A stretch of 64,000 nt of DNA, from assembly GCF_015775515.1 (NCBI RefSeq), contig NZ_CP065383.1, forward strand, positions 1,178,001 through 1,242,000. Reading direction: 5' to 3'. Of the stretch, positions 1 to 64,000 are shown one piece after another (the stretch's first letter is position 1; each line of letters opens with the position of its first letter). A program made the translations under genes and the position numbers. The notes beneath the pieces were generated by a model that was not told where the DNA came from, did not search any database, and saw nothing but the letters and a program-made list of their open reading frames with translations. This stretch comes from Atribacter laminatus. Lineage in GTDB: Bacteria; Atribacterota; Atribacteria; Atribacterales; Atribacteraceae.

Positions 1-135
1 AATTGGAAGAAGCGAGTGGATAGACAATCATTAACTTGATTGTTTGAAATTGTATAAATAATGCAAGGAGGCTGTTTTCAATCATCTCATAATCGAATAT
101 ATGAGTTTTGTGATTCATTCCAGTTAAAGATTTTT

Positions 136-170
136 AGGGAAGGCGACTTGCTTTAAAAATCACCTTCCCT
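136..170 (-). terminator. Hairpin downstream of the alpha/beta hydrolase gene
   Basis: An 11-bp inverted repeat (AGGGAAGGCGA at 136-146 against TCACCTTCCCT at 160-170, one mismatch) lies about 50 bp beyond the stop of the minus-strand hydrolase gene. The U-tract expected of an intrinsic terminator is poor on both strands, so the terminator role is inferred. I see nothing recognisable in bases 1-135. Confidence 0.35.
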
Positions 171-222
171 GAGTTTGGCAAAAAAATGCTGGAATTTTTA
201 TGGGATCAATCGTTATAATTAT

Positions 223-1572
223 TTATTGCTCGTCAAATATTTCATCCAGCCAGTCATAAAGGACAGCGTTCGAGAGAGGACTATTGTTCATCTGGCAGTG
301 ACTATCAGCTCCGCTCTGTATATCGAAGACATGGAGAGTAGCAGGACCGGCAACATGATCTACGCAATACTGAGCTTGTTTCAGCGGGATTTTACCTTCA
401 CCTTCACCTACCATAGCCAGGGTTGGTATGGTAATTTTGTTGACTAATCCAGTAATATTAAATTCTTTTAGATGTTCCAGTAAAGAAAAAATCGATGATT
501 GGCCAAAACGAGTACACATATTCCACAAACTGATTTTATATTTCGGGCTCATTTCTTCATCTGGTATGTAATCAAAGTCTTCAAGTCGGAGGTCTTCTGG
601 TATATTTTCTAATTGAGAAAGTCCACCGGCTATCAAGTACTCATGAATGTCAACTATCGGTGAATTGAGGATTAAGGCTTTGATGCGTTTCTCAGTTATT
701 GCTCCACTGGCAGCAAAATAGCCTCCTAAGCTAATTCCATATAAAGCAAGCTGATTAGGATCAACATCTTTTCTTTTCAAAGCAAAATCGACAACTGCAG
801 TTATTGGCTGACTATAATCTGGAATAAAAGACATATGAGGATGAAAACGAAGAGCACCAACTTGACCGGGTCCGTCGAAAAGCAGTATATTGTATCCTCT
901 TTCTAAGGCAGCCCGTCCAGCGCCAAAAAATATTTCCTCCGAGGTACCGTCATATCCGCTCATAATTAGAATGGTTTTTCGAGCAATTTGGTTGGTATCT
1001 TTGTCTGGAGAAAGGAAATAACCAGGGAGAAAGCTATCCTGATAAGGGATTTGGAGTACATCCACTCTCCAATCAAACAAATTTATTCCATCGATAAAAC
1101 AGGTATGGGCTTTTAAGCCAAATTCTTGACGCTCAGGAAGTCGAGGGTCGGCATAATATTCAGCTGCTCGATAATAATTACTGGCTCTCATTAAAGCGTC
1201 CCGGGCACTTACCACGTGACCTTTGGCTAAACGCTCACGGCCATCTTTTTCTACTTGCATTCCTAATTGAGCAAAACTTTTTGGCCAATTACTGGGATCA
1301 CCATCGGTTATTTCTGAGGCCGCTAAAAGTATTTCCCCTAAAATTCCACCTCCATACCAATCAGTACCAATGGATCGCATCAATTGAAAATCCATTTCTG
1401 GATCGGAAAAACCTTTGATTTTCATCGAGCTTCTGGCTAAATTGATCTGGGTAGTCTGATTAACATTTGGTGTTGAATCATTATCTGCATATACTACAGA
1501 AGAAGCTATTAAGATTAAACAAAAAATGAGAAATCCGAAGATAAAGTGATTCGATAAACTCAGCAAATGCAT
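223..1572 (-). CDS. Secreted alpha/beta hydrolase (FrsA/DHPON hydrolase-like)
   Basis: This 449-residue protein is probably an exported serine hydrolase of the alpha/beta fold; its substrate cannot be read from the sequence. Residues 1-29 form a typical signal peptide ending SSVVYA. The nucleophile elbow is GISLGG (about residue 280), an upstream DGPG motif near residue 230 is characteristic of the FrsA/2,6-dihydropseudooxynicotine hydrolase group, and a C-terminal GADSHC supplies the likely catalytic His. The N-terminal 160 residues are helical and resemble the cap region of that group. A GAGGTGA ribosome site lies about 10 bases before the ATG. The gene stands alone, with a repeat-filled kilobase upstream. 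Family assignment is firm at the fold level and tentative at the subfamily level. Confidence 0.8.
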   Translation of the reverse strand: MHLLSLSNHFIFGFLIFCLILIASSVVYADNDSTPNVNQTTQINLARSSMKIKGFSDPEMDFQLMRSIGTDWYGGGILGEILLAASEITDGDPSNWPKSFAQLGMQVEKDGRERLAKGHVVSARDALMRASNYYRAAEYYADPRLPERQEFGLKAHTCFIDGINLFDWRVDVLQIPYQDSFLPGYFLSPDKDTNQIARKTILIMSGYDGTSEEIFFGAGRAALERGYNILLFDGPGQVGALRFHPHMSFIPDYSQPITAVVDFALKRKDVDPNQLALYGISLGGYFAASGAITEKRIKALILNSPIVDIHEYLIAGGLSQLENIPEDLRLEDFDYIPDEEMSPKYKISLWNMCTRFGQSSIFSLLEHLKEFNITGLVNKITIPTLAMVGEGEGKIPLKQAQYCVDHVAGPATLHVFDIQSGADSHCQMNNSPLSNAVLYDWLDEIFDEQ

Positions 1573-1678
1573 GGTGTGTCACCTCGATTGGGAAAGACGT
1601 ATTTTAATTTTTTCATTATATTTATTATCGGTTTGAAGTTCAAATTTATTAGTTTTTCTGCAGAAGGATAGGGAAGAC

Positions 1679-2041
1679 GGCTTAGGATGAGTGATGAAAG
1701 GCACCCTCCCCGCCGTAAACGGCACCCCTCCAAGGAGGGGAATTGTTGAATTCATTCCCCCATTGAGGGGGGATTTAAGGGGGGTGTGCCTTGTCTTTTT
1801 TTGTTTATTCTTTTTTCACCAATATTGATATTTTCAGGTTAGACCTTCATGCCAAGTTGTGGCAGCAGATGAGGTTGAAAACAAAAATTCGACATGCCAT
1901 GGCATGTCGCTACATTAATTAAAGAATGGGCACAATACATTGTGCCCCTATAATTTTATATTCTTTGGTAGGGGCTTGATTTATCATGCCCGGGGGTTTT
2001 CAGGTTAGACCTTCATGCCAAGTTGTGGCACCAGATGAGGA
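1679..2041. repeat. Composite intergenic repeat block (modules A, B, H and small palindromes)
   Basis: No gene is seen here. Module A spans 1701-1790 and is followed by a T-rich tail to about 1838. The B palindrome is at 1891-1908. A GGGCACAA/TTGTGCCC stem is at 1928-1947, and a related GGGC/GCCC element lies near 1971-1992. Module H occurs twice as direct copies (about 1837-1873 and 2003-2041). The stretch 1888-1993 is largely present in inverted form at about 7755-7856. Confidence 0.75.
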
Positions 2042-2490
2042 TGAAAATCCTCTCTAAATCCGTCATTGCGAGGAGGTCAACCGTTTTTTGGTTGAACGAC
2101 GTGGCAATCTCATCCTCAAAATCATGAATCCTGAATCGAATAAAAAAATTAAGAATTGATGAACTTTGATGGCGAGAAACCCCAAAAAAAAGCTTCCCCC
2201 TTTAGTAAAGGGGGTTAGGGGGATTTGAGTTTTTTGAAAACCAATCGAATCCCGAACCTTCTCCCTTTGTCCAAAGGGAGAGGAATAAAAAAGATTGAGC
2301 TCGAGAGATTGCCACGACCTCAAAAAACGAGGTCTCGCAATGACGGATTGGGTTGATGAGATCCTCACGCGGGAAAGCACCGCTCAGGATGACACCAGTG
2401 GCGTCAGGTGAGATCCTCACGGCTTCTGAATACGAAGCCTCAGAATGATGGATTAAAAAGGCACACCCCCCTCAATGGGGGAATTTCTAT
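2042..2490. repeat. Composite intergenic repeat block (modules C, F, D, partial A)
   Basis: Module C lies at about 2062-2112 and again, inverted with a different loop, at about 2305-2347. Module F is at about 2196-2226. D-type segments occupy about 2350-2450, and a short inverted fragment of module A lies at 2460-2486. Reading frames across this stretch are by-products of the repeats and show no protein-like sequence. Confidence 0.7.
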
Positions 2491-2523
2491 AATGGTATAT
2501 TCGGATGGAGAAGAAGGGAGGAA

Positions 2524-2560
2524 GAAAAAATCCCGTGCCTCATGCAAGAAGACACGGGAT
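2524..2560 (-). terminator. Intrinsic terminator of the small secreted protein gene
   Basis: Read on the minus strand this is an 8-bp perfect stem ATCCCGTG/CACGGGAT followed by six T residues, 28 bp beyond the stop codon of the gene ending at 2588. It has the form of a classical rho-independent terminator. Confidence 0.85.
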
Positions 2561-2587
2561 ACTGGCTCATTCAGTTAGATTATTTTA

Positions 2588-3103
2588 TTATTCTTCGACA
2601 TTGAAAGAAAATGAATCCAAGATTTTTTCAAGAATTGGCTGGAACTCCTCGGATGTGCTGCCAAAAATAGTAATATTCATAAATATGCCATCCCCATTGT
2701 TGAAGACTTTATCAGCGGCCGCGAAAATTATTGTTTCATCATCCTGGGAGTTTTCCATGGTGACCATTCTAAATTCTGCATCACCTATTGATTTTGATAT
2801 GTCTTCTACTATTTCGCTATCTTCGGTTTCGGTTTCAATGAACATTTGAAGGAAGGTTGCGACGTTTTCTCCTCGAGCTAAAATCAAAAATTGATCAGGC
2901 TTGCTTACGTCTCCGCTGTACCAAGCCGATTCTTTTTCGCTAAAGCCAAGGTTTTCTTCTAATTGTTGCCAATCCGGTGGGAGGGAAAAACTGATACCAT
3001 GAGCAGTAATGGTTTGCCAGTCCTCTTCAGCCCAAGCGACAGAAATGAAAGCAATACTAACTAAAAATACCGCAACAACTGTTAGCAAGAACAGCCTTTT
3101 CAA
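2588..3103 (-). CDS. Small secreted protein, PsbP/DcrB-like fold suspected
   Basis: This 171-residue protein begins with a clear signal peptide (residues 1-25, cleavage after SVAWA). The mature part starts with a strand pattern around GISFSLPPDW that is common in PsbP/DcrB/MOG1-like domains, where a short GFSFxxPxxW-type motif opens the domain. No catalytic residues stand out and the mature protein is acidic. It is single-copy here, with its own terminator downstream and a strong GGAGG ribosome site. The DUF2207 gene upstream on the same strand is 180 bp away, so co-transcription is possible but unproven. The function is unknown. Confidence 0.7.
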   Translation of the reverse strand: MKRLFLLTVVAVFLVSIAFISVAWAEEDWQTITAHGISFSLPPDWQQLEENLGFSEKESAWYSGDVSKPDQFLILARGENVATFLQMFIETETEDSEIVEDISKSIGDAEFRMVTMENSQDDETIIFAAADKVFNNGDGIFMNITIFGSTSEEFQPILEKILDSFSFNVEE

Positions 3104-3285
3104 TTTGTATTCCTCCTTTTTTTGAGCATAGCTCTAAACAATGTTTTCTGCTAAACAAGAAAAAACAATGATGAAAAACGCTCAGGTTGATGATCAATTT
3201 TTAGGAATTGATAAGCCTTAACCTATTATAAGTCTTAAAAACAAAAATTAATTTATCCTCCTTTCCCAGGATCTGGTTTAATAGG

Positions 3286-5124
3286 CTAAAAAGCTCCACC
3301 TCGACCTCCACCTGATCCTCCTCCTATGCCACCTCCGCCACCAGAAAAACCTCCTCCGCCCCATCCGGAAGAACCCTTAGAGCGGGCTTGAGCTTGGACG
3401 ATGGTAGCTGAAGCAGTATTTCGGAGCAAATATAGCTGACTGCCAAAGAGAAAAGGTGAAGGATTATAAAACTGGCCATGTTGGCTTTGCGCTTCCCAGA
3501 TTTCTCGAGGGATAAACTTTTGTAAAGTGCTAATGACCTTTTCTGCGACGCCTAAGGCAGTTCCATAGACAAGATACTTTTCCCATACAATTATTGATTC
3601 AGGAGGGTATTCGGAGAGCAAAGAAAAGTCAGAAAGAAAACGACTGAAATTCACCCATTTTTGATAGTATTCTCTTCCTTCTTTCGTCCAACGACCAAAA
3701 AAATCTTTTCGGATCATTAAAATAGCTCCACCGAAGAACCACATTATTGCGGAGAGTATGGTCATTCGGGGTAATAAAAATGAGGTTATTCCTTGTGCAG
3801 AGATACCTACTACAGCCAAGGAAAAAAGCATCATTATGACTGCAATAAACTTTGCCAAGACATTTCCAGTAGTGCTGAAGTATCGCCGTTGGGCGATTGC
3901 ATCATGAACGGCATTTTCATATCCTGATAATGACTGGTTAAAATTTCCTGCTTCAGTAGTCGATTTTGAAAGGCGTTTTTGCATATCTTGAAAATCGAAA
4001 ACGTTATCAGTAGCAAAGCGGGCTAAAAGCTTTAGGAGCAATCCCTCAGAATGGGAAAGATCGCTACCGGGTTCATTTTTTTTGATTTGAATCCCTTGAC
4101 CATTTTGTATTTCTTTAAAATCAATATAGTCTTTATGGTAAAGGTTCATCATAGCTGATGCTATTCCATCTTTGTCAACCTTGCCAGCTAAATTTTTTAC
4201 CATAGCGTTGATGAAATCGGGTGGGTCATTGCTGGGGAGTTCCCGCTCATATATCCCCTGGTAAGGAATGGCATGCTCTTTTCCCATAAACCAAAAAATT
4301 AGAAAGAACAAAAAACCAAAAATGATGAGAAGGGCTAGCCAGGGTAACCAAGCGGAACGAACTGTTTTAGTGTAAACATTTTCGATTGGTTTTACTTCTT
4401 CAATGGTTAAGGTTGGATTATCAGCGGCATAGGGGAGATCGGAAGCGGGATCAGTGAGGAATCGGACCTCGGCAAAGGATTCCGGTGGAAAATGAGGAGT
4501 CATAAAGGTATATCGATTTCCACTTTGAATCATTTTTACCGAAGGGTGTTGATAGATGGTGTTGATGTGGACCGAATCAGGAAAATCAAAAATACCGGTA
4601 ATTTTTCCAACCGGCGCATCCCATTGTCCCCAATATTGTCGGAAAATTTGTGCTATTTGCGGACCATTTTCAAAAATACCTCGTGCTCGGTAAGTAACAT
4701 GAAGACGAATGAGGGGGGATTGTTTGGGATCCAGCCTTTCATAACTTCCTACGGGAACTAACCATACCCGAGCTTCAAATCCGTTTGATTGTTTACGAAG
4801 AAACTCCACTGATTGGGCTTCGATTCCTTCGGTCCAGAGTTGGATATTATCGATTTCGACATATCGCGAAGGAGGGATTTCACGATAGAGGCCTCGAAAG
4901 GGTTTTCTCATTTGGTAATCGATAATTTCATGAATTTCAAAGCTCCCATCGGGTAACATCTGGTGGTGAATGGTTGCAGAAGGAATTGAGTAAAGAGAGT
5001 TAAAGAACCATTTGAAGTAGGGATTTCCGCCGATAGTTTGGACAATAATGAATAATACAATCAAAACTATAAAACCAATAATCCATTTTGCTATGCCCCA
5101 TTTTTTGCTTGCGCTGGTGTGCAC
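3286..5124 (-). CDS. DUF2207 domain membrane protein
   Basis: This 612-residue integral membrane protein has the layout of the DUF2207 (YciQ-like) family. There is one N-terminal membrane segment (about residues 12-32), an extracytoplasmic beta-rich domain to about residue 250, a second segment (about 258-280), a cytoplasmic helical domain, and a hydrophobic pair at about 425-475. The C-terminus is a glycine-rich tail of GG(F/I)GGG type ending RGGAF, the hallmark of this family. The function of DUF2207 proteins is not established. It is transcribed towards the small secreted protein gene. The length is usual for the family and there is no sign of truncation. Bases 5125-5372 upstream are AT-rich and show no gene. 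Confidence 0.85.
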   Translation of the reverse strand: MHTSASKKWGIAKWIIGFIVLIVLFIIVQTIGGNPYFKWFFNSLYSIPSATIHHQMLPDGSFEIHEIIDYQMRKPFRGLYREIPPSRYVEIDNIQLWTEGIEAQSVEFLRKQSNGFEARVWLVPVGSYERLDPKQSPLIRLHVTYRARGIFENGPQIAQIFRQYWGQWDAPVGKITGIFDFPDSVHINTIYQHPSVKMIQSGNRYTFMTPHFPPESFAEVRFLTDPASDLPYAADNPTLTIEEVKPIENVYTKTVRSAWLPWLALLIIFGFLFFLIFWFMGKEHAIPYQGIYERELPSNDPPDFINAMVKNLAGKVDKDGIASAMMNLYHKDYIDFKEIQNGQGIQIKKNEPGSDLSHSEGLLLKLLARFATDNVFDFQDMQKRLSKSTTEAGNFNQSLSGYENAVHDAIAQRRYFSTTGNVLAKFIAVIMMLFSLAVVGISAQGITSFLLPRMTILSAIMWFFGGAILMIRKDFFGRWTKEGREYYQKWVNFSRFLSDFSLLSEYPPESIIVWEKYLVYGTALGVAEKVISTLQKFIPREIWEAQSQHGQFYNPSPFLFGSQLYLLRNTASATIVQAQARSKGSSGWGGGGFSGGGGGIGGGSGGGRGGAF

Positions 5125-5372
5125 TATTCTAACCTCGCTTTCGAGGATTTCATTCTAAAAACTCAGATTATAAATAGTTAAGACAATTGGTTGTTTAATT
5201 TTATAAACTTCAATTTTTTACATAATTTTTCTTTAAAAAGTAATTCTTTATAGAAAGTGCTTTTAATTCATGGATAATGGTTTTATGTGCATATATTGTA
5301 ATGAAAACTTTGCTTATATACAACTGAAAATTAATTTTCTATACTAAAAATGTCGGAACGTTCAAAAGATGG

Positions 5373-5537
5373 TTTGATCCTGAGGTTTCGTGTTTCGAGG
5401 GCGTGAGGATCTCATCTGACGCCGCCGACGTCATCCTGAGGCTTCGTTTTCCGAAGCCGTGAGGATCTCATCTTTTTATCGTTTACTTAAAAATATTTTA
5501 ACAGATGAGATTGCCACGTCGCTACGCTCCTCGCAAT
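5373..5537. repeat. Repeat block interrupted by the IS1182 element (modules D, D, C)
   Basis: Two D-type segments (about 5375-5480) are followed by the left half of a module C copy ending TCCTCGCAAT at 5537. The right half resumes at 7289 after the insertion sequence. Confidence 0.75.
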
Positions 5538-7288
5538 CAGGCTGTGTCACATCTGTCACTATCTAGCCGTAATCTTTCGTAGATTCAAAAAATTTCAGAT
5601 AAAAGTTAAGCTAAGAATAGATCTCGGCTGGTATTAGACTCGATCTTAGCTAATTCTGGTTGGTTTTTATCCGATACCCCCTAAAGAGGTGGGATATTTC
5701 CCTCCTATCTCTTTCAAGAGACTCACTAAGGTGGTTACCCCGAGGAGGGTGATCATCCGAACCAGGTTAAAACAGGTCCCAAAGAGTGACGCTTCGGCTT
5801 TGACTCCTGGCAGGCCTCTTAAGAGGAAGGCATTCACACCTAAGTTACGTTTGATATGTCCAAAGGGAAGCTCGACTTTGGCTTTTCTTTTTCGGTAAAT
5901 TGCTTGGGACTCAGGCTCTTTATACTGGGCCTCGAACTTTTCTCTGAGTTCTTCATTCGCCAGTCGGATGACTTTCCTCCCGTGTTGAGAGGAAGTACAA
6001 ACCCCATAATGGGGACAAGCTAAACAGATTTTCTTGGCTGAGATCAGATAGTGTTTATGACCGTTTTTTTTATTCTTATTAAGATGAGAAAAGGTGAGTG
6101 TGTGTCCTTCGGGGCAGATATAGCAATCATGGATCTTATCATAGCTAAACTGGTCTTTGGCAAAAGGAGACGGTATTTTTTCTGAGGCCTGTCTTTGGGA
6201 GGGAACGACGACTTTGATCCCTTGCTGGTCAATTTTCGCTAATTCCGTGGTCGAGGCATAACCGGAATCAGCACAGGCGACCTGGCACTTATGCTCTAAG
6301 AGTGCATTGGCTTGGTTGATCTGTTGGCTGAACTGATTGAGGTCGTTATTCTCACTGACGACATCAGCGGAGAGAATCAGACCATGCTTTTCATCGACGA
6401 CGCTTTGGACGCTGTAGCCGGCATGAGTTCCAGCAAGACTATTGATCCGGGTACAGTCCGGATCAGTGGTGTTCAGGGATGTTTGCTTTTTGGTTTCCAG
6501 TTCTTTTAAGATACCCTGGACTTTGGTCTTTAAGACGTCTTGGTCTTGTAATTCCTGATCCATTTTGACCAAAGAGCCACACCCCTTTTCAGCCTCATCG
6601 ACCGTCTCACACTGGTTGAGGATAGTGGCGATGCGTTGATCGATGTTGTTGAGGACTTTTTGAATCTTTTTCTTATCCCAGCTCTTTTTGATGGAGGCAT
6701 TGGCTTTGAATTTGCTGCCATCAACAAAGAGAGTGTTGCCTTCGATCAGATTGAGCTGGATACACATCTTCGCACACTGTTTTAAGATGTCAGCTAACTG
6801 AGAGCGGTTTTTTCTTCTGAATTCAGCAATGGTCTTATGGTCGGGTGTGAGCCCTGAGGTCAGCCAGATAAAGGAGAGGTTATGATGGTTCGCTCGTTCC
6901 AATTTTCGGGAACTCCGGATCCCATAGGCATAGCCATAGACCACAAGTTTCAACATCACCTTGGGGTGGTATTGGGGGTTCCCGGCTTGGTGGGGATCCA
7001 GGTTCAATCCCAACTTTTCAAGATCGAGTGCTTCGACAAAGGCATCATAGGCTCTGACCGGATCATCGAGAGGAATGTAGTCTTCGATACTCGACGGGAA
7101 GAGTTGGAGTTGGTTTCTATTCGCATATCGATATGCCATGATCGGGGTATCCTTTCTTGACTCTCATACTTTTATCTTACCCTTTTATTGTACCATATTA
7201 TGGGCTAAATGCCTTGTAGAATAAGGATTTTATTGAGTTTTTAGTTATTATTTTTGTTCAAAAAAACCGATAATTGTGACACAGTCTG
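5538..7288 (-). mobile_element. Complete IS1182-family insertion sequence, 1751 bp
   Basis: The ends are near-matching inverted repeats: CAGGCTGTGTCACATCTGTC at the left (5538) and, on the complement, CAGACTGTGTCACAATTATC at the right (7288). A 3-bp duplication AAT flanks the element (5535-5537 and 7289-7291). Removing the element restores an uninterrupted copy of module C, matched by intact copies near 60918-61005. One transposase gene fills most of the element. The intact ends, target duplication and open frame suggest recent insertion. Confidence 0.9.
5667..7139 (-). CDS. IS1182-family transposase
   Basis: This 490-residue DDE transposase is full length for the family. The N-terminal DUF772-type helical domain (about residues 15-120) starts with the typical LFPSSIEDYIPLDDPVR region. 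The catalytic acidic residues are likely in LFVDGSKF, ACADSGYAS and the late LPFGHIKRNLG segment. A cysteine-rich insert (CYICPEGH then CLACPHYGVC) is usual for IS1182 enzymes and probably binds zinc. The frame is intact from ATG to stop, so the enzyme may be active. It starts 149 bp inside the right end of the element. Confidence 0.93.
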   Translation of the reverse strand: MAYRYANRNQLQLFPSSIEDYIPLDDPVRAYDAFVEALDLEKLGLNLDPHQAGNPQYHPKVMLKLVVYGYAYGIRSSRKLERANHHNLSFIWLTSGLTPDHKTIAEFRRKNRSQLADILKQCAKMCIQLNLIEGNTLFVDGSKFKANASIKKSWDKKKIQKVLNNIDQRIATILNQCETVDEAEKGCGSLVKMDQELQDQDVLKTKVQGILKELETKKQTSLNTTDPDCTRINSLAGTHAGYSVQSVVDEKHGLILSADVVSENNDLNQFSQQINQANALLEHKCQVACADSGYASTTELAKIDQQGIKVVVPSQRQASEKIPSPFAKDQFSYDKIHDCYICPEGHTLTFSHLNKNKKNGHKHYLISAKKICLACPHYGVCTSSQHGRKVIRLANEELREKFEAQYKEPESQAIYRKRKAKVELPFGHIKRNLGVNAFLLRGLPGVKAEASLFGTCFNLVRMITLLGVTTLVSLLKEIGGKYPTSLGGIG

Positions 7289-7945
7289 AATGACGGAGCG
7301 GGTGGATGAGATTGCCACGTCGTCTAACCAAAAGACGGTTAACCTCCTCGCAATGACGGAGCGGGTGGATGAGATTCTCACGTCGCACAATACGCTCCTT
7401 AGAATGACTGATTGAGTGAATGAGATTGCCACGTCGTTCAACCAAAAACCGGTTGACCTTTTCGCAATGACGGATTTAGAGAGGCTTTTCACCCTCATCC
7501 TGACCTTCTCCCATCAAGGGAGAAGGAACTCTGACTCGTCATTGCGAGGAACGAAGTGACGTGGCAATCTCTTGACTTTAATCTTTTTTATTCCTCTCCC
7601 TTTGGATAAAGGGAGATTAAGAGGGATTCGATTTTTTTCAGTTTTATCAAATCCCCCCTAACCCCCTTTGCTAAAGGGGGAGATTGATTTCTGGATGAGA
7701 AATCTCATCCTCATCTGTTGCCGTGAAAGTGGCATGAGGGTCTATTCTGATAACTTACGGGCATGATAAATCAAGCCCCTACCAAAGAATATAAAATGTT
7801 GGAGTACAATGTATCATACCCTTTTAACGTAGCGACATGCCATGGCATGTCGAATCCTGGCTTTTCACCCTCATCCTCACCTTCTCCCATCAAGGGAGAA
7901 GGAAATATAGCGATATGTCAACAAAAGCGGTACTATACCGTGTGA
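7289..7945. repeat. Composite intergenic repeat block (C copies, E, F, H, B)
   Basis: After the insertion sequence come the second half of the interrupted C copy and further C copies at about 7305-7360, 7365-7410 and 7425-7475. Module E is at about 7500-7535, another C at about 7535-7575, F at about 7645-7685 and H at about 7700-7745. From 7755 to 7856 there is an inverted copy of the 1888-1993 stretch with the B palindrome at 7834-7851. A second E lies at about 7866-7905. No protein-coding gene is supported. Confidence 0.75.
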
Positions 7946-7975
7946 GGATCTATCTTATAAGGGGGTATATTGGAA

Positions 7976-9112
7976 TTGAAAATTCTTCTCTGTCCCGATT
8001 CGTTTAAAGGAAGCTTATCAAGTCATAAAGTTTGCAATGCAATAAAAAGAGGATTTTTGCGCTGTACTCATAAAGTTGAAATTGTGGAAAAACCAGTAGC
8101 CGATGGTGGAGAAGGGACTATTGAAGCGCTCTATTACGGTTTGGGAGGAAGATTGGTAAAAACTGAAATAACCGGTCCGTTATGGGAAAAAGTGAACGCT
8201 CAATACCTCATTCTCGATGATCAAAAAACCGCGATAATCGAAATGGCTCAAGCAGCCGGTTTAACTTTGGTTCCAATACAAAAAAGAAATCCTCGATACA
8301 CGACCACCTTTGGAGTTGGAGAATTGGTAAACAATGCGGTGAAAAATGGTTGTAAAAAAGTGATTTTAGCCATTGGTGGGAGCGCTACCAATGATGGAGG
8401 AATGGGCGCTTTAGCTGCTTTAGGAGTGAAGTTTTATGATGAGAATCAAAAATTATTGCCTGGTATGGGAGAAAATTTGCTTAAGGTTCAAACAATAGAC
8501 ACTGAAGGTGCTGAAAAAGCGATGAATGAAGTGGAAATTCTCATTGCCAGCGATGTCAAAAATTCCCTTTTTGGGCCAGAAGGTGCGGCGAGTGTTTATG
8601 CTCCCCAAAAGGGAGCAAATGAAGAAGATGTTTTTTTTCTTGATAAGGGTTTGATGCATTTTTCAAAAGTGATTCGAGAAAAAACCGGCAAAGAAGTTGA
8701 TTCTATTCCAGGTTCTGGAGCAGCAGGAGGGATTGGAGCTGGTTTTTGTGGATTTTTTAATGCGCAAATTACCTCTGGTATTCAGCTTATTATGGAATTA
8801 CTAAATTTTGAAGAAGAGATCGCAACCAGTGACCTCATCATTAGTGGAGAGGGAAAAATTGATCGTCAAACTCTCTATGGAAAGTTAATTAGCGGTATTT
8901 ATGAGTTATGTCAAAAGCACAATAAACCACTAATACTTTTAGCCGGGAAGGTAGAAGAGGAAGCGTATTCGATTTATGGAGATAAAGTATTGGCTTTATT
9001 TTCCATCGTAAATGGTCCAATAAACGAAGATGAAGCATTTTTGAAAGCTGAATACTTAGTGGAGAATACTTCCTATAATATTGCCAAACTGATCTTTCAC
9101 AATTTTAGTTAG
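7976..9112 (+). CDS. Glycerate 2-kinase (GlxK/GarK family)
   Basis: The product phosphorylates D-glycerate, giving 2-phosphoglycerate in this family. It aligns over its whole length with E. coli GarK: LCPDSFKGSLS at the N-terminus, PVADGGEGT, IGGSATNDGG, a PQKGA segment, SGAAGGIGAG and ISGEGKIDRQT. Two TTG codons compete as start (7970 and 7976). I prefer 7976 because it leaves a normal 10-base spacing from the AAGGGGG site and gives the MKILL opening seen in the family. Glycerate is an intermediate of serine, glyoxylate and sugar-acid breakdown, which fits the serine and glycine genes elsewhere in the window, but the gene is not in an operon. A shared terminator separates it from the convergent SLH porin gene. 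Confidence 0.9.
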   Translation: MKILLCPDSFKGSLSSHKVCNAIKRGFLRCTHKVEIVEKPVADGGEGTIEALYYGLGGRLVKTEITGPLWEKVNAQYLILDDQKTAIIEMAQAAGLTLVPIQKRNPRYTTTFGVGELVNNAVKNGCKKVILAIGGSATNDGGMGALAALGVKFYDENQKLLPGMGENLLKVQTIDTEGAEKAMNEVEILIASDVKNSLFGPEGAASVYAPQKGANEEDVFFLDKGLMHFSKVIREKTGKEVDSIPGSGAAGGIGAGFCGFFNAQITSGIQLIMELLNFEEEIATSDLIISGEGKIDRQTLYGKLISGIYELCQKHNKPLILLAGKVEEEAYSIYGDKVLALFSIVNGPINEDEAFLKAEYLVENTSYNIAKLIFHNFS

Positions 9113-9129
9113 TGAATGCTTAAGAGATT

Positions 9130-9165
9130 AAAAAAGCCCTGGACGATTCTTCCAGGGCTTTTTTA
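9130..9165. terminator. Bidirectional intrinsic terminator
   Basis: The stem AAAAAAGCCCTGG / CCAGGGCTTTTTT with an 8-base loop carries a T-run on either strand. It lies between the convergent glycerate kinase and SLH porin genes, so it probably serves both. Confidence 0.92.
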
Positions 9166-9182
9166 ATGAATATAATACTGGT

Positions 9183-10907
9183 TTAGAAGCTGACTGAGAT
9201 TTCGGCAGTGAACGTCCCAAGATTATCAACAATATTCCCGGTCCAATTATCGTCATATTCATCTTCCCAGGTCCCGATTTCGTAAGACAAGGTCAGATTG
9301 GTTTTGTCAGCCATTTCCCAGGCTACTTCAGCCATTGCGCTCCAGGGTTGGACATCAGCAGGAGTGACGCTGTCGTAACGACCTTCAACAGTGAGGGTGG
9401 TCTTTTCTTCGATCCATTCATACGCCAAAGCACCCACTGCGGTGATTTCAGCATTGGCTGAATCGTATTGACCTCTCACGCTGAAGTAGGCTTCATTGTT
9501 TTCACTATCAAGATCGAGTGGGTAATTCAAGTAAGCACCATAGACCTTGAAGCTACTATCCATCAAGTCATACAAACCGTGAATGATTCCGGTTTCACCC
9601 TTGGCCGCTTCAAAGGGCACATAGGTCACAGTTCCTTCTACAGCATTGGTGACCATGTCGCCAGTAGTAATAGCTGCTGCCCAGTCGTAGGACAGATCCA
9701 AGGTCCAGCTGTCGTCGCCTTCTTCATCTCCGGAGAGAATGAAGCTGGCACCGACACCAAAGCCCATTTCATCATCAGCAAAGGCGCTGGTGGTCACGGC
9801 TGAATCAGCCGGAGTGAACCCATCGACAACGTAGTGACCGTCAACGGTGATGGTGGCATCATCTGAGGCTTTGATTTCAATTTCTCCAGCCACACCATAA
9901 GCTCCAGACAGAGCCGCATAGGCACCTTCGACAGAAAGCATGACATCGGAATCATCAAAGTCGGTCCAGACATCAGCACTGACCACCAGATCGCTATCGA
10001 CGTTATAGAACTCAGTGCCTTCTGGCATCCAGGTGGCCATCACACCAACGTGTTCCCATTCAGCCCGAACCGCATAGAACTCGTTGAGGTCGCCTAAAGC
10101 TTTCCACAACACATCGCTATCTTCTGGGGTATAGCTGACATAGAATCCTTCGTAATCGAGGTCATAATCCCGATCATCATCAGGATCATCCGGTTGGTAA
10201 TCACCGAGCACCAAACCGAGACCAATCATGTTCTGACGAATTTCACCCGCTTGAATGAACCACTCGTCTTTCTGGTAGATCAACCAGAAATTATTGGCCG
10301 TGACGTTTGGAGCATCACCATAGCCGAGTGAATTAGCTGCAGTTAAGGTGATTCCAGCAGTGGTGTAGTCATTGATGGTGGCGGCGATGTAGAGATTGGT
10401 TTCATCTTCCCAGGTATTATCAGGGTCGGTGGGGGTGGGATAGTAACCTGTAAAGGTGGCAGTGAAATCACCAGTCACTTTCACTGGTTCAGCGTATTTT
10501 TCCAGAAGAGCAACTCGGTCTTCCAAGGCTTTGATGGCCTGGCTGTTTTCACCCAGAGCTCTTTTGAGGTCTTCAACGGTGACCCCGAGGTTCTTCAATT
10601 CATCAGCGAATTCCTGGATCAGTTTCTCGAGCATGGCAATGTCTTCTTGAGTGGCCAAACCAGCTTCGTCAACATACTGTTCCATATAGGCCAAGCAACG
10701 AGCCACAGCTTGAGCAAATTCATACCGGGTCAGAGCCCGATTCCCACCAAAGGTCCCATCGGGATATCCGATGACACAGCCTTTGGCTGCTAGAACTTGG
10801 ACGGCATCATATGCCCAGTGATTCAAGGGCACATCGACAAAGGGATTGGCCAAAGCTGGAATAGCTAAAGCCAAAACGAGTACAAATGCAATGAGCAGTT
10901 TCTTCAT
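9183..10907 (-). CDS. SLH-domain outer-membrane porin (OmpM-like)
   Basis: This 574-residue exported protein has a signal peptide (1-20, ending ALA), a single SLH domain (about 22-65: FVDVPLNHWAYDAV...YPDGTFGG...LTRYEFA), a coiled-coil stalk (about 85-140) and a long beta-strand-rich region with alternating polar and aromatic residues to the C-terminal Phe. This is the architecture of OmpM/Omp-alpha proteins, which tether the outer membrane to the cell wall through the SLH domain and form a barrel. Codon use is clearly richer in G and C than in neighbouring genes, as often seen for very abundant proteins. An AGGAGG site precedes the ATG. The barrel function is inferred from pattern; the SLH domain and signal peptide are directly visible. 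Confidence 0.85.
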   Translation of the reverse strand: MKKLLIAFVLVLALAIPALANPFVDVPLNHWAYDAVQVLAAKGCVIGYPDGTFGGNRALTRYEFAQAVARCLAYMEQYVDEAGLATQEDIAMLEKLIQEFADELKNLGVTVEDLKRALGENSQAIKALEDRVALLEKYAEPVKVTGDFTATFTGYYPTPTDPDNTWEDETNLYIAATINDYTTAGITLTAANSLGYGDAPNVTANNFWLIYQKDEWFIQAGEIRQNMIGLGLVLGDYQPDDPDDDRDYDLDYEGFYVSYTPEDSDVLWKALGDLNEFYAVRAEWEHVGVMATWMPEGTEFYNVDSDLVVSADVWTDFDDSDVMLSVEGAYAALSGAYGVAGEIEIKASDDATITVDGHYVVDGFTPADSAVTTSAFADDEMGFGVGASFILSGDEEGDDSWTLDLSYDWAAAITTGDMVTNAVEGTVTYVPFEAAKGETGIIHGLYDLMDSSFKVYGAYLNYPLDLDSENNEAYFSVRGQYDSANAEITAVGALAYEWIEEKTTLTVEGRYDSVTPADVQPWSAMAEVAWEMADKTNLTLSYEIGTWEDEYDDNWTGNIVDNLGTFTAEISVSF

Positions 10908-11154
10908 GATATTGCCTCCTTGGTAGTTATCTTAGATTGTATTGAGCTGTCTGCCCTTCCAAGGAGGGGTCATTCAAGAGTCTCCATGTTTCCTCTTTCG
11001 ATCCCTCTTGTTTTTCAGGCTTTCAGCTACTCTCTTCGTCTCCTCTCCTGGGCCTACCAATTCGTTGCACCTCCTTTCATTGCCCTTTGGAGTTTGGGAC
11101 GAGATCGTCTTATTTAAAGGGGTAAGAGATATGGTTTTTCACTCCTCCGTCATT
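10908..11154 (-). promoter_or_regulatory. Purine-rich leader of the SLH porin gene
   Basis: On the transcribed strand roughly 200 bases before the start codon are strongly purine-rich, with several GAGG/AAGG runs and an additional unused AAAGGAGG near 11070. I cannot fix the promoter. The sequence may be a long untranslated leader that stabilises an abundant mRNA. The far end (about 11135-11154) is the edge of a C repeat broken by the MITE. Confidence 0.3.
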
Positions 11155-11314
11155 CAGGCTGTGTCACAATCCCTTTCATACACCAAGAATAGCTTGAAAG
11201 TGGAGGATACATTCTATTTATCTTCAGTTTTTGGGTTATCTATTCCCAATATTCCTGTAAAATATTAACATAAGTGGTGGTAAAAAATTTATAGAATAAT
11301 TATGACACAGTCTG
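11155..11314. mobile_element. 160-bp MITE sharing the ends of the IS1182 element
   Basis: The left end CAGGCTGTGTCACA is identical over 14 bases to the left end of the element at 5538. The right end on the complement, CAGACTGTGTCATAATTAT, differs by one base over 19 from that element's right end. The interior has no gene and no obvious similarity to the full element. A 3-bp duplication ATT flanks it (11152-11154 and 11315-11317). Removing it restores an intact module C copy. It is best explained as a non-autonomous element mobilised by an IS1182 transposase. Confidence 0.85.
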
Positions 11315-11600
11315 ATTGCGAGGAGCATCCTATGCGACGTGGCAATCTCTGCCACCAAATATGTCACTCTAATGAGTCCGGTGTCTTCTCCATGATAACG
11401 TGAGAATCTCATCTTTTCAATACTACAATTCAACACATAATAAAAGATGAATCATGAGATTGCCACGACCTCAAAAAACGAGGTCTCGCAATGACGACTA
11501 AAAGTTCCTTCTCCCTTGATGGGAGAAGGGAAGGATGAGGGTGAAAGCCCAGAATGAGATCCCAGTTGGTTGCACTCATTAAGATATCTATAAAAAACAT
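11315..11600. repeat. Repeat block after the MITE (C, D-like, C, E)
   Basis: The right half of the interrupted C copy (11315-11352) is followed by a degenerate D-like stretch, an inverted C copy with the CTCAAAAAACGAG loop (about 11457-11495) and module E (about 11505-11550). No gene is visible. Confidence 0.7.
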
Positions 11601-11655
11601 ACCTGTATTTTCAGGATAATAATTAAAAAAGATGATCCATTCTTCAAAAAGGATT

Positions 11656-12780
11656 TTATTTACTGATTGTAATATTTTTCGCTTCATCATACATAGTGAC
11701 AATGTTTTCTGGTGGAACATCCGGCTGAATGTCATGGACAGCAGCGAGAATATAACCATCAGGTCCAAGTTCCTGTATTCTTTTGTGAACCTCTCTTTTT
11801 ACGTCTTCGATTGATCCATTGGGCATAACCTGAGTGGTATCAATTGCCCCCCAGAACGAGAGTTCTTTCCCAAACTTATCCTTCAGTACTTTTGTATCCA
11901 TACCTTGGGCAGAAACCTGAATTGGATTGAGAATATCAACACCAATTTCAATCAAATCAGGAATAAAGTTAAAAATACTCCCGCAGGAATGATAAAGAAG
12001 CTTGGCGTTTGGAGCTAATTTTTTAAGGTTTTTAAAATATTCTTTATGGTAAGGTTTAATTAAATTACGGTAGGTTTGGGGATTCATAATGACATTTTCG
12101 GCGGTCGCTAAATCATCTCCGACAAAAATGATATCGAGATACTCGCCAACTTCCTGCAAGAAAAGAGAGTACCTTTGTAGTTGATAATGATACATTCCTT
12201 CCAATTGGGCAGTAGCAAAGTCAGGGTCTATTACTAAATCCATAAGATAGTTTTCAAAACCTCGTAAATACCAACATGGCTCGAAAATACCAGAATCAAT
12301 CATGTCACCAACCAGGCAAAATTCTCCTTTATCGTGCAATTTTTTGGCTTTTTCTCTTAACCCTTTTAGATCCATACTTTTTTCTGGATTTGGCCAAGAA
12401 TATTCTTTGAGTTCTTCCAAACTTTTTCCCGCCAAAGGGTGATCAATCATGTCATAATAAAGGCCTTCTTGAGGCATGCGAAAGGTTATTCCAAACTCAT
12501 TTCGGTAGGTGTTATCATCAATCATTTCTTTTTGAAAAATCGGATGAGGATGAATACCACGAGTATCAATATTTAAAATCTGCAGCACTTCTTCATCGAC
12601 AAAAACCACTTGAAAATTTTCCATCATAAAACGAGTTTCTTTTTCAATCCCCAAAAGCTTTTTTAAGTTTTCATAGGCTTTTCTGGTTAAGGTGGTGCAA
12701 TTGGTCGTTCCTAAATCCATAGGGATACGATCGGGAACTTCTTTATTAAGGGAACGCATTACTCTTTCTTTTGAGTTCAT
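11656..12780 (-). CDS. URO-D family protein, probable corrinoid-type methyltransferase
   Basis: This protein belongs to the uroporphyrinogen decarboxylase superfamily, in the branch containing cobamide-dependent methyltransferases such as MtaA/MtbA. An HSCG motif (about residue 265) matches the His-x-Cys zinc ligands of that branch, which argues against haem synthesis, as does the absence of other hem genes. The ATG at 12786 abuts the AGGAGGG ribosome site with no spacing. I therefore start at the next ATG (12780), six bases from it, giving 374 residues. The partner corrinoid protein and the methyl donor are not in this window. A second paralogue lies at 23987-24991. Confidence 0.8.
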   Translation of the reverse strand: MNSKERVMRSLNKEVPDRIPMDLGTTNCTTLTRKAYENLKKLLGIEKETRFMMENFQVVFVDEEVLQILNIDTRGIHPHPIFQKEMIDDNTYRNEFGITFRMPQEGLYYDMIDHPLAGKSLEELKEYSWPNPEKSMDLKGLREKAKKLHDKGEFCLVGDMIDSGIFEPCWYLRGFENYLMDLVIDPDFATAQLEGMYHYQLQRYSLFLQEVGEYLDIIFVGDDLATAENVIMNPQTYRNLIKPYHKEYFKNLKKLAPNAKLLYHSCGSIFNFIPDLIEIGVDILNPIQVSAQGMDTKVLKDKFGKELSFWGAIDTTQVMPNGSIEDVKREVHKRIQELGPDGYILAAVHDIQPDVPPENIVTMYDEAKNITISK

Positions 12781-12859
12781 ATTCATCCCTCCTGAAATAA
12801 ATATTTAACTTACTATTCCGAAAATACCGGAATAAGAGAAAAATGATTAAGCATAAAAG

Positions 12860-13213
12860 ATGAAGGCACACCCCCCTTAAATCCCCCATCAATGGGGGAA
12901 TAATTCATCAATTCCCCTCCTTGGAGGGGTGCCGCTTTCGCGGTGGGGAGGGTGTCTTTAATCCGTCATCCTGAGGCTTCGTTTTTTGAAGCCGTGAGGA
13001 TCTCATCTTTTTAAATTTTTTCACCCTTTTCTAAAGGAGGAAGCCTTTTTATGGGTTTCTTACTTCCAAAGTTCATCAATTTTTATTTTTTTATTCGACT
13101 CACGATTCACTGCTCGCAACTCACTGTTCTTCGGAATGAGATTGCCACGTCGCATAGGACGCTACTCGCAATGACGGAGCAGGAAAAAATTCAAATCCCC
13201 CCTTCATCCCCCT
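12860..13213. repeat. Composite repeat block (inverted A, D, C, F) interrupted by IS481
   Basis: An inverted module A copy spans 12864-12956 and D is at about 12962-13010. A C copy with a TAGGACGCTAC-type loop is at about 13137-13178. The left half of module F ends at 13213, where the IS481 element begins, and F continues at 14518. No gene is supported. Confidence 0.75.
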
Positions 13214-14517
13214 TGTACGAACGGGGACATAGGTTACACTTTAGTCTAAGGACATAGGTAACACTTTTTAATCATCTTGAATCTCCGTTGATTCAAAAGT
13301 AAGGGTCTTTTTATCAATTATACCAATATCATAGGTAGAGAAACTAACTAACCAGGAATGAGTATAGTCTTTGAATCCGAGAAGTTCACCAGCAAAGACT
13401 TTACTGATTCTGATCAGACGGTTGCCATAAAGAGAAATCCGTCCTGAGGAATCGACTTTACGAGTGAGCGTATGATGAGGATATTCACAATCACTTAAGG
13501 TTTTTGGATAGGGCCGGTCACTTTTGTGGTACCAGGAAGCTGGGGTTTCTTGGTTGATTGCTTCATGGGGTCGTACGGTGTTATAGATGGTTTTAAAGGT
13601 TTCAAAGCGGTCTTGTTGGGTGAAAAGATTGGTGGCTGGTTTTTGACAGGCCTCTTCTTTTAAGGTGCGGTGCATCCGTTCATGACGGCTATTTTGTTCT
13701 GGATGTCCCGGATCAATGCGCTCTAAGATGATGCCGAGTTTCACTAACCACACCGAGAGTTGAGTGAGTCCAAAGGGAGAGTGAAGAGAAGCAAAGGGAC
13801 TCCCGTTATCACTGCGGATCACCTGGGGAAGACCATATGTGGAAAAGCACTCTTTGAAGACCGGAAGGGATTCTTGAATGCTGGGAGAGGAAAGAGCTTC
13901 ACAGGCAAGGAGATACCGGCTATAGTGATCGGTGATGGTTAAAGGATAACAGTATTTCCGATCTTGGGTTCGAAATTGTCCTTTAAAGTCGACACACCAG
14001 ATCTCATTGGGTTCATGGCTGGTTCGAAGTTGACTGGTTGGCACACTTCTTCTCAATCGACGAGGGTGTGATCTCACCAGTCCATGGCGAGATAAGATGG
14101 CACTGATGGTACTGATTGCTGGAAAGACAATATCGGGATACTGTCTTTCCAAGGCGGGCTTGAGCTTTTTAGCTCCCCAACTGGGATGCTTGAATTTGGT
14201 ATCCAGAATCATTTGCTCGGTCAGGGCATCAGTTTGACCCGCCAGGTGATGAGGACGTCGGGATTGATCTTTAAGTCCATCCAAACCAAAGGCTTGAAAA
14301 CGATGAATAAACTTATAGGCGGTTTTTCGAGAGATTCCATATTCTCGACACAAATCTGTCACCTTTTCCTTGTTGAGATAACGATAAATCAATTCTTGTC
14401 TGAGATCCACTTTGTGTACCTCCGTCCATGGCATAAGGCATTCCTCCTTATGCCAGTAGTATACAAAGTGTTACCTATGTGTCAGGAACTTTCTGTTACC
14501 TATGTGTCCGGATCATA
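13214..14517 (-). mobile_element. IS481-family insertion sequence, about 1.3 kb
   Basis: Each end carries two direct copies of a transposase-binding-like motif: GGACATAGGTTACAC and GGACATAGGTAACAC on the left (about 13225-13265), and on the complement GGACACATAGGTAACA and GACACATAGGTAACAC on the right (about 14466-14509). The outer boundary is placed where module F is interrupted. A 5-bp CCCCT at 13209-13213 and 14518-14522 is the likely target duplication, but the homopolymeric context makes this uncertain by a few bases. The remnant of module F continues to about 14540, followed by about 150 bp without recognisable content. Confidence 0.8.
13268..14434 (-). CDS. IS481-family transposase (DDE integrase core)
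   Basis: This 388-residue transposase has an N-terminal helix-turn-helix (about residues 10-60, with CREYGISRKTAYKFIHRF), a second DNA-binding segment (70-130), and the rve integrase core starting around WCVDFKGQF (first Asp). The second Asp is in VIRSDNGSPF and the Glu in RHERMHRTLKEE. A C-terminal tail follows. The reading frame is intact and full length. The start ATG lies 83 bp inside the right boundary of the element. Confidence 0.92.
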   Translation of the reverse strand: MPWTEVHKVDLRQELIYRYLNKEKVTDLCREYGISRKTAYKFIHRFQAFGLDGLKDQSRRPHHLAGQTDALTEQMILDTKFKHPSWGAKKLKPALERQYPDIVFPAISTISAILSRHGLVRSHPRRLRRSVPTSQLRTSHEPNEIWCVDFKGQFRTQDRKYCYPLTITDHYSRYLLACEALSSPSIQESLPVFKECFSTYGLPQVIRSDNGSPFASLHSPFGLTQLSVWLVKLGIILERIDPGHPEQNSRHERMHRTLKEEACQKPATNLFTQQDRFETFKTIYNTVRPHEAINQETPASWYHKSDRPYPKTLSDCEYPHHTLTRKVDSSGRISLYGNRLIRISKVFAGELLGFKDYTHSWLVSFSTYDIGIIDKKTLTFESTEIQDD

Positions 14518-14698
14518 CCCCTTTGCTAAAGGGGGAGATTCATTTCTATATAAGCAATTTTCATTCTCTTCTGATGCAGTTGTTCGTCATGGATGTCTTT
14601 CCTAATTATACCTTGATCAGTAAAAAATATTCTTTATTCTTAGGTAGAACCAGAGTGAAAATAAAAAATCGAGTAGTGTAACAGTTTACTTGTTTTCT

Positions 14699-16129
14699 TT
14701 AGGAAAAGGTTCTTTGCTGCTGAACGGTGCTTTGTTTCTTAGTTAATAAGGGCGTTCTTCTGCGTTGATAATAGGATTCTTTATAAGTATTAATGAAAGG
14801 GACATGGGTATTAACAAACTTCCGGATAAAGCCCCAAACATTAGAAATTTGTTTTCCTTGCCGATAAAAATCAATATAAGCGGAAAGAATCATTTTCTGG
14901 ATTTCTCGGGGTTTTAGATAATCACCAGTGATGACTGAATGAGCGCCATCAAAAAGCTTCCAATCCCAAGTAAAAATTCGGTTTTCCTTCATCATGTTTT
15001 GAAAAAACTTCGTTCCGGGAAATGGAGTGAGTACTGAAAATTGAGCGATATCAATATTCAATTTTTTGGCATACTCAATTGTTTTCGTGATAGTTTCTTG
15101 AGTATCGTGGATGTTTCCAAGAATAAATGAGCCTAGGACCTTGATTCCGTTGGAATGAAGGACTTTAATGGCTTTTTCTGAAATCTCGGTCGTGATTTTC
15201 TTCCCATAATCCTTCAGCGATTGAGGATCGGCACTTTCAAGTCCCAAAAAGACCATTTTCAAACCGGCTGAAGCCATTTTTTTAATGATGGAAACATTAT
15301 TCATGATAGTGTCCACGCGTGAAAAGCACCACCATTTAATGTTCATCTGATTTTTTTGGATTTTTTCTGCCATGAGCTCAACGCGTTCGGGTTTTAAGGT
15401 AAAATTATCATCCATGAAAGCGAAGCCACGATACCCGTAATCGTAATAAAGTTGCTCTAATTCCGCCATAATATTTTCAATGGAACGAGTTCTCCAACGG
15501 GTTCCAGCAAAATTAGATGACGCACAAAAAGAACAAGCAAACGGACATCCTCGGCTGGTTACTATATTCATTAATGGTTCGCCTTCAATTTGAGTCATCC
15601 AATATTTCCCTAAGGGAAGAAGGTCTCTTGAAGGGAAAGGAATGTCATCTAAATTATCAGGTGGTTGGGGAATGGATGCTTCAAATATGACATTGTCCTT
15701 CCGGTAGGAAATACCTGGGAGGTTATGAATATTTTTTTTATCTTCGAGATTCTGCACAAGGTGAGTAAAAGTATATTCCCCTTCGCCCTTAACGATATAG
15801 TCAACAATACCCAAGGAAAGGATTTCTTTATCTCTAAAAGTGGCATGATAACCTCCCATGACGGTTATACAACCCCTTTGTTTGGCTATTGTTGCGATAT
15901 CAAGTGCTTTAAAAATTTTATTGCTCTCACAGGTAATTCCCACTAAATCGCAGTTGGCAAGTTCTTGTTCCAAGCTGGACTTTTTTTCAACTTGTAAATC
16001 AAGGATTTTAACCTGATGACGGTTTTTTTGCAAAACCGAAGCTAAGTAACCTAATCCAAGAGGGGGGAGCTTAAGACCCACGGAATTATAAATGCCTGGT
16101 GAGGGTGGATTGACTAGCAAGATTTTCAT
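14699..16129 (-). CDS. B12-binding domain radical SAM protein
   Basis: This 476-residue cytoplasmic enzyme has an N-terminal cobalamin-binding Rossmann-type domain (about residues 1-135, opening LLVNPPSPG) and a radical SAM core starting near residue 185. The [4Fe-4S] ligands are C195, C199 and C202 in RGCPFACSFC. This is the layout of class B radical SAM methylases and the BchE/HpnJ group; the substrate is not predictable. The gene lies 39 bp downstream of the tetR-like gene on the same strand. The pair is probably one operon controlled by the palindrome at 16758-16791. The C-terminus is basic and contains a YYQRRRTP stretch. Confidence 0.85.
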   Translation of the reverse strand: MKILLVNPPSPGIYNSVGLKLPPLGLGYLASVLQKNRHQVKILDLQVEKKSSLEQELANCDLVGITCESNKIFKALDIATIAKQRGCITVMGGYHATFRDKEILSLGIVDYIVKGEGEYTFTHLVQNLEDKKNIHNLPGISYRKDNVIFEASIPQPPDNLDDIPFPSRDLLPLGKYWMTQIEGEPLMNIVTSRGCPFACSFCASSNFAGTRWRTRSIENIMAELEQLYYDYGYRGFAFMDDNFTLKPERVELMAEKIQKNQMNIKWWCFSRVDTIMNNVSIIKKMASAGLKMVFLGLESADPQSLKDYGKKITTEISEKAIKVLHSNGIKVLGSFILGNIHDTQETITKTIEYAKKLNIDIAQFSVLTPFPGTKFFQNMMKENRIFTWDWKLFDGAHSVITGDYLKPREIQKMILSAYIDFYRQGKQISNVWGFIRKFVNTHVPFINTYKESYYQRRRTPLLTKKQSTVQQQRTFS

Positions 16130-16168
16130 ACTATATCTCCCTTTTATATGTTTATTATTTCGTATGTT

Positions 16169-16744
16169 TTAATGGATAGAGTGAAGTTCAAAGTCGTCAA
16201 GTAAATCGAAAAGTTTTTGTTTTATGTTGACTCGAGTTTTATCGTCGACCATCTGGAACCCAAATAACTCAGAAAGCCATAACCCTTCACAGGTTAAACG
16301 AATTATGGTAGCTAAAGTTGAAAAATCCAAAGATAGTATCTCTTCTTGGGACTCATTGATAAACTTTCGAACCGGAAGTAAGAATTTTGGATCCATTGTT
16401 AAGGCTGCCAATATTGCATATTTGTATTGATTTAAGTGAATTTTTTGGTTAAAACAGACATTGATATAGTTTTTTAACCAATTAATTGATTGGATAGTTC
16501 TATCATTTTCTTGACTACTCAATAAAATATCTTTTCTTAAAGAGCTTTTTAGTTCTTTAAGAAATAGTTCTAACATAGCTTGGACCAGAAGCTCTTTGGA
16601 TGGAAAGTGATATAAAAGTCCACCCTTACTTACATTTGCACGTTGGGCAATGTTTTCTAAGGTAAAATGTGTCATACCTTGCTCTTCAATGAGCTTGCAA
16701 GCTGCTTGTAAAATTTTATCCCTTAAATTAACTTCTGAATTCAT
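16169..16744 (-). CDS. TetR/AcrR-family transcriptional regulator
   Basis: This 191-residue repressor-type protein has the TetR N-terminal helix-turn-helix at residues 8-55 (TLENIAQRANVSKGGLLYHF followed by PSKELL). The C-terminal ligand domain is of a kind common in TetR proteins with no predictable ligand. The gene's own promoter is overlapped by a perfect 34-bp palindrome, so autorepression is likely and control of the downstream radical SAM gene follows if they are co-transcribed. An AAGGA site lies before the ATG. Confidence 0.9.
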   Translation of the reverse strand: MNSEVNLRDKILQAACKLIEEQGMTHFTLENIAQRANVSKGGLLYHFPSKELLVQAMLELFLKELKSSLRKDILLSSQENDRTIQSINWLKNYINVCFNQKIHLNQYKYAILAALTMDPKFLLPVRKFINESQEEILSLDFSTLATIIRLTCEGLWLSELFGFQMVDDKTRVNIKQKLFDLLDDFELHSIH

Positions 16745-16757
16745 ATCTGATTTCCTT

Positions 16758-16814
16758 TACAATCTATACCGTCTAGACGGTATAGATTGTACCAGTTTTT
16801 GGTTTTTTGGTCAA
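16758..16814 (-). promoter_or_regulatory. TetR promoter with overlapping palindromic operator
   Basis: On the minus strand there is a -35 box TTGACC (16809-16814), a 17-bp spacer and a -10 box TACAAT (16786-16791). A perfect palindrome spans 16758-16791; its half is TACAATCTATACCGTCT. The -10 box forms one edge of the palindrome and the likely transcription start falls within it. Binding there would block RNA polymerase. The promoter match and the symmetry are direct observations; TetR binding is inferred from position. Confidence 0.85.
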
Positions 16815-16839
16815 AAACTGCTTTTGTTGTATCAAACGA

Positions 16840-17540
16840 GGATGAGAGCCCAGGATACGACATGCCATGGCATGTCGCTACATTAATTGGGCACGATAAA
16901 GGTTGAGGGGGCGAATGAAAAAAGAATGAAAGGATAAAAGAAAAAATTACAAGATGAGATCCTCACGGCTTCTAAATACGAAGCCTCAGGATGACGGATT
17001 AAAGGCACACCCCCCTTTATCCCCCCTCAATGGGGGAATTTATAAGATGGTATTTTCAGGATAGGACTTCATGTTGCATAATAGCACCAGATAACAATGA
17101 AAATATGTAAATACCAATCAATCTCCTCCTTTAGCAAAGGGGGTAAGGGGGATTTGATTTTTTTTCTTGCTCCGTCATTGCAAGGAGCGTCCTATGCGAC
17201 GTGGCAATCTCATTGAGCCATTCTTTCATCCTGAGGAAGGTAGCGTTTTACCGGACAGGATAAGCATCTCATTTATACCAATTCCACAAATCCACACATA
17301 ATAAAAGATGACTGAAGAGATTGCCACGACCTCAAAAAACCAGGTCTCGCAATGACGACTCAAAGTTCCTTCTCCCTTGATGGGAGAAGGTGAGGATAAG
17401 GGTTGAAGACCAAGACTCGACATGCCATGGCATGTCGCTACATTAATCGGGCACGATAAAGGCTGAGGGGGCGAGGGGGAGAATGGGAGAGGGGGCGAAT
17501 GAAAAAAGAATGAAAGGATAAAAGAAAAATGATAAAATAA
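16840..17540. repeat. Composite intergenic repeat block (B, D, A fragment, H, F, C, E, B)
   Basis: The B palindrome occurs twice (16859-16876 and 17419-17436), each followed by a CGCTACATTAAT tail and a GGGCACGATAAAGG(T/C)TGAGGGGG segment. Between them are D (about 16955-17000), an inverted A fragment (17003-17040), a degenerate H (about 17060-17095), F (about 17112-17152), C copies (about 17168-17212 and 17318-17356) and E (about 17365-17405). No gene is supported in this stretch. Confidence 0.75.
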
Positions 17541-17557
17541 AATTTGGGGGTGAACAA

Positions 17558-17983
17558 ATGAGTAGCATTGGATACTCAAAGTATATTGTAGAGCTCAGAA
17601 ATGAAATGTTGACTTTGAAAGACTTAAACTATGCCTATAATTCGGTTATTGAAGAAATAATCATAGAAACCAAAAGATTTCTCACGGCTTTAGCCAAGAT
17701 AGCTTCAGTTGGAGAGAGAAATTTTACCTTTGAATATAATAATATTTCTTTTTCTATTAGCCATGATAATCGTGGTGTTTATACTTGTTCTTATTCTTTT
17801 CAGAGTGATGATAAGGATATCGCCCAAATAGTTAAAGATACTCAATGTTCAAGCGATGTTGCTGTACAGATTTATATTCTAAAGAATTCTGAAGAAATTA
17901 TTAAAAAATGTATCGAAGTGGTGCGAAAAATTTGTTCAGAAATTCATCAACAGGTAGAAGTTCTCTCAAAGTTTGCAAATTAG
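17558..17983 (+). CDS. Hypothetical protein, 141 residues
   Basis: I do not recognise this protein. It is soluble, acidic to neutral, with an N-terminal helical half (residues 1-50), a central beta-rich part (about 52-85: FTFEYNNISFSISHD...YTCSYSF) and a C-terminal helix. It has no signal peptide or membrane segment. A GGGGGTGA ribosome site precedes the ATG at normal spacing, and codon use is natural, so I consider the gene real. It is convergent with the MscS-type channel gene; the two stop codons abut with no spacer (TAG|CTA), leaving no room for a terminator between them. Confidence 0.65.
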   Translation: MSSIGYSKYIVELRNEMLTLKDLNYAYNSVIEEIIIETKRFLTALAKIASVGERNFTFEYNNISFSISHDNRGVYTCSYSFQSDDKDIAQIVKDTQCSSDVAVQIYILKNSEEIIKKCIEVVRKICSEIHQQVEVLSKFAN

Positions 17984-20284
17984 CTAACTTTCTTGGTTTT
18001 CTTCGCGTTTTTCTGGTTCAAATATTTTGAGTTCTATTGGGCTTAAAGAATCGATATGGATATCCTTTTGCGGATAGGAAATTTCAATGTTATTGGCTTG
18101 AAAGAGTTCAAGAACTCGGTAGCGAAGTTCACTCTCAACCGCACCCTTAAACCCGTAATTCATGTCAACCCAGAAAAAAGCATTAAATATGAGGGCGCTA
18201 TCTCCAAAATCACTAAATAACACAAAAGGTGCTGGCTTGGTAAGGATTTTCAAATTTTCCTTCATGGCTTGATAAAGAAGGGCTTCTACGGTCCGAACTG
18301 GAGAGGAGTAGCTTACACCAATGGTGATTTTTCCCCGGATCGTTTTATCAATGTTTGTCCAGTTGACTATTATGTTATTCATAAAATAATTGTTTGGGAC
18401 CAGAATATCGATATTATCGAATGTTTTTAAGCGGGTAAAACGGGATCCAATTTCTTGTACCGAAGCCGTTTTCCCCTCGATTTCTATAATGTCATTCTCT
18501 TTTATTGGTTTTTGAAAAACAATGACGAAACCACCTAAGAAGTTGCTAAAAATATTTTGAGATCCGAGCCCGATAGCCACAGCCAAAGCACCACCTAAAA
18601 AAGCAAAAGCAGTGAGCGGAATATTAACGGTACGAAGAGCAAAGAGAACAATCATTAACATGAAGAAGTAATTAACCACTCGTTTGATTGCGCTAGCCGT
18701 GTTCATTTCTATATCGAATCGTTGAGCAATCTTTTTTTGGAGTGATCGGGTGAAAAATTTGATAAGTAATAGTCCAATAACCACTATTAAAATTGCTAAA
18801 ATAACCTTACGAACGGTAACTGGATTATCTTCAATAACATATAATTCAATATTCCAAAAAGAATGAAGCCGATCCTTCCAAAAAGAAGTAACTCTTTGGG
18901 CGATCTGAATACTGCCTACTGCTGAGTTGATTTCTGCTACTAAACGTTCAAAAATCTGCTGAGCTGACATTAAAAAAGAGAGATATTCAAGATTTTCTCC
19001 CATTAATTCTTCTCGAGCACGAAGACTTGATGTAATGTGGTCTTTTAATTGAAAAGGGAGGTCTTGACTTTGATTGCTTAATTCTTTCTGGAGGGCTAAG
19101 ATCCGATTTTGGGTATTTTCTTGAATTTGCTGCTGTCTGGTAATCAGAGTTTCTAAATTTTTAAGCAGACTGGAAGCTTCTTCCCTTTTTTCTCGAAGTT
19201 CAATAGGGTCTTTTTCTTCTTTTTCTGCTAAAAGAGTATTTCGAGTGATCCACGCTTGTTTCAATTGGTTTAAATAAAAAAGCTTTCCTTCTAACATATC
19301 CAAAGTTTTTTGATTATAATCTCTCCACGATTCAAGTTCTCGCAATTGAGAATTGAATACCATCAGTTCTTCTTCTCGAGTTGTTTCCTCAATCTGGTTT
19401 TGGATATTCAAATATTCCCTATCGTTGGTTAGTTGTTGTGCTCTTATTTTTTCGATTTTTTCCTGAACTGTTAAAGAATGATTTTCTAAATCTTCAATAT
19501 GTCGATCTATATCAGATTGATCAAATTGAAGATTACTTTTTATCCAGGTGATAAGGCTTTCTGTGGATGCTTTCTTAAGTTGAGTCAGTTCTAATTCAAG
19601 TTCTATGTTGTTCAGTTGAGCTTTTTGATAGTTGTAAGTAGCTTGCGAAAGTTGTTCATTTATTAGGGCGATTTCAAGCGACCAGTTTAAATTCGGTTGA
19701 GGAGTTGTGGATGAAGTCCCAGAGGTTTGAGCTGAGTCACGAAGATTTCTGATGACTTTTTGACTTTCTTCCAAACGACTTTTTGCTTGAATTAGGTTGC
19801 TGCTGGCAATATTTTTTAAAAAATTGACTGATTCTATTTGTTGCTGGATATCATTTATCTGGTCAAGATATTGATCATAAATGCTTAAATTAAAAGGTGG
19901 TTTCTGTGATATTTCCAAAGACGGGTCATCAATTTTTTTTTCTTTCATCTTTTGAATTTCAAGAAGAAGAGTTTTGTTTTTTTCCAAGGCGGTTTTGTGC
20001 TGTTGATAAGTGATTTGGAGGTCTCTTAATTTATTGGTTTTGATTTGAAGTTCTTCTATGGTTATCCCGTATTTTTGTGCAGTTTCGGTTTGTTCTGAAC
20101 GGGCTGAAAGATTGATCTGAGGAATTACATCATCTATTTTCTTTTGAAGGCTTTCAATGGTTTCTTCCCAAGCTGTTTCTATGGTTGCGTTGGGAGTAGC
20201 AAAAATTTGTGTACCATTTGCAACATTTTCTTTGAAGAAACAAAATAAGGATATTAATATTATAAAGAGAAGTAATTTTTTCAT
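17984..20284 (-). CDS. MscS-family mechanosensitive channel with long coiled-coil N-terminus
   Basis: This 766-residue membrane protein starts with a signal-type segment (1-23) followed by about 440 residues of predominantly coiled-coil, Gln/Glu-rich sequence (about 30-475), as in the large MscS homologues of the MscK/YjeP/YbiO type. Membrane segments follow at about 495-515 and 540-560, and then the pore helix with its small-residue pattern (FAFLGGALAVAIGLGSQNIFSNFLGG). The MscS beta domain (about 605-670, GKTASVQEIGSRFT) and a C-terminal alpha/beta domain complete it. It would release solutes on hypo-osmotic shock. It is transcribed alone and converges on the 141-residue hypothetical gene. 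Confidence 0.88.
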   Translation of the reverse strand: MKKLLLFIILISLFCFFKENVANGTQIFATPNATIETAWEETIESLQKKIDDVIPQINLSARSEQTETAQKYGITIEELQIKTNKLRDLQITYQQHKTALEKNKTLLLEIQKMKEKKIDDPSLEISQKPPFNLSIYDQYLDQINDIQQQIESVNFLKNIASSNLIQAKSRLEESQKVIRNLRDSAQTSGTSSTTPQPNLNWSLEIALINEQLSQATYNYQKAQLNNIELELELTQLKKASTESLITWIKSNLQFDQSDIDRHIEDLENHSLTVQEKIEKIRAQQLTNDREYLNIQNQIEETTREEELMVFNSQLRELESWRDYNQKTLDMLEGKLFYLNQLKQAWITRNTLLAEKEEKDPIELREKREEASSLLKNLETLITRQQQIQENTQNRILALQKELSNQSQDLPFQLKDHITSSLRAREELMGENLEYLSFLMSAQQIFERLVAEINSAVGSIQIAQRVTSFWKDRLHSFWNIELYVIEDNPVTVRKVILAILIVVIGLLLIKFFTRSLQKKIAQRFDIEMNTASAIKRVVNYFFMLMIVLFALRTVNIPLTAFAFLGGALAVAIGLGSQNIFSNFLGGFVIVFQKPIKENDIIEIEGKTASVQEIGSRFTRLKTFDNIDILVPNNYFMNNIIVNWTNIDKTIRGKITIGVSYSSPVRTVEALLYQAMKENLKILTKPAPFVLFSDFGDSALIFNAFFWVDMNYGFKGAVESELRYRVLELFQANNIEISYPQKDIHIDSLSPIELKIFEPEKREENQES

Positions 20285-20489
20285 ATATGTCTAATCCATT
20301 CACATCATAAAGTGGGTTTTGTTTTGTTATTGTACCCTTGAACCGGAAATTCGACAAGTTTTAAATTGACGCCTCATCAAATAAAGGAAGCCATAAAATC
20401 AACATTTTCCTCGTTGATAAAATAGATTTTTTTTCAAAACTGGTAGTGGTCCATTTTCCAAAGTAAAAAACTTCTGGTAGGAAATAAGA

Positions 20490-20519
20490 TTGGCATCGTT
20501 TACAATGAATGAATGTAAT
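20490..20519 (+). promoter_or_regulatory. Possible promoter of the AgaS-like gene
   Basis: TTGGCA (20490-20495) and TGTAAT (20514-20519) are separated by 18 bp and lie 40 bp before the start codon. The match is moderate, and an alternative -10 (TACAAT at 20501-20506) lacks a good -35. Confidence 0.4.
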
Positions 20520-20558
20520 GAATAGAAAAAAACCTAGTGAAAAGGAGACAAAATACAG

Positions 20559-21782
20559 ATGAACCCTTTATCTGCATTCATTTCCCTGGATGATCCCCAA
20601 AAAGAAGCTCTGGGTATTCAATATACCCCCCAGGAGATCCATGACCAAGTGGATCTATGGGCTTCCAGTGTTGAAAGAGTCTTCAAATACCGAGAAAGGT
20701 TAACTGAGCTTTTTAACTCGGTATCAGAAAAGAAGAAGAATCTTATCTATTTAGCCGGTGCCGGCACCTCGGAATTTGTCGGACATTGTTTGCAAGGGTT
20801 ATTTCGTCAGAACTTTCCAATTCCGGTTCAAGTGGTTTCAACCGGGAAGTTAGTCACCCATCCTGAGGAGTACTTTGCCCATATCAATCCGCTGATGATC
20901 TCCTTTGCCCGATCAGGAGACAGTCCAGAAAGTTGTGGTGCCTATGAGATTGCCAATCAATTCTCCGATTCCATTTGTCATCTGGTGATTACCTGTAATA
21001 AAGAGGGTGGCTTAGCCCGAAGAGCACGGCACGATCCCAACAGTCTGGTCATCGATCTTGATGAGAAGACCAATGACCGGGGATTAGCCATGACGGCCTC
21101 GTTTAGCAATATGGTGATTGCCGGTCAAGCCTGTTCCCAGATTCATTCCCCTGAAGAGTACACCCAAAAGCTTCCCCAACTGGTGGCGGCTGGAAGAAAA
21201 GTGCTGACCATGGCCTCAGAAGTGGTCAAGAAAACCGCTGAAAGTGATTTCCAAAGAGCAGTCTTTTTGGGAAGTGGCAGTCACTATGGAACAGCTATTG
21301 AATCCCACCTCAAACTCCAGGAGCTCACCAGCGGACAGATCATGTGTGGGTACAACACCTTCCTTGATGTGCGCCACGGACCAAAAGCGGTCATCAATAA
21401 GCAAACTTTGGTCGTCGCTTTTCTTGCTTCTGATCCCTATGTTCGCCGCTATGAACTGGAACTCTTGAAGGAAATCCGACAGCAGGAGTTGGGAAAAACA
21501 ACCATTCTCATCGGAGAGGGACTGGATGATGAAATCAGTCGATATGGAGATGAGGTGATTGATATCAAGAGTGATTCCCAACCAGCTCTTCCCGACTCTC
21601 TGACTCCACCTGTCTTGGTCATGATTGGGCAATTGTTGGGTCTATTCAAATCCCTTCACCTCGGCTTCAAACCCGATTCACCAAGTAAGACTGGAGTTAT
21701 TCATCGAGTGGTTCAAGGAGTGAAGGTGTACGATCCAAAAATATTTACAGAAAAAGGGATTTTTCAAGAAATCAGAGGATGA
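20559..21782 (+). CDS. AgaS-like sugar-phosphate isomerase/deaminase (SIS domains)
   Basis: This 407-residue cytoplasmic protein has two SIS domains (about 45-200 and 215-370), with phosphosugar-binding GAGTSEF and SFARSGDSPES in the first and GSGSHYGTA with LDVRHGPKAV in the second. This arrangement is that of AgaS, which acts on amino-sugar 6-phosphates (deamination/isomerisation of galactosamine- or tagatose-type substrates). The exact substrate is uncertain. Codon use is richer in G and C than in most neighbours, like the SLH porin, which suggests high expression or a different origin. No partner kinase or transporter lies next to it. The ribosome site AAGGAG is 11 bases before the ATG. 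Confidence 0.85.
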   Translation: MNPLSAFISLDDPQKEALGIQYTPQEIHDQVDLWASSVERVFKYRERLTELFNSVSEKKKNLIYLAGAGTSEFVGHCLQGLFRQNFPIPVQVVSTGKLVTHPEEYFAHINPLMISFARSGDSPESCGAYEIANQFSDSICHLVITCNKEGGLARRARHDPNSLVIDLDEKTNDRGLAMTASFSNMVIAGQACSQIHSPEEYTQKLPQLVAAGRKVLTMASEVVKKTAESDFQRAVFLGSGSHYGTAIESHLKLQELTSGQIMCGYNTFLDVRHGPKAVINKQTLVVAFLASDPYVRRYELELLKEIRQQELGKTTILIGEGLDDEISRYGDEVIDIKSDSQPALPDSLTPPVLVMIGQLLGLFKSLHLGFKPDSPSKTGVIHRVVQGVKVYDPKIFTEKGIFQEIRG

Positions 21783-21789
21783 GCCTATA

Positions 21790-22110
21790 GTCAAAAAATA
21801 ATAAAAAATGTCTTATGAGATTGCCACGACCTCAAAAAACCAGGTCTCGCAATGACGACTAAAAGTTCCTTCTCCCTTGATGGGAGAAGGTAAGGATGAG
21901 GGTGAAAAGCATCTCTAAATCCGTCATTGCGAGGAGTTCAACCGATTTTTGGTTGGGCGACGTGGCAATCTCATCTTTTTCAGTTCCACAGTTCCACGAT
22001 TCCCCAATTCCACAGCCTTTAAAGGATGAGATCCTCACGCCCTCACAAATCGAGGGCTCAGGATGACAGATGAAAGAATTTATTTGATGGTATTTACAGG
22101 TTAGATCTAT
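21790..22110. repeat. Composite intergenic repeat block (C, E, C, D)
   Basis: An inverted C copy with the CTCAAAAAACCAG loop is at about 21818-21858. It is followed by E (about 21868-21905), a forward C copy (about 21920-21975) and a D-like segment ending near 22065. Nothing else is recognised before the 5'-nucleotidase stop. Confidence 0.7.
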
Positions 22111-22137
22111 ATTCTTTTATTGTCTTCTTGTAACAGA

Positions 22138-23886
22138 TTATTCTTTGATTAAAACTAATTCTTCAGTTGGGTTTTTTAGGGTAGCGCCTTGGATGAACTC
22201 AAGAAAAACGTCGGCATCTATTAGGCCGGTATCCTGTTTTTCAGGGATTTTTTCTAATACGCTATTACCATCTCCACCTTGAGCCAGGAAACTATTGGTG
22301 ACTAATCGGTAGGTTTTATCAAGTTCCAAGGGTTGGTAGCTCCCATCGGATTGCTTGATTTCAATGCGGGAAATCCTGGAGCCTTGAGGAAGGGAAGGAT
22401 TTAAATGGAAGCGGAAGCCAGCTATATAGGCATAAATGTTGGTATTATAGGCTTTTTTGGATATCGAATGATTAACCATATCCTCTAAAACCTGAGTAAG
22501 TTCTTGGCCAGAAAGGTCAGAGAGAACCAGAGTTCCTTGGAAGGGAAGGCAATCGTAAACCATTCCAACAGTAATCTCACCAGCTTCATAATCGGTACGG
22601 ACCCCTCCGGGATTAAGGAGAGCACCTTGAGCCCCCATGGATGATGTTTTATTCAACATGCTTAAAGCGATGAGAGGGCCAGGGCCTGAGTTGTTGCTGT
22701 TTCGTATTAAATCTTCGGCAGATTCGGCGATCACAGTGTTTTTGAGTTCCAATAATCCAGAAGAAAATTGGGTATAGATTTCTTTCATTGAATTTGAAGG
22801 GATGAAGATCCCAACCTGACCGCTCTGAATGATGTACCGAAGAATTGATTGATATTTATCTGGAGCATTTTGAGCAGTAATTGGAGTATAGTCATCTTTG
22901 GTATTTATAACTCCGTCTTGATTGGTGTCTTGCCATTTTTGTTCAAAAATATTCCCTATCAGGAGAAGCGGTTGGGCGTTATAACTCATTATTGTTCCTT
23001 CATCATCAAAGCTCAGTTGGATTCTTCCTAAAACCTTTGCCCATTCCCAAGCTTGAACAATGAGAACTTTTCCTCCATCGGGAGACGTCTCAATGACCGG
23101 ATATGGGTATTTGGCTTTGTAACCAAAGGCTTTAAAATCACCCATTAAAGTATGTGAATGGCCACCAACAATCAAATCAATCCCCCTTACTGACCGAGCT
23201 AATTGAATATCAGCGTCAATACCAATATGGGAAAGAACAATTATTTTATTGATTCCTTGCCTTTGAAGGTCCTTAACGGCTGCTTGAGCTCGAGCTACTG
23301 GTGAGAAAAACTGAACGGATTTTCCCGGACTAGAACCAGTTATGACTTCCGGTGTAATTAAACCAATTATTCCAATTCTTTCACCTTGAATTTCATAAAC
23401 TTGATAAGGAACGAATTTACCTTTTAAATCAGGGTCAGCCTTGGTATCGATATTAGAACACAAAACTGGAAAGGATAACCCATCACGAAATTCTGCTAAA
23501 AAAGATGAAGTGCGATCAAATTCATGATTGCCCAGAGTCATTGCGGTTACAGGCATGTGATTCAAGTAGATTTGATCGGTTTGACCATTAAATTTTATAA
23601 AATACATAGTTCCTTGCACTGCATCACCAGCATGTAAGAATAGGATGTTTTTATCGGCAGCTGATATCCGATCGAGAGCGGTTTTTAAGAAAATTAATCC
23701 GCCCAATTGGACCTGGGTTGGATTTCCATCAATTGGTAGAATTTCGGTTTCGGGATCGAGATGAGAATGGGTATCATTTACATGGATAAGAGTAAAGGTT
23801 ATGGGTTCGGCAAAGGAAATAGCGTAAATGATCTGGAATAGAGCAATGGTTAAAAGAACAATGAAAAAAGAGGTTTTCCTTTTCAC
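22138..23886 (-). CDS. Secreted 5'-nucleotidase / metallophosphatase (UshA-like)
   Basis: This 582-residue exported enzyme is expected to hydrolyse nucleotides or related phosphoesters outside the cytoplasm with two metal ions. The signal peptide is residues 1-27. The N-terminal metallophosphatase domain (about 30-270) shows HVNDTHSHLD, HAGDAVQG, LGNHEFD and GGHSHTLMG, which carry the metal ligands. The C-terminal 5'-nucleotidase domain (about 370-560) contains LNPGGVRTDYEAGEIT and VTNSFLAQGGDG. Between them is a DTNQDGVINTKDD segment that looks like a single EF-hand-type calcium loop. The gene is preceded by the URO-D paralogue on the same strand, separated by a terminator hairpin. Confidence 0.92.
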   Translation of the reverse strand: MKRKTSFFIVLLTIALFQIIYAISFAEPITFTLIHVNDTHSHLDPETEILPIDGNPTQVQLGGLIFLKTALDRISAADKNILFLHAGDAVQGTMYFIKFNGQTDQIYLNHMPVTAMTLGNHEFDRTSSFLAEFRDGLSFPVLCSNIDTKADPDLKGKFVPYQVYEIQGERIGIIGLITPEVITGSSPGKSVQFFSPVARAQAAVKDLQRQGINKIIVLSHIGIDADIQLARSVRGIDLIVGGHSHTLMGDFKAFGYKAKYPYPVIETSPDGGKVLIVQAWEWAKVLGRIQLSFDDEGTIMSYNAQPLLLIGNIFEQKWQDTNQDGVINTKDDYTPITAQNAPDKYQSILRYIIQSGQVGIFIPSNSMKEIYTQFSSGLLELKNTVIAESAEDLIRNSNNSGPGPLIALSMLNKTSSMGAQGALLNPGGVRTDYEAGEITVGMVYDCLPFQGTLVLSDLSGQELTQVLEDMVNHSISKKAYNTNIYAYIAGFRFHLNPSLPQGSRISRIEIKQSDGSYQPLELDKTYRLVTNSFLAQGGDGNSVLEKIPEKQDTGLIDADVFLEFIQGATLKNPTEELVLIKE

Positions 23887-23945
23887 CTCATTTTGCCTCC
23901 TTAAATTGATAGATCAATAGATATGAGCAATGAACCATAAGAGAA

Positions 23946-23979
23946 AACTATGAATTGAAAAACCCCTCAATTCATAGTT
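23946..23979 (-). terminator. Terminator between the URO-D gene and the 5'-nucleotidase gene
   Basis: A 13-bp perfect stem (AACTATGAATTGA at 23946-23958 against 23967-23979) with an 8-base loop is followed on the minus strand by TTTTCTC. It lies 8 bp beyond the URO-D stop and separates it from the next gene. Confidence 0.75.
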
Positions 23980-23986
23980 ATTAAAA

Positions 23987-24991
23987 CTACGATTGGTTAT
24001 TGAGTACGTCTAACATAGCTATAATATTTTCACAAGGAATATCTTTTGGAAGAGCATGAGAAGGAGAAGCTATATATCCTCCATATTTGCCAATTTCATC
24101 TAAAATGTTTTGTACTCCTCTTTTTACTTCATCAACCGTCCCAAAGGGAAGGAGGCTTTGGATTCCAATTCCACCATAGAAGGATAATTTGCCTTGATAA
24201 TGTTTTTTTATTGCAAAGATATCCATCACTTCTGGTTGGAAGGGGTTGAACACATCAAGACCTATTTCAATGAGGTCGGGAAACAATTCATCAACCTTTC
24301 CGCAGCAATGGAGGAAAACCTTTCTCCCTCTGTTTTTAATGGAAGCATACATCTGTCCCATTCGAGGTTTAATAAATTTTCTCCACATGGCGGGTCCCAT
24401 AATGAGTCCCCGTTGCCAACCCCAATCGTCACCAAAATAAACTCCATCAAATCCAATATCCAGTGCTTTTGATATGACTTTCAGATTATATTGAGTTATC
24501 TGGTCCATTAAATCTTCAATGAATTCGGGATTGGTAATCATATCAGTGAGGACATTCTCCATTCCCCGTAAAGACCAGGTCCGTTCGAATAGGGAATAAG
24601 ACATTTTTAAAATGCAAAATTTATCTTTATTTTTTTCTAAAAAAGCTGGTAATGCTTGAAAGCGTCTGGGATCGTCTGGATCGGGGAATCGATACCCTTT
24701 GAAACTCGGTTGGGTAAAGACCGGAATCGGGTTTCCAATATCCGGGTCAATGGTGCGATTCCATACTACGCCCCATTCATCACGGATAAACCCTGGTTTT
24801 ACTTCTTGAAAAGCATCGGGAGGCAGTGCCTTGGTAAAAGCCAAATGATTGCCGATTTTTTGTTCAAAATTTTGGTCATTCAAGTATTGAATCATTTTTT
24901 TACGAGCTGGAACAGTAAAATCTAAGTGGTGAGGAACTTTATCAATGGTATTGAATTCAAGAGCATTCAGCACCCTTTCGCGCTCATTCAT
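23987..24991 (-). CDS. URO-D family protein, probable corrinoid-type methyltransferase
   Basis: This 334-residue paralogue of the protein at 11656-12780 shares the N-terminal NERERVLNALE opening, GDDWGWQRG, an LHCCGKVDELFPDLIEIG segment with the His-x-Cys pattern of zinc-dependent methyltransferases, and the late YGGIGIQSLLPFGT and SHALPKDIP segments. It probably transfers a methyl group to or from a corrinoid or thiol acceptor; its partner is not visible. Its own promoter is likely in the 200 bp shared with the divergent NapH-like gene. Haem synthesis is unlikely because no other hem genes are nearby and two copies are present. Confidence 0.8.
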   Translation of the reverse strand: MNERERVLNALEFNTIDKVPHHLDFTVPARKKMIQYLNDQNFEQKIGNHLAFTKALPPDAFQEVKPGFIRDEWGVVWNRTIDPDIGNPIPVFTQPSFKGYRFPDPDDPRRFQALPAFLEKNKDKFCILKMSYSLFERTWSLRGMENVLTDMITNPEFIEDLMDQITQYNLKVISKALDIGFDGVYFGDDWGWQRGLIMGPAMWRKFIKPRMGQMYASIKNRGRKVFLHCCGKVDELFPDLIEIGLDVFNPFQPEVMDIFAIKKHYQGKLSFYGGIGIQSLLPFGTVDEVKRGVQNILDEIGKYGGYIASPSHALPKDIPCENIIAMLDVLNNQS

Positions 24992-25118
24992 GCCATTCCC
25001 TCCAAGGTGATGGTATTTGTTTTATCAGTGTAAATGAAAAGAGTGATTTTTTAAAGATTGAGGAGAATAAAATTAATATAAGGAATGGAAACATTTTATT
25101 AAATTGAGACAATAAAAG

Positions 25119-25147
25119 TTGACATCAGAAAAAAATATATATATGAT
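25119..25147 (+). promoter_or_regulatory. Strong sigma-70-type promoter of the NapH-like gene
   Basis: TTGACA (25119-25124), a 17-bp A/T-rich spacer and TATGAT (25142-25147) lie 44 bp before the start codon. The -35 match is perfect and the -10 is five of six. Confidence 0.8.
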
Positions 25148-25191
25148 AAATACATATAGTAATGACTCTTTAAGGTTTAGGCGGTGGCAAA

Positions 25192-26004
25192 ATGCCGGTT
25201 CAGATGAATCCGTGGATGATTTCAAAAATTGTTTTATGGGTGTTGATAGCCATAGTAAGTACCTCTTTTTTGAGGAAAAATAAAGTTACATCCAAGGTAC
25301 GTAATTATTTTCTTGTTGGAGGAGTGATAATTTTTGGTTTTATCTACGGAGTTGAGCCCAATCCGGTTAGTTCTTTAAGAAATCTATTAAAAAATGTATT
25401 CTTGCAGCAACGACTGTTACCAGCAATATTATTGGTGTTTGTAATTCTTTTGCTGGTTTCCTGGTGGTCAAACAAATCGATTTGTGGTTGGGGATGCCAA
25501 TTTGGGTTGTTGCAGGACCTTCTTTACCGAGTTCCTTCTCGGAAAAGGAAACCACCCATCCGTCTTTCTCAGATTATAAGGCTTTTCTTTTTTGTGGGGT
25601 TGATTCTTGGTTTAGTTGTGTGGAAAATCGACTGGCTCGCTTTTATTGATCCTTTTGGAATTTTCCGCTGGTCTTTTTCTCAGCCGGTTATTTTAGGTAT
25701 GAGTTTCGTGTCAGCGGTTTTAATCCTTTCGGTTTTTATTTATCGACCTTGGTGTCATTTCTTTTGTCCTTTCGGTTTCATTAGCTGGATAGTTGAACAA
25801 AAATCCTTAAATAAACCGGTTATTAATCTTGAAACCTGTAAACAATGTCAACTTTGTGTAAAAGCTTGTCCGGGAAATGCAATGGAGGACATATTGCACA
25901 ACAAAAGATGGCGGTCAGATTGTTTTGCTTGCGGAGCTTGTATTGAAGCCTGCCGTTTTGATTCGATACATTGGGGGAGGAAATCTTTTTCAAGCAGAAG
26001 TTAA
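25192..26004 (+). CDS. NapH-like membrane ferredoxin (4Fe-4S) protein
   Basis: This 270-residue protein has about five membrane segments (about 8-25, 37-54, 72-90, 127-146, 165-183) with the cysteine motifs typical of NapH/MauN proteins (CGWGCQFG and CHFFCPFG). Two C-terminal ferredoxin motifs follow (CKQCQLCVKACP and CFACGACIEACR). Family members pass electrons from the quinone pool or act in maturation of redox enzymes. No nitrate reductase or other obvious partner is nearby, so the role is open. The start chosen gives the first ATG after a GGCGGTGG-like site. The gene ends 1 bp from the stop of the convergent PadR gene. Confidence 0.85.
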   Translation: MPVQMNPWMISKIVLWVLIAIVSTSFLRKNKVTSKVRNYFLVGGVIIFGFIYGVEPNPVSSLRNLLKNVFLQQRLLPAILLVFVILLLVSWWSNKSICGWGCQFGLLQDLLYRVPSRKRKPPIRLSQIIRLFFFVGLILGLVVWKIDWLAFIDPFGIFRWSFSQPVILGMSFVSAVLILSVFIYRPWCHFFCPFGFISWIVEQKSLNKPVINLETCKQCQLCVKACPGNAMEDILHNKRWRSDCFACGACIEACRFDSIHWGRKSFSSRS

Positions 26005-26005
26005 T

Positions 26006-26389
26006 TTAGTTTTTAGGTGTTTTTGAGATATCAATTTTCTTATAATGATCGAGGATAGAATCAATAAGCTGCCGGTTTTTTTCCAGCCTTTCCATCCAGA
26101 GCTGAAGATATTTTTTGCCGCATTCCGTAATATGATAAACACGTCGAGCCGGTCCAATTTTTTCCACCGACCAATTAGATATTAACAGTTGTTCTTTTTC
26201 TAAACGTCTTAAAAAGCGATACAAAGCTCCAACATCAGGTTCTTCCCATCCAGGTATAACATTTCGGATTCTCTCTAAAAGCTCATAACCATAAGAGGGT
26301 TTTTCTGTAAGAAAAAGGAGAAGTATTGGTTCCAAAATTCGCTGTACTCCTGGACGACCGCTGGGAAAATTTTGAACAGTATTTGTCAT
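26006..26389 (-). CDS. PadR-family transcriptional regulator
   Basis: This 127-residue DNA-binding protein has the PadR winged helix (about 20-95): SYGYELLERI, then PDVGALYRFLRRLEKEQLL and GPARRVYHITECGKKYL. The family usually represses nearby transporter or detoxification genes in response to small molecules. It is divergent from azlCD, with 93 bp between start codons, so it may control that pair, and it is convergent with the NapH-like gene. A GAGGGAT site precedes the ATG. Confidence 0.9.
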   Translation of the reverse strand: MTNTVQNFPSGRPGVQRILEPILLLFLTEKPSYGYELLERIRNVIPGWEEPDVGALYRFLRRLEKEQLLISNWSVEKIGPARRVYHITECGKKYLQLWMERLEKNRQLIDSILDHYKKIDISKTPKN

Positions 26390-26451
26390 GGTTATCCCTC
26401 AAAAAAGAAGTGAATTAACAAAAATCAAAGAAAATCCTCTATAACACTATA

Positions 26452-26481
26452 TTGATATTTCCTGCCTGTTCCCATTATACT
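26452..26481 (+). promoter_or_regulatory. Promoter of azlCD, close to the start codon
   Basis: TTGATA (26452-26457) and TATACT (26476-26481) have an 18-bp spacer. Transcription would start around 26488, at or next to the ATG at 26489, and there is no clear ribosome site. This suggests a leaderless mRNA. Confidence 0.55.
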
Positions 26482-26482
26482 C

Positions 26483-27217
26483 ATGCTCATGATGGCAAAC
26501 AACATTTTTCCAGATAAAACCGAACATTCCAATGAGCTCAATAAAGGCATTCTGGCCTCACTTCCGATTTTTATCGGATACATACCAGTTGCGATAACTT
26601 TTGGGCTATTAGCAAAAGCCACCGGTTTAACCTTGTTAGAATCGTTTCTTTTTTCTGCGCTGGTATTTGCCGGTGCCAGTCAATTCATGGCTTTACAATT
26701 GATATCTCTGGGGGTAGCTCATTTACAGATTATTGCCATCACCTTTATTATGAATTTTCGTCATTTTTTAATGAGTTCCTATCTATCAACCCTATTCCCA
26801 ACCCACGAACATCATTGGCTCCCTTTTATTAGCTTTGGTATAACCGATGAATCATTTGCTTATTTTTCAACTCAAAAACAAAATCAGAAAAAACATTTTA
26901 TTCTTGGTTTGCAGTATTCTGCCTATATAAGTTGGGTTGGGGGAACGGTCATTGGATATTTGTTCGGAGCAATCATTCCACCCATTATTCAAGCCAGTAT
27001 GGGAATTACTCTTTATGCGCTCTTTATAGCTTTGCTTATTCCTGAAGCAAAAAAATTCTATCCAGCTGCCATAACTGCCGGTATTGGTGGATTCATTCAT
27101 TCACTCCTCACCTGGTTACAAGTTTTTTCAACTGGTTGGAATATTATTATTGCTATTTTCAGTGCTGCTGTTTTAGGAGCTCTTCTGATGGGTCAAGATG
27201 AGGAGGAGGCTCAATGA
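26483..27217 (+). CDS. azlC: AzlC-family branched-chain amino acid exporter subunit
   Basis: This 244-residue membrane protein is the large subunit of the AzlCD exporter, which exports branched-chain amino acids and analogues. Its opening GILASLPIFIGYIPVAITFGLLA, with the LFSALVFAGASQF motif, is characteristic. Several membrane segments cover about residues 22-240. ATG codons at 26483, 26489 and 26492 are all possible; the promoter position favours 26489 or 26492. It overlaps azlD by 4 bp (ATGA), the usual translational coupling. The divergent PadR gene may regulate it. Confidence 0.88.
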   Translation: MLMMANNIFPDKTEHSNELNKGILASLPIFIGYIPVAITFGLLAKATGLTLLESFLFSALVFAGASQFMALQLISLGVAHLQIIAITFIMNFRHFLMSSYLSTLFPTHEHHWLPFISFGITDESFAYFSTQKQNQKKHFILGLQYSAYISWVGGTVIGYLFGAIIPPIIQASMGITLYALFIALLIPEAKKFYPAAITAGIGGFIHSLLTWLQVFSTGWNIIIAIFSAAVLGALLMGQDEEEAQ

Positions 27218-27522
27218 ACGTTATATTATTGATTATAGGTATGATGGTAGTTACCTTTTTCCCTCGTTATCTTCCTTTTGTGACTATATCAAAATGGAAC
27301 CTACCTGGCTTCGTCAAAAAGTTTCTCAGATTTATCCCTTATGCAGCACTAGGCACTCTGATTCTTCCCGGAGCAGTTATGGCAATTCCTGGTTTTCCTT
27401 GGGCGGCAATTGCTGGTATTATTGCGGCTATTCTATTTTCCTGGTTTAGAAAAGAAATTATTCTCACCGTGGTTGTTTCAATTTTTGCCGCCTATCTGGT
27501 TCTATATCTCTCGGGTTATTAA
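27214..27522 (+). CDS. azlD: AzlD-family small exporter subunit
   Basis: This 102-residue protein has three to four membrane segments and the AzlD pattern (MMVVTFFPRYLPF near the start, then a membrane helix with FIPYAALGTLILPG). It partners AzlC and is translationally coupled to it through the ATGA overlap. It converges on the glutaminyl cyclase gene with 23 bp between stops and no clear terminator. Confidence 0.88.
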   Translation: MNVILLIIGMMVVTFFPRYLPFVTISKWNLPGFVKKFLRFIPYAALGTLILPGAVMAIPGFPWAAIAGIIAAILFSWFRKEIILTVVVSIFAAYLVLYLSGY

Positions 27523-27545
27523 CTAATTAATTACTCACTCTCAAA

Positions 27546-28385
27546 CTACCTTTCTTCGATTAACAGTATTTCATAGAGATGGGGCCAAAGTTTTCCGGTA
27601 ACGAAGAAACGATTGTTGGCTTGGTCAAAAGCTATTCCATTGAGTACATTTTTCGATAGATCACTTTGTTCTTCTAACCCGGTTAAATTGATCCATCCTA
27701 TGACTTCGCCATCATCTGGTTCAACGATGAGAATAAGGTCAGTGTGCCAAACATTGGCATAAACTGTTCCATTGATAAATTCTAATTCGTTCAGTTGATT
27801 AATCATTAGACCATTTAAATGGACTTGAACTTCCTTGGTTATCAAAAAGTTTTTTGGGTCTAAAAAACGAAGGGTATCTGATCCATCACTGATAACTAAA
27901 TTATTATTATCATCATCATGGGTAATTCCCCAACCCTCGTAAGGGAAATCAAAAGAACCGATATGCTCAAAGGTGTCAACATCGTATAAAAAGCCAAGAT
28001 GAGATTTCCAGGTGAGTTGAATTAGAAGGTTATTAAAAAGGGTAAGACCTTCAGCAAAATGAATTTCATCGATCTTTTTTTCCAATAAAACCTTTCCAGA
28101 CCTCAGGTCAATTTTTCTTAAGCTTGATTCGCCGTATAATCCGGTACTTTCGTATAAAAAGCCTTCATGAAATATCAAGCCTTGGGTAAATGCCTGGGGG
28201 TCATGGGGATAGGTAGCTATAACCTGGTAGGTGTATTTTGTTAAGCTTTGATTTTTGGAAAGGTGATTGAGAAGCCATTCTTGGTTTTGAACCAAGCTAT
28301 GTGCTGAAACAGAGAAGATCAGCAGGAAAAATACCAAGAAAAGTATTGATATAGGTTCTAAAACCAAGAGAAGATGTTTCTTCAT
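27546..28385 (-). CDS. Glutaminyl-peptide cyclotransferase (bacterial beta-propeller type)
   Basis: This 279-residue exported or membrane-anchored protein has a hydrophobic N-terminus (about 8-28) followed by a beta-propeller of the Glu_cyclase_2 family. Recognisable blocks are YPHDPQAFTQGLIF, YESTGLYGESSLRKIDL, FAEGLTLF, FPYEGWGITHD, LNELEFINGTVYANVW and LNGIAFD. Members convert N-terminal glutamine to pyroglutamate on secreted peptides and proteins. It is transcribed alone. No good ribosome site is visible before the ATG. Confidence 0.88.
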   Translation of the reverse strand: MKKHLLLVLEPISILFLVFFLLIFSVSAHSLVQNQEWLLNHLSKNQSLTKYTYQVIATYPHDPQAFTQGLIFHEGFLYESTGLYGESSLRKIDLRSGKVLLEKKIDEIHFAEGLTLFNNLLIQLTWKSHLGFLYDVDTFEHIGSFDFPYEGWGITHDDDNNNLVISDGSDTLRFLDPKNFLITKEVQVHLNGLMINQLNELEFINGTVYANVWHTDLILIVEPDDGEVIGWINLTGLEEQSDLSKNVLNGIAFDQANNRFFVTGKLWPHLYEILLIEER

Positions 28386-28414
28386 AATTCATAATATTAT
28401 CATTATTTGTAAAA

Positions 28415-28820
28415 GAATTCAGAGTTCCTTCTCCCTGGATGGGAGAAGGTGAGGATGAGGGTGAAAGGCCCAAGATTCGACATGCCATGGCATGTCGCTA
28501 CATTAATCGGGCACGATAAAGGCTGAGGGGGGGCGAGGGGGAATATTGGCGAAAAGCGCTGAGGGCGCGAGATTCTCATCCTTAAAGGTATTTACAAAGA
28601 AAAAGATTAAAAGATGAGACCCTCACGGCTTCAAAAAACGAATCCTCAGGATGACGAATGAAAAGCACCCTCCCCGCCGTAAACGGCACTCCTCCAAGGA
28701 GGGGAATTGTTGAATATATTCCCCCATTGAGGGGGGATTTAAGGGGGGTGTGCCTTGTCTTTTTTTGTTTATTCTTTTTTCACCAATATTGGTATTTTCA
28801 GGACAGGTAATATAGTCATA
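28415..28820. repeat. Composite intergenic repeat block (E, B, D, A plus T-rich tail)
   Basis: E is at about 28420-28465 and B at 28479-28496 with its CGCTACATTAAT tail and the GGGCACGATAAAGGCTGAGGGGG segment. D is at about 28612-28658 and module A at 28665-28754. A T-rich tail with CACCAATATTGGTATTTTCAG runs to about 28806. The same order appears at 29590-29975 and 35790-36290. Confidence 0.78.
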
Positions 28821-28903
28821 ATGGCTATAAAAATAGGACCATTTTCCTATAGAAAACGATTTGGAATTTTTATAGAGTTATTCTATATTGGAGGATGGAG
28901 ATA

Positions 28904-29485
28904 TTGTTTAAAAAATTGTTTTTTTTATTACTTAAAGGGACAATATTGCTTATGATCCTTTTGTTGTCTGGCTGTTGTATTTTTCCGGACCAAAGTAAAA
29001 TGGAAAAAAATATTCCTTGCATAGGTTTGGTTATGATTCCATCATCTTTGGATAACCATGATGGTTCAAAGGTTAAACCCTTTGCAGCTGCCAGCGTTAT
29101 TCTTTTTGGAAGTGAAGGCGATATCATTTCGACTGGAACCAACCAAGAAGGGATGTGGGTAGCTTATAATTTAAAGAGCCCTTATTACCTTCTGGAAGCC
29201 GAAAAAGAAGGGGTTATTATAAAAAAAGTTTTTCCATTTCAATTATTAGGGGAAAGCAGTGTAAATGTTGGAGAAGCCAATGCCTATAGTTCCTGTCAGG
29301 TTATGGTCTATGAAATAGCCAATCAATATTATGAGAACGCATTGTACTTTCGAGAAGTTCCGGATTTAGTGATTCCGGAGAACTTGATTAAGGCGGTAGA
29401 AAAGGTTTATCGAGAGGATCGGAATCCTTTTGATGATCCATTCATTGTAAGTATGGTTGAAGATTTAGTTCTGCATCAATTTTAA
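28904..29485 (+). CDS. Lipoprotein of unknown function, paralogue of the 32579 protein
   Basis: A signal peptide ends in the lipobox LLSGC, so the mature protein is lipid-anchored at the cell surface or periplasm. The ATG at 28895 abuts the GGAGG site without spacing; I therefore choose the TTG at 28904, nine bases from it, giving about 193 residues. After a low-complexity linker, a single domain of carboxypeptidase-regulatory-like beta pattern is visible (SVILFGSEGDIISTGTNQEG). The later segment EGVIIKKVFPF...VNVGEANAYSSCQVMVYE resembles [10 protein letters not shown]...[17 protein letters not shown] in the lipoprotein at 32579-34021. The function is unknown. Confidence 0.7.
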   Translation: MFKKLFFLLLKGTILLMILLLSGCCIFPDQSKMEKNIPCIGLVMIPSSLDNHDGSKVKPFAAASVILFGSEGDIISTGTNQEGMWVAYNLKSPYYLLEAEKEGVIIKKVFPFQLLGESSVNVGEANAYSSCQVMVYEIANQYYENALYFREVPDLVIPENLIKAVEKVYREDRNPFDDPFIVSMVEDLVLHQF

Positions 29486-29489
29486 TATT

Positions 29490-29990
29490 AACCCTCGTGC
29501 CATAAGCTGCACTAGATGAGGATGAAGATGAGTTGCCCCCTCACCCTGACCCTCTCCCACGAAGGGGCGAGGGAAAAAAGAGCAAAAGAATTCATATATC
29601 CTTCTCCCTTGATGGGAGAAGTTGAGGATGAGGGTGAAAGTCCAAGATTCGACATGCCATGGCATGTCGCTACGTTAATCGGGCACGATAAAGGCTGAGG
29701 GGGCGAATGAAAAAAAATTTAAGGATAAAAGAAAAAATTACAGGATGAGATCCTCACGGCTTCAAAAAACGAAGCCTCAGGATGACAGCAATATTTAATT
29801 TGTCATTCTGAGGAGCGTATTATGCGACGTGAGAATCCCATCTTTCATTCCTATTTCTTTTTTTTATTTTCTAAAAATTACTCTATAAAGATATAAAGAC
29901 ACCCTCCCCGCCGTAAACGGCACCCCTCCAAGGAGAGGAATTGTTGAATATATTCCCCCATTGAGGGGGGGATTCATTAAAGATATTTTC
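29490..29990. repeat. Composite intergenic repeat block (H, E, B, D, C/D, A)
   Basis: H is at about 29492-29525, an E-like pair at about 29540-29640, B at 29651-29668 and D at about 29742-29787. A C/D hybrid with GAGGAGCG lies at about 29805-29845. A module A copy is truncated at its right end (29900-29974). No gene is supported. Confidence 0.75.
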
Positions 29991-30010
29991 AGGATTGGAT
30001 ACAAGTTCAA

Positions 30011-32200
30011 TTATTTGTTTAAGTTAAAAGAGTCTTGAAGTCGGGTTTTTAATCGGGTGTACCTTTTAAGCGGTTGGTTATTACGAACAGCAATTGCAAT
30101 TGCTTTTTTGCTGCCTACCAAAACCACCAATTTTTTACCACGGGTTATTGCCGTATAGAGAAGATTCCTTTGTAACATCATATAATGCTGGGTAAGTAAT
30201 GGAATGACAATGGCCGGATATTCACTCCCCTGAGATTTATGAATGGAAATTGCATAGGACAGAACGATTTCGTCAAGTTCGGAGAATTCGTAATTTACTT
30301 CTTTCCCGTCGAAATTAATAGTCGCTTCCTGGATTTCACGATCAATTTTGGTTATTTTACCAATATCCCCATTATATATGTCTTTATCGTAATTATTTCG
30401 GATTTGCATCACCTTGTCCCCTATTCGAAAACTATTTCCACCTCGGTTGATTTCGGCTTTGGAGGAGGGATTCAGACTTTTTTGTAATTCAATATTGAGG
30501 TTAGCTGCCCCTATTAAACCACGGTGCATAGGCGAAAGGACTTGAATATGCTCTAAGGGATGGAATCCAAAAGTCTTTGGGATTTTCTGACAACAGAGAT
30601 TCAGAATAGTTTGCAAAGCCTTTTCCGGTTCATCGCAGGGGAAGAAATAGAAGTCCTGAGGTTTACCAGGCGAGAAGTCAAGGAAAGGAAATTGACCATG
30701 ATTAATACGGTGAGCATTCAAAATAATTAAACTATCTTGCGCTTGTCGAAAAATTTTTGTGAGCCGCACGGTCGGGATCACTTCAGATTCAATCAAATCT
30801 CGTAGTAAATTCCCCGCTCCTACTGAAGGAAGTTGGTCAACGTCTCCAACTAAAATGAGAGTGGCATTTGGAGGTATCGCTTTGAGAAAATGATACATTA
30901 AAATTGTGTCGATCATCGAGGTTTCATCAATAATAAGCACATCAGCATTCAAAGGATTTTCATGATTTTTCTTAAACTGGTTATCTTTGGGTGAATATTC
31001 CAATAGCCGATGAAGAGTTTTCGCTTCAAATCCAGTTGCTTCAGTCATTCGCTTGGCTGCTCGACCGGTAGGTGCAGCTAAAAGTATTTGATAACCTAAT
31101 TTTTTATACAGGCAAATTATGGCTTTAATCAGAGTGGTTTTTCCGGTACCCGGTCCCCCGGTTATGACCAGTACCTTTTCAGCTAATGCAGCGTGTAAGG
31201 CCTGCTGTTGACTTTCATCTAAGTTAATACCCAATTCTTTAGATACAATTTGATGGGTTTTCCCCAACCCAAACAATGGGATAGTTTTGGGAAACTCAAT
31301 GAGTGCTTTTAACCTGTCTACGATTCCGGTTTCGGCAACATGGAATGGAGTAAGATAGACTCCTTCTTCTTGATCGGATATTTCTTCAATAAATACTGAA
31401 TCTTGGCAAGATAAACTTAAAAGGGCTTTTTTTGCTTCATTTTCCTCGACATCAAGGATTTCATGACCTTTTGATAAAAGAGCCGAGGTCGGAACGTAAA
31501 CATGACCATTTTCAGCAAATTTGTTTAGGGTGTAAAGTATACCGGCTTCAATTCGTGCCGGAGCGTCCTTAGGGAGACCTAATTTTTGTGCAATTCGATC
31601 AGCGGTGATAAAACCGATTCCGAAAATATCAGTTGCTAATCGATAGGGATTCTCTTGAACGGTTTTAATCGAGTTCTGTCCATATTGTTTATATATTTTT
31701 ACTGCATAAGAAGGACTTACTCCATGTTCTTGAAGAAAAATCATCACATTTCGGATATCCTTTTGATCGTCCCAAGCTTTTTTGATCATTGCTATTCGTT
31801 TGGTTCCAATCCCTTCAACTTCATGCAATTTTTGAATATCCTTTTCAATGATATCCAATGTTTCGGTTCCAAACTTATTAACCAGCCTTTTCGCCATGAC
31901 GGGACCAATGCCCTTAATGAGACCGGAACCTAAATATTTTTCTACACCTTTTACTGATGCCGGGACAACTGATTCATAAGATTGAATGAGGAATTGTTCA
32001 CCATATTTCGGATGATTTTTCCATTCTCCTTGAAGTTTTAAAATCTCTCCAGGGGTTATGGATAATAAATTACCAACAATAGTAATGAGTTCCCGGTTTC
32101 CAGGAACTTTCATCCGGGCTATGGTATAGCCGTTTTCTTCATTATGGAATGTTATTCTTTCAACTTGTCCTTGAATTTCCATATAAAACCATTTTTCCAT
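30011..32200 (-). CDS. recD2: SF1B DNA helicase RecD2
   Basis: This 729-residue protein is the RecD-like 5'-3' helicase found in bacteria without RecBCD. It has an N-terminal OB-like domain (about 1-80), helix-hairpin-helix DNA-binding motifs (about 95-210: LIKGIGPVMAKRLV, VEGIGTKRIAMI), and a helicase core. Walker A is GGPGTGKTT at about 348-356, Walker B is LIIDETSMID near 425, and GDVDQLPSVGAGN and a C-terminal SYAISIHKSQGSEYP motif follow. It likely acts in recombination or repair. A second in-frame ATG six codons in (MEIQGQVERITFHNEENGYT) aligns better with the usual family start, so the first six residues may not be translated. Confidence 0.92.
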   Translation of the reverse strand: MEKWFYMEIQGQVERITFHNEENGYTIARMKVPGNRELITIVGNLLSITPGEILKLQGEWKNHPKYGEQFLIQSYESVVPASVKGVEKYLGSGLIKGIGPVMAKRLVNKFGTETLDIIEKDIQKLHEVEGIGTKRIAMIKKAWDDQKDIRNVMIFLQEHGVSPSYAVKIYKQYGQNSIKTVQENPYRLATDIFGIGFITADRIAQKLGLPKDAPARIEAGILYTLNKFAENGHVYVPTSALLSKGHEILDVEENEAKKALLSLSCQDSVFIEEISDQEEGVYLTPFHVAETGIVDRLKALIEFPKTIPLFGLGKTHQIVSKELGINLDESQQQALHAALAEKVLVITGGPGTGKTTLIKAIICLYKKLGYQILLAAPTGRAAKRMTEATGFEAKTLHRLLEYSPKDNQFKKNHENPLNADVLIIDETSMIDTILMYHFLKAIPPNATLILVGDVDQLPSVGAGNLLRDLIESEVIPTVRLTKIFRQAQDSLIILNAHRINHGQFPFLDFSPGKPQDFYFFPCDEPEKALQTILNLCCQKIPKTFGFHPLEHIQVLSPMHRGLIGAANLNIELQKSLNPSSKAEINRGGNSFRIGDKVMQIRNNYDKDIYNGDIGKITKIDREIQEATINFDGKEVNYEFSELDEIVLSYAISIHKSQGSEYPAIVIPLLTQHYMMLQRNLLYTAITRGKKLVVLVGSKKAIAIAVRNNQPLKRYTRLKTRLQDSFNLNK

Positions 32201-32578
32201 TTTATTTTATGGTCATCATTATAATGCATTGCTTAAAAGTAGAGAGAATTGGTTTGTAAGTATTAGATCGGGTAATAAATAAAAAATATTGAATTATGTA
32301 ATTTTGGAATGGGGGATTCGATATTGATTAGACGCTGGTGGTTTTATTAATAAAAGGATTGAAAAACTGATTTTTTTTGCTTAGGAAGAACTCTGAATAA
32401 TATCATTTTTATGTTCATTACTCACCTCTTGAACAGATACAAGGATCAATAATGAATAAGTAATCCCTCAAAAAGTTTAAAAATATTTTAAAAAAAAGGA
32501 AATAAAACTATGATACATTAGTTATATTAGTATATTAATAATGAATAGTTGTAACCCTATTGAAAGGGGGTTCATAAA
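32201..32578. other. Divergent intergenic region, no recognised element
   Basis: This 378-bp AT-rich stretch lies between the divergent recD2 and lipoprotein genes and must hold promoters for both. I could not identify a convincing -35/-10 pair. A GAAAGGGGG ribosome site is present before the lipoprotein ATG. Unlike most long gaps in this window, it contains none of the repeat modules. Confidence 0.4.
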
Positions 32579-34021
32579 ATGAATAAAAAGACTTTTATGA
32601 CTACCGTTGCAGTTATAGTGGTACTGGCTTTTGTTGTTACCGGTTGTTTGCCGACCGGTAACAGTTTCCAAAAATCTACAACTCAAGATTTTGTCAACGG
32701 TCGAGCAGTTTTACCGAAAGTATGTTTTATCGACGGTGAAATAAATCCGGATATTTTAGATGGAGTAGCTTTTCCTTTGGCAACTTCTTTATTATATGGT
32801 GGAAATAGTGGTGTTTTAAATCAACAAGGTGAAACAGATAAAAGTGGAAGATTTGTTTTAACAAAAGGAAATGAAAATAGTTATGTTCTTTATGTGATTC
32901 GGGAGTATCCAAACCTAGGAACGAATAATTTTGTTGTTGTGAAAAAGGGAATAAACCAGTCCATATTAATGGGAGATGATGTGGGAGAAGTGAATTATTA
33001 TACAACAGCTCAAGTTATTATTTGGGAACAGGTAAATGATTTACTCGTAGAATCCTTTAATCCATTTGATGCTCGAAATCTTCCATGGAGCTTTAATGCT
33101 AATGATTTAGTGTTACCAGTTAGCGATATACCTAATTTAATACCAACAAATCAATTATTAAATTTGGTTAAAGTAGCTCTTGAAAATTGTCGAGATCCCC
33201 AAGGAGATCCTCAAGTCATAGCTGAAGCTCGTCGGATTGCTCGAAATGATTTTGGTTCTCCAGGAGGCTCGTCAAGTGGTACTGTAGTGATACCAACACC
33301 ATTTATCGCTCCAACACCAAACCCAACACCTAATCCAACCCCGACCCCGACTACCACTCCCGATACGGATCCAACACCAAACCCAACACCTAATCCAACC
33401 CCGACCCCGACTACCACTCCCGATACGGATCCAACACCAAACCCAACACCTAATCCAACCCCGACCCCGACTACCACTCCCGATACGGATCCAACACCAA
33501 ACCCAACACCTAATCCAACCCCGACCCCGACTACCACTCCCGATACGGATCCAACACCAAACCCAACACCTAATCCAACCCCGACCCCGACTACCACTCC
33601 CGATACGGATCCAACACCAAACCCAACACCAAACCCAACACCAAACCCAACACCATCACCAATACCTAATACCGGGAACATTCATTTCGCTATACAAAAA
33701 AATAATAATAACTTGGTAGTCAATGCGAACTGGAACAATGGAAACGTGCCTGGGAATGAACCAGGAACATTAAACAATAGTTATACGGTTAATTTGAATG
33801 GAAATAATGAAACATTTATAGCTTACATTGATAATTCAGGAAATGTTGTAGTTGATCCCGTAAGCACGATAACAACACTTCAAGTGAGCGTAAGCAACAA
33901 TAATAATAAGGATAATTTACAACTCTGGTTCCAAGATATTCCAGGTGGAACCTATACTTATAATGTTGAAGTAAGTGATAATTCTAATGATAGCGGTAAT
34001 GTAGTCGGGAATTCACCATGA
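32579..34021 (+). CDS. Surface lipoprotein with Pro/Thr tandem-repeat linker
   Basis: This 480-residue protein has a signal peptide ending in lipobox VVTGC (about residue 22), an N-terminal domain (about 45-225) related to the lipoprotein at 28904, a low-complexity linker (about 240-365) and a C-terminal Asn-rich beta domain (about 365-478) of unknown type. The linker is built from five exact 20-residue units of [20 protein letters not shown] type plus a shortened sixth. It probably spaces the terminal domain away from the membrane or binds a surface polymer; no enzyme motif is seen. The gene is monocistronic, with a large palindromic terminator downstream. Confidence 0.75.
33311..33630 (+). 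repeat. Perfect 60-bp tandem repeat inside the lipoprotein gene
   Basis: Five consecutive copies of a 60-bp unit (33311-33610), starting CCAACACCAAACCCAACACC and ending CCCGATACGGAT, are identical at every base, including synonymous positions. A sixth unit begins at 33611 and degenerates into shorter CCAACACCAAAC repeats. Perfect identity indicates recent expansion or ongoing homogenisation, and the in-frame unit length means copy number can change without breaking the protein. Confidence 0.95.
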
Positions 34022-34053
34022 ATATAAAAGTGGTGATTATAAGTTAATAATAA

Positions 34054-34103
34054 CTTACCACAAAAAGCCTTGAGATCATGATCTCAAGGCTTTTTGTGGT
34101 AAG
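34054..34103. terminator. 50-bp perfect palindrome, terminator
   Basis: The inverted repeat is perfect across all 50 bp, with half-site CTTACCACAAAAAGCCTTGAG and centre ATGATCATGAT-like symmetry around 34078. It forms a stem of over 20 bp. The right arm contains five T residues after GGC, so on either strand it behaves as a terminator. It lies 33 bp after the lipoprotein stop. Confidence 0.8.
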
Positions 34104-34294
34104 GTTAAAATAATTAGAAATATTGTGATTACTCTTTAAAACATTCAATTTTTTAATGATAAATCCAGAATAATCAAAAGATTCTCTAATGAATAAGCAA
34201 TAAATAAAATTTTAACGGGAAGAAGAATGAGTTATTAATGGTTAAAATAGTCAATACTAAAATGGCTATTTATTCAAAACTAGGAGGGCATATC

Positions 34295-34753
34295 ATGGAC
34301 GAAGACAAAAAATTTCCAGACTTTCTACTTAAAGGTTTTGTTTCAAGTTCTCAAACTGAAGAGACCTTTTCTTTAAGCAGTTTCCAAGGAAAATGGGTAA
34401 TATTTTACTTTTATCCTCGAGATGCAACCCCAGGATGCACAAAGGAAGCAATTGCTTTTACTGAAAAGTTAGAAGAAATTCGTTCAAAAGGAGTAGAAGT
34501 AGTTGGTGTGAGCACTCAATCAGTGGAGAGTCATCAAAAATTTGCAAAAAAATATAATTTGAAGCATATCCTTTTAAGTGATGATGGGAGCTTATCAAAA
34601 AACCTTGGTATTCTTGGGGTAACTGGTACAGCAGCGCGGACGACCTTTTTAGTTGATCCTCAAGGATTTATTGTTAAAGATTGGAAAAAAGTAAAAGTTG
34701 CCCAACATGTTGAAGAGGTTCTGGAAGCGATCGATGAACAATGCAATTGTTAA
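34295..34753 (+). CDS. bcp: Thioredoxin-dependent peroxiredoxin, Bcp/PrxQ type
   Basis: This cytoplasmic peroxidase reduces hydrogen peroxide and organic peroxides using thiols. The peroxidatic cysteine is in DATPGCTKE, preceded by FYFYPRD, and the fold continues with VVGVSTQSVESHQKFAKKY and FLVDPQGFI. The residue five positions after the peroxidatic Cys, where many Bcp proteins have a resolving Cys, is not Cys. Instead the protein ends CNC, an unusual tail that might supply a resolving thiol. The open frame extends upstream to 34238, but an AGGAGGG site places the start at 34295, giving 152 residues, normal for the family. The last 20 bases overlap the sfsA start. Confidence 0.9.
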   Translation: MDEDKKFPDFLLKGFVSSSQTEETFSLSSFQGKWVIFYFYPRDATPGCTKEAIAFTEKLEEIRSKGVEVVGVSTQSVESHQKFAKKYNLKHILLSDDGSLSKNLGILGVTGTAARTTFLVDPQGFIVKDWKKVKVAQHVEEVLEAIDEQCNC

Positions 34754-35477
34754 ATCACCTTTGATTCATAAGCCTCTTATTGATTTTCAAAATTGGTTTT
34801 ATGTTTTTATTGAAAAAAGAATAAATAGGTTCGTAGTCCAGGTTGACTTTGGTGACGGAAAATCTCGGCAGGTTGCTACCAATAATCCCGGAAGGTTATT
34901 GGAATTGATGGTTCCGGGACGAAAGGCGGTTTGTATTTCCAATCCTCATGGAAAAACCCCGGGGAAGCTTATTGCAATACAAGATGATTTTGGATGGGCT
35001 TTTATCGATACCTATTTTCAAATGAGAGCATTTGAAATGGCAGTACAAAAAAAATATATCCCCTGGTTAGAGGGATATTCTCTTCTCAAGAGAAATCCCC
35101 GCTTGGGTGAAAGCGTTCTTGATTATTGGTTTCGGGACTCAGGTGGTGAAACTGTGTTGTTGGAATTAAAAAGTGCCGTCTATCGACAAGGTCGATTTGC
35201 CACCTATCCTGATTGTCCTTCGACGCGAGGGCAAAGACATATCAAAGAATTAACCAAATATGCTAAGAATGGGGGGAAAGGATTAATACTATTTATTGCA
35301 TCATTAGCTGAAGTTGATGCTTTTCGCCCTGCTGAAGATGGTGACCCGGAAGTGGGGCGATTGCTCCGTTTAGCGGTTGATACTTCGCCATTAGAAATTC
35401 GAGCATTGTCATTACTGTATAACCCTGAAAGCGGATTAAAAATGGGGAATCATGATTTGCCGGTAATCATCCAATAA
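34734..35477 (+). CDS. sfsA: SfsA family protein (sugar fermentation stimulation / nuclease family)
   Basis: This 247-residue protein aligns with E. coli SfsA: FGDGKSRQVATNNPGRLLELMVPGRKAVCIS at the N-terminal OB-like domain, then a nuclease-like fold with YWFRD, LLELKSAVYR, FATYPDCPSTRGQRHIKEL and an ILFIASLAEVDAFRPA segment. The family binds DNA and has been linked to sugar metabolism and to nuclease activity. The frame opens at 34698, but the ATG at 34734 gives the expected N-terminus and has a GGAAG-like site. It overlaps bcp by 20 bp, so translation is probably coupled. Confidence 0.88.
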   Translation: MNNAIVKSPLIHKPLIDFQNWFYVFIEKRINRFVVQVDFGDGKSRQVATNNPGRLLELMVPGRKAVCISNPHGKTPGKLIAIQDDFGWAFIDTYFQMRAFEMAVQKKYIPWLEGYSLLKRNPRLGESVLDYWFRDSGGETVLLELKSAVYRQGRFATYPDCPSTRGQRHIKELTKYAKNGGKGLILFIASLAEVDAFRPAEDGDPEVGRLLRLAVDTSPLEIRALSLLYNPESGLKMGNHDLPVIIQ

Positions 35478-35639
35478 TTTAGATGGTTTTAACGGCAATC
35501 AGAATAAAACGATGATAAAATTTTGCTGGAACCAGTAAGACTATTTTCCGACGCTTTGCTTCTTCCCTTCAAGATAGGCAATATTGATTACTCAATTCAT
35601 AATTCGTTATTCAGAATCTAAATATGTAGTTCAAAATAT

Positions 35640-36300
35640 TAATAGGATAGACTCTCATGCTGCTTTTGCGACACCAGATGAGGAAGGAAATGATGCCCCC
35701 TCACCCTGACCCTCTCCCACGAACGGGCGAGGGAATATTGGCGAAAGACACCGAGGAGGGAGGGAGCGAGGGGGCGCAAGATTTTGGTTCCTTCTCCCTT
35801 GATGGGAGAAGGTGAGGATGAGGGTGAAAAGCCTCTCTAAATCCGTCATTGCGAGGAGGTCAACCGTTTTTTGGTTGGACGACGTGGCAATCTCTGCCAC
35901 TCACTCTGTCATTCTGAGGAGTCCGGAATTTTTACCGGACGAGGTGAGAATCTCATTCACTCACTCTGTCATTCTGAGGAGCGTATTGTGCGACGTGAGA
36001 ATCCCATCATTTTCAGTTCCACAGTTCCACAAATAATAAAAAATGACTCATGAGATTACCACGTCACTTCGTTCCTCGCAATGACGGATTGGGGTGATGA
36101 GACCCTCACGGCTTCAAAAAACGAATCCTCAGGATGACGAATGAAAAGCACCCTCCCCGCCGTAAACGGCACCCCTCCAAGGAGAGGAATTGTTGAATAT
36201 ATTCCCCCATTGAGGGGGGATTTAAGGGGGGTGTGCCTTTTTCTTTTTTTGTTTATTCTTTTTTCACCAATATTGGTATTTTCAGGATAGTTCATAGGAA
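35640..36300. repeat. Composite intergenic repeat block (H, E, C, D, A plus T-rich tail)
   Basis: H is at about 35650-35682, an E-like pair at about 35695-35828 and C at about 35838-35895. GAGGAG-type C/D hybrids lie at about 35905-36008, an inverted C at about 36048-36085 and D at about 36098-36142. Module A is at 36148-36237, with its T-rich tail and CACCAATATTGGTATTTTCAG to about 36288. The 160 bp before it (35478-35640) holds nothing I recognise. Confidence 0.75.
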
Positions 36301-36420
36301 TCTCAATCATATTAGATTTGATTTCCAAAAAAGAATAGAATCAGAATGAATATGATATGCTAAAATCATTTAGGTTGAGCCTCGGTATTTAATAAACAAT
36401 CGCTGGAAGAAGGCCAGGTA

Positions 36421-36909
36421 ATGGATCTATCAACAGTTATTTTTTATATTATTGTATTGATTCTTCTTGGGATTTCTTTTTTTAAAGATAGAAAAAAGAC
36501 AATTGAAGCTCTCCTCAAAGCCTGGAAAAGCTTCATTGTTTTATTACCACCTTTTTTAACCATAATTTTTCTCTTAGGGTTTATGGTAGTTTTCATCCCC
36601 GAAAAAACCATCGCTTTATACATTGGTGAAAAAAGTGGATTTCTTGGATTTCTAATTTCATCAATCGTGGGGGCAATTACTTTAATACCAGGGTTTGTTG
36701 CCTTTCCTATGGCAAAAATGCTTCTTGAAAATGGAGCAGGGATTGCCCAGATGGCGGTATTCATTTCAACCTTAATGATGGTAGGCATTATAACTGCACC
36801 CTTGGAAGCCAGTTTTTTTGGGTGGAAAGCAACGATGGGAAGAAATCTTATGGCCTATTTTTTCTCCTTTGTTGTTGGATATGTGGTATGGATGGTGGTG
36901 AGGATTTGA
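36421..36909 (+). CDS. Half-size permease, first of a pair (ArsP/DUF318-like)
   Basis: This 162-residue protein has four to five membrane segments and the internal motif SSIVGAITLIPGFVAFPMAK followed by MLLENGAG, which is the conserved re-entrant-type region of DUF318/ArsP permeases. It corresponds to one half of a full-length permease, the other half being the next gene. ArsP-type permeases export organoarsenicals or remain uncharacterised; the substrate here is unknown. It overlaps the second gene by about 20 bp. Confidence 0.75.
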   Translation: MDLSTVIFYIIVLILLGISFFKDRKKTIEALLKAWKSFIVLLPPFLTIIFLLGFMVVFIPEKTIALYIGEKSGFLGFLISSIVGAITLIPGFVAFPMAKMLLENGAGIAQMAVFISTLMMVGIITAPLEASFFGWKATMGRNLMAYFFSFVVGYVVWMVVRI

Positions 36910-37436
36910 AAAAATTATCTTGGAAAAGCTTTCGAGGACTATATATTATTGGAATTATCAGCGTATTGGTTTATTTTTGGCTTCCTCAAGAGGGATTACG
37001 GATTTATCGGGTGGTATTTGACAATATCCTGTTTATGCTTGGTATTATTCCGCCGGTGTTCATTTTAGTGGGTTTATTTGATGTTTGGATCCCTCGCGAA
37101 AAAGTGACTCGCCATCTGGGTGATCGTTCCGGGTTGAAAGGAACGGGCATATCGATAGCCTTAGGAGCATTGGCGGCCGGACCACTCTATGCAGCTTTCC
37201 CAATTGCAGAAGTTATGCTTCGAAAGGGAACCAGCCTAAGGAACATATTCATATTTATAGGTGCCTGGTCGACGATGAAAATTCCTATGCTCCTCTTTGA
37301 AATTCAAAGTTTAGGACCTCGCTTTGCTATAAGCCGTTATGCCATGTCATTTTTAGGAGTATTTTTGATTGCTTTCTTTCTTGATAAACTTTTGGTTGAT
37401 GACGAGAAAAAAAATATTATTGAAAAATTTCAATAG
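36888..37436 (+). CDS. Half-size permease, second of a pair (ArsP/DUF318-like)
   Basis: This is the partner of the preceding gene. The matching motif is ALGALAAGPLYAAFPIAEVML then RKGTS, and the remainder has four membrane segments. The frame is open further upstream, but the ATG at 36888 (or TTG at 36906) fits best with an end-to-end operon. The first gene gives LIPGFVAFP and this one AGPLYAAFP, so the two halves are related to each other and probably assemble as a heterodimer. It lies 24 bp before lgt. Confidence 0.75.
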   Translation: MDGGEDLKKLSWKSFRGLYIIGIISVLVYFWLPQEGLRIYRVVFDNILFMLGIIPPVFILVGLFDVWIPREKVTRHLGDRSGLKGTGISIALGALAAGPLYAAFPIAEVMLRKGTSLRNIFIFIGAWSTMKIPMLLFEIQSLGPRFAISRYAMSFLGVFLIAFFLDKLLVDDEKKNIIEKFQ

Positions 37437-37460
37437 AATTTAGGGGAAAATCACAAAACA

Positions 37461-38222
37461 ATGAAAATAGACCCAGTTGTTTTTACCATTGGCCCATTGG
37501 AAGTTCGTTGGTATGGCATAGCGATGGCTGGCGCTTTACTATTTGGGATTTGGTATTTGGTTACCAGGGGAAAATCCAAAGGATTAAACCAGGATCATCT
37601 GGTGGTGATGAGCTTATTAGTGATGATATTTGGAATATTAGGAGCTCGTCTCATGTATATAGCGGCCAATCATCCTAACTGGTTTTGGGAAGAACCCGTT
37701 CGAATACTAAAAACCTATGAAGGTGGACTGGCTTGGCATGGTGGTTTGATTGGCGGTGTCTTGTCCGCCTATTTATATTTAAGGTATCGGGCAAAAATAA
37801 GCTTTAACCAAGTTGCCGATTTATGTGTCCCAGCGATTGCTTTAGGATACTTTTTGATTCGGTTGGCGAACATACCTAACGTAGAAAATATTGGAAGGAT
37901 GACCAGTTTTTATTTTGGCCGCTGGCCTGCTCAGTTAATCGCTGCCGGCATTAATCTGGCCTTGCTCCTTCGTCACTTTGTAATCAGTAAAAAGAATTTG
38001 CCCGATGGGCATCTATTCTGGTCTTTTTTGTTTTATCATCAGGTATTACGTGCCGGAGTAGAAGAAACCATTCGGGAAATGCCCTTGGTTTATCAACTCT
38101 ATGTTAATAATTCCCTCGGTATTGGCTTTTTAACCTTAGTCCAGGTTACGACGCTTCCCGTTCTCCTTTTTATCGGTTGGATTTTGTGGTATTACATCAG
38201 GAAAGAGAACCCAAATAAATAA
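37461..38222 (+). CDS. lgt: Prolipoprotein diacylglyceryl transferase, divergent
   Basis: This 253-residue polytopic membrane enzyme attaches diacylglycerol to the lipobox cysteine of prolipoproteins such as the two in this window. Visible family features are VRWYGIAMAGA near the N-terminus, LGARLMYI, GGLAWHGGLIGG, and the late LTLVQVTTLPVL in place of the usual LTxGQxLSxP. The signature region reads RLANIPNVENIGR where most enzymes have R(I/L)GNFxNxExxGR. The Gly to Ala change and the changed spacing residues are unusual, but Arg, both Asn and Glu are kept. It is probably functional. It follows the permease pair and is co-directional with the dehydrogenase gene 20 bp downstream. Confidence 0.88.
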   Translation: MKIDPVVFTIGPLEVRWYGIAMAGALLFGIWYLVTRGKSKGLNQDHLVVMSLLVMIFGILGARLMYIAANHPNWFWEEPVRILKTYEGGLAWHGGLIGGVLSAYLYLRYRAKISFNQVADLCVPAIALGYFLIRLANIPNVENIGRMTSFYFGRWPAQLIAAGINLALLLRHFVISKKNLPDGHLFWSFLFYHQVLRAGVEETIREMPLVYQLYVNNSLGIGFLTLVQVTTLPVLLFIGWILWYYIRKENPNK

Positions 38223-38242
38223 GCCATGGAGGCAAAATTGTC

Positions 38243-39271
38243 ATGAAAAGTAAAATGAAAGCTTTCATCTGTCGGGGACCAAAACAATTTTCTTTAGAAG
38301 ACGTAGAGTTAGGCGAGCCAGAAATTGGGGAAGTCAAGCTAAGAGTTTTATATGCAGGGATTTGTGGTTCGGATTTATCCATTGTTCATGGTCGAAATCC
38401 TTTTGCCAGTTATCCACTCATTCCTGGTCATGAGTTTGTTGGAGAGGTTGTTGAATCAAAAGATGATTCTTTTCAAGCTGGTCAAATCGCTGCTGTCATG
38501 CCGGTGGTAGGATGTGGAGAGTGCGAATCCTGTCGATTGGGGAATGTCAATCGTTGTCGAAAAGTTAAATTATATGGTGTTCATATGAATGGAGGATTTG
38601 CCGAATACGTCTTGGTCAAAGCCAAAAATTTAATTCCTTTTGAAAAGCCGATCCAACCAAATCAAGCGGTATTTTCTGAGCCATTAGCAGTTGGGGTTCA
38701 TGCCAATCGAATCAATGGAACAAGCCAAAAAGATTCTATTGCTATTATCGGTGGAGGAATAATCGGATCGGTCATTTTAAAAGTGGCCAAGGTTTTGGGA
38801 GCCAAATCAATAACTGTTATTGATGTGATTGCTGAAAGATTAGAACGGTCGCTACTCTTGGGTGCTCAAGATGTAATCAACAGCTCTCAAAATGATTTAA
38901 GAGAACTGAGTAAAAATCAGCACTACGCTGGGAGTTTTGATAGTGTTTTTGATATTGTAGGAAATGATGAGACTCTCGATATTGCTTTGGATTTATTAAA
39001 ACCAGCCGGAAAATTGGTATTGGTGGCGGTTCCTTCAGGAGAGAAGCGAAATATTGATGTATTAAAGATTTTTTCTCAAGAAAAAGTACTCACTGCATCA
39101 CGTACCTATTCCCGAGAAGATTTTATACGAGCGCTGGAACTGATCACAACCCATCAAGTGTATCCCTCCGACTTTATTACTCGTGAATATCCTTTTAGTT
39201 CAATTGATTTTGCTTTAGACCGGGCTGAAAACTCAAAAAATGAAGAGTTAAAAGTCATAGTGAAAATGTGA
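38243..39271 (+). CDS. Zinc-dependent medium-chain alcohol/polyol dehydrogenase
   Basis: This 342-residue NAD(P)-dependent oxidoreductase has catalytic zinc ligands in the GICGSDLSIVHG and PGHEFVGEV region, a structural zinc site CGECESCRLGNVNRC, and a Rossmann motif IIGGGIIGSVIL. It belongs to the sorbitol/threonine/galactonate-type dehydrogenases. With the next gene (tagaturonate epimerase type) it may oxidise a hexonate or hexuronate-derived polyol. A GGAGG site lies 10 bases before the ATG. The 29-bp gap to the next gene suggests one transcript. Confidence 0.85.
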   Translation: MKSKMKAFICRGPKQFSLEDVELGEPEIGEVKLRVLYAGICGSDLSIVHGRNPFASYPLIPGHEFVGEVVESKDDSFQAGQIAAVMPVVGCGECESCRLGNVNRCRKVKLYGVHMNGGFAEYVLVKAKNLIPFEKPIQPNQAVFSEPLAVGVHANRINGTSQKDSIAIIGGGIIGSVILKVAKVLGAKSITVIDVIAERLERSLLLGAQDVINSSQNDLRELSKNQHYAGSFDSVFDIVGNDETLDIALDLLKPAGKLVLVAVPSGEKRNIDVLKIFSQEKVLTASRTYSREDFIRALELITTHQVYPSDFITREYPFSSIDFALDRAENSKNEELKVIVKM

Positions 39272-39300
39272 TAAATGTTTAAAATGAGGAGGTTTAAACC

Positions 39301-40809
39301 TTGATCCAAATTGCTTCTGATCTGGTAAAAAAGATTGCTGAAGAGAGAAATGAAATTTTACAAATTATTCCTTTGGTTTGGGAATATCAACCTTATAATG
39401 CAAAATTGATACCGGTGATGGGTCCTGAAGAGAAGTACTTAGGTGTGTGGAGCGAGGAAAAGACTCCAATATTCAAGGATCCTTGGTTCGAAAGTCAAAA
39501 ATTCTATAATAATTTCTCCTTTACCATTTATCCTTATAGCTTCGAGAATTATCAACTTTTGTCGCAAGAAATCCTTTCTCTTAAACCGGAAACATGCGGG
39601 GTTAAGCCTTCTTTTGGTACCGGAGACCGTTTGGGATTAGTATCCGCAGCTCATTTAAATGTTTTAAAAAAATACGAAGTCTTTCCAATTATTGCTCAGC
39701 AGTCTCCAAGGGAATTGAAAAAAACCGGCCGAACCTTTCAATCGGTGTTACTCGATGCTGCCTGGGGAGCTTTTGCCAGTGGATATCAGGGGAGGTTTGG
39801 TGCCGATGCCGACCATATCAAAGAAGAATTTTATTTACAACAGGCAATTCATAGTGGATATAGTTTTTATACCCTGGATGTGAGCGACTATATTGAAAAA
39901 GAGTTCTTATCCCAATCGGAAAGGGATTTAAATCAAGCCTATCAAAAGATGAATCCCGATCAATTGGTTTTACTAAAAAGATATCTGGATCGAAGTTATT
40001 CTTTGGGTGACGGTTTTCGACTCAGTTTCAATGAAGAAAATATACTCCGAATCGTTCTTTCCTTATATCCAGTTCTTGGTTTTATTGATCAAATGAATAG
40101 CATTCTTGATGAGCGATTAGCCAATTATGACCTCGAAATATCTTTAGATGAAGGCGAATTTCTTACTTCGAACCAAACACATTTTTTCTTGTCAGAAGAG
40201 CTTCATCGAAGAGGCATTGATTTTCAAAGTTTGGCTTTAAAGTTCCCTGGATCTTTTGAAAAAGGCATTGATTATCGAGGAGATCTAAGTCAATTTCAGG
40301 AAAATCTCCGGGGACAGGTTTTGATTGCTGAAAATATTGGTGGTTACCGTTTGAGCCTTCATTCAGGAAGCGACAAGATGACGATTTATCCCACCTTTTT
40401 TCAAGAAACTCATGGGCTCTTTCATATTAAAACTTCCGGAACATCTTGGCTTAAGGCTTTGGAAGTGGTTTCTGTTTTTAATCCGGAATTATTTCGAAAA
40501 ATTTACACTTTGAGTTGGGAGAGTTATTCTGAAAATAGCCGAGACTATCAGGTTTCTTTCAAAATTGATGAGATTCCTGCTGAGATAGAATATCTACCGG
40601 ATAAAAAGCTCCAGAATTTTTTGAAGAATGATTCGGTCCGACAGCTCCTTCATATTTCCTATGGTTCAATTCTAAAAGAATATCGAAAAGAACTTTATCA
40701 ATTCCTTTTTGATTATCGAGAAGACCATTATCAAAGAGTAGAGAAGAATATAGAAAATCATCTTAAGGTGTTGACGGGTAAAAGCAAAAACTCAAAATCG
40801 TTTTCTTAA
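39301..40809 (+). CDS. uxaE: Tagaturonate epimerase family protein (UxaE-like)
   Basis: This 502-residue protein resembles UxaE of Thermotoga, which interconverts tagaturonate and fructuronate in hexuronate breakdown. The recognisable core is KPSFGTGDRLGL, then IIAQQSPREL, a VLLDAAWGAF segment and GYQGRFGADADHIKEE, a likely metal/substrate-binding region. A C-terminal HIKTSGTSWLKALEVV region follows. It starts with TTG after AGGAGG. The adjacent dehydrogenase supports a sugar-acid role. The classical hexuronate isomerase and kinase genes are not in the window, so the pathway is incomplete here. Confidence 0.75.
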   Translation: MIQIASDLVKKIAEERNEILQIIPLVWEYQPYNAKLIPVMGPEEKYLGVWSEEKTPIFKDPWFESQKFYNNFSFTIYPYSFENYQLLSQEILSLKPETCGVKPSFGTGDRLGLVSAAHLNVLKKYEVFPIIAQQSPRELKKTGRTFQSVLLDAAWGAFASGYQGRFGADADHIKEEFYLQQAIHSGYSFYTLDVSDYIEKEFLSQSERDLNQAYQKMNPDQLVLLKRYLDRSYSLGDGFRLSFNEENILRIVLSLYPVLGFIDQMNSILDERLANYDLEISLDEGEFLTSNQTHFFLSEELHRRGIDFQSLALKFPGSFEKGIDYRGDLSQFQENLRGQVLIAENIGGYRLSLHSGSDKMTIYPTFFQETHGLFHIKTSGTSWLKALEVVSVFNPELFRKIYTLSWESYSENSRDYQVSFKIDEIPAEIEYLPDKKLQNFLKNDSVRQLLHISYGSILKEYRKELYQFLFDYREDHYQRVEKNIENHLKVLTGKSKNSKSFS

Positions 40810-40847
40810 ACTTCCAAACATTGATAAATATTATGGCTTTTGAAAGC

Positions 40848-41861
40848 CTATTTCATAATGCTACCTGATGCCATTTGGTGAAGTTCAGTAAATTGATGGA
40901 CTCGGCCAAGAGCGATTATAACATCATGGGCTTCGATTTCGGTTTCAATACTTGGATTAAAAGAAAAAATTGGACTGCCATGGGGTTTTATAGCGACGAC
41001 AATAAGACCTATTTTCTTAGGCAAGTCAAGTTCTTTTAGCTTTTTATTCACCATAGGAGAATTTGATTGTACTTCTACTTCATCGAGAGTTAAATTTAGT
41101 GTCTCACTTTTTAGAATAACATCTAAAAGGGAGGTTACTTGGGGGCGGAGAGCAGCAGAAGCCATCCGTAAGGCGCCAATTTTTTGAGGGCAGAGAACAT
41201 AGTTGGCACCAGCACGTTTCATGATTTCGATGGCATCTGAAGCAATAGCTCGAGCAACGATACGGAGATGGGGGTTGATGTAACGAGCAGTTAGAATGAT
41301 ATAGACATTTTCTTCGTCGCTCTCAGCAACAGCCAACAAGGCTTTTGCTTTCTCGATTCCTGCTTCTCGAAGAATTTCTTCTCGAGTGGCATTCCCTTTA
41401 ATAAAAAGAATATTTGGAAAAATCCGTAAAATTTCGTCTAAGACACTTTGGTCTTCTTCAATGAGTACAATTTTTTCATGAATTTTGTCGAATTCGGCTA
41501 AAACTTCTTCACCGATAACGCCGCAGCCACAAATAATATAATGATTTTCAACTTTTTTTAACTCCAATTTTATTTCTCTCCTTTTAAGATATTGACCAAG
41601 TTGCCCTTCAGCAAGGAGGGTAACAATATAACTAATGGTTAAAGTCACAATAAATACACCGGTAATAATAAGTGCGATAGTGAAGATTCGGCCATTAGAA
41701 GACAAGGGATACACTTCTTGAAAGCCAACAGTAGTAATGGTAATAATGGTCATATAGAGGCTATCAAGAAATCTCCATCCTTCAATAATGTGGTATCCGA
41801 TAACACCGCCGAAAATCATTCCGATGGTTAAAAGTAGTATTGCAATTAGTCGTAGCTCCAT
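40848..41861 (-). CDS. Two-membrane-segment potassium channel with TrkA-N (RCK) domain
   Basis: This 337-residue ion channel subunit has two membrane segments (about 5-25 and 58-85) with the pore filter TTVGFQE at about 43-49. It continues into a cytoplasmic RCK domain (about 105-230, nucleotide-binding IICGCGVIGEEV) and a TrkA-C domain (about 245-330). The filter ends in Gln-Glu where most channels have Gly-Asp or Gly-Glu; the Thr-Val-Gly-Phe core is intact. It is likely a ligand-gated K+ channel of the MthK/Kch kind. It is divergent from the HAD-Nudix gene. Confidence 0.88.
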   Translation of the reverse strand: MELRLIAILLLTIGMIFGGVIGYHIIEGWRFLDSLYMTIITITTVGFQEVYPLSSNGRIFTIALIITGVFIVTLTISYIVTLLAEGQLGQYLKRREIKLELKKVENHYIICGCGVIGEEVLAEFDKIHEKIVLIEEDQSVLDEILRIFPNILFIKGNATREEILREAGIEKAKALLAVAESDEENVYIILTARYINPHLRIVARAIASDAIEIMKRAGANYVLCPQKIGALRMASAALRPQVTSLLDVILKSETLNLTLDEVEVQSNSPMVNKKLKELDLPKKIGLIVVAIKPHGSPIFSFNPSIETEIEAHDVIIALGRVHQFTELHQMASGSIMK

Positions 41862-41979
41862 GAAATAATTAAATCAAAATTGTGAAGAAAAAAAAAGAAT
41901 AACCTGTTTTAATTTAAATCATGGTTCAGCCAGGATTTAAATCCTATTTAATAAATGAGGTATTTTAAGGGAGTTTGGT

Positions 41980-43215
41980 ATGTTTATTGATGAGTTTGAA
42001 CTATTTTTGTTTGATGCGGATGGAGTAATTTATGTTGGAGACCAACCTTGCTTGGGTTCAGCTGAAGTCATAAGTTGGTTACAAAAACGAGGGAAAGGTG
42101 TAAGAATTCTAACCAACGATTCACGTTTTTCTCGGGAAGAAATCCAAGAAAAATTATCAAGAATGACTATTTTTTTAGATAAGGAAGATATCATTACCGC
42201 TTCTTGGTGCGCAGCCTACTATTTACAGAAAATGAAAGCATCTAAAGTGTTGGTTGTGGGAACCGATGCCTTAAGAAGAGAAATCACTGAAATGGGAGTT
42301 ACCCTTGTTGATGATTCTCCTGAAGCAATTGTCATAGGATTTAATGAAGACTTAAAATTAAAAGAGATCCAACAAGCCATTCACTATGTTGAACGGGGAG
42401 TTGCTTTTATTGCAACCAATGGTGATATCTCATATCCAACTCCAAAAGGAAGACAACCAGCAACTGGTTCAATAGTAAGATTAATCGAAAACGTTACTGG
42501 ACAGAAAGCTTTTATTGTTGGGAAACCGTCATCGTTCATTTTTCAGATTGCCCAAAATGGTTATTCCTCTGAAACAAGAACGATTATGATTGGTGATAGC
42601 CCGGAAATTGATATTTTAGGAGCACACCAGGTGAATATACCAGCAGTTTTAGTTTCAGCTCAATCGATTCAGTATCCCAGCTTACGAGATTACCGTGTTC
42701 CTGACGGACAAGTCAATAATCTTTTTCAGCTTCTTGAGGAATCATTCCAGCTGGATTCCTGGAAGAAGCCGGATTTCCCTTGGCCAGAAAAGATCGAAGT
42801 AGCCGTTGCAGCATTAATTTTTAATAAGAATAAACAGGTATTATTGATTGAAAGAAAGGATAATTCTTACTGGGCGCTGCCGACCGGCAGAATGGAACGA
42901 GGCGAAACCCTTGAAGAAGCGGTTGTTCGTGAAATAATGGAAGAGCTAAATCTTAAAATTAGAGTAAAGAATTTGGTGGGTCTCTATTCTCACCCTTCGG
43001 ACCAGGTATTAAGTTATAGTTCCGGAGAAACCATTCAGTTTGTTGCCGCTTGTTTTTTTTGTGAGATAGAGGAGGGGGATTTGAGAAACAATCAATTCGA
43101 AATTTTAAAATCCGGTTTCTATTCGGTTTCACAGTTACCTCATCCAATGGTAGAATCTCACCGGCGATGGATCGAAGATGGGTTAAGAAATGATGGATTG
43201 ACTGTATTTCGTTAG
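41980..43215 (+). CDS. HAD-IIA phosphatase fused to a Nudix hydrolase
   Basis: This 411-residue two-domain cytoplasmic protein is unusual. Residues 1-255 form a NagD-type HAD phosphatase (FDADGVIYVG with the two catalytic Asp, ILTNDSRF, GKPSS, MIGDSPEIDI). Residues 265-405 form a Nudix domain with the box GRMERGETLEEAVVREIMEEL. HAD-IIA enzymes dephosphorylate sugar or nucleotide phosphates and Nudix enzymes cleave nucleoside diphosphate derivatives. A fused protein could carry out successive steps on a damaged or activated metabolite. The reading frame is continuous, both motifs are intact, and the linker is short. An AAGGGAG site precedes the ATG. Confidence 0.88.
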   Translation: MFIDEFELFLFDADGVIYVGDQPCLGSAEVISWLQKRGKGVRILTNDSRFSREEIQEKLSRMTIFLDKEDIITASWCAAYYLQKMKASKVLVVGTDALRREITEMGVTLVDDSPEAIVIGFNEDLKLKEIQQAIHYVERGVAFIATNGDISYPTPKGRQPATGSIVRLIENVTGQKAFIVGKPSSFIFQIAQNGYSSETRTIMIGDSPEIDILGAHQVNIPAVLVSAQSIQYPSLRDYRVPDGQVNNLFQLLEESFQLDSWKKPDFPWPEKIEVAVAALIFNKNKQVLLIERKDNSYWALPTGRMERGETLEEAVVREIMEELNLKIRVKNLVGLYSHPSDQVLSYSSGETIQFVAACFFCEIEEGDLRNNQFEILKSGFYSVSQLPHPMVESHRRWIEDGLRNDGLTVFR

Positions 43216-43263
43216 AAGAATCTTAAAAACTGAAGAAGTGGCATAGCTAAAGGGGGAATGGCG

Positions 43264-44157
43264 ATGAAATTGAAGATTTTTTTACTCGTGCTCTTATTGT
43301 TATGTTCTATAAATCTCGCTTTTAAAGGAAATCAATATATAGAGGCACAGGAAAAACCAATTCAAATAGTAGCTTCAATTTCTCCTTTAGCTGACTTGGT
43401 GACTCAGGTGGGGGGTGAGAGGGTCAATGTTCACCTCCTGGTGCCGAATGGCATGAGCCCACACACCTTTGATCCAAAACCATCAGATATAAAAAAACTT
43501 GAGCAAGCTGATTTATTTTTTATTATTGGTTTGGGTCTTGAAATGTTTGCCTATGATATGGCTCAAGCGATAGGAAATAGCCTTCAACTCATCGAAGCAG
43601 GGAAAGTGGTTGAAACCACAGACGACCACGAGGAAAATGGCCATGAACATCAATTTGGGAATCCCCATGTTTGGGTATCATTGCGGAACCTTTCGATTTT
43701 AGCAGAATCGATAGCCGAAGCACTAATAAAGATAGATCCCGAAAACAAAGCAATTTATTCAGAAAATGCTCAATCATATATAGACCAATGCCTGCAATTG
43801 GATCGGTGGTTTAGTGAAAAAATAAAAAATTCAAAAACCCGTCATTTCATTGCAGCCCACTCTGCTTGGGATTATTTATCGAGGGATTATAGCCTCGTCC
43901 AAATTGGTGTTATTGAGGAAAAACCCGGAGAAGAACCATCTCCTAAGAAAATCAAATACCTCATTGATAACTTAAAAATTACAGAGAATCCAGTAATTTT
44001 TGCCGAACCCCAATTAAGTCAAAAAGCAGCACAGGTTTTAGTACAAGAAACCGGAGTCAAGGTTATTATCCTTGATCCCCTTGGTTTCTATCCTGATGTC
44101 CCTTTTCTGGAAACCATGAAGGATAATTTAGAAAAAATTGTGGAAGCGATGAGATAG
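43264..44157 (+). CDS. Zinc/manganese ABC transporter substrate-binding protein (ZnuA/TroA-like)
   Basis: This exported metal-binding protein has a signal peptide (about 1-26), then SPLADLVTQVGG, a metal ligand region with LVPNGMSPHTFDPKPSDIK, a short His/Glu-rich acidic loop (DDHEENGHEHQFGNPHVW), HFIAAHSAWDYL and IFAEPQLS. These carry the His residues of the cluster A-I fold and the mobile His-rich loop typical of zinc proteins. No ATPase or permease follows, so it is an orphan here and its partners must be elsewhere. The ATG at 43258 abuts the AGGGGG site; the ATG at 43264 has proper spacing and is used, giving 297 residues. Confidence 0.85.
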   Translation: MKLKIFLLVLLLLCSINLAFKGNQYIEAQEKPIQIVASISPLADLVTQVGGERVNVHLLVPNGMSPHTFDPKPSDIKKLEQADLFFIIGLGLEMFAYDMAQAIGNSLQLIEAGKVVETTDDHEENGHEHQFGNPHVWVSLRNLSILAESIAEALIKIDPENKAIYSENAQSYIDQCLQLDRWFSEKIKNSKTRHFIAAHSAWDYLSRDYSLVQIGVIEEKPGEEPSPKKIKYLIDNLKITENPVIFAEPQLSQKAAQVLVQETGVKVIILDPLGFYPDVPFLETMKDNLEKIVEAMR

Positions 44158-44700
44158 GTTTCAGATTGTATAAATATTCAGTTCGTTACCTTCTTTTCTC
44201 ATCTGGTGTAACATCATAATTGACTCACTCCTTAGCATGTATTTCCCTTCGATCTTTTCATCCTATCAGAGGGATTATAGATTTAAGGGGTGGGTCATTT
44301 TTATTCCGGTTTTCCTGGGTAAATTATATACCTGCTGTGACATAAGGAGATCATTTTGCAAGTTTAAATATCATACCCCTCGCCGTCCGAGTGGAGACGG
44401 GGAAGAACTCGCTTTCTGAGAGTTCTTCAAGCGATGGAGATCATTTCTTTTCAACTATCCCTACATGTGTCCGGATCCACTCCAAGTAGCTCTATAGAGA
44501 TCGCTGGGTTTTGATTAACTCCAATCGATTCGGAGGCGAATTGTCAAGGTACGCATTCCTGGTTTAAAGTGAATCAAATCAGGAACATATTATTTTATTA
44601 CGTTTTATTGATACCAAGGTTATATCTATTGAACCGAGGTTGAATTTACACATAAAAAAGGAATTGATCGGTTAACAGGATTACGTTAAATGGATATTTT
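44158..44700. other. Non-coding stretch with stable hairpins, possible mobile-element relic
   Basis: I see no gene. A 9-bp perfect hairpin (GAAGAACTC at 44402-44410 against GAGTTCTTC at 44420-44428) stands next to a CCGTC/GACGG hairpin (44383-44387 against 44396-44400). Such paired GC stems followed by GGGGAAG resemble the ends of IS200/IS605-type elements, but no transposase is present. At about 44467-44479 the bases ATGTGTCCGGATC match 13 bases at the right end of the IS481 element, which may be chance. The region separates the znuA-like gene from the AT-rich catabolic cluster. Confidence 0.4.
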
Positions 44701-44730
44701 AAAATTAAATTAAATTTTTTGGTTATTGTA

Positions 44731-44778
44731 AATATTCCATATTTGTGTTATATAAATTTATAATATGGAATATTCCAT
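44731..44778. promoter_or_regulatory. Candidate operator of the IclR regulator upstream of the FAD/ABC cluster
   Basis: ATGGAATATTCCAT (44765-44778) is a perfect palindrome of the TGGAA..TTCCA type recognised by several IclR-family proteins. A 13-bp inverted copy of its left part (AATATTCCATATT at 44731-44743 against 44762-44774) lies about three helical turns upstream. A TATAAT at 44759-44764 may be a -10 box inside the site. An IclR gene occurs at 51439 in the same cluster. Binding is inferred, not shown. Confidence 0.5.
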
Positions 44779-45194
44779 TTTTATAATCATTAAATTCAAT
44801 ATTTGAAAAATAATTTATTCATTATTTTATTAAAATTTTCTAAAAGTAAATAATAAAAAAATAGGCAATATAGGAGAGGTAAGGGGGATGGGTATTAGTA
44901 CTCGAACTTACAAAGTCCCAATATTATCAAAAAATATTCTACATTACTAAAAGTGAAAATGCGTTTACATTAACAACGGAAAGATATAAAAGAAAAAAAA
45001 CACACTTCGAAAATTTTTAACAATCTAAACCTTCTAAATTTTGTAAGGATAAAATTAGATACGGAATACTTTTCTTAAAAGATGATAAATATTTCGCAAA
45101 AAAATCTTTATGTAAATATATAAATTTAATTATATGATAATGGTTGAAATATCTTTTTATAAAAGAACTTAGGCAAAGGAGGTCTTAGAAATTT

Positions 45195-46577
45195 ATGGAT
45201 TACATTAAGGAAACAGAGAAAAAAACTCCAGTAATTATGGAAACTGATGTAGTAATTGTTGGGGGAGGACCAGCTGGTGTTGGTGCTGCCATAAGAGCCG
45301 CAAGAAGTGGTTTTGAAACTGTAATTATCGAGAGGTTTGGAAGTATGGGCGGGACCATAACAAATGGTTACATGTTCATTGGTTATGGCCAAAACCATTT
45401 ACCAGAGGAAATTTATTCAAAACTTAAGAACGGAGGTTATATTGTTAATTTATTAGAAAAGTATCCTGATTTAATATCAGACCCATTTATACATTATTCA
45501 CCAGCGATGGATAAAGAAAATACTCAGGAAATACTTGCGTTTGACCCAGATATGTGTTCATGCATTATTAATGAAATGCTTGAAGAAGCAAGAGTAAAAA
45601 TTATACTTGATACTTTATTTGTAGATACAATTGTTGAGAACGATGAAATCAAAGCTGTAATCATAGAAAATGCATCGGGAAGGCAAGCAATAAAGGGACG
45701 AGTTTATATTGATACAACAGGACGTGCTGATGTTGTTGCGCGAGCAGGAGTACCGTATATTCACCCAAAAAATGAGTTAGGAAAACCTATTCCAATGGGT
45801 TTAATGTGGAAGATGAGCAACGTAGATTATACAAAACTTTTACAATACCAAAAAGAAGATCCAAAATTAAAGAGACTCATTAAAAAGGCTATGGATAAAG
45901 GTGAATTACCTTATTATCGACCAAAATTGACTGAAAAAGATATGAAACACTATGATGCAATCTATACTGGGCATCCCCATCCTGAGATTAGCCCTTCTGT
46001 TTATGACGGGGATACGCTTATGTGGGAACCTGCTATATATGATTGGGGTCTTAATGGAGCAGAAAAAAATGAAGACTTAACTCGCGCAGAGTTGCATATT
46101 AGGAAGCAAATTGTATCAGAAATCGCTTTCCTTAAAAAGTACGTTCCTGGCTTTGAAAATGCTCGTTTAGCAGGGATAGCACCGCTTATGGGAATACGTG
46201 AAGGAAGACATCCAGTGGGAGAATACACGTTAAAATTTGATGATATTAAAAACTCAAGTAAATTTGAAGATACAGTAATTAAAGTGAAAATCAATGATTT
46301 TATTGATATGACCGATAAAAAAACGCACTCTTCTTATTTTGAAGTTCCATATCGATCGATATTGCCAAAAAAAATTAATAATTTATTGCTTGCTGGTGAT
46401 GATATTGCCGTAGATCATGGAGCGTTTTTACATATTAGGGGCTTTGGGAAGGCAATGAATTTGGGAGAAGTTGCTGGAGTAGCAGCAGCTGTTTCCTTAA
46501 ATAATAAGAAAAAAATTAAGGAAATTGAATATTTATCATTAAGAAAGGAGTTGGTAGCCAAGGAAGTCTTAACTTAG
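45195..46577 (+). CDS. FAD-dependent oxidoreductase (FAD_oxidored family), first copy
   Basis: This 460-residue flavoprotein has an N-terminal dinucleotide-binding motif DVVIVGGGPAGVGAAIRAAR (about residues 18-37), then GGTITNGYMF. The redox domain is of the kind seen in PF12831 proteins, with DTTGRADVVARAG and the C-terminal LLLAGDDIAVDHGAF as second FAD-contact region. There is no signal peptide. The substrate is unknown; family members oxidise amines, carbohydrates or hydroxy acids. It is the first gene of the cluster and a paralogue of the gene at 50036. Codon use is markedly AT-rich. The ribosome site AAAGGAGGT lies 12 bases before the ATG. Confidence 0.85.
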   Translation: MDYIKETEKKTPVIMETDVVIVGGGPAGVGAAIRAARSGFETVIIERFGSMGGTITNGYMFIGYGQNHLPEEIYSKLKNGGYIVNLLEKYPDLISDPFIHYSPAMDKENTQEILAFDPDMCSCIINEMLEEARVKIILDTLFVDTIVENDEIKAVIIENASGRQAIKGRVYIDTTGRADVVARAGVPYIHPKNELGKPIPMGLMWKMSNVDYTKLLQYQKEDPKLKRLIKKAMDKGELPYYRPKLTEKDMKHYDAIYTGHPHPEISPSVYDGDTLMWEPAIYDWGLNGAEKNEDLTRAELHIRKQIVSEIAFLKKYVPGFENARLAGIAPLMGIREGRHPVGEYTLKFDDIKNSSKFEDTVIKVKINDFIDMTDKKTHSSYFEVPYRSILPKKINNLLLAGDDIAVDHGAFLHIRGFGKAMNLGEVAGVAAAVSLNNKKKIKEIEYLSLRKELVAKEVLT

Positions 46578-46685
46578 CATTTTAAATCATGAGGATGTTT
46601 ATTTTGAAAAATTTTAGCATGATTTTTATACTAAGGAAGGTTTAGCTATCTTAAATTTTAAGAAATAGCGATGAGGAGGTAAATT

Positions 46686-48095
46686 ATGAATAGAAAATAT
46701 CAATTATGTATATTATCGGTATTAGTAATAAGTCTCATTTTTATTTTTACTGGAATGAATTTTGCTCAAGAGAAATCTTATGAGGGAGTTACAATCAGAG
46801 GAACATTTGGAAAATTCAATGAAACATATGCATTATTAGATCTTTGTGAAGAAGCAGCTAAACAACTAGGTATGAATGTTGAATTTGTATGGTATGAAAG
46901 AGATGATGTACATAAGAAATATATTCTAGATAGAAGGATGAATAATCCAGTATGGGATATTGTTATGGTAGACTCCTTTTGGATTGGGGAGTGGATTGCA
47001 GCAGATGTAGTTACTCCAATAAATGCCTTTGTTGAAGAAAGCCCAGAGTTAGTAGATGAAGATGTCCTTGATTTGGATGATTACTATGCACCACAAATTG
47101 AATCGTTTACATATAAAGGGGATTTAACTGGATTACCTTTATATGCTTTAGGCGTATGTATGTTTTATAGGACAGATTTATTTGAAAATCCAATAGAGAA
47201 AGAAAATTTCAAAGAACGATATGGGTACGACTTAAAGGTTCCAGAGACTTACAAAGAATTTTATGATGTTGTGGAATTTTTTACAAGAAAAAAAGGTGAA
47301 AAATTAATGGGAGAGGTTCTTGAACACGATTTTTATGGAACCGTTTTTTCAAACAAAGAGGGAGATTTCTTGTGGAATGACATCGACACAATTTTCATGG
47401 CTTTCGGAGCGGATAATATATTTGATGAAAAAACTTTATTACCAACATTTAATTCTCCACAGATGATTGAGGCTATAAAGTATTATGTTTCTTTAAATCC
47501 ATTTCAGCCTTCTGGCCACATTAATATGACCAGTGGGGAAGCGACAAGTCTCACTGCCCAAGGATATGTCGCATTACAAATAGAGTATTTCATAAGAGGT
47601 ATAGAAATATTATTAGGTCCTGATTCAAGTGTCGCTGATAAAATTAGTTTTACTGTAAATCCAAGCAAAGAGGGAGTAGTAGGGCGTGAACATGCTGCAC
47701 ACATGGGTGGAGTCGCAGTTGGGATATCTTCTATTTCAAAGAATAAAGAAGCGGCATATAAGCTTCTCGAGTTAGCTATGTCAAAGGAAATTATGAGGAA
47801 AGTTTTTTTAGAAAAAGGCTTATCATGGCATCCTGCTCGTAAATCGCTTCTATTTGATGAAGAAATAAGGGAAAAATATCCATTCCTCAAAGAGGCTGAT
47901 AAATTACTTAGTGAAGATATTTATTATTTCCAACATCCAGCTTATTTGATTCCTATGTACCAAGAATGTGTTTACATATGTACAAAGGAGATGTCTAAAG
48001 CACTGATTGGAGAAAAGACACCTGAACAAGCATGCAATGATGCTCAAGCAAATTTATTAGAAGTTTTTAAGCGAGAAGGTTATATTTCGGAATGA
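46686..48095 (+). CDS. ABC transporter solute-binding protein (carbohydrate type 1)
   Basis: This 469-residue exported binding protein has a hydrophobic N-terminus (about 6-24, cleavage near MNFAQ). Mature features of family 1 sugar/polyol-binding proteins are visible: DIVMVDSFWIGEWIAADVVTP, PLYALGVCMFYRTDLF, and a C-terminal AAHMGGVAVGIS followed by KEAAYKLLELAMS. It feeds the two permeases downstream. A long-stem hairpin right after the gene may raise its expression relative to the permeases. The ligand is unknown; the neighbours suggest an oxidisable amine, sugar acid or hydroxy compound. Confidence 0.85.
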   Translation: MNRKYQLCILSVLVISLIFIFTGMNFAQEKSYEGVTIRGTFGKFNETYALLDLCEEAAKQLGMNVEFVWYERDDVHKKYILDRRMNNPVWDIVMVDSFWIGEWIAADVVTPINAFVEESPELVDEDVLDLDDYYAPQIESFTYKGDLTGLPLYALGVCMFYRTDLFENPIEKENFKERYGYDLKVPETYKEFYDVVEFFTRKKGEKLMGEVLEHDFYGTVFSNKEGDFLWNDIDTIFMAFGADNIFDEKTLLPTFNSPQMIEAIKYYVSLNPFQPSGHINMTSGEATSLTAQGYVALQIEYFIRGIEILLGPDSSVADKISFTVNPSKEGVVGREHAAHMGGVAVGISSISKNKEAAYKLLELAMSKEIMRKVFLEKGLSWHPARKSLLFDEEIREKYPFLKEADKLLSEDIYYFQHPAYLIPMYQECVYICTKEMSKALIGEKTPEQACNDAQANLLEVFKREGYISE

Positions 48096-48120
48096 AGTAC
48101 TAAAAGAAGTTTTTAATCTG

Positions 48121-48174
48121 GAGGAGGATTCAATTAAATCAAAAAAAATAGTAAATGGTTGAATCCTCCTTTAG
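48121..48174 (+). terminator. Partial terminator/attenuator after the binding-protein gene
   Basis: A 12-bp perfect stem (AGGAGGATTCAA at 48122-48133 against 48159-48170) with a 25-base A-rich loop is followed by TTTAGC. It sits in the 181-bp gap before the permease genes. Such internal hairpins usually allow read-through while protecting the upstream mRNA. Confidence 0.7.
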
Positions 48175-48276
48175 CTTAAAAATACTTTGTTGAAATTTTC
48201 AGCAGTAATATAACATTTGTCAAATAAAAATTGGAAATTATTAAAAAAACATACATAACATGGAGTTGTAATAAAC

Positions 48277-49164
48277 ATGTATGCAATAAAAAATAGAAAG
48301 TATTATATATATTACCTAATTTTTATGTTGCCACCTTTGATTTATTTATGTATATGGAAATTTGGCCCCTTTTTTTATACATTAGGGCTCAGCTTTTCTT
48401 CTTTCAATTTAGTATACGATAAATATCCTACATTTGTAGGGCTGAGAAATTATTTAGAGGTTATTAAAGACATTAATTTTGTCCAAGTTCTGATTAGAAC
48501 CTTTCTTTTTATGATCGTAGCTGTTTTGTTGCAGTTAATATTGGGGCTAGGTTTAGCTATCTTTTTTGATGGCAAATTATTAATTAAAGAAAAACTAAAA
48601 ACCTTGATTATCCTACCAATGATTACTGCTCCTGTTGTAGTAGGTTTAATTTGGTATATTCTTTATAGCGATAACATTGGACCTATAAATTATTTATTAA
48701 GTACTATTGGTTTACCAAGGATATCTTGGTTAAGCAATCCGTCAACAGCTCTTTACTCAATTATAATAGCTGATGTTTGGCAATGGACTCCTTTTACTTT
48801 TCTTCTTCTATTAACTGGTTTACAAAATATACCTCCAGAAGTAATCGAAGCAGCTAAAATTGACGGGTGCTCAAGTTTAAAAATGTTCAGATATATAACT
48901 CTACCAATGATTAGAATAACAATATTAACCACTGTTATTTTAAGGTCTTTGGATGCTTTTGTAGAACTTCCTAAAATTTATGTGATGACCGGAGGAGGAC
49001 CGGGCGGTAATACAGAGATTATTAGTTTATTAGTTTACAAAACGGTTTTTAGATCTTATAGACTAGGATACGGAGCAACTATGGTAATTATAGCTTTAGC
49101 TATAACTTCTGGTTTATATGGTATTTACCTTTGGGTTAACAACCATTATGGGAGAACCGAATGA
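48277..49164 (+). CDS. ABC transporter permease, MalF-like
   Basis: This 295-residue permease has six membrane segments and the cytoplasmic EAA loop EAAKIDGCSSLKMFRYITLP (about residue 190), the coupling site for the ATPase. It forms a heterodimer with the next gene, which it overlaps by 4 bp (ATGA). No ATP-binding gene is present in the cluster, so a shared MsmX/UgpC-type ATPase elsewhere is likely. Confidence 0.9.
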   Translation: MYAIKNRKYYIYYLIFMLPPLIYLCIWKFGPFFYTLGLSFSSFNLVYDKYPTFVGLRNYLEVIKDINFVQVLIRTFLFMIVAVLLQLILGLGLAIFFDGKLLIKEKLKTLIILPMITAPVVVGLIWYILYSDNIGPINYLLSTIGLPRISWLSNPSTALYSIIIADVWQWTPFTFLLLLTGLQNIPPEVIEAAKIDGCSSLKMFRYITLPMIRITILTTVILRSLDAFVELPKIYVMTGGGPGGNTEIISLLVYKTVFRSYRLGYGATMVIIALAITSGLYGIYLWVNNHYGRTE

Positions 49165-49979
49165 ACAAAATAAATAAAATTATCACATATATATTACTTA
49201 TTGTTATTTCTATCTGGACATTATTTCCGCTATATTATTTATTTTTAACATCAATAAAACCAAGAAATTTACTATTTGAAGCTAATCCAGCATTCTTTTT
49301 TACACCAAATTTAGAATCTTATAAAAATATATTTGTTGCAAGTACATATGGAAAATTTTATATAAACAGTATATTAGTGACAATACCAGTTACAATTCTT
49401 ACTGTTTTACTCGGGTCTTTTGGATCATTCGCTTTTTCTAACTTTAAATTTAAAAAAAAGGAAATCTTATTCTTTTTAATTTTGTTTGTGAGAATGTTCC
49501 CTCCTGTGACAACTTTAATCCCGGTATACTTAATTATTGGTTCATTAAAACTACTAGATTCAAGACTAGCTTTAATATTAGTTTTAACTAGTTTTCAAAT
49601 TCCACTAGTTATGTTAATTTTAAGGGGTTTTTTTGAAGGGATTCCTAGCAGTATCATGGAAAGTGCAGAATTAGATGGTTGTACACCGTGGAGGGTTTTT
49701 ATTAGCATTGTACTACCACTTGCAAAGCCATCGCTTTTTGCTAGTGGAATATTAGTTTTTGTTATGAACTGGAATGAATTTTTATTCCCTTTAGTACTTA
49801 CATCTGTAGACGCAGTTACTTTACCAGTAGCAGTTGCATCTTTTTTAGAATCAGAAGGTATGATTCAATGGGGAGCTGTTTCTGCTTTAGCAAGTACTGC
49901 AATCATACCCATTATAGTATTTGGTATTTTTATGAACAAATTTCTTGTAAAAGGATTAATGGCTGGTAGTTTTAAGTAA
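49161..49979 (+). CDS. ABC transporter permease, MalG-like
   Basis: This 272-residue permease has six membrane segments and the EAA-type loop ESAELDGCTPWRVFISIVLP (about residue 175). It is the partner of the preceding permease, with translational coupling by the ATGA overlap. It ends 56 bp before the second FAD oxidoreductase. Confidence 0.9.
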   Translation: MNKINKIITYILLIVISIWTLFPLYYLFLTSIKPRNLLFEANPAFFFTPNLESYKNIFVASTYGKFYINSILVTIPVTILTVLLGSFGSFAFSNFKFKKKEILFFLILFVRMFPPVTTLIPVYLIIGSLKLLDSRLALILVLTSFQIPLVMLILRGFFEGIPSSIMESAELDGCTPWRVFISIVLPLAKPSLFASGILVFVMNWNEFLFPLVLTSVDAVTLPVAVASFLESEGMIQWGAVSALASTAIIPIIVFGIFMNKFLVKGLMAGSFK

Positions 49980-50035
49980 AAATAAATTTATTAATTAGAA
50001 ATATAAACTTAGTAAATTAATATGAGGTGAAAATT

Positions 50036-51364
50036 ATGTATGGTATTTATGAGGAAAAAGATGTTGTAGTTGTAGGTGGTGGAGTTGCTGGTTTATCGGC
50101 GGCTATTAGCGCAGCGAGAAATGGTGCAAAAACACTTTTAATTGAACGAAATGGAATCTTGGGCGGAACAGCGACTATGGGATTAATGGCAGTTTTTATG
50201 GGATTTGATCGACATACTATTGGTGGAGTAGCAGTAGAATTTTTAGAAAATATGAAAAAATTAGAAGGCGCAATAGAAGGTGAATATTATGCGGTTTTTG
50301 ATCCTGAAGTATTTAAAGAAGTTGCATTTGAGATGGTAGACAGTGCTGGTGTTGATTTACATTTACATACAATAATGGATGATGTTATTGTTAAGAATGA
50401 CAGAATTGAAGGTTTAATAACTAAAAGTAGGTTAAAACATCAAGTGGTTCTCGCAAATTCTATTATTGATACAACAGGAGATGCTGATATAGCTTTTAGT
50501 GCAGGGGTAGCTTTTGAAAAAGGAGAAGGAGCTGAAAAAATAACTCAACCTGTAACTTTGATATTTAAAATGGGAAATGTTCAAATAAAAGAACTTTTTC
50601 AATATATCCAAAATAATCCAGATGAATTTACTAAGGGAAAGTATCAAACTATCGCATCAATAGTAAAAGAAAAACCATTTTTTATTGCACCTGGTTTGTT
50701 TAGTTTAATTAAAGAAGCACGACAAAGGGGTGATTTACAACTTGATCACAATCTTATAGTACTATGTAGCACTCCAAGGCCCAATGAAGTTCTTATAAAT
50801 GCAACTCGGTCACTGAAAGTGGATGGAACAAATCAAAATGATTTAACAAGAGCCGAAATTGAAACAAGAAAACAAATGACATCAGTAATAAAATTTTTAA
50901 AAAAGTATGTCGTTGGATTCAGTAATTCTTATTTGATAGAGAGCGCATGTTCAATTGGGGTTAGAGAGACAAGACGCATCATTGGAGAGTATATTTTAAA
51001 TGAAAGTGATATTTTAAATGATAAATCTTTTAGTGATGCTATTGCGAGGAATTTTTTCCCAATGGATGTTCATGGACCTTCTTCAGATCCAGAAGGTCAT
51101 TTTTGGGAATCTCCCAGCGAAACCTACCAAATTCCTTTTAGATGTTTAATTCCGAGAGAATTTAGTAATTTATTAATTGCCGGAAGATGCATCTCTACAA
51201 CCCATTTTGCGCAGGGTTCAACAAGGTCGATGCCTTGTTGTATGGCTACTGGCCAAGCAGCAGGAACAGCTGCAGCATTAATAGTTAAAAAAAATATAAA
51301 AACAAAAGAGCTAGATATTAAATTATTACAAAAAACCTTGATAGATCAAGGAGTAATTATTTAG
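50036..51364 (+). CDS. FAD-dependent oxidoreductase (FAD_oxidored family), second copy
   Basis: This 442-residue flavoprotein is paralogous to the one at 45195. It has VVVGGGVAGLSAAISAARNG at residues 11-30, GGTATMGLMAVFMGFD, DTTGDADIAFSAGV, and the C-terminal NLLIAGRCISTTHFAQGS, which contacts FAD. A GTG at 50027 could start the frame, but it lies inside the GAGGTGA ribosome site, so the ATG at 50036, five bases after it, is used. The pair probably catalyses related oxidations of the imported substrate or forms one enzyme. Codon use is AT-rich, like the rest of this block. Confidence 0.87.
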   Translation: MYGIYEEKDVVVVGGGVAGLSAAISAARNGAKTLLIERNGILGGTATMGLMAVFMGFDRHTIGGVAVEFLENMKKLEGAIEGEYYAVFDPEVFKEVAFEMVDSAGVDLHLHTIMDDVIVKNDRIEGLITKSRLKHQVVLANSIIDTTGDADIAFSAGVAFEKGEGAEKITQPVTLIFKMGNVQIKELFQYIQNNPDEFTKGKYQTIASIVKEKPFFIAPGLFSLIKEARQRGDLQLDHNLIVLCSTPRPNEVLINATRSLKVDGTNQNDLTRAEIETRKQMTSVIKFLKKYVVGFSNSYLIESACSIGVRETRRIIGEYILNESDILNDKSFSDAIARNFFPMDVHGPSSDPEGHFWESPSETYQIPFRCLIPREFSNLLIAGRCISTTHFAQGSTRSMPCCMATGQAAGTAAALIVKKNIKTKELDIKLLQKTLIDQGVII

Positions 51365-51438
51365 TCTACTTAAACATGATTTTATAAGTATAATTTTAAA
51401 ATTTAACAAACTTTAAAAAATAAGGATGATTAGTATAT

Positions 51439-52233
51439 ATGATGTTTGATCAAAAGATCCAAAAACATTCAATTAAATCTTTAGAAAAAAGTTTTCTTGT
51501 TTTAGAAGAAATTGCTAGAGAACATGGAGAAGCGTCATTAACCACTTTGGCAAAGAACCTCCAGCTACCTCCAAGTACGATCCACCGTATTCTATCAAGT
51601 TTAATTCAGTTAGGTTATGTTGTACAGAACGTAAAAAATGGAAATTATTATTTAGGATTAAAAATATTGCATCTATCAAGAAGTGTCCTTGAGAATCTAA
51701 ACATAAGAGATATAGCGAAAGAAATTTTAAAAGAACTCATGGAAAAAACAGGTGAAACAGCAAATCTGGTTGTCTTAGATGGTAACGAAGCTGTCTACAT
51801 TGAGAAAGCTGAAAGCCATTCATCAGTGAGGTATTTTTCATTAATTGGTCAAAGAGCTCCACTGAGTGTAACAGGTGTCGGTAAAGTTCTTTTATCTGAA
51901 ATGGCGAGACACGATGTAATTAAGATACTTAAGGAAAAAGGTATGCCAAAACTTACCCCAAATTCCATAACTGATTTAAACACATTTCTTGATGAGTTAG
52001 ATCGAGTAAAAAAACAAGGCTATGCTTTCGACAAAGAAGAGTGCGAGTTGGGTGCAAGATGTGTTGCTGCACCAGTCCGTGATCATACGGGAAGAATTGT
52101 TGCAGCGATTAGTGTTTCTGGTCCAGCTAATAGAATTACTTTGGAAAAACTAAATGAATTAACAAATACTATAAAAAATTATGCTTTAAAGATTTCTTAT
52201 GAGCTTGGTTATCTCGAGGAAAATTTCAATTAG
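51439..52233 (+). CDS. IclR-family transcriptional regulator
   Basis: This 264-residue regulator has an N-terminal winged helix (about 10-75: LEEIAREHGEASLTTLAKNL, then PPSTIHRILSSLIQLGYV) and the IclR effector domain (about 90-255) with YIEKAESHSSVRYFS, RAPLSVTGVGKVLLSE and GYAFDKEECELGARCVAAPVRD. IclR proteins usually sense the substrate or an intermediate of the neighbouring pathway. The palindrome at 44765-44778 is a plausible target. It lies between the transport/FAD genes and the aminotransferase. Confidence 0.92.
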   Translation: MMFDQKIQKHSIKSLEKSFLVLEEIAREHGEASLTTLAKNLQLPPSTIHRILSSLIQLGYVVQNVKNGNYYLGLKILHLSRSVLENLNIRDIAKEILKELMEKTGETANLVVLDGNEAVYIEKAESHSSVRYFSLIGQRAPLSVTGVGKVLLSEMARHDVIKILKEKGMPKLTPNSITDLNTFLDELDRVKKQGYAFDKEECELGARCVAAPVRDHTGRIVAAISVSGPANRITLEKLNELTNTIKNYALKISYELGYLEENFN

Positions 52234-52343
52234 TCTTCATATTTAATTAAAAGCAGGTATTAATTCAAAAAGTTTATATTAATGAAATTAAAGCACAAAA
52301 CAGAAAAACATCTTAATAAAAAGGCAAACCGGAGGCATATAAA

Positions 52344-53513
52344 ATGGAAACATCAAAAGTTAAATTTTTAGAACGGACTCTAATGGGACCAGGGCCTAGT
52401 AACATTGATCCTCGAGTGAACGCAGCAATGACGAGGCCAATTATGGGACACCTTGATCCAGAATTTCTAAAGTTAATGGATGAAAATATGATCCTTTTAA
52501 GAAAAGTATTTAAAACAGAAAACCCGCTTACCTTCCCAATTTCAGCAACAGGGAGTGGTGGTATGGAAGCAGCCTTAGCTAATATTATTGAACCCGGTGA
52601 CCGAGTAGTAATTTTAGTGAATGGTGTTTTTGGTGAGCGGATGGCTGATATTGCCAAGAGATATGGTGCAGAAGTAAAGGTTTTAGAAATTGAATGGGGG
52701 AAAGTTTTCAGTCCTGATGAAGTAAAAAACTTCATTTCCAAACATGCGCCAATAAAAATGGTAGGAATTGTCCATGCGGAAACTTCTACTGGAGCCTTGC
52801 AACCATTAGAAGAAATCAGTTATATCGTTCATAATTATAACTCTCTCTTTTTAGTTGACACAGTAACTTCCTTAGGAGGGACTGAAGTCAATCTCGATCA
52901 ATGGGGAATCGATATAACTTATAGTGGTACTCAAAAGTGTTTGAGTTGTCCACCAGGATTAGCACCTGTCTCCTTTAATGAAAAAGCAGTTGAAGCGGTA
53001 AATAATAGAAAAAATCCTATTATTAGCTGGTATTTTGATGTAAGTATGTTGAGAAAATACTGGGAAACCGGAGAACGTTTCTATCACCATACAGCACCAA
53101 TTACGATGAACTATGCTTTGTGGGAAGCTTTGAAAATTGTTGAGGAAGAAGGATTAGAAGCCCGATTCGAGAGACACTCAAAGCTTAGCAATCTCCTTCA
53201 AAACGCTCTGGAAGCCCTTGGTTTGAAGTTGCTTGTTGAGAAAAATTATCGTGCTCCAATGCTTACTTCAGTTTTAATCCCAGAAGATATTTCTGATTTG
53301 GATATTCGTGGGAAATTGTTAACACAATACTCAATTGAAATAGGTGGGGGTCTTAGGAATCTTAAAGGTAAAATATGGCGAATTGGTTTAATGGGATACA
53401 CTTGTCAAAAGAAGAACATTGCTTTATTAATAAGTGCTCTTGGTCAGTGTCTTAATGATTCTGGTTTTAAAGCTGATATTAACGCGGCATTATCAGTATT
53501 AAATGGAGAGTAG
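52344..53513 (+). CDS. Class V aminotransferase (alanine/serine-glyoxylate type)
   Basis: This 389-residue PLP enzyme belongs to the fold-type I alanine-glyoxylate/serine-glyoxylate aminotransferase group. The N-terminal LMGPGPSNIDPRV motif, SATGSGGMEAALAN, the VDTVTSLGGTEVNLDQWGID region with the PLP-contacting Asp, and the Schiff-base lysine in SGTQKCLSCPPGLAP are visible. It could transaminate glyoxylate to glycine, placing it directly before the glycine cleavage genes. A second member of the same family lies at 58550. A GGAGG site lies 9 bases upstream. Confidence 0.88.
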   Translation: METSKVKFLERTLMGPGPSNIDPRVNAAMTRPIMGHLDPEFLKLMDENMILLRKVFKTENPLTFPISATGSGGMEAALANIIEPGDRVVILVNGVFGERMADIAKRYGAEVKVLEIEWGKVFSPDEVKNFISKHAPIKMVGIVHAETSTGALQPLEEISYIVHNYNSLFLVDTVTSLGGTEVNLDQWGIDITYSGTQKCLSCPPGLAPVSFNEKAVEAVNNRKNPIISWYFDVSMLRKYWETGERFYHHTAPITMNYALWEALKIVEEEGLEARFERHSKLSNLLQNALEALGLKLLVEKNYRAPMLTSVLIPEDISDLDIRGKLLTQYSIEIGGGLRNLKGKIWRIGLMGYTCQKKNIALLISALGQCLNDSGFKADINAALSVLNGE

Positions 53514-53783
53514 ACTAATTTGAAATCGTGGAAAAGAGTTATTTCTAAATTAAACCCCAATGCAGAACTTATTTATTAGCCAATAAAGACTCAGTGGTTA
53601 GTTATGAACGCTATGAAAATATATAGAATAGGTAGCACGACTTTTTTGTGATTACTGCAATTCCATAAGTTTCTTGGAGAAGATTCAATCTATTAACTCC
53701 TCCTTTAAATCGTATATTGATTTAAAAATTTATAGATAAAATTCTACATAATGTAGTATTGGTTAAGGATGGAGGAATTATAA
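53514..53783 (+). promoter_or_regulatory. Upstream region of the glycine cleavage operon, small palindrome
   Basis: CTACATAATGTAG (53744-53756) is a 13-bp palindrome 28 bp before the gcvT start and could be an operator. No glycine riboswitch is visible. A definite promoter could not be identified. Confidence 0.3.
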
Positions 53784-54875
53784 TTGACAAAGCATACACC
53801 TTTGTATAATAACCATTTGGCACTAGGAGCCAAGATGGTTCCTTTTGCTGGATGGGAGATGCCTTTATTTTACAAAACAATCACCTATGAACATGAGGCA
53901 GTTCGTACTAAAGCTGGTATTTTTGACTTAACCCATATGGGGGAGCTACGGATTTTTGGGAAGAATTGTGAGTTAGAATTAGCTCAATTAACAACCAATG
54001 ACCCAGCAAGATTATTGCCAGGTCGAATTCAATATTCACTGCTTTGCCGACCTAATGGCGGGATAATAGACGACATATTGGCATATAGATTAGAAGATGA
54101 ATTTTTCTTAGTTGTAAATGCAGCCAATACAACGAAGGATTATGAATGGATAAAATCCCACCTAAAGGGAACTGCTCAAGTTGAAAATCTAACTGATTCA
54201 AAAGCTTTAATAGCCATTCAGGGTCCAGAATCAGAAAAAATTGTAGCGAAATTAGAACCAGCTGTTTTAAAGTTGAAATATTATAGCTTTTTGGAAACCA
54301 ATGCTTTTGGTCCAGGGACCATTATTTCACGTACTGGATACACAGGAGAAGATGGTTTTGAACTATACATTCCCTGGGAACAGGCGATAAAAACCTGGAA
54401 CTCTTTGGAGGAAACTGCCAGAGTAAAACAAGTTAAACTTATTCCAATTGGACTAGGAGCAAGAGATACCCTAAGGTTGGAAATGAGGTACCCGCTGTAC
54501 GGGAATGATATAGATGACGAAACGACCCCTTTGGAGGCAAATTTAGAATGGGTTGTAAAATTTAATCACCAATTCATTGGGAAAGAATCGCTACTTGAAC
54601 AAAAAAGAACCGGGATAAAGAAATGTCTCGTTGGTTTTATTGTCATCGATCGGGGAATTCCTCGCCAGGGATATCCAATTGTTTACCATGAAGAAAGTGT
54701 TGGTATGGTGACCAGTGGTACCTTTTCTCCGAGTTTAAAGAAGAATATTGGGATGGGTTATGTAAGTCCATCCTTAGCAAAACCAGGAACAATTGTTGAA
54801 TTGTTGATTCGTGAAAAAAAAGTGAGAGCTGAAATTATCGAGGGACCTTTTGTTTCTCCAAAAATTAAAAAATAG
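53784..54875 (+). CDS. gcvT: Glycine cleavage system T protein (aminomethyltransferase)
   Basis: This 363-residue enzyme transfers the methylene group from the aminomethyl-lipoyl H protein to tetrahydrofolate and releases ammonia. Visible blocks are MVPFAGWEMPLFYK, GIFDLTHMGELR, LTTNDPARLLPGRIQYSLLC, the folate-site DDILAYRL, RTGYTGEDGFELY, LGARDTLRLEMRYPLYG and FIGKESLL. It starts with TTG after GGAGG. It is the first gene of gcvT-H-PA-PB and is separated by 270 bp from the aminotransferase. An L protein gene is not in the window. Confidence 0.95.
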   Translation: MTKHTPLYNNHLALGAKMVPFAGWEMPLFYKTITYEHEAVRTKAGIFDLTHMGELRIFGKNCELELAQLTTNDPARLLPGRIQYSLLCRPNGGIIDDILAYRLEDEFFLVVNAANTTKDYEWIKSHLKGTAQVENLTDSKALIAIQGPESEKIVAKLEPAVLKLKYYSFLETNAFGPGTIISRTGYTGEDGFELYIPWEQAIKTWNSLEETARVKQVKLIPIGLGARDTLRLEMRYPLYGNDIDDETTPLEANLEWVVKFNHQFIGKESLLEQKRTGIKKCLVGFIVIDRGIPRQGYPIVYHEESVGMVTSGTFSPSLKKNIGMGYVSPSLAKPGTIVELLIREKKVRAEIIEGPFVSPKIKK

Positions 54876-54897
54876 AAAGAACACTTATGGAGGAAAA

Positions 54898-55287
54898 ATG
54901 ATGTATCCTGAAGACCGCTATTATACAAAAAGTCATGAATGGATTAAGGTGGAAGGAAATCATGCTATGGTGGGCGTGACATATTATGCTCAGGAGCAGC
55001 TGGTCGAAGTCGTTTTTGTTGAACTCCCTGAACCGGGAATGGAAGTTAAAGCTGGTGATGGAATTGCTGTTTTAGAGTCAGTGAAAGCGGTATCAGATAT
55101 CTATGCACCAGTATCAGGAACAATATTAGAAGTGAATAAAAAACTTGAAGATCAGCCAGAATTGATCAATAAAGACCCGTATGGAGAAGGATGGATTTTT
55201 TCCCTCGAGATCATCCAAAAAGAGGAGATTGATAAGTTGATAAGGGCAACCGAATACCAATCCCTCATCGAAAATGAACCAAAATAA
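54898..55287 (+). CDS. gcvH: Glycine cleavage system H protein (lipoyl carrier)
   Basis: This 129-130-residue carrier shuttles the aminomethyl group between P, T and L proteins on a lipoyl lysine. The lysine is in AVLESVKAVSDIYAPVSG. The start is ATGATG at 54898-54903 after GGAGG; the open frame extends earlier into gcvT but without a ribosome site. It is translationally close to both neighbours (22 bp and 25 bp gaps). Confidence 0.95.
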   Translation: MMYPEDRYYTKSHEWIKVEGNHAMVGVTYYAQEQLVEVVFVELPEPGMEVKAGDGIAVLESVKAVSDIYAPVSGTILEVNKKLEDQPELINKDPYGEGWIFSLEIIQKEEIDKLIRATEYQSLIENEPK

Positions 55288-55312
55288 TTTTATTTTAAGC
55301 AGGTGGTAGAGA

Positions 55313-56656
55313 TTGCGATATATCCCAACAACCGAACAAGATCGGAAAGATATGTTAAAAAGGATAGGGTTACAATCCATAGAGGAACTTTTTGATGATA
55401 TTCCAGCCAGAGTCCGCCTTCAAGGAGAATTAAACTTACCATTCGCTCAAACCGAATATGAGCTGTTCAAATCTCTTAAAAGTTTAGCTGAAAAGAATAA
55501 TAATCTTGAACAGTATCCTTCTTTTTTGGGTGCCGGTGCTTATAACCATATAATTCCCAGTGCTGTCCAGCACATTCTCAGTCGTTCAGAATTTTATACT
55601 GCTTATACACCCTACCAACCGGAGATCAGCCAAGGGATTTTGCAAGCTATATATGAATATCAAAGTCTGATTTGTGGTTTAACTGGAATGGATGTAGCGA
55701 ATGCCTCTCTGTATGATGGAGCCACAGCTCTGGCTGAAGCTGCTGTTTTGGCTTGTGAAGCTACCAAGCGGAAGAAAACACTCCTGTCAACGACAATTCA
55801 TCCGGAATATCGAATGGTGACCCAGCTCTATCTTGAGAACCGTGGTATGGAAGCCATCCAAATCCCTCATGATAAAGGACAAACAGATTTAAATTATTTA
55901 AAGGACAATATAAACGAAGAAACTGCCTGTGTTTTAATACAGCAACCCAATTTTTTTGGTTTTTTGGAAGAAGTAAAAGAGGTAGCTTATTTAACCCAGA
56001 AAATTGGAGCCTTATTTATTGTTTGTGTAAATCCAATCTCTTTGGGTATCTTAGAAGCACCAGGTTATTATGGTGCGGATATAACTGTTGGAGAGGGTCA
56101 AGGGCTTGGAAACCCAGTGGCTTTTGGAGGTCCGTTTTTAGGTTTTTTCGCGTCACGGGAACGATTTATTCGTCAAATACCAGGACGGATTGTAGGAGCA
56201 ACCAAGGATATTGAAGGAAAAAGAGGATTTGTTCTTACGTTACAAACCAGAGAACAGCACATCCGTCGCCAGCGAGCCAGTTCTAACATCTGTTCAAATC
56301 AAGCGCTTAATGCCTTGGCAACAACGGTTTTCCTTTGTTTGGTGGGGAAGAAGGGCTTGCAAGAAGTTGCCAATTTATGTTTACAAAAAGCGCATTATGC
56401 TTATCGAAAAATTACAAGTATTAAAGGGTATTCCCCTTTGTTTACCCAACCATTTTTTCATGAATTTCCAATTCAAACTCCAGATTCACCTGAAGAAATA
56501 AATAAAGTGCTTTTAGAGAAAGGCATTATTGGCGGATTAGATCTCAAAAGGCATTATCCAGAACTCGGTCCCAGTATGTTATTGTGTGTAACCGAAGCGC
56601 GTACAAAAAAAGAAATTGATACTTTGGTTCAAACATTGGAGAATTACCATGAATAA
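55313..56656 (+). CDS. gcvPA: Glycine dehydrogenase subunit 1 (P protein, N-terminal half)
   Basis: This 447-residue subunit forms, with gcvPB, the PLP-dependent glycine decarboxylase; the split form is common in bacteria and archaea. It carries [29 protein letters not shown], a [15 protein letters not shown] segment and a [21 protein letters not shown] region. It starts with TTG after AGGTGG and overlaps gcvPB by 8 bp. Confidence 0.95.
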
Positions 56657-58133
56657 TGTCAATGAAGTACCTTTGATATTTGAAATGAGCTCACCAAATC
56701 GTCGAGCTTATGAATATCCTCAGTGCGATGTTCCTTTAGAAAAAATTAATGAGCTTATTCCAGATCGATTTCTTCGGAAAAAACCGGCTGATCTTCCTGA
56801 GTTGACTGAGAATGAAGTCATTCGACATTTTACCCAGTTGTCACGACTTAATTATGGTGTAGATGTTGGCTTTTATCCTTTGGGTTCTTGTACCATGAAG
56901 TACAATCCTAAGATTAATGAAGATGTGGCGAAATTTTCTGGTTTTACCAGTATTCATCCTTACCAGATGGAAGAATCCGTCCAGGGCGCTTTACAGCTTA
57001 TGTATGAATTGGAAAGGTATTTATGTGAAATTGCCGGTCTCTATCGTGCGACATTACAACCAGCCGCTGGAGCTCATGGAGAATTTACTGGAATGTTGAT
57101 TATAAAGAATTTTCATACCGATCGAGGAGAAAATCAGGAAAGGCGAGAAATTATTATACCTGATTCATCTCATGGAACGAATCCAGCAAGCGCATCAATG
57201 TGCGGGTATAAAGTAGTAGAGGTAAAATCTAATTCAAGAGGTATGGTTGATATTGAGAGCTTACGGAAAGTTACAGGATCACAAACTGCCGGTTTGATAT
57301 TAACCAACCCTAATACACTCGGACTTTTTGAGGGGGACATTTTAAAAATTGCCGAGATAGTCCATAATGTTGGTGGCTTATTGTACTATGATGGTGCCAA
57401 CATGAACGCCAATCTTGGAATTACCCGTCCAGGTGATATGGGATTTGACATTGTTCATTTTAACCTTCACAAAACCTTTTCAACTCCTCACGGGGGTGGA
57501 GGACCTGGATCAGGTCCAATTGCAGTAACTAAAGAGCTAGCAGATTTTTTGCCTATACCCCTGGTTGACGTGAAAAACAATAATTATTACTTAAACTATG
57601 ATTATCCCAAAAGCATTGGGAAAGTCAAATCGTTGTATGGAAATTTTTTGGTATTGGTGAAAGCCTATGCTTATATCAGATCCCTTGGAGCTCAGGGTCT
57701 TCGTGAAGTAAGCGAAACAGCGGTACTCAATGCAAATTACCTGATGCGTTTACTCGAAAAAAACTACCATCTCCCCTTTAACAAGACTTGTAAACACGAA
57801 TTTGTCATATCTGGAAAAAGACAAAAATCGCACGGAGTAAGAGCCTTAGATATAGCTAAGAGATTATTAGATTATGGATATCACCCTCCAACAATTTATT
57901 TTCCTCTTATTGTTGAAGAGGCGATGATGATTGAACCAACCGAAACGGAGAACAAGGAAACACTTGATCAATTTGCTAAAGTGATGAATGAAATAGCAAT
58001 AGAGGCTGTGAAAAATCCAGATATGCTAAAAAATGCTCCGTTTAATACTCCAATAAGGCGTTTGGATGAGGCGAGGGCGGTTAAGGAATTGGATGTTAAT
58101 TGGTATAAGAATAAAGTGAAAAAGAATAGATAA
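56649..58133 (+). CDS. gcvPB: Glycine dehydrogenase subunit 2 (P protein, catalytic half)
   Basis: This 494-residue PLP-binding half of the P protein has the Schiff-base lysine in [19 protein letters not shown]. Other family blocks are [39 protein letters not shown] and YDGANMNA. The frame opens at 56616, but the ATG at 56649 gives the expected N-terminus and an 8-bp overlap with gcvPA. This is the last gene of the gcv operon. Confidence 0.95.
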
Positions 58134-58232
58134 TATTATTAATTATTCAGTATCAAAAAAATCATATAGTCATTTTAAAAAGAATTTATAAATGGCAATT
58201 CCTTAGAATAATTTAAGGAAGTAAATTTTCTA

Positions 58233-58260
58233 TTGACTTTTCAACTGCGTGTGCTATATT
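58233..58260 (+). promoter_or_regulatory. Promoter of the serine T-box operon
   Basis: TTGACT (58233-58238), a 16-bp spacer and TATATT (58255-58260) lie immediately before the T-box leader. TATTAT at 58257-58262 with an 18-bp spacer is an alternative. A small inverted repeat TTCCTTA/TAAGGAA (58199-58205 and 58214-58220) lies just upstream and may be the end of the previous transcript or an operator. Confidence 0.7.
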
Positions 58261-58265
58261 ATCGG

Positions 58266-58497
58266 CAAAAGTAAATAGAGAAAATGGCAATGAAGGGGAG
58301 CAGTAAAGGGAAGGAGAAACATCAGAAAACCGGTGGTTGATGCAAACCGGTGTTTTTGTTCCTTGAATCCACCCTGGAGCCGTGGGAAGAATAGAAATTC
58401 TCACCGCAAAATGCGTTAAGGTATTGAGGGTGGTATTCCACTGAAAAGGGTGGCACCGCGAGTAGGCTCTCGCCCCTATGGGTGAGGGCTTTTTTTG
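58266..58497 (+). promoter_or_regulatory. Serine-specific T-box leader
   Basis: The T-box antiterminator sequence AAGGGTGGCACCGCG (58446-58460) is a near-consensus match. It is followed by an overlapping terminator hairpin and a T-run (58464-58497). Stem I contains AGTA on the 5' side, the CCGGTGGTTGATGCAAACCGG distal stem (about 58330-58350), and GAA-TCC-A at 58365-58371, the usual specifier position. TCC is a serine codon. Uncharged tRNA-Ser would stabilise antitermination and turn on the downstream SerC-like and serA genes. Confidence 0.9.
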
Positions 58498-58549
58498 TTT
58501 TTATTTATTGTCATATTACCTAATTCGAGCTGAATAAGGAGGTAAGATT

Positions 58550-59704
58550 ATGAAATCGTCTTTTTTAATGACTCCAGGACCAACCCAAGTTCCATCACAA
58601 GTCTCTTTGGCAATGGCACAGGAGATCATTCACCACCGAGTTCCAGCTTTTGGAGCTCTTTTGAAGGATATTACCGAAAAACTGCAGTACGTATTCCAAA
58701 CCCAGAATGACGTTTTAGTCTTCCCCGGAGCAGGAACCGGAGCCATGGAAGGAGCTATAGTAAATTTCTTTTCTCCTGGCGATAAAGTTGCTTTTGGGAT
58801 TATTGGAGAATTTGGAAGTCGATGGGCAAAAATTGCTGAAATATTTGGATTGCAACCCATTCGCTTAGGAGGTGAGTGGGGGAAAGCAGTGACGGCTCAG
58901 GACATCGATCTCCTCCTTAGTAGTGAAGCCGGGAAGGGTGTAAAAGGTGTTTTTATTACCCACAACGAAACATCCACCGGAGTATACTCAGATCTAAAGT
59001 CAATTGGTGAAGTTTGTAAAAAACATAACGTTCTGTATTTAGTAGATGCGGTGAGTTCATTAGTGGCGATTGATTGTAAAACTGATTTATGGGGAATTGA
59101 CGTCGTTATTACCGCATCACAAAAGGCTTTGATGACACCTCCTGGCTTATGTTTCTTTAGTGTTAGTAAAAAAGGATGGGAATACAATCAGGAAGCAAAG
59201 TGTCCAAGATACTACTGGGATTTAGCCAATGCATTAAAATCGCTTAAAAAGGCGAGCCCAGAAAATCCTTATACCCCGGCAGTAACTTTGCTATTTGGTT
59301 TGAATGAAGCTTTGAACATGATTAAGCAAGAAGGCTTGGAAAACGTTTTTAAGCGTCATCTGCAATTATCCAAAATGTTTCGTACCGGCGTAGAAGCGCT
59401 TGGTTTAGAGTTAATGGTTAAAGATGAGAAAATTGCTTCGCCAGCAGTCACTTCGATAATGCTACCCGAGGGAATAGAAGCAGGAAAAATTTCCGGATTT
59501 TTCCGTAACAATGGAATAGTCATTGCTGGTGGCCAAGGCCAGTTGAAAGGGAAAATCATTCGGGTTGGCCATTTAGGATACGTCGATGCCTTTGATATTT
59601 CAAATACCCTGATCACTTTGGGGCGAGCATTTAAGTCCCAAGGGAAAGCATTAAATACCGAAGCAGCTCTTAAAAAAGCGTGGGAGGTTTATGAGCATGA
59701 GTGA
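58550..59704 (+). CDS. Class V aminotransferase, probable phosphoserine/serine-type (SerC-like)
   Basis: This 384-residue PLP enzyme is of the same family as the one at 52344: MTPGPTQVPSQV, VFPGAGTGAMEGAI, a VDAVSSLVAIDCKTDLWGIDVV region and the PLP lysine in TASQKALMTPPG. In Thermotoga-type genomes such an enzyme is paired with serA in place of a classical SerC, converting phosphohydroxypyruvate to phosphoserine. The T-box for serine and the overlap with serA support that role here. An alternative is serine-pyruvate/glyoxylate transamination. It starts with ATG after GGAGG. Confidence 0.85.
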   Translation: MKSSFLMTPGPTQVPSQVSLAMAQEIIHHRVPAFGALLKDITEKLQYVFQTQNDVLVFPGAGTGAMEGAIVNFFSPGDKVAFGIIGEFGSRWAKIAEIFGLQPIRLGGEWGKAVTAQDIDLLLSSEAGKGVKGVFITHNETSTGVYSDLKSIGEVCKKHNVLYLVDAVSSLVAIDCKTDLWGIDVVITASQKALMTPPGLCFFSVSKKGWEYNQEAKCPRYYWDLANALKSLKKASPENPYTPAVTLLFGLNEALNMIKQEGLENVFKRHLQLSKMFRTGVEALGLELMVKDEKIASPAVTSIMLPEGIEAGKISGFFRNNGIVIAGGQGQLKGKIIRVGHLGYVDAFDISNTLITLGRAFKSQGKALNTEAALKKAWEVYEHE

Positions 59705-60647
59705 AGAAATTCGAGTTTTGTGTGCTGCTGGAGTACCGGAGGATATGGCAAAAAGGCTAAGTGAGGCGATCGGGCCAGTTACAATTCTAAAATCAGATGA
59801 TGAAAATGAGATCATTCAAGAAATTCAAGATAAACAGGTTTTTGTGGTTCGTTCAAAGCCAAAAGTAACCGCAAATATTATTCATAACGCACCAGCCTTA
59901 AAAGTTGTTGCTCGACCTGGGGTTGGTACCGACAATATCGACAAGGAAGCCTGTAAAAATAAAGGAGTGAAAGTAATCAACACTCCTGAAGCTTCTGCTG
60001 CCAGTGTTTCCGAACTGACGATAGGTTTAGCAATTAGCTTGTTGAGGTATGCTTTTACCACCTGTAGTCTTTTGAAATCCGGAGACTGGGCAAAAAGTAA
60101 ATATACCGGTCGGACTGTGGAAGGAAAGGTCTGGGGAATTATTGGATTTGGAGGCATAGGTCGGAGAGTTGCTGCTATAGTGAAAGCTATGAATGCCCAG
60201 GTTGTTGCTTATGATCCCTATATTCCTGAAGAACAATTTGCAAATTCTGAAGTAAAGCGGGCGGTTCGCCTTGAAGATTTACTATCGGTGAGTGATATTG
60301 TTTCGCTCCACGTTATCATGAGCGATGAAACTAAGGGAATGATATCAGCAGAAGCCATTCAAATAATGAAGAAAGGATCCTATTTGATTAACACTTCTCG
60401 AGGGAAAGTAATTGATCACAAGGCTCTGATGCAGGCATTGGCAAATGGTCATCTGGCCGGAGCAGCCTTGGACGTTTTTGAAACCGAGCCTCCAAGCGAT
60501 AAAGAACTAATATGTCTGGATAATTTAATCTGTACCCCTCATATAGGAGGATCGACTGAAGAAGCTTTTATCAATGCGACTGATATCATGATTCGGAAAC
60601 TTCGGCAAATGTTTAAACCAGAAGAAGGGGGTCCAATTGGTATTTAA
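59697..60647 (+). CDS. serA: D-3-phosphoglycerate dehydrogenase, short form
   Basis: This 316-residue NAD-dependent enzyme oxidises 3-phosphoglycerate, the first step of serine synthesis. The substrate/NAD fold shows VVARPGVGTDNIDKEACK, then the Rossmann motif GIIGFGGIGRRVA, NTSRGKVIDHKAL and the catalytic His in CTPHIGGST. It lacks the C-terminal ACT domain, so allosteric inhibition by serine through ACT is absent. Of the two ATG codons, the one at 59697 is nine bases after GGAGG and is preferred over 59691. It overlaps the aminotransferase gene by 8 bp. The operon is controlled by the serine T-box. Confidence 0.92.
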   Translation: MSEEIRVLCAAGVPEDMAKRLSEAIGPVTILKSDDENEIIQEIQDKQVFVVRSKPKVTANIIHNAPALKVVARPGVGTDNIDKEACKNKGVKVINTPEASAASVSELTIGLAISLLRYAFTTCSLLKSGDWAKSKYTGRTVEGKVWGIIGFGGIGRRVAAIVKAMNAQVVAYDPYIPEEQFANSEVKRAVRLEDLLSVSDIVSLHVIMSDETKGMISAEAIQIMKKGSYLINTSRGKVIDHKALMQALANGHLAGAALDVFETEPPSDKELICLDNLICTPHIGGSTEEAFINATDIMIRKLRQMFKPEEGGPIGI

Positions 60648-60699
60648 ATACCAGCCTATCCTGTAAGTATAGGAACAAATTATTGATAATTTGATGTCA

Positions 60700-61150
60700 T
60701 CCTTAACGGTGCTTTTTCGTGTGAGAATCTCATCCGACGCCGGCGGCGTCACCCTGAGGCTTCGTTTTTCGAAGCCGTGAGGATCTCATCTGACACCGAT
60801 GGTGTCATCCTGAGCCCTCGCTTTGTGAGGGCGTGAGGATCTCAAATACTTTAAAGGATGAGATTGCCACGTCGTCTAACCAAAAAACGGTAAGACTCCT
60901 CGCAATGACGGAGCGGGTTGATGAGATTGCCACGTCGCTAAGCTCCTCGCAATGACGGAGCGGGTTGATGAGATTGCCACGTCGCTAAGCTCCTCGCAAT
61001 GACGGATTTAGATAACTATTATCATCCTTAACTGGTACTGCAAAGTGACATGAGGGTCTATATTGAAAATCCACGGGCTTGATGAATCTAGCCTCGATAA
61101 TCAAATTTTTAATGTAGCGACATGCCATGGCATGTCGAATCAGGATTTTC
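60700..61150. repeat. Composite intergenic repeat block (D copies, C copies, H, B)
   Basis: Three D-type segments lie at about 60715-60845 and three C copies at about 60858-60910, 60918-60960 and 60968-61008. H is at about 61020-61060, and the B palindrome is at 61119-61136 with a degenerate version of the flanking stretch found at 7755-7830. From 61150 to 61365 nothing is recognised apart from AT-rich DNA before the archease gene. Confidence 0.75.
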
Positions 61151-61365
61151 ATAATCATAGGATGCTACACAGTGGCATGGGAATCTATTATCAGTAGAAT
61201 ATCTACTGATTCAGAAATTTGAATTGTTTTACTTCTGAAAAAAAGGTTTTTAAAAGTAAAAAAGTCAAAGACGCAAGTCTAGTTTGATTAACAAATCTTA
61301 GTGTTAAGGTGTATATTTTTTTGAAAGTATAAAAAATTCGTGGGAAAGGGGTTTATTTTTCTTTA

Positions 61366-61785
61366 ATGAAATCCTACGAGGTACTTAATCATACCGCTGA
61401 TATTGGTATTGTTGCTTGGGGTAAAAGTCTGGAGGAAGTCTTTGCTCACTCTGCCCAGGGATTGTTTTATCTTATTGCAGAGAATCCATGTTATAAACTC
61501 ACCTTTGAAACAACAGTATCGGTTGATGGAAATGATTATGAGGATTTGTTGGTTACTTGGCTCAACGAGCTCCTTTATTTATTTGATGTTGAACAGGTAT
61601 TCTTATGTGAATTTCAGATAACAGAAATTGGACAATATTTTGTAAAAGCCAAGGTTAAGGGTGAAACGTATAATTCGGCAAAGTACCCTTTAAAGCATTC
61701 AGTAAAAGCCTGTACTTATTATGAAGCTAGAGTGGAAGAACAAAAACCAGATTTATGGCGGGCACAATTTTATCTTGATATTTAG
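61366..61785 (+). CDS. Archease
   Basis: This 139-residue cytoplasmic protein activates the RNA ligase RtcB and speeds its guanylation step. The family opening is HTADIGIVAWGKSLEEVF, with a YEDLLVTWLNELLYLFD segment and the late VKACTYYEARVEE region typical of archease. The pairing with rtcB 171 bp downstream strongly supports the assignment. The ribosome site is weak (GGGG about 14 bases upstream). Confidence 0.92.
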   Translation: MKSYEVLNHTADIGIVAWGKSLEEVFAHSAQGLFYLIAENPCYKLTFETTVSVDGNDYEDLLVTWLNELLYLFDVEQVFLCEFQITEIGQYFVKAKVKGETYNSAKYPLKHSVKACTYYEARVEEQKPDLWRAQFYLDI

Positions 61786-61956
61786 CACATTTTTCCGAAA
61801 TTTACCGTTTTATTAAAAAGTTGGACTATTTTATGCTTGCCAACCTGCAGAATCTTTCGCTATATCAGATAAGACGAACGACAGAGTAAGAATTCTAATA
61901 ATTTGCTGCATTTTTACTAGGATAAAAATAGAATATTTAAGGTTAAGGGTATTACT

Positions 61957-63414
61957 ATGTCAAATATTTGGAATGGTCCTTTAAAAAAGATAGATGATTG
62001 GCGCTGGTTGATCCCTCGAGAGTACAAAAAGGGGATGCTGACTGATGGTTTGATTTTTGCCAATGAACGAATGATTGGTGAAATTAGAAAAGATCAGGCT
62101 CCGGAGCAAGTAGCGAATGTGGCTTGCCTTCCCGGAATTGTGGGACATTCATTAGCCATGCCAGATATCCATTGGGGATATGGTTTTCCAATTGGTGGTG
62201 TCGGGGCGACTCACGTCGATGAAGGAGTGATTTCTCCCGGTGGCGTAGGATTTGATATTAATTGTGGTGTGAGAGTGATCAAGACTACGCTAAGTTCTGA
62301 TGAATGTATCCCTAAAAAAAGGGATTTATTAAGCACCCTGTTTCATTCTGTTCCTTCAGGGGTAGGATCGGAAGGAAAAATTAAATTTACTCAGCCTGAA
62401 CTTAAAAAAATACTTGGTGACGGAGCCAAAGCAATTATTCAAAGAGGTTTTGGTTGGGATGAAGACAAATTGATGATTGAAGAACAGGGAGCCATGTCGG
62501 GAGCTGATACGACAGCTGTCAGTGAAAAAGCCTTCGAACGTGGCAAGAGTCAATTAGGTACCCTGGGTTCCGGAAACCACTTCCTTGAAATAGAAACGGT
62601 AAAACAAATTTTTGATCCTCAGATAGCCAAGGTTTTTGGGTTATATCCCGATCAAATTTTAATTATGATTCATACTGGATCGCGAGGATTTGGCCATCAG
62701 GTTTGTACCGATCATTTACGGGTAATGCAAAATGCTATGAGAAAATATAACATTTATCTTCCTGACCGCCAATTAGCCTGTGCTCCTTTTCAATCAATCG
62801 AAGGACAACAATATTTTTCCGCTATGGCATGCGCTGCTAATTTTGCCTGGGCAAATCGTCAACTGATTACTCATTGGGTTCGAGAATCCTTTGAGAAAGT
62901 ATTTCATCGATCTGCCCAAGATTTGGGAATGGGAGTGCTGTATGACGTTGCGCATAATATTGCAAAAATTGAACAACATCGGGTTAACGGGAAGACTCTG
63001 AAACTTTGTGTTCACCGGAAAGGGGCAACTCGTTCATTTGGACCAGGGCAGAGAGATCTTCCGGAAAAATACTGCTCAGTGGGTCAACCAGTTCTCATCC
63101 CTGGAGACATGGGAACCGGGTCTTTTATTTTGTGTGGAACGGCGCGGGCAATGGAGGAATCTTTTGGTACAGCTTGCCACGGTGCTGGACGGATAATGAG
63201 CCGGTCAGAAGCTGATAAATCAGCAAGGGGAAGAAATATAGCTAATGAATTAGAAGAAAAAGGAGTACTGGTGATGGCTGAGAGCAACGCCACCCTTCGT
63301 GAAGAAATCCCAGCAGCTTATAAAGATGTTGGAGAAGTGGTTGATGTGGTGGAAAAAGCGGGTTTAGCACATCGTGTTGTTTACGCTCAGCCAATCGCTG
63401 TCATGAAGGGATAG
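61957..63414 (+). CDS. rtcB: RNA-splicing ligase RtcB
   Basis: This 485-residue GTP- and Mn-dependent ligase joins 2',3'-cyclic phosphate or 3'-phosphate RNA ends to 5'-OH ends. Metal and active-site residues are in GVGFDINCGVR, GSGNHFLEIE, IHTGSRGFGHQV, VAHNIAKIEQH and the late GTACHGAGRIMSRSEA, where the His is guanylated. The length is normal for the family. The likely role is tRNA or mRNA repair after RNase damage. It is followed 27 bp later by serS. Confidence 0.95.
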   Translation: MSNIWNGPLKKIDDWRWLIPREYKKGMLTDGLIFANERMIGEIRKDQAPEQVANVACLPGIVGHSLAMPDIHWGYGFPIGGVGATHVDEGVISPGGVGFDINCGVRVIKTTLSSDECIPKKRDLLSTLFHSVPSGVGSEGKIKFTQPELKKILGDGAKAIIQRGFGWDEDKLMIEEQGAMSGADTTAVSEKAFERGKSQLGTLGSGNHFLEIETVKQIFDPQIAKVFGLYPDQILIMIHTGSRGFGHQVCTDHLRVMQNAMRKYNIYLPDRQLACAPFQSIEGQQYFSAMACAANFAWANRQLITHWVRESFEKVFHRSAQDLGMGVLYDVAHNIAKIEQHRVNGKTLKLCVHRKGATRSFGPGQRDLPEKYCSVGQPVLIPGDMGTGSFILCGTARAMEESFGTACHGAGRIMSRSEADKSARGRNIANELEEKGVLVMAESNATLREEIPAAYKDVGEVVDVVEKAGLAHRVVYAQPIAVMKG

Positions 63415-63441
63415 ATAATTATCAATAAAGGAGCGACAATT

Positions 63442-64000
63442 ATGTTAGATTGGAAATGGATACGAGATAATCGTGAAATAATACTAACTGCCCTAAAAAA
63501 TCGAAACGCCGAGTTTGATTTGGATGAACTTTTTTATTTAGATAACCAACGTCGATCATTACAACAGGAAGCTGATCTTTTAAAACAGAAAAGAAATGAG
63601 GAATCCAAGAAAATCGGTTTTCTGAAAAAAGAAGGGAAAGATACCGATGATTTAATGAAAAATGTTCAAAATATTGCTGAACAAATCAAAATTATTGATG
63701 ACAAACTGAAAGCGGCTGAAGAAGAATGGAGAGAAAAACAGTTATGGATACCGAATATACCTCATGAAACAGTTCCAATCGGGCAGGATGAAAGTAGTAA
63801 CCAAGTAGTTAAAAACTGGGGTAATCCCCGAGAATTCGATTTTGAGCCACGTCCTCATTGGGATATTGGAGAAGGATTGGACATCCTTGATTTCGAAAGA
63901 GGATCTAAGATTGCCGCTTCACGTTTTACGGTTCTCAAGGGCTTAGGAGCCCGTTTAGAAAGAGCAATTATGAATTTTATGCTTGACCTCCATACCCAGC
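63442..64000 (+). CDS. serS: Seryl-tRNA synthetase, 5' part (cut by the window end)
   Basis: The first about 186 codons of serS are present. The N-terminal coiled-coil arm that grips the tRNA-Ser long arm is visible (about residues 30-100: RRSLQQEADLLKQKRNEESK), followed by the start of the catalytic core (WDIGEGLDILDFERGSKIAASRFTVLKG). GGAG lies before the ATG at 63442. No T-box is seen in front of this gene, unlike the serine biosynthesis operon. The gene continues beyond 64000. Confidence 0.93.
   Translation, partial: MLDWKWIRDNREIILTALKNRNAEFDLDELFYLDNQRRSLQQEADLLKQKRNEESKKIGFLKKEGKDTDDLMKNVQNIAEQIKIIDDKLKAAEEEWREKQLWIPNIPHETVPIGQDESSNQVVKNWGNPREFDFEPRPHWDIGEGLDILDFERGSKIAASRFTVLKGLGARLERAIMNFMLDLHTQ

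Follow-up and report, generated by a model that had tools for sequence, protein, structure and literature searches.

A serine T-box leader upstream of an aminotransferase-serA gene pair in Atribacter laminatus

The window, by which we mean the whole 64,000-nucleotide stretch of Atribacter laminatus DNA that was analysed, carries on its forward strand a T-box leader (58281-58480) followed by two overlapping genes. The leader comprises Stem I, a Stem II region, Stem III and an antiterminator, and in an Rfam scan of the whole window it matched RF00230 with 120.9 bits (cut-off 93, E 3.1e-26) over the complete model, positions 1-219. This was the sole match at gathering level in the window, and chance is no issue for it. 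The triplet UCC, a serine codon, lies directly 3' of GAA in the specifier loop of Stem I (58368-58370, +), the T-box 14-mer AGGGUGGCACCGCG occupies 58447-58460 (+) with UGGC at 58451-58454, and an intrinsic terminator spans 58464-58498 (+), its 12 pairs at 58464-58491 being followed by a U run. The original prediction of a complete leader, with T-box sequence, terminator and a TCC after GAA, is therefore borne out, and the Rfam match falls within 58200-58510, where it had been expected. Further upstream, a promoter-like site (58233-58262, +) has TTGACT, a 16- or 18-nt spacer and TATATT or TATTAT, and agrees with the consensus at 10 of 12 positions; we do not take it as evidence of function because such matches are common by chance, three being seen in that stretch against 1.5 expected.

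The terminator has a predicted fold of -19.9 kcal/mol, and none of 200 shuffled sequences was as stable. Because the terminator's 5' half includes the antiterminator's 3' half, only one of the two structures can form at a time. When 15 leader rows from 14 genomes were aligned, the antiterminator helices were paired in 100% of cells and the terminator in 98.9%, with alignment columns 210-216 common to both. The Rfam structure paired in 92.8% of cells of this alignment against 41-53% in slid controls, a comparison in which the structure is favoured over its slid versions, because the model that supplied it had been fitted to the sequence of the window itself. Both sides had changed in 21 of the 47 leader pairs, and on four of five covariation measures the observed value was reached by none of 500 shuffles (30 of 500 on the fifth). 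Stem I folded alone with RNAfold was no better than shuffled sequence (z -0.68), which counts against the serine T-box reading, and compared with the Rfam consensus the specifier loop lacks one base. Taken together, the leader has a score above the gathering threshold, a specifier for which the host encodes a tRNA, a UGGN sequence that pairs with the end of that tRNA, and exclusive antiterminator and terminator structures.

The first gene downstream (58550-59704, +) encodes a class V aminotransferase of 384 amino acids that matches PF00266 with 86.5 bits. Its Lys192 aligns with the SQK lysine of 6pk1 and 2dr1, which, together with the PF00266 match, places it in the AGT/SPT type. We take Lys192 to be the PLP lysine, Asp166 the ring aspartate and Arg338 the carboxylate arginine, as in the AGT family. 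The second gene (59691-60647, +) overlaps the first by 14 nt and encodes a serA-like 3-phosphoglycerate dehydrogenase of 318 amino acids without an ACT domain. This product has 2-Hacid_dh domains, its top PDB match is the phosphoglycerate dehydrogenase 1wwk, and its best model is PGDH, at 296.8 bits against an equivalog cut-off of 454. A short form would be expected to fall below that cut-off, but the product might also be some other hydroxyacid dehydrogenase, a point that we count against the main reading. What had been called a SerC-like/serA pair needs correction in that the first gene is of AGT/SPT type. Canonical SerC was considered as its identity and rejected: the best SerC model, TIGR01366 (serC_3), gave 49.9 bits against a cut-off of 401.65, and PRK05355 gave 24.1 bits against 253. 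The nearest named relatives of the aminotransferase are in Candidatus Atribacteria metagenome-assembled genomes (MAGs; 74-98% identity), in keeping with the earlier impression of a non-Firmicute genome; the host belongs to Atribacterota. One such MAG carries the same locus on two contigs (L068 and L071), 95% and 98% identical to the window gene, and probably combines two strains.

Several other features surround the pair. A second AGT-type aminotransferase gene (52344-53513), whose product is about 36% identical to the first, has no T-box, and the ORFs beside it resemble, on reading their translations, those for an ABC transporter, FAD-dependent oxidoreductases and a regulator. After serA, at 60721-60989, lie intergenic repeats with the core GAGATTGCCACGTCG. 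The genome has 173 copies of this core, 90 of them forward and 83 reverse, where the control gave 0, and 19 copies stand in the window when up to two mismatches are allowed. The serS gene (63442-64000, +; TIGR00414) runs past the window end, and neither the Rfam scan of the window nor the T-box search of the genome found a T-box near its start, as had been noted from the sequence. A tRNA-Ser(UGA) gene follows one ORF further downstream of serS. No SerB scored over its cut-off in the genome, so that the phosphatase step has no assigned gene, which we count against the main reading.

No canonical SerC was found in the genome either, the second AGT-type paralogue scoring no more than 23.4 bits against TIGR01364. 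We surveyed the aminotransferase and SerC across 25 genomes of the order, and the two were found to alternate. The PLP lysine is kept in eight genomes (G000, G002, G005, G008, G011, G019, G021 and G024, the last with its leader not assembled), and none of these has canonical SerC. It is lost in another eight (G007, G010, G013, G015, G016, G018, G020 and G023). SerC is present in all ten genomes in which the aminotransferase is lysine-less (these eight), reduced to a remnant (G006) or not found (G012), the SerC of G016 being a contig-end fragment of 202 bits. Over these 18 genomes Fisher's exact test, with no correction for kinship, yields 2.3e-5. A SerA tree of 17 rows, built without G037 and without G002 (whose contig ends before serA), shows three changes of state, at least two of which are forced by well-supported branches. 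Among the other genomes, G017 has SerC and its aminotransferase stretch is not assembled, and neither gene was found in G001, G003, G004, G009, G014 and G022, which are 75-92% complete. In G019, G021 and G024 the lysine and aspartate are kept and the arginine is lost; these aminotransferases may be partly eroded, although SerC was not found there. SerC identities between G006/G007 and G010/G013/G015 (0.70-0.74) are about those of SerA (0.67-0.70), which would fit an old origin of both enzymes followed by loss of either. No T-box was seen at nine SerC loci or at the G016 fragment, in flanks of up to 1.5 kb that were shorter at contig ends. Because the lysine-bearing gene alternates with canonical SerC, we suggest that the window aminotransferase is probably the phosphoserine aminotransferase of this genome.

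Our reading of the locus, to which we assign a probability of roughly 0.93, is that the leader is a transcriptional T-box responding to tRNA-Ser(GGA) and that the pair most likely performs the first two steps of phosphorylated serine synthesis. When serine is short, the anticodon of uncharged tRNA-Ser would pair with UCC and its GCCA end with UGGC, stabilising the antiterminator and allowing transcription of the aminotransferase-serA pair; when tRNA-Ser is charged, the 12-pair terminator would form and transcription would stop. SerA would then oxidise 3-phosphoglycerate and the AGT-type enzyme would transaminate the product. The computation shows the structure with its covariation, the specifier and its matching tRNA, the gene families and the conserved operon, whereas the response to tRNA charging, the direction of the switch and the two enzyme activities are what we infer here. 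With the structure model, specifier, discriminator pairing, downstream genes and conservation in agreement, the proposal of a serine T-box on a serine-biosynthesis pair holds.

An improbable alternative is that the pair serves serine or glyoxylate catabolism, as a serine-glyoxylate or serine-pyruvate aminotransferase with a hydroxypyruvate reductase, and that the T-box tunes this pathway. The best solved relatives of the aminotransferase are a serine-glyoxylate aminotransferase, which is the top PDB match, and a hypothetical serine aminotransferase; its top NCBIfam match is BhcA, below cut-off; and immediately before the pair come ORFs that we interpret as glycine cleavage genes. The available text of PMC6391272 describes a similar pair of class V aminotransferase and phosphoglycerate dehydrogenase under Rex in Caldicellulosiruptor, and cites a Rex-regulated serine-pyruvate aminotransferase of a serine utilisation pathway in Thermotogales, which we also count in favour of catabolism. 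However, a T-box turns genes on when an amino acid is scarce, which is the wrong sense for serine catabolism; moreover, the SerA product matches PGDH best, and the alternation with canonical SerC points to phosphoserine aminotransferase.

Since the specifier loop is one base under consensus, both UCC (serine) and CCA (proline) can formally be read from it. UCC is invariant in all 15 leader rows, and the next base is A in two and G in 13. The genome encodes tRNA-Ser(GGA), whose G73-CCA end pairs fully with UGGC 58451-58454, and UGGC is found in 13 of the 14 genomes. The exception is UGGU in G007, as also in the G006 leader; this would be a wobble if tRNA-Ser there has G73, and we count it against the serine reading. 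This 7-nt loop recurs in the genome's three Trp leaders, with GAA, then UGG, then a purine, so the GAA-specifier-purine frame is a local rule. In the portion of PMC7778990 available, TBDB gives UCC as the most used serine specifier (0.65 of Ser specifiers). UCC, fitting tRNA-Ser(GGA), is therefore favoured, and the TCC specifier proposed from the sequence stands. A proline T-box, with CCA read one base later in an 8-nt Rfam loop after GAA-N, would accord with the one-base deletion between GAA and UCC in the Rfam alignment and with the tRNA-Pro(UGG) gene of this genome, but we regard it as very improbable and rule it out on discriminator, codon conservation and context, because the third base of CCA varies while UCC never does, the A73 of that tRNA would want UGGU where UGGC is kept, the Trp leaders share the short loop, and no proline genes lie downstream.

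We found the T-box together with an aminotransferase-like ORF in 14 genomes, and serA came next in 13 of them; in the fourteenth, G002, the contig ends before serA. G006 has a T-box just under the cut-off (87.9 bits; UCC, UGGU) before an aminotransferase remnant and an intact serA (L165:1597-3071). G012 and G014 have serA without the aminotransferase and without a T-box in the stretch examined, and the contigs of G009, G017, G020 and G024 stop short of the expected leader. In other families of the phylum (f5-f7) a T-box was present at one of 17 loci (L021-L037), namely L023 of G037, where the match of 59.0 bits falls short of the gathering score and the leader carries UCC and UGGC. No serine T-box was found beside the homologues from other phyla (L017-L020, L073-L076 and L072).

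The unexpected part of the finding is that the lysine-less homologues are also under a serine T-box. Such a leader lies upstream of each of the eight except that of G020, in which this stretch is not assembled. Their loci are L131-L137 and L169 (G010, G013, G015, G016, G018, G023, G007 and G020, respectively), the frames are open over 305-384 amino acids in seven genomes and 197 in G023, and serA is next. Between G010 and G016, G016 and G018, and G013 and G020, dN/dS was 0.17-0.30 for the lysine-less proteins against 0.02-0.05 for SerA in the same pairs. For the aminotransferase it was 0.02-0.03 between the lysine-bearing G000 and G005 and 0.12-0.14 between the arginine-less G019 and G021, the remaining pairs being saturated in one or both methods. 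Constraint on the lysine-less homologues thus appears relaxed but present, which fits either a new role or slow decay. One speculative proposal is that in SerC-using lineages the T-box aminotransferase is now catalytically dead, yet still made with SerA on serine starvation for a new job, which might for example be that of a regulatory partner of the ACT-less SerA; we think this rather unlikely. The competing explanation is slow decay, in which the frame would be kept open only through its overlap with serA, by translational coupling. The lysine-less homologues under the same switch offer a case in which the retention of a pseudo-enzyme by a regulated operon could be tested, and we consider that the aminotransferase result merits more attention than the T-box itself.

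T-boxes are common in this genome and phylum. The genome has seven matches at E 1e-3 or better, six of them over the gathering score. Taking as first gene the first ORF of at least 80 amino acids within 1.5 kb, and the specifiers by reading, they precede trpE (UGG), ilvD (CUC), a gene for a TrpX-type ABC binding protein (UGG), trpB (UGG), a gene for a homocysteine biosynthesis (HcyBio) protein (AUG), argC (a probable arginine T-box at L007:1501-1709, below the gathering score, with AGA or CGA) and the window pair (UCC). All seven first genes are for biosynthesis or transport and none is for a tRNA synthetase. The Trp T-box of the TrpX-type transporter gene has an FMN riboswitch (L004:32-173) 1.3 kb upstream. 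A T-box match (E 1e-3) was present in 50 of 50 Atribacterota genomes, and over the gathering score in 44. That a T-box on such a pair is 'less usual' was therefore overstated, given these counts and the serine T-box published for a serA gene (PMC8002221, in the text available).

We conclude that the leader is an unexceptional serine T-box with good support, from a phylum that has been little described. Earlier papers (2008 and 2013), in the parts available, place T-boxes mainly in Firmicutes, then in Actinobacteria, Chloroflexi, Deinococcus-Thermus and a few Proteobacteria. Our literature searches found no report of a T-box in Atribacter or Atribacteria, nor of an Atribacterota riboswitch; TBDB or Rfam entries are possible. 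The locus extends tRNA-sensing control to Atribacterota, and in this genome T-boxes control the synthesis and uptake of amino acids, not tRNA synthetases. In addition, the regulator serves as functional evidence for gene assignment: the family score alone would suggest glyoxylate metabolism, and it is the serine specifier with the SerC alternation that leads us to assign a probable phosphoserine aminotransferase.

Canonical SerC (TIGR01364), found in sister genomes without a lysine-bearing AGT-type gene, carries out the reaction that we propose for the window enzyme, but the window protein belongs to another class V subgroup and scores far below the SerC cut-offs. With the transcriptional leaders of RF00230, as the accessible text of PMC7778990 describes them, the window leader shares the Stem I specifier loop, the 14-mer with UGGN and the antiterminator/terminator arrangement, and it differs from the family in its Atribacterota host and in a specifier loop one base under the Rfam consensus. 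The serine T-box of Paenibacillus polymyxa serA, for which switching was demonstrated by mutation, likewise combines T-box and terminator, a serine specifier and control of serA (PMC8002221, in the portion available). In P. polymyxa, a Firmicute, the specifier is AGC and serA stands apart from serC, whereas the window leader has UCC, a specifier that the same source cites for predicted serine T-boxes in Clostridium acetobutylicum and C. tetani.
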